From assembly GCA_023252065.1 (NCBI GenBank), contig JAHEXO010000156.1, forward strand, positions 1 through 5,994: 5,994 nucleotides of DNA. Direction: 5' to 3'. The notes beneath the pieces are model-generated. The model was not told the origin of the DNA. It saw only the letters and a list, made by a program, of their open reading frames with translations, and made no database searches. How positions within the stretch are numbered: position 1 is the stretch's first letter; each line of letters starts with the position of its first letter. Shown piece by piece: positions 1 to 5,994 of this stretch. This stretch comes from Nocardioides sp. (GTDB taxonomy: Bacteria > Actinomycetota > Actinomycetes > Propionibacteriales > Nocardioidaceae). The translations under genes and the position numbers were made by a program.

Positions 1-431
1 ACCCCGCCGGTCGTCTTCTTCGCCGCCCGCTTCTGCGAGGCGGGCGCCGCCGACGACGCGCTTCCAGCCTTGGCGGGACCCGAGCCGCCCGCGCGGGCCG
101 CGGCCAGCCGTGACGACTTCAGCTCGGCGGCGGCGCGGGTCGCGTGGGCGCCGACCTCCTTGCTGACCCGGGCCAGCGCGGTCTCGAAGATCGCGGCCTT
201 GTCGCGGTCACGCTGGTTCTTCGGGTAGCTGAAGCCGCGGCCGCCCCGCTTGACCACGGCGCCGCTCGCGCCGCGTCGGTACTTCTTGACGTACTTCGAG
301 CGGGCCCGCCGGATCCGGCTGTGCAGCTCGAGCAGCTCGTCCTCGTCGAGCTCGACCAGCGCCGCGGACGACGTCTCCGCGACCAGCCGCTGCTCGGCAG
401 CAGTCATCGAGTTGAGCACAGCCTGCGACAT
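1..431 (-). CDS. Hypothetical actinobacterial protein with Lys/Ala-rich tail (partial, C-terminus off the left edge)
   Basis: An open frame reads leftward from the ATG at 431-429 and is still open at base 1, giving 143 visible residues. It begins MSQAVLNSMTAAEQRLVAET. An acidic stretch (LDEDELLELH, residues 28-37) is followed by a basic segment with RIRRARSKYVKKYRR (39-53). A predicted helical Ala/Glu/Arg region (about 78-113) leads into a low-complexity Ala/Ser/Gly/Lys tail ending QKRAAKKTTGG at the edge. The start is well supported by AAGGAGGCG at 444-436, four bases before the ATG. The style resembles conserved actinobacterial hypotheticals I have seen, and the tail resembles histone-H1-like or nucleoid-associated tails, but no domain can be named and no function is assigned. 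The gene is co-directional with the response regulator but separated from it by 196 bp, so an operon is doubtful. I am confident it is real coding sequence; its identity is unknown. Confidence 0.75.
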   Translation of the reverse strand, partial: MSQAVLNSMTAAEQRLVAETSSAALVELDEDELLELHSRIRRARSKYVKKYRRGASGAVVKRGGRGFSYPKNQRDRDKAAIFETALARVSKEVGAHATRAAAELKSSRLAAARAGGSGPAKAGSASSAAPASQKRAAKKTTGG

Positions 432-435
432 GGGA

Positions 436-444
436 CGCCTCCTT
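436..444 (-). promoter_or_regulatory. Ribosome binding site of the left-edge hypothetical gene
   Basis: On the minus strand AAGGAGGCG is followed by four bases and the ATG at 431. It is a near-perfect anti-16S match and fixes the start of this gene. Confidence 0.7.
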
Positions 445-524
445 GCGATGGGCCGGGACTCTCATCTTGTCGTAGGGCATCCGGCACGGGCGCGGGGCCT
501 CGCCGATTGCGGCGTTTCCCTCTT

Positions 525-543
525 CCCGCCGGAGAAGGGCGGG
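525..543 (-). terminator. Possible weak terminator hairpin after the response regulator
   Basis: The 196-bp gap between the left-edge gene and the response regulator (432-627) contains a perfect 6-bp GC stem, CCCGCC at 525-530 pairing with GGCGGG at 538-543, around a 7-base loop. There is no T-tract on the minus strand (the following bases are AAGAGGGAAA), so an intrinsic terminator of the classical type is not supported. It lies about 85 bp past the regulator stop codon. I see nothing else convincing in the gap apart from the ribosome binding site of the next gene. Confidence 0.2.
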
Positions 544-627
544 CGTATCTTGCGAGCCATCAGCGCCCCGCTCCGGTCTCACGCAGCCAGGGCGGGGCAC
601 ATCTCGGGAGCCGGCCCCTCCGCGGCC

Positions 628-1281
628 TCAGTCGCGACGGTGCCTGCCGGGCGACTCCTCGCCCGCGGGGTGGGCCTGGCCCATCAACCACGCCGTGAGG
701 CGACCGACCAGGGCCGCGACCTCCTGTCCCACCACGCTGACGTCGGCGCCCGTGCGGTCGGCGATCTCGCCGTCGGTGCGGCCGTCGAGGACGTCGCCGA
801 GCACCTGCTGCTCGTGCTCGGTCAGCGAGAGCGTGGCGAGCTGCGACCTGAGGCGGCTCACCACCGGCTCGACCAACGCCGGGTCGGTGCTGGACCGGCC
901 GCCGCCCAGACGTCGTACGGCGCCGATGATGTCGGCACCCTGGTTCGCCTTGACGATGTAGCCGCCGGCCCCGGCGAGCACCGAGGCTGCCAGGGCCTCG
1001 TCGTCGTTGAGCGACGTCAGCAACAGCCCCCGCACGGCCGGGTTCACAGCGCGTACCGCGCGGCAGACCTCGATGCCCGTGCCGTCCTGGAGCTGGAGGT
1101 CGAGCAGCATCACGTCGGCACCGAGCTCGAGGATCGCCTCCGCCGCACCCCGCGTGGAGCCGGCGTCGCCGACCACCTGGATGTCGGTTGCGGCCGTCAG
1201 CAGGTCGCGCAGGCCACGCCGCACGATGTCGTGGTCGTCCAGCAGGAAGACCTTCACGAGGTGGGATCCGTAGCCGGGCAT
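628..1281 (-). CDS. DevR/NarL-type two-component response regulator with atypical HTH
   Basis: Cytoplasmic two-component response regulator of 217 residues, the same length as mycobacterial DevR/DosR and resembling it throughout the receiver domain. The N-terminal domain (about 9-128) has the acidic pair D15/D16, phosphoacceptor D61 in LLDLQLQDGTGIE, T89 in LLLTS and K111 in GGYIVK, so phosphorylation chemistry looks intact. The C-terminal LuxR-type helix-turn-helix spans about 151-198. It has a good scaffold (LTEHEQQVL, DGRTDGEIADR), but where family members carry T-V-K-N in the recognition helix this protein has V183-V184-G185-Q186. The tail after 198 is short and charged. The start is uncertain: the ATG at 1281 has a weak AAAGG five bases upstream, while an in-frame GTG at 1257 would give MKVFLLDDHD, closer to the usual N-terminus. 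No histidine kinase is visible. It lies 72 bp downstream of the small gene and could be read through from it or transcribed independently. Confidence 0.9.
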   Translation of the reverse strand: MPGYGSHLVKVFLLDDHDIVRRGLRDLLTAATDIQVVGDAGSTRGAAEAILELGADVMLLDLQLQDGTGIEVCRAVRAVNPAVRGLLLTSLNDDEALAASVLAGAGGYIVKANQGADIIGAVRRLGGGRSSTDPALVEPVVSRLRSQLATLSLTEHEQQVLGDVLDGRTDGEIADRTGADVSVVGQEVAALVGRLTAWLMGQAHPAGEESPGRHRRD

Positions 1282-1353
1282 CCCTGCCTTTGTACTCCAC
1301 GGGACCGGGGCAGCACATCACCAGCGGGCGCACCGGGCGCGTCGCCGGGCAGG

Positions 1354-1539
1354 TCAGTGCGGCCGCGCGCTCCTGCCGGTCCGGGAGCTGAGCGGGGCGT
1401 GACCCTTGCGGATCATCTGCACCATCCGCAGGTTGATCCGGGCGAAGCGCCAGGTCTGCACGGGCAGGCTGGACCGTCTCCTGAGGGTCTTGTCGGTGGG
1501 CAGGGGGGCCGAGGCGATGCGCTCGTCGATGTCACTCAT
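1354..1539 (-). CDS. Small basic protein (61 aa) downstream of SQR-like gene
   Basis: A 61-residue protein beginning MSDIDERIASAPLPTDKTLR. It contains about 11 Arg and 2 Lys, with a basic, helix-prone stretch at roughly 27-46 (PVQTWRFARINLRMVQMIRK) that could be an amphipathic helix lying on a membrane or on a partner protein. No transmembrane segment, signal peptide or cysteine is visible. The ATG at 1539 is preceded by GGAG (1550-1547) with seven bases of spacing. The gene starts 37 bp after the stop codon of the SQR-like gene on the same strand, so it is almost certainly co-transcribed and may be an accessory to that membrane-associated enzyme; this is inferred from position only. I do not recognise a named family. 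The ribosome binding site, spacing and sensible N-terminus argue for a real gene despite its size. Confidence 0.65.
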   Translation of the reverse strand: MSDIDERIASAPLPTDKTLRRRSSLPVQTWRFARINLRMVQMIRKGHAPLSSRTGRSARPH

Positions 1540-1576
1540 GGGGTTGCTCCGTTGTCGGGTGGTGCTCGGTGAACGC

Positions 1577-3034
1577 TTACTCCGGGATGAGGAACCAGCC
1601 CGGCCTCGCCTTGGCCTTGTAGAGGAACAGGAAGTGCAGCAGGTGCTTGATCCAGTGCCCCGCCAGCCCGATCTCCCCGGAGGTGTCGGTGAGACTGCGG
1701 CCGCCGGTGGGGTACTTCACGTAGTCCGGCACGACGGGATACATCGTCATCGCGGCGGCGGAGCCGTGCCGCAGGCCGGTGCCGGCGGAAGCGACGCAGG
1801 CGGCACCCATGTCGCTCATGGACGCGGTGTGGGTCGGGGTGGTGGCGCCGTTCTGGATCATGTCGCGGAGGCTGCGGGCCACCTCGCGGCCCATGATGCC
1901 CGAGGGCATGCCGGTGCGAGGGGGAGCCGGGGTGATCAACGTCCCGTTCGGGCTCGTGCGCGGCCGGGAGATCTGGTGCGGGGGCGCGAAGGCGATGCCG
2001 ACGCCGAAGATGTTGCCGTAGGCGGGGGACTGGTAGGTCGAGGGCCAGTCCTCGGCACGCCACTCGTCGTAGGGCTTCGGGGTGTAGTCGGCGTCGACCT
2101 TGAGGAAGCCGCTCGGGGCGAAGAGCCGGTCGGTGATCTCGGCGCCCTCCGCGTCGTACGCCGTCATGGCGGCGCCGCGGAACGGTGGCAGCAGCATGGC
2201 GAAGTCGAAGGTGAGGCTCTCGTGGGTGCCGTCGAGCGTCTCGTAGAACACCTTGCCGGGCTCCACCCGCTCGACGTGTGCGCGGAGCACCGCCCGGACC
2301 CCGCGCTCGCGGAACAGCGACTCCGTCCACGTCTGGCTCGACGAGAGGAACCCGCCTTGGTCGAACACCATGCCGCCGACCCCGAAGTCGCCGAGGTCGT
2401 ACTCGTTGCTCAGGTAGACGATCTCGGCGAGGTCGCGCACGCCGGCGGCCCGGAGCTCGGCGTCGACGTTGAAGGTGTACTCGAACGCCGCGCCCTCGCA
2501 GGTGCAGGCCCCGTGACCCATGCCGATGACGAGCCGCTGCGGCTCGCCGGCGCGCAGCTTCTCGATCACCTGCTTGAGCGCATCGGCCGTCTCGACCGCG
2601 TGGCCCGCGGTGCACACCGACCAGGAGTTGCCGTCGGGGCCGAGGCCGGGCGTCGCCTCGAAGTTGAGCCGGGGTCCGGTCGCGTTGACGAGATAGTCGT
2701 AGCGGATCCGCTCGGTCTCGCCGTGTCGCTCGGGGGAGGTGTGGACGACGTCGACGCCGGGTCGGCTGTCACCCTGGTCGCCCTCGGGCCACACCGCGAC
2801 CGCCTTGGCCTGCCGGTAGGTGACGCCCTTGCGCCGGTAGACCGGAGCGAGGGGGAACGTGACGTCCTTGACCGTCATCTTGCCGACGCCGACCCAGATG
2901 TTGGAGGGGATCCAGTTCCACTGCGAGTTGGGCGACACGACCATCACCTCGTGCTCCTTGTCGAGCATCCGCCGCAGGTGGAGTGCAGCGGTGTGACCGG
3001 AGATGCCGGCACCGAGGATGACGACGCGAGCCAT
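1577..3034 (-). CDS. sqr: Sulfide:quinone oxidoreductase-like FAD flavoprotein
   Basis: A 485-residue flavoprotein of the FAD-dependent pyridine-nucleotide-disulfide oxidoreductase fold. In the SQR family it oxidises sulfide to polysulfide or persulfide and passes electrons to membrane quinone. The N-terminal dinucleotide site is VVILGAGISG (GxGxxG, 8-13), and a second FAD-contact motif is YDYLVNATGP (112-121). Candidate redox cysteines are C141 (SVCTAGHA), C177 and C179 (GMGHGACTCEGAAFEYTF) and C413 (DMGAACVAS), matching the general placement of SQR catalytic cysteines. The C-terminus (about 456-485, EIGLAGHWIKHLLHFLFLYK, ending in GWFLIPE) forms an amphipathic or hydrophobic helix region suited to membrane attachment. 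Length is slightly above the roughly 430 residues of classical SQRs. The ATG at 3034 follows AGGAGA (3044-3039). A perfect CsoR/CstR-like palindrome lies 48 bp upstream, implying induction by reactive sulfur (or copper). A related flavoprotein such as flavocytochrome c-type sulfide dehydrogenase is less likely because no export signal is visible. Confidence 0.85.
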   Translation of the reverse strand: MARVVILGAGISGHTAALHLRRMLDKEHEVMVVSPNSQWNWIPSNIWVGVGKMTVKDVTFPLAPVYRRKGVTYRQAKAVAVWPEGDQGDSRPGVDVVHTSPERHGETERIRYDYLVNATGPRLNFEATPGLGPDGNSWSVCTAGHAVETADALKQVIEKLRAGEPQRLVIGMGHGACTCEGAAFEYTFNVDAELRAAGVRDLAEIVYLSNEYDLGDFGVGGMVFDQGGFLSSSQTWTESLFRERGVRAVLRAHVERVEPGKVFYETLDGTHESLTFDFAMLLPPFRGAAMTAYDAEGAEITDRLFAPSGFLKVDADYTPKPYDEWRAEDWPSTYQSPAYGNIFGVGIAFAPPHQISRPRTSPNGTLITPAPPRTGMPSGIMGREVARSLRDMIQNGATTPTHTASMSDMGAACVASAGTGLRHGSAAAMTMYPVVPDYVKYPTGGRSLTDTSGEIGLAGHWIKHLLHFLFLYKAKARPGWFLIPE

Positions 3035-3080
3035 GGGTTCTCCTAGAGCGCGTGGGTGGAGGGGCGGGGCGATAGACGGC

Positions 3081-3110
3081 AGGATATACCCCTAGGGGTA
3101 TATCTGGAAG
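3081..3110 (-). promoter_or_regulatory. sqr: Candidate promoter of the SQR-like operon
   Basis: On the minus strand CTTCCA (3110-3105) and TATCCT (3086-3081) are separated by 18 bases, with the CsoR/CstR-like palindrome filling the spacer. This is the geometry expected for direct repression. The -35 match is poor (3 of 6) and the -10 is fair, so the exact elements are tentative. Confidence 0.35.
3083..3104. promoter_or_regulatory. CsoR/CstR-family operator-like perfect palindrome upstream of SQR
   Basis: Bases 3083-3104 form a perfect 22-bp inverted repeat: GATATACCCCT on one side and its exact complement on the other, centred between 3093 and 3094. The core, ATACCC-CTAG-GGGTAT at 3086-3101, has the form of sites bound by DUF156 repressors (copper-sensing CsoR, persulfide-sensing CstR). 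It lies in the 109-bp gap between the transporter stop and the SQR start, 48 bp before the latter. The AT-rich ends stand out against the very GC-rich surroundings. The identity of the repressor is inferred. Confidence 0.75.
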
Positions 3111-3143
3111 CGCGGCGGACCGGCGACCGGGCTCATGGCCGGC

Positions 3144-5312
3144 TCAGCTGTGGGAGAAGCGGATGTCGGGCAGGACCCGGGTCAGCCACCGGGGCGCGTA
3201 CCAGGCTGCCCGGCCCGTCAGGCGCAGGAGCACGGGCAACAGCACGAGCCGAACCAGGAAGGCGTCGAGGAGCACCGCCACGCCGAGCACGATGCCCATC
3301 TCCTTGGGCGGGAGCGGTCCGGAGAGGGCGAAGGTGAAGAACACCGCCACCATGACCGCTCCGGCGGCGAAGATGACCCGACCTGAGTGCGCGATGGAGC
3401 CGACCATCGCGTCTCGAGGATCGCCGGAGTGCTCGTAGTGCTCCTTGGCCGAGGCCAGCAGGAACACCGTGTAGTCCATGGCGATCGCGAAGATCATGGC
3501 GAAGAAGAAGACCGGCGCCCAGGCGTCGAGGAAGCCCTGGTGCTCGAAGCCCATGACGCTCGACCCCCAGCCGTCCTGGAAGACGAGTCGGGCGACCCCG
3601 AAGGCGGCGGCCGTGGACAGCAGGCTGGCCAGGGTGCCGAGCAGGGCGATCAGCGGCGCTTGGAGCGCGACCAGCAGCAGGAGGAAGCCGAGGGTGAGGA
3701 TGACGCCGATGACCAGGGGAGTGGAGGAGTCGAGCTGGGTCTTGAGGTCGAGGTTCTCCACGGCGGCACCTCCGACGACCGCGGAGACCGGCAGGTCCGC
3801 GCGCAGGCGGTCGACGGTGGTCGCGAGCGCGGGGTCCGACGGGTCCACGGTGGGAACGGCCTGGATGAGGGCGTGGTCGGTGCCGTCGCCGGCCGGGACC
3901 GCCGGCAGCGCGCCGCTGATCCCTGGGTCCTTGGCAAGCACCGCCGCAGCGGCGCCGGCCTGGCCCTTGTCGACGACGATCGTCAGGGTGCCGGGTGCCC
4001 CGGCGCCGAAGGCTTTCTGCACCTGGTCGTAGCCGATGCGTGCGCTGGCGCTCGCGGGCAGCACCTTGATGGAGGGCATCGCGGTCTTCAGCCCGAACAC
4101 GGGTGCGGCGAGGGCGAGCAGGACCACCAGCGAGGCCAGACCCCATGCCACGGGACGCCGCCAGAGGCGCTCACCCCAGGCCTCGAACCGCGCCGAGCGG
4201 TGCTCGCCGACGTGGACCCACGGGAGGGCGAGCTTGTTGACCTTGTAGTCGAGCTTGAACAGCACCAGCGGGAGCAGGGTGAGCGTGGCGGCGAGGACGA
4301 AGACGACCGAGAGCATGATGCCGCCGGCCATCGACCGGAACGACGGGGACGGCACGAGCATGACGGCCGAGAGAGAGATGAGCACCGTGGCTCCGGACAG
4401 CAGGACTGCCTTGCCTGCGGTGTCCATGGTCTCGGCGATCGCCTGCCGGGCGTTCTCGTGATGGCCCATGCGAGCCGCCCGGAAGCGCACCACGATGAAC
4501 AGCGCGTAGTCGATGCCGAGGGCGAGGGCGAACATCATCGCGAAGTTCATCGCCCACACCGACACAGGCACGACATGGTTGATCAGGACCAGCGAGCCGG
4601 CTGAGGCGACCAGTCCGGCCAGGGTCAGCAGGAGCGGGAGACCGGCGGCCACCAGGGCGCCGAAGGCCAGCACGAGGATGGCCAGGGTGACCGGCCACGA
4701 CAGCATCTCGGACTTCATCATCGCCGAGAGGTTGGCCTGGTTGAAGTCCGACCAGAGCAGGGAGGCGCCGGTCGGGTTGACCTGGACGGTGCTCGTGGAC
4801 AGGTCCTGTAGCGGGCCCTTGAGGGCGTCCGCGACGCGCACCATCTCGCTGGGGTCGACGTTGGCGCCGGCCAGGAGGACGGCGGTCCGGCCGTCCTGGC
4901 TGAGGGTGGCGCCGGGCTGCGGCTGGACGATGTCGGCGATCCGGGGATCCTGGCGCAGGAGCGCCGTGGCCCGGGCCAGAACCTGCGGGCCGTCGCCCTG
5001 CGTGACGGCGCCTTCCGTGGAGTGGACCACGACCTGGATCGCCGTACTGGCGTTGCCGCCGAAGTGCTGCTGCGCGAGCTCGCGCGCGGCGACCGACTCG
5101 GAGCCGTTGGCCTGCCAACCGGCGCCGGAGAGCTCGGACTCGACCCTCGGTGCGAGGACCCCGAGCCCGACGATGACCAGCAGCCACAGCACCGTGGTGA
5201 CGCGGCCGTGGTGGGTGACCAGCACCCCGAGCCGACCCAGGGGGCCCGGGCGGTATCCGACGGCCGGGTCGATCTCGGGTCGGGTGTGGCGGCTGGACGC
5301 CGTCGAGGTCAT
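3144..5312 (-). CDS. MmpL-family RND transporter (MMPL domain protein)
   Basis: A 722-residue inner-membrane transporter of the MmpL/HAE2 RND type, proton-driven exporters of lipids and other hydrophobic molecules. Topology read from hydrophobicity is the usual duplicated 1+5, 1+5 plan. TM1 is about 38-55, followed by an external loop (56-205). TM2-6 lie between 206 and 353, TM7 about 389-407, a second loop 408-532, and TM8-12 between 533 and 696. Each half keeps the TM4/TM10 Asp-Tyr pair used for proton relay: GIDYALF (D268-Y269) and AMDYTVF (D613-Y614). The ATG at 5312 is chosen because GGAGGA (5323-5318) sits five bases upstream; an in-frame TTG at 5342 would add ten residues but has no better site. 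The last residues are DIRFSHS. A CsoR/CstR-like site lies 64 bp upstream, in the divergent promoter shared with the DUF302 gene. Substrate is unknown; the regulatory context suggests a role in sulfur or metal stress. Confidence 0.9.
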   Translation of the reverse strand: MTSTASSRHTRPEIDPAVGYRPGPLGRLGVLVTHHGRVTTVLWLLVIVGLGVLAPRVESELSGAGWQANGSESVAARELAQQHFGGNASTAIQVVVHSTEGAVTQGDGPQVLARATALLRQDPRIADIVQPQPGATLSQDGRTAVLLAGANVDPSEMVRVADALKGPLQDLSTSTVQVNPTGASLLWSDFNQANLSAMMKSEMLSWPVTLAILVLAFGALVAAGLPLLLTLAGLVASAGSLVLINHVVPVSVWAMNFAMMFALALGIDYALFIVVRFRAARMGHHENARQAIAETMDTAGKAVLLSGATVLISLSAVMLVPSPSFRSMAGGIMLSVVFVLAATLTLLPLVLFKLDYKVNKLALPWVHVGEHRSARFEAWGERLWRRPVAWGLASLVVLLALAAPVFGLKTAMPSIKVLPASASARIGYDQVQKAFGAGAPGTLTIVVDKGQAGAAAAVLAKDPGISGALPAVPAGDGTDHALIQAVPTVDPSDPALATTVDRLRADLPVSAVVGGAAVENLDLKTQLDSSTPLVIGVILTLGFLLLLVALQAPLIALLGTLASLLSTAAAFGVARLVFQDGWGSSVMGFEHQGFLDAWAPVFFFAMIFAIAMDYTVFLLASAKEHYEHSGDPRDAMVGSIAHSGRVIFAAGAVMVAVFFTFALSGPLPPKEMGIVLGVAVLLDAFLVRLVLLPVLLRLTGRAAWYAPRWLTRVLPDIRFSHS

Positions 5313-5317
5313 CTGGG

Positions 5318-5323
5318 TCCTCC
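5318..5323 (-). promoter_or_regulatory. Ribosome binding site deciding the MmpL start
   Basis: On the minus strand GGAGGA is followed by five bases (CCCAG) and the ATG at 5312. This favours 5312 over the upstream in-frame TTG at 5342. Confidence 0.7.
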
Positions 5324-5364
5324 GGGTTCGAAGCGGGAGCAAAGGGCGAGAACCGCGATCGGTC

Positions 5365-5395
5365 CTGGCACTAGGAATACCCTAGGGGGTATATA
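5365..5395 (+). promoter_or_regulatory. Candidate DUF302 promoter spanning the second operator
   Basis: CTGGCA at 5365-5370 and TATATA at 5390-5395 are separated by 19 bases, with the ATACCC-N4-GGGTAT site lying in the spacer and overlapping the -10. The long spacer resembles MerR-type promoters, but these elements are only partial matches, so this is tentative. The divergent transporter promoter must lie in the same 5313-5428 interval, but I could not pick its elements. Confidence 0.3.
5377..5392. promoter_or_regulatory. Second CsoR/CstR-family operator-like site in the divergent promoter
   Basis: ATACCC-TAGG-GGGTAT at 5377-5392 has the same half-sites and 4-base spacing as the site at 3086-3101, and both continue with AT on the right. 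The centre (TAGG rather than CTAG) is not symmetric, so this copy is slightly imperfect. It is 36 bp before the DUF302 ATG and 64 bp before the transporter ATG, well placed to control both divergent genes. The matching repressor type is inferred. Confidence 0.7.
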
Positions 5396-5417
5396 GGATG
5401 GGTGGCAAAACCACACC

Positions 5418-5424
5418 AGGAGGA
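5418..5424 (+). promoter_or_regulatory. Ribosome binding site deciding the DUF302 start
   Basis: AGGAGGA lies four bases before the ATG at 5429. It rules in this ATG over the in-frame GTG at 5402, which has no such site and almost touches the operator. Confidence 0.7.
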
Positions 5425-5428
5425 CTCC

Positions 5429-5833
5429 ATGACCGCCTACACGCTGCGCACCGAGGTAGCGCTTCGCTTCGACGCGGCCCTCGCGGCCACCCGGGCGGCG
5501 CTGGCCCAGCAGGGCTTCGGGGTGCTCACCGAGATCGACCTGGCTGCGACGCTGCACGCCAAGCTCGGGGTCGACCTGGCGCCGCAGGTCATCCTGGGCG
5601 CCTGTCGGCCACCCTTGGCCCTCGAGGCGATCCAGGCGGATCCGGCGATCGCCACGGTGCTGCCGTGCAACGTCGTCGTGCGAGCGGTCGGGGACGGCAG
5701 CAGCACGGTCGTCGAGGCACTGGATCCCGCCGTGATGCTCAGGGTCAGCGACGACCGCGCGCTCGAGACCGTCGCCACTGACGCCCGGCAACGACTCGTC
5801 GCCGCCCTCGCCGTGCTCGATCAGGAGACCTGA
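5429..5833 (+). CDS. DUF302 family protein
   Basis: A 134-residue, single-domain cytoplasmic protein. The core matches what I know of DUF302: GFGVLTEIDLAATLHAKLGV (29-48), then ILGACRPPLALEAI (55-68) and VLPCNVVVR (77-85), then a substrate-independent tail with VEALDPAVML (95-104). Two cysteines, C59 in GACRPP and C80 in LPCNV, sit in the two most characteristic motifs, which makes thiol or metal chemistry plausible, though the biochemical role of the family is not established. No signal peptide or membrane segment is visible. Start chosen at the ATG with AGGAGGA four bases upstream. The gene diverges from the MmpL transporter across a 116-bp region that carries a CsoR/CstR-like operator, so it is probably induced together with the transporter and the SQR-like gene. 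DUF302 genes are often seen near sulfur or copper functions, in keeping with this setting. Confidence 0.88.
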   Translation: MTAYTLRTEVALRFDAALAATRAALAQQGFGVLTEIDLAATLHAKLGVDLAPQVILGACRPPLALEAIQADPAIATVLPCNVVVRAVGDGSSTVVEALDPAVMLRVSDDRALETVATDARQRLVAALAVLDQET

Positions 5834-5869
5834 GCCTGCGCAGGCGGGTCTTGACCGAGCTCACCGACA

Positions 5870-5906
5870 CCCCGCAGGCGGGGCGGCGATCGCCTCGTGC
5901 GAGGCG
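5870..5906 (+). terminator. Tandem GC-rich hairpins after the DUF302 gene
   Basis: Two perfect short inverted repeats follow the DUF302 stop. CCCCGC (5870-5875) pairs with GCGGGG (5878-5883), and CGCCTCG (5891-5897) pairs with CGAGGCG (5900-5906). As RNA the loops would open to four bases. A further self-complementary GCCTGCGCAGGC lies at 5835-5846. There is no T-tract, which is common in high-GC actinobacteria. The position between convergent genes supports a terminator role. Confidence 0.45.
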
Positions 5907-5921
5907 CGGCTGGGCAGCAGC

Positions 5922-5940
5922 GTGAGCGGCTCGCGCTCAC
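5922..5940 (-). terminator. Hairpin after the right-edge minus-strand gene
   Basis: GTGAGCG (5922-5928) and CGCTCAC (5934-5940) form a perfect 7-bp stem with a 5-base loop. It begins 7 bases past the stop codon of the right-edge gene on the minus strand and may serve transcripts from either side. No T-tract follows. Confidence 0.4.
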
Positions 5941-5947
5941 CGCCGGC

Positions 5948-5994
5948 TCAGCCGAGGTTCACCCGCACCGGTGCCGAGGTGGTCGTGTTGCCCG
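5948..5994 (-). CDS. C-terminal end of a minus-strand gene, possibly an Ig-like-domain protein (partial)
   Basis: Reading leftward from the right edge, 14 codons and a TGA (5950-5948) encode GNTTTSAPVRVNLG. This looks like the last strand of a bacterial Ig-like or fibronectin-type domain, where endings such as AGNTTTSAPVxV are common in secreted or surface proteins. A hairpin right after the stop and convergence with the DUF302 gene fit a real gene end. Only 14 residues are visible, so both the coding call and the family are tentative. Confidence 0.4.
   Translation of the reverse strand, partial: GNTTTSAPVRVNLG

Follow-up and report, generated by a model that had tools for sequence, protein, structure and literature searches.

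The 5,994-nt stretch of DNA analysed here (the window) encodes a sulfide:quinone oxidoreductase (SQR), a small basic protein, an MMPL family transporter and a DUF302 protein, and contains two copies of an ATACCC-N4-GGGTAT operator, as follows.

1354..1539, minus strand: 61-aa basic SQR-partner protein with the pattern APLPTxxTLRxR...Q..RF...N
1577..3034, minus strand: SQR, 485 aa (Pyr_redox_2/SQR)
3086-3101, no strand: operator 1, ATACCCCTAGGGGTAT, upstream of the SQR gene, exact ATACCC-N4-GGGTAT
3144..5312, minus strand: MMPL family transporter, 722 aa from the likely ATG at 5312 (PF03176, 2.6e-64)
5377-5392, no strand: operator 2, ATACCCTAGGGGGTAT, common to the divergent MMPL and DUF302 genes, exact ATACCC-N4-GGGTAT
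5429..5833, plus strand: DUF302 protein, 134 aa, divergent from MMPL (PF03625, 1.5e-20)
5834..5994, no strand: usual place of cstR after DUF302 in many relatives, here with no DUF156 coding trace

The earlier note had named the same four genes and had placed each 16-bp site in the promoter region of one of the transcription units, and both points are borne out: the gene identities agree with the domain matches and, for the small protein, with a 61-aa basic product, and both sites are present with 0 mismatches, 51 bases from the SQR ATG (3034, minus strand), 36 from the DUF302 ATG (5429, plus strand) and 64 from the likely MMPL ATG (5312, minus strand). A scan of the window yielded no consensus sigma-70 promoter and no terminator. 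One further match to the 16-bp pattern in the window carries 3 mismatches, and exact matches were absent from 5000 first-order Markov versions of the window for ATACCC-N4-GGGTAT and from 2000 such versions for ATACC-N6-GGTAT. The window operators are not chance matches. The two exact sites have the form of the G-tract pseudo-palindromic operators found 5′ of the targets of CsoR-family repressors, and they recur in relatives, where the operator 2 16-mer, or its reverse complement ATACCCCCTAGGGTAT, is found again in several cassettes.

Three cysteines of the SQR, Cys141, Cys179 and Cys413, align with those of solved SQRs (best PDB match E 6.3e-36), in keeping with redox-active residues and a similar FAD fold; no NCBIfam SQR model matches it at the cut-off of the model. 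The 61-aa protein has no match in Pfam or NCBIfam, and a protein of its type directly follows SQR in 74/80 loci of our comparison set, which consists of the best 80 of at least 570 confirmed SQR stretches. In the MMPL transporter, both DY motifs, which we take to be the proton relay, are invariant across a 21-sequence alignment. Structure prediction confirmed, at the level of a model, an MmpL3-like RND-type fold (TM-score 0.85 to MmpL3) and is silent on cargo; the transporter thus belongs to the same family and predicted fold as the trehalose monomycolate exporter MmpL3 but differs from it in its linkage to sulfur genes, with 22-24% identity in structure alignments. The DUF302 protein, for which a solved homolog is available (1j3m), contains two conserved cysteines, Cys59 and Cys80.

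Frequent random occurrence of the motif, which had been named as an argument against a regulon, is not seen in relatives: across 22 related genomes (3.8-7.2 Mb), ATACC-N6-GGTAT is present in 0-7 copies per genome, 54 sites in total, and its backwards-read version, used as a control, has one copy in one genome and 0 in the other 21. The SQR or MMPL loci account for 29 of these 54 exact sites, and 18 of the remaining 25 were inspected. A site with at most one mismatch lies within 400 bp upstream of SQR in 63 of the best 80 of at least 570 loci, compared to 66/3066 other 400-bp windows, and 2 of the 17 loci lacking such a site have less than 400 bp of upstream sequence. Likewise, a relaxed operator is found in the 3.3 kb upstream of MMPL orthologs in 74/87 loci vs 8/242 other windows. 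The three exact sites of one genome, G137, precede an MMPL gene, a rhodanese gene with a persulfide-dioxygenase-rhodanese (PDO) fusion and a DUF156 gene nearby, and an SQR gene. The motif is not specific, however, because exact sites also occur in some relatives near HMA-domain genes, namely in G040 (two sites, with E1-E2 ATPases confirmed at both), G162 and G191, and its use as a marker of sulfur genes only was accordingly rejected. The centre of the site was also rejected as a discriminator of sulfur from copper genes since, in G191, the identical 16-mer ATACCCCCGGGGGTAT is found near HMA genes (L294) and before SQR (L295).

Orthologs of the MMPL transporter were detected in 98/196 genomes of a genus sample and in 36/394 genomes of a class sample. 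The comparison of gene neighborhoods drew on 87 MMPL loci. The genus search supplied 60 of them, with few exceptions its highest-ranked matches, and the class search supplied 27 out of 39 matches; of the 12 left aside, 10 came from genomes already covered and two were omitted. A CstR-type gene is located within 7 kb of the MMPL ortholog in 74/87 loci, DUF302 is present in 61/87, the PDO fusion in 42/87, TauE in 40/87 and a copper-type repressor gene in 0/87, counts that are not independent because the compared loci are kin by descent. Ten of the 87 loci lack CstR, DUF302 and PDO altogether, and 3 of these have a site. As a control, among 26 MMPL genes in four genomes, a DUF156 gene lies within 3.5 kb of each of the 4 orthologs, as opposed to within 7 kb of 1/22 of the others. 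In relatives, the MMPL gene follows the PDO fusion and TauE, or stands beside cstR, in loci without SQR, so that its tie to sulfur genes is independent of SQR. Indeed, only 5 of the 196 genomes in the genus sample contain SQR of the window type, so the two genes mostly occur separately; correspondingly, among the best 80 of at least 570 SQR loci, only 7 have an MMPL ortholog within up to 10 kb on each side and 2 have DUF302. MMPL near SQR, together with sites, was nevertheless found again in L004, L005, L007, L012, L013, L053 and L057, and L005 and L007 repeat the order of the window, operator, MMPL, operator, SQR and small protein, with cstR last.

No repressor gene was seen in the 5,994-nt window, and a tblastn search of 82 DUF156 domains against positions 5701-5994 found no cstR remnant after DUF302 (best E 0.13). 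With respect to the relatives, 32 of the best 80 of at least 570 SQR loci have a DUF156 gene no more than 3 kb from SQR, and the copper-ligand histidine is absent from all 32 of these genes, which assigns them to the CstR type; it is likewise found in the repressors of 0/74 MMPL loci with a classed repressor. A phylogenetic tree separates the CstR and copper classes for 145/145 classed sequences with support 1.0. The linked repressors cannot be called CstR by named models alone because the nearest NCBIfam model is RicR, at a score far below its cut-off, and because copper CsoR and the PDB entry 7mq1, presumably the CstR of Enterococcus faecalis, match them alike, 7mq1 reaching only E 7.5e-10 against an actinobacterial repressor.

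In Staphylococcus aureus, the dithiol DUF156 repressor CstR controls the persulfide-handling genes of the cst operon. We know of no MMPL or DUF302 member in the CstR operons of S. aureus or E. faecalis. The available part of one report describes CstR and cst-like operons in terms that match the proposed regulon, a dithiol DUF156 repressor and persulfide-handling genes (PMC9405070). A closer parallel is ScCsoR (sco0620) of Streptomyces coelicolor, which, according to the accessible part of its description, binds the operator form present in the window, ATACCn6GGTAT, senses HSnH via two cysteines and is thereby released from the PDO, rhodanese and TauE genes (PMC7533328). In many relatives of the window, two of these targets, PDO (as a fusion) and TauE, precede MMPL, whereas the window itself is without PDO, rhodanese and TauE, and the four-gene ScCsoR circuit (repressor, PDO, rhodanese, sulfite transporter), as far as it is set out in the same portion of that source, is without SQR, MMPL and DUF302 (PMC7533328). 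The SUL module of Arthrobacter plasmids, described from annotation, brings together a CsoR-family regulator, sulfur dioxygenase, rhodaneses, TauE and DUF302, with an MFS transporter in place of MMPL, in the part of the paper at hand (PMC6305408). On Rhodococcus erythropolis pBD2 and an R. fascians plasmid, one run of genes encodes MMPL, a YgaP-like TM protein, DUF302, TauE, DUF156 and an MBL-rhodanese, with no SQR in the stretch examined and with the regulator annotated as "metal-sensitive". Thermus TTHA1953, a CsoR-family protein with two cysteines that controls sulfur genes, resembles the proposed repressor but, in the excerpt available, recognizes a different site, TACNNTACNNNNGTANNGTA, and targets Sox genes (PMC10318464).

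The targets found in this comparison handle sulfide or sulfane sulfur, namely SQR with its conserved cysteines in the window and the PDO fusion and TauE in relatives. Read from sequence, the sites, the genes, their recurrent linkage and the repressor class in relatives suggest, across many related bacteria, a real and widespread defence against reactive sulfur. Both units in the window, which stems from an actinobacterium related to Nocardioides, probably belong to a single CstR-type regulon (DUF156, sensing sulfane sulfur) whose repressor is encoded elsewhere, and SQR has most likely joined an MMPL/DUF302 cassette within it. The proposal of the earlier note that a CstR/CsoR-type regulon unites SQR, the small protein, MMPL and DUF302 thus gains support from linkage that recurs in relatives, and its preference for reactive sulfur over copper from the absence of the copper histidine in the linked repressors.

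A copper regulon, in which a copper-type CsoR/RicR would occupy both sites and the genes would serve copper homeostasis or copper-sulfide cross-protection, could account for the HMA-linked sites of G040, G162 and G191, but appears very improbable given the class of the linked repressors, the partners of the cassette in relatives (PDO fusion, TauE and DUF302) and the content of the window, where the six proteins scanned include no HMA protein and no copper ATPase, chaperone or oxidase. Copper chemistry and sulfide chemistry are coupled, and sulfur and copper genes of the same genomes carry the motif, as seen in G191; copper-type and CstR-type repressors could accordingly share one operator, making the units responsive to copper as well as to sulfane sulfur. 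This dual control is improbable, with no copper-type gene found beside the SQR or MMPL loci examined.

The disparity between SQR and MMPL in the genus sample, along with the predicted lipid-exporter fold, would also fit real sites serving an MMPL/DUF302 unit whose function, such as envelope lipid export, has nothing to do with SQR and which lies close to it by chance. The association of MMPL orthologs with the PDO fusion, TauE or cstR where SQR is missing, and the seven loci where MMPL, SQR and sites occur together, make such a coincidence unlikely.

For the CstR-type sulfane-sulfur regulon that we favor, we infer which repressor acts here, that it binds the operators, that the genes are induced, and what MMPL, DUF302 and the small protein do, as follows. 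A dithiol repressor supplied from elsewhere in the genome would occupy both operators and block SQR with the small protein, MMPL and DUF302. Upon entry of sulfide or polysulfide, sulfane sulfur would bridge or persulfidate the two cysteines of the repressor, which would then come off the DNA, inducing the gene set. SQR at the membrane would convert sulfide to sulfane sulfur, DUF302 with its two conserved cysteines might act as a sulfur carrier or sink for the SQR product, and MMPL, which in relatives is encoded with the PDO fusion and the TauE sulfite exporter, might export hydrophobic sulfur species or sulfur-damaged lipid. It is conceivable, although we advance this only tentatively, that the MMPL group is dedicated to the proton-driven export of organic or hydrophobic sulfane sulfur, or of lipid modified by sulfur, with DUF302 as a cytoplasmic sulfane-sulfur carrier, and that the CstR cassette is older, SQR being a late recruit in the window lineage.

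Known regulons for sulfane-sulfur stress contain enzymes and a sulfite exporter. Parts of the present system are already known, from the ScCsoR circuit and, with DUF302, from the Arthrobacter plasmid module, as far as the available parts of those reports extend. Hence, the view that this layout is unfamiliar does not hold for the combination of DUF302, CsoR, sulfur dioxygenase and TauE (PMC6305408, in the part available) but stands for the MMPL member, for whose link to a sulfane-sulfur regulon we found no report in the titles and abstract beginnings of the open-licence PMC literature. A lipid-type transporter that is conserved and linked to the CstR class across Actinomycetota would indicate an unassigned step of sulfur detoxification. 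Export of sulfane sulfur, should the MMPL group indeed carry it out, would add a new function to the physiology of the MMPL superfamily. Furthermore, the sulfur linkage offers a testable context for DUF302, a family that is widespread and has no known function.

The MMPL-CstR linkage is also found on plasmids, where it is masked by the label "metal-sensitive transcriptional regulator". A viral collection scanned with SQR contained no relative, and window-type SQR (E up to 1e-60) was detected in three plasmid records at <60% identity. Finally, the notion that loci without an ATACC site are uncontrolled was dropped upon inspection by eye of 20 such loci, which have pairs of variant CCCC/GGGG palindromes in the gap. 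In 12 of these 20 ATACC-less loci, the variant palindromes precede a rhodanese-like frame, as judged by eye.

Gene neighborhoods, predicted operator sites and the sequences of linked repressors together suggest that the window probably represents a sulfane-sulfur regulon, in which a repressor of the CstR type (a DUF156 protein with two cysteines and without the copper-ligand histidine) controls a sulfide:quinone oxidoreductase (SQR) with the small protein that follows it, an MMPL transporter and a DUF302 protein. An earlier note had proposed ATACCC-N4-GGGTAT operators for both transcription units and a CstR/CsoR regulon responding to reactive sulfur rather than copper; both sites proved exact at the positions that it gave. 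The relevant features of the window are:

1354-1539, small basic protein (61 aa), sequence pattern APLPT..TLR.R...Q..RF...N
1577-3034, SQR, assigned from PDB relatives and aligned cysteines
3086-3101, operator 1, ATACCCCTAGGGGTAT, upstream of SQR, 51 bases to the start codon, exact match
3144-5312, MMPL transporter
5377-5392, operator 2, ATACCCTAGGGGGTAT, between the divergent MMPL and DUF302 genes, exact match
5429-5833, DUF302 protein

The window has a G+C content of 71%, and no exact site arose in 5000 first-order Markov randomizations of it. By eye, the site is followed by a TANNNT hexamer on the SQR side (TATCCT) and on the DUF302 side (TAGGAT), a placement that would suit a repressor occluding the promoter; a search for consensus sigma-70 promoters had no hits, so this reading is one of inspection only. 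A DUF156 gene was not found in the window itself.

The best PDB relatives of the 1577-3034 product are SQRs of known structure (3hyv and 3sz0, among others), which we take to come from Aquifex aeolicus and Acidithiobacillus ferrooxidans. Its Cys141, Cys179 and Cys413 line up with the cysteines of these enzymes and do not vary across an alignment of 15 sequences. The small basic protein of the window has no match in Pfam or NCBIfam; a relative directly follows SQR in 74 of the best 80 of at least 570 SQR loci from a scan of GTDB genomes, and the protein may tether SQR to the membrane or help to assemble it. Downstream of this unit, on the same strand, lies a response regulator (628-1281) whose receiver domain, and no DNA-binding domain, was matched in Pfam.

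Within 400 bp upstream of SQR, an exact ATACC-N6-GGTAT site is present in 47 of these best 80 loci and a site with at most one mismatch in 63, two of the 17 loci lacking a site having less than 400 bp available. Of 3066 further 400-bp windows taken from these loci, which include sites of neighboring targets, 54 contain an exact site and 66 one with at most one mismatch; randomized upstream regions gave means of 0.01 and 0.49 of 80, respectively. Of the same best 80 loci, 32 have a DUF156 gene no more than 3 kb from SQR, only 7 contain an ortholog of the window's MMPL and 2 contain a DUF302 gene. The order operator-MMPL-operator-SQR-small protein seen in the window recurs in two loci (L005 and L007) with cstR as the last gene, and two others (L053 and L057) show MMPL-cstR-operator-SQR-small protein. 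The former two come from MAGs, one labeled Acidobacteria and the other Acidimicrobiaceae; their genes stand in the same order and their DUF156 stretches are identical, and the Acidobacteria label may be wrong.

The ortholog group that includes the window's MMPL has members in 98 of a sample of 196 genomes belonging to the same genus as Nocardioides daeguensis (G005), and in 36 of 394 in the class sample. SQR of the window's type occurs in only 5 of the 196, and thus the MMPL/DUF302 cassette appears to be the commoner unit in this genus sample, with SQR looking like a recruit. Among the 87 MMPL orthologs whose surroundings were read (some flanks ending at contig ends), a CstR-type DUF156 gene lies within 7 kb in 74, DUF302 in 61 and both in 59, along with a persulfide-dioxygenase-rhodanese (PDO, MBL-rhodanese) fusion in 42 and TauE in 40. 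Nocardioides loci mostly follow one of two arrangements: in one, cstR and DUF302 diverge from MMPL, like the window except that cstR is present; in the other, they diverge from a PDO-TauE-MMPL run. In one locus (L150), the closest PDB entries to the fusion are 3tp9 and 3r2u, the latter presumably Staphylococcus aureus CstB, with ETHE1 also matched, and Pfam confirms TauE. CstR, DUF302 and PDO were all not seen in 10 of the 87 loci, three of which carry a site.

Many MMPL loci without the ATACC form show, in the gap, paired CCCC/GGGG palindromes of a related kind (20 loci inspected). A relaxed pattern, drawn up after inspecting these gaps, occurs in the 3.3 kb before MMPL in 74 of 87 loci vs. 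8 of 242 other windows of equal size, and 118 of its 133 sites fall in that region. The variant takes the form of CCCCC/GGGGG palindromes with A/T flanks (L157, L164, L165, L167, L168, L171 and others), and by eye a rhodanese-like frame follows it in 12 of the 20 inspected loci. Two loci (L145 and L157) encode a divergent kind of DUF156 protein, GHLASVIRMMEEGSDC, which may reflect co-change of repressor and site.

With respect to the repressor, copper CsoR has a histidine four residues before the second cysteine, as in the M. tuberculosis entry 2hh7; in all 32 SQR-linked DUF156 proteins this position is taken by Ser, Gly, Ala, Asn or Arg. A tree built from 148 distinct DUF156 domains (three not classed) places the 24 with the histidine fully apart from the 121 without it (support 1.0), and none of its His-type domains comes from an SQR or MMPL locus. 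The named NCBIfam models do not decide the class: the nearest to the linked repressors is RicR at 41-43 bits (cut-off 175), one His-type protein reaching 114. In a hand count of 26 MMPL genes in four genomes (G148 in contigs; three weak single matches left out), each of the four orthologs has a DUF156 gene no more than 3.5 kb away, and 1 of 22 non-orthologs has one within 7 kb; this non-ortholog, in G136, lies ~5 kb from the cstR of the cassette itself.

Against the alternative that copper-type and CstR-type repressors act on one operator, none of the 87 loci shows a copper-type DUF156 gene within 7 kb of MMPL; in its favor speaks the genome-wide distribution of sites. Exact sites in 22 relatives number 54 (0-7 per genome), 29 in SQR or MMPL loci and 25 elsewhere. 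Nine of the 18 examined among the latter lie at genes concerned with sulfur or thiol redox: at L287 a CstR-type gene at a distance of ~0.6 kb, at L288 a rhodanese-domain pyridine-nucleotide disulfide oxidoreductase, at L291 an ArsR-rhodanese, at L292, L293 and L298 thioredoxins, at L295 and L297 SQRs from a second subfamily, and at L296 a rhodanese with the PDO fusion. A further four, judged by position, have HMA-domain genes nearby (L283, L285, L294, L300), with E1-E2 ATPases confirmed at L283 and L285 and a carboxymuconolactone-decarboxylase-type gene closer to the site at L300; five have no assignment (L284, L286, L289, L290, L299). Thus, the motif is common to sulfur and copper genes. Moreover, in one genome (G191) the identical ATACCCCCGGGGGTAT stands both near HMA genes (L294) and before SQR (L295); because this 16-mer is identical, the argument that the site centers differ falls away, which slightly weakens the case for the CstR-type regulon, still the probable reading, and slightly strengthens that for dual control, which we still consider unlikely. 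The clearest parallel to the window is a genome (G137) whose only three sites precede MMPL, a rhodanese with PDO (DUF156 gene near) and SQR.

For regulation by a CstR-type protein, a mechanism can be modeled on ScCsoR of Streptomyces coelicolor, which binds ATACCn6GGTAT and is freed by polysulfide via Cys37 and Cys66 (PMC7533328). By this analogy, a CstR-type protein would act in trans to repress both units of the window, and sulfane sulfur would induce them. The MMPL protein retains both DY motifs and the MmpL3 fold, which makes proton-driven export of a hydrophobic cargo its probable function; from the gene neighbors, our guess at the cargo is a sulfur species or sulfur-damaged lipid. DUF302 has two cysteines that never vary in an alignment of 14 cassette members and are present in at least 95% of 62, and earlier reports noticed the family adjoining sox genes and within an sqr operon of Synechocystis (PMC5037610, PMC11034169, PMC5061849); hence, a role in sulfur handling is likely. 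The sensor, site and enzymes are of already known kinds, and DUF302 with CsoR and a sulfur dioxygenase has been published as annotation (PMC6305408); an MMPL member of such a set was not found in the open-licence PMC text searched.

MMPL relatives at 60-80% identity are also present in 44 plasmid records, 41 of them from Rhodococcus. In all six plasmid regions read, a gene annotated as 'metal-sensitive transcriptional regulator' lies no more than ~4 kb from MMPL, a label borne by the DUF156 gene where read, and two regions also have an FAD/NAD(P)-binding oxidoreductase, that of the Tsukamurella plasmid resembling type III SQR below the model's cut-off. Plasmid pBD2 of R. erythropolis (L259) carries in one run MMPL, a YgaP-like transmembrane protein, DUF302, TauE, DUF156 and MBL-rhodanese.
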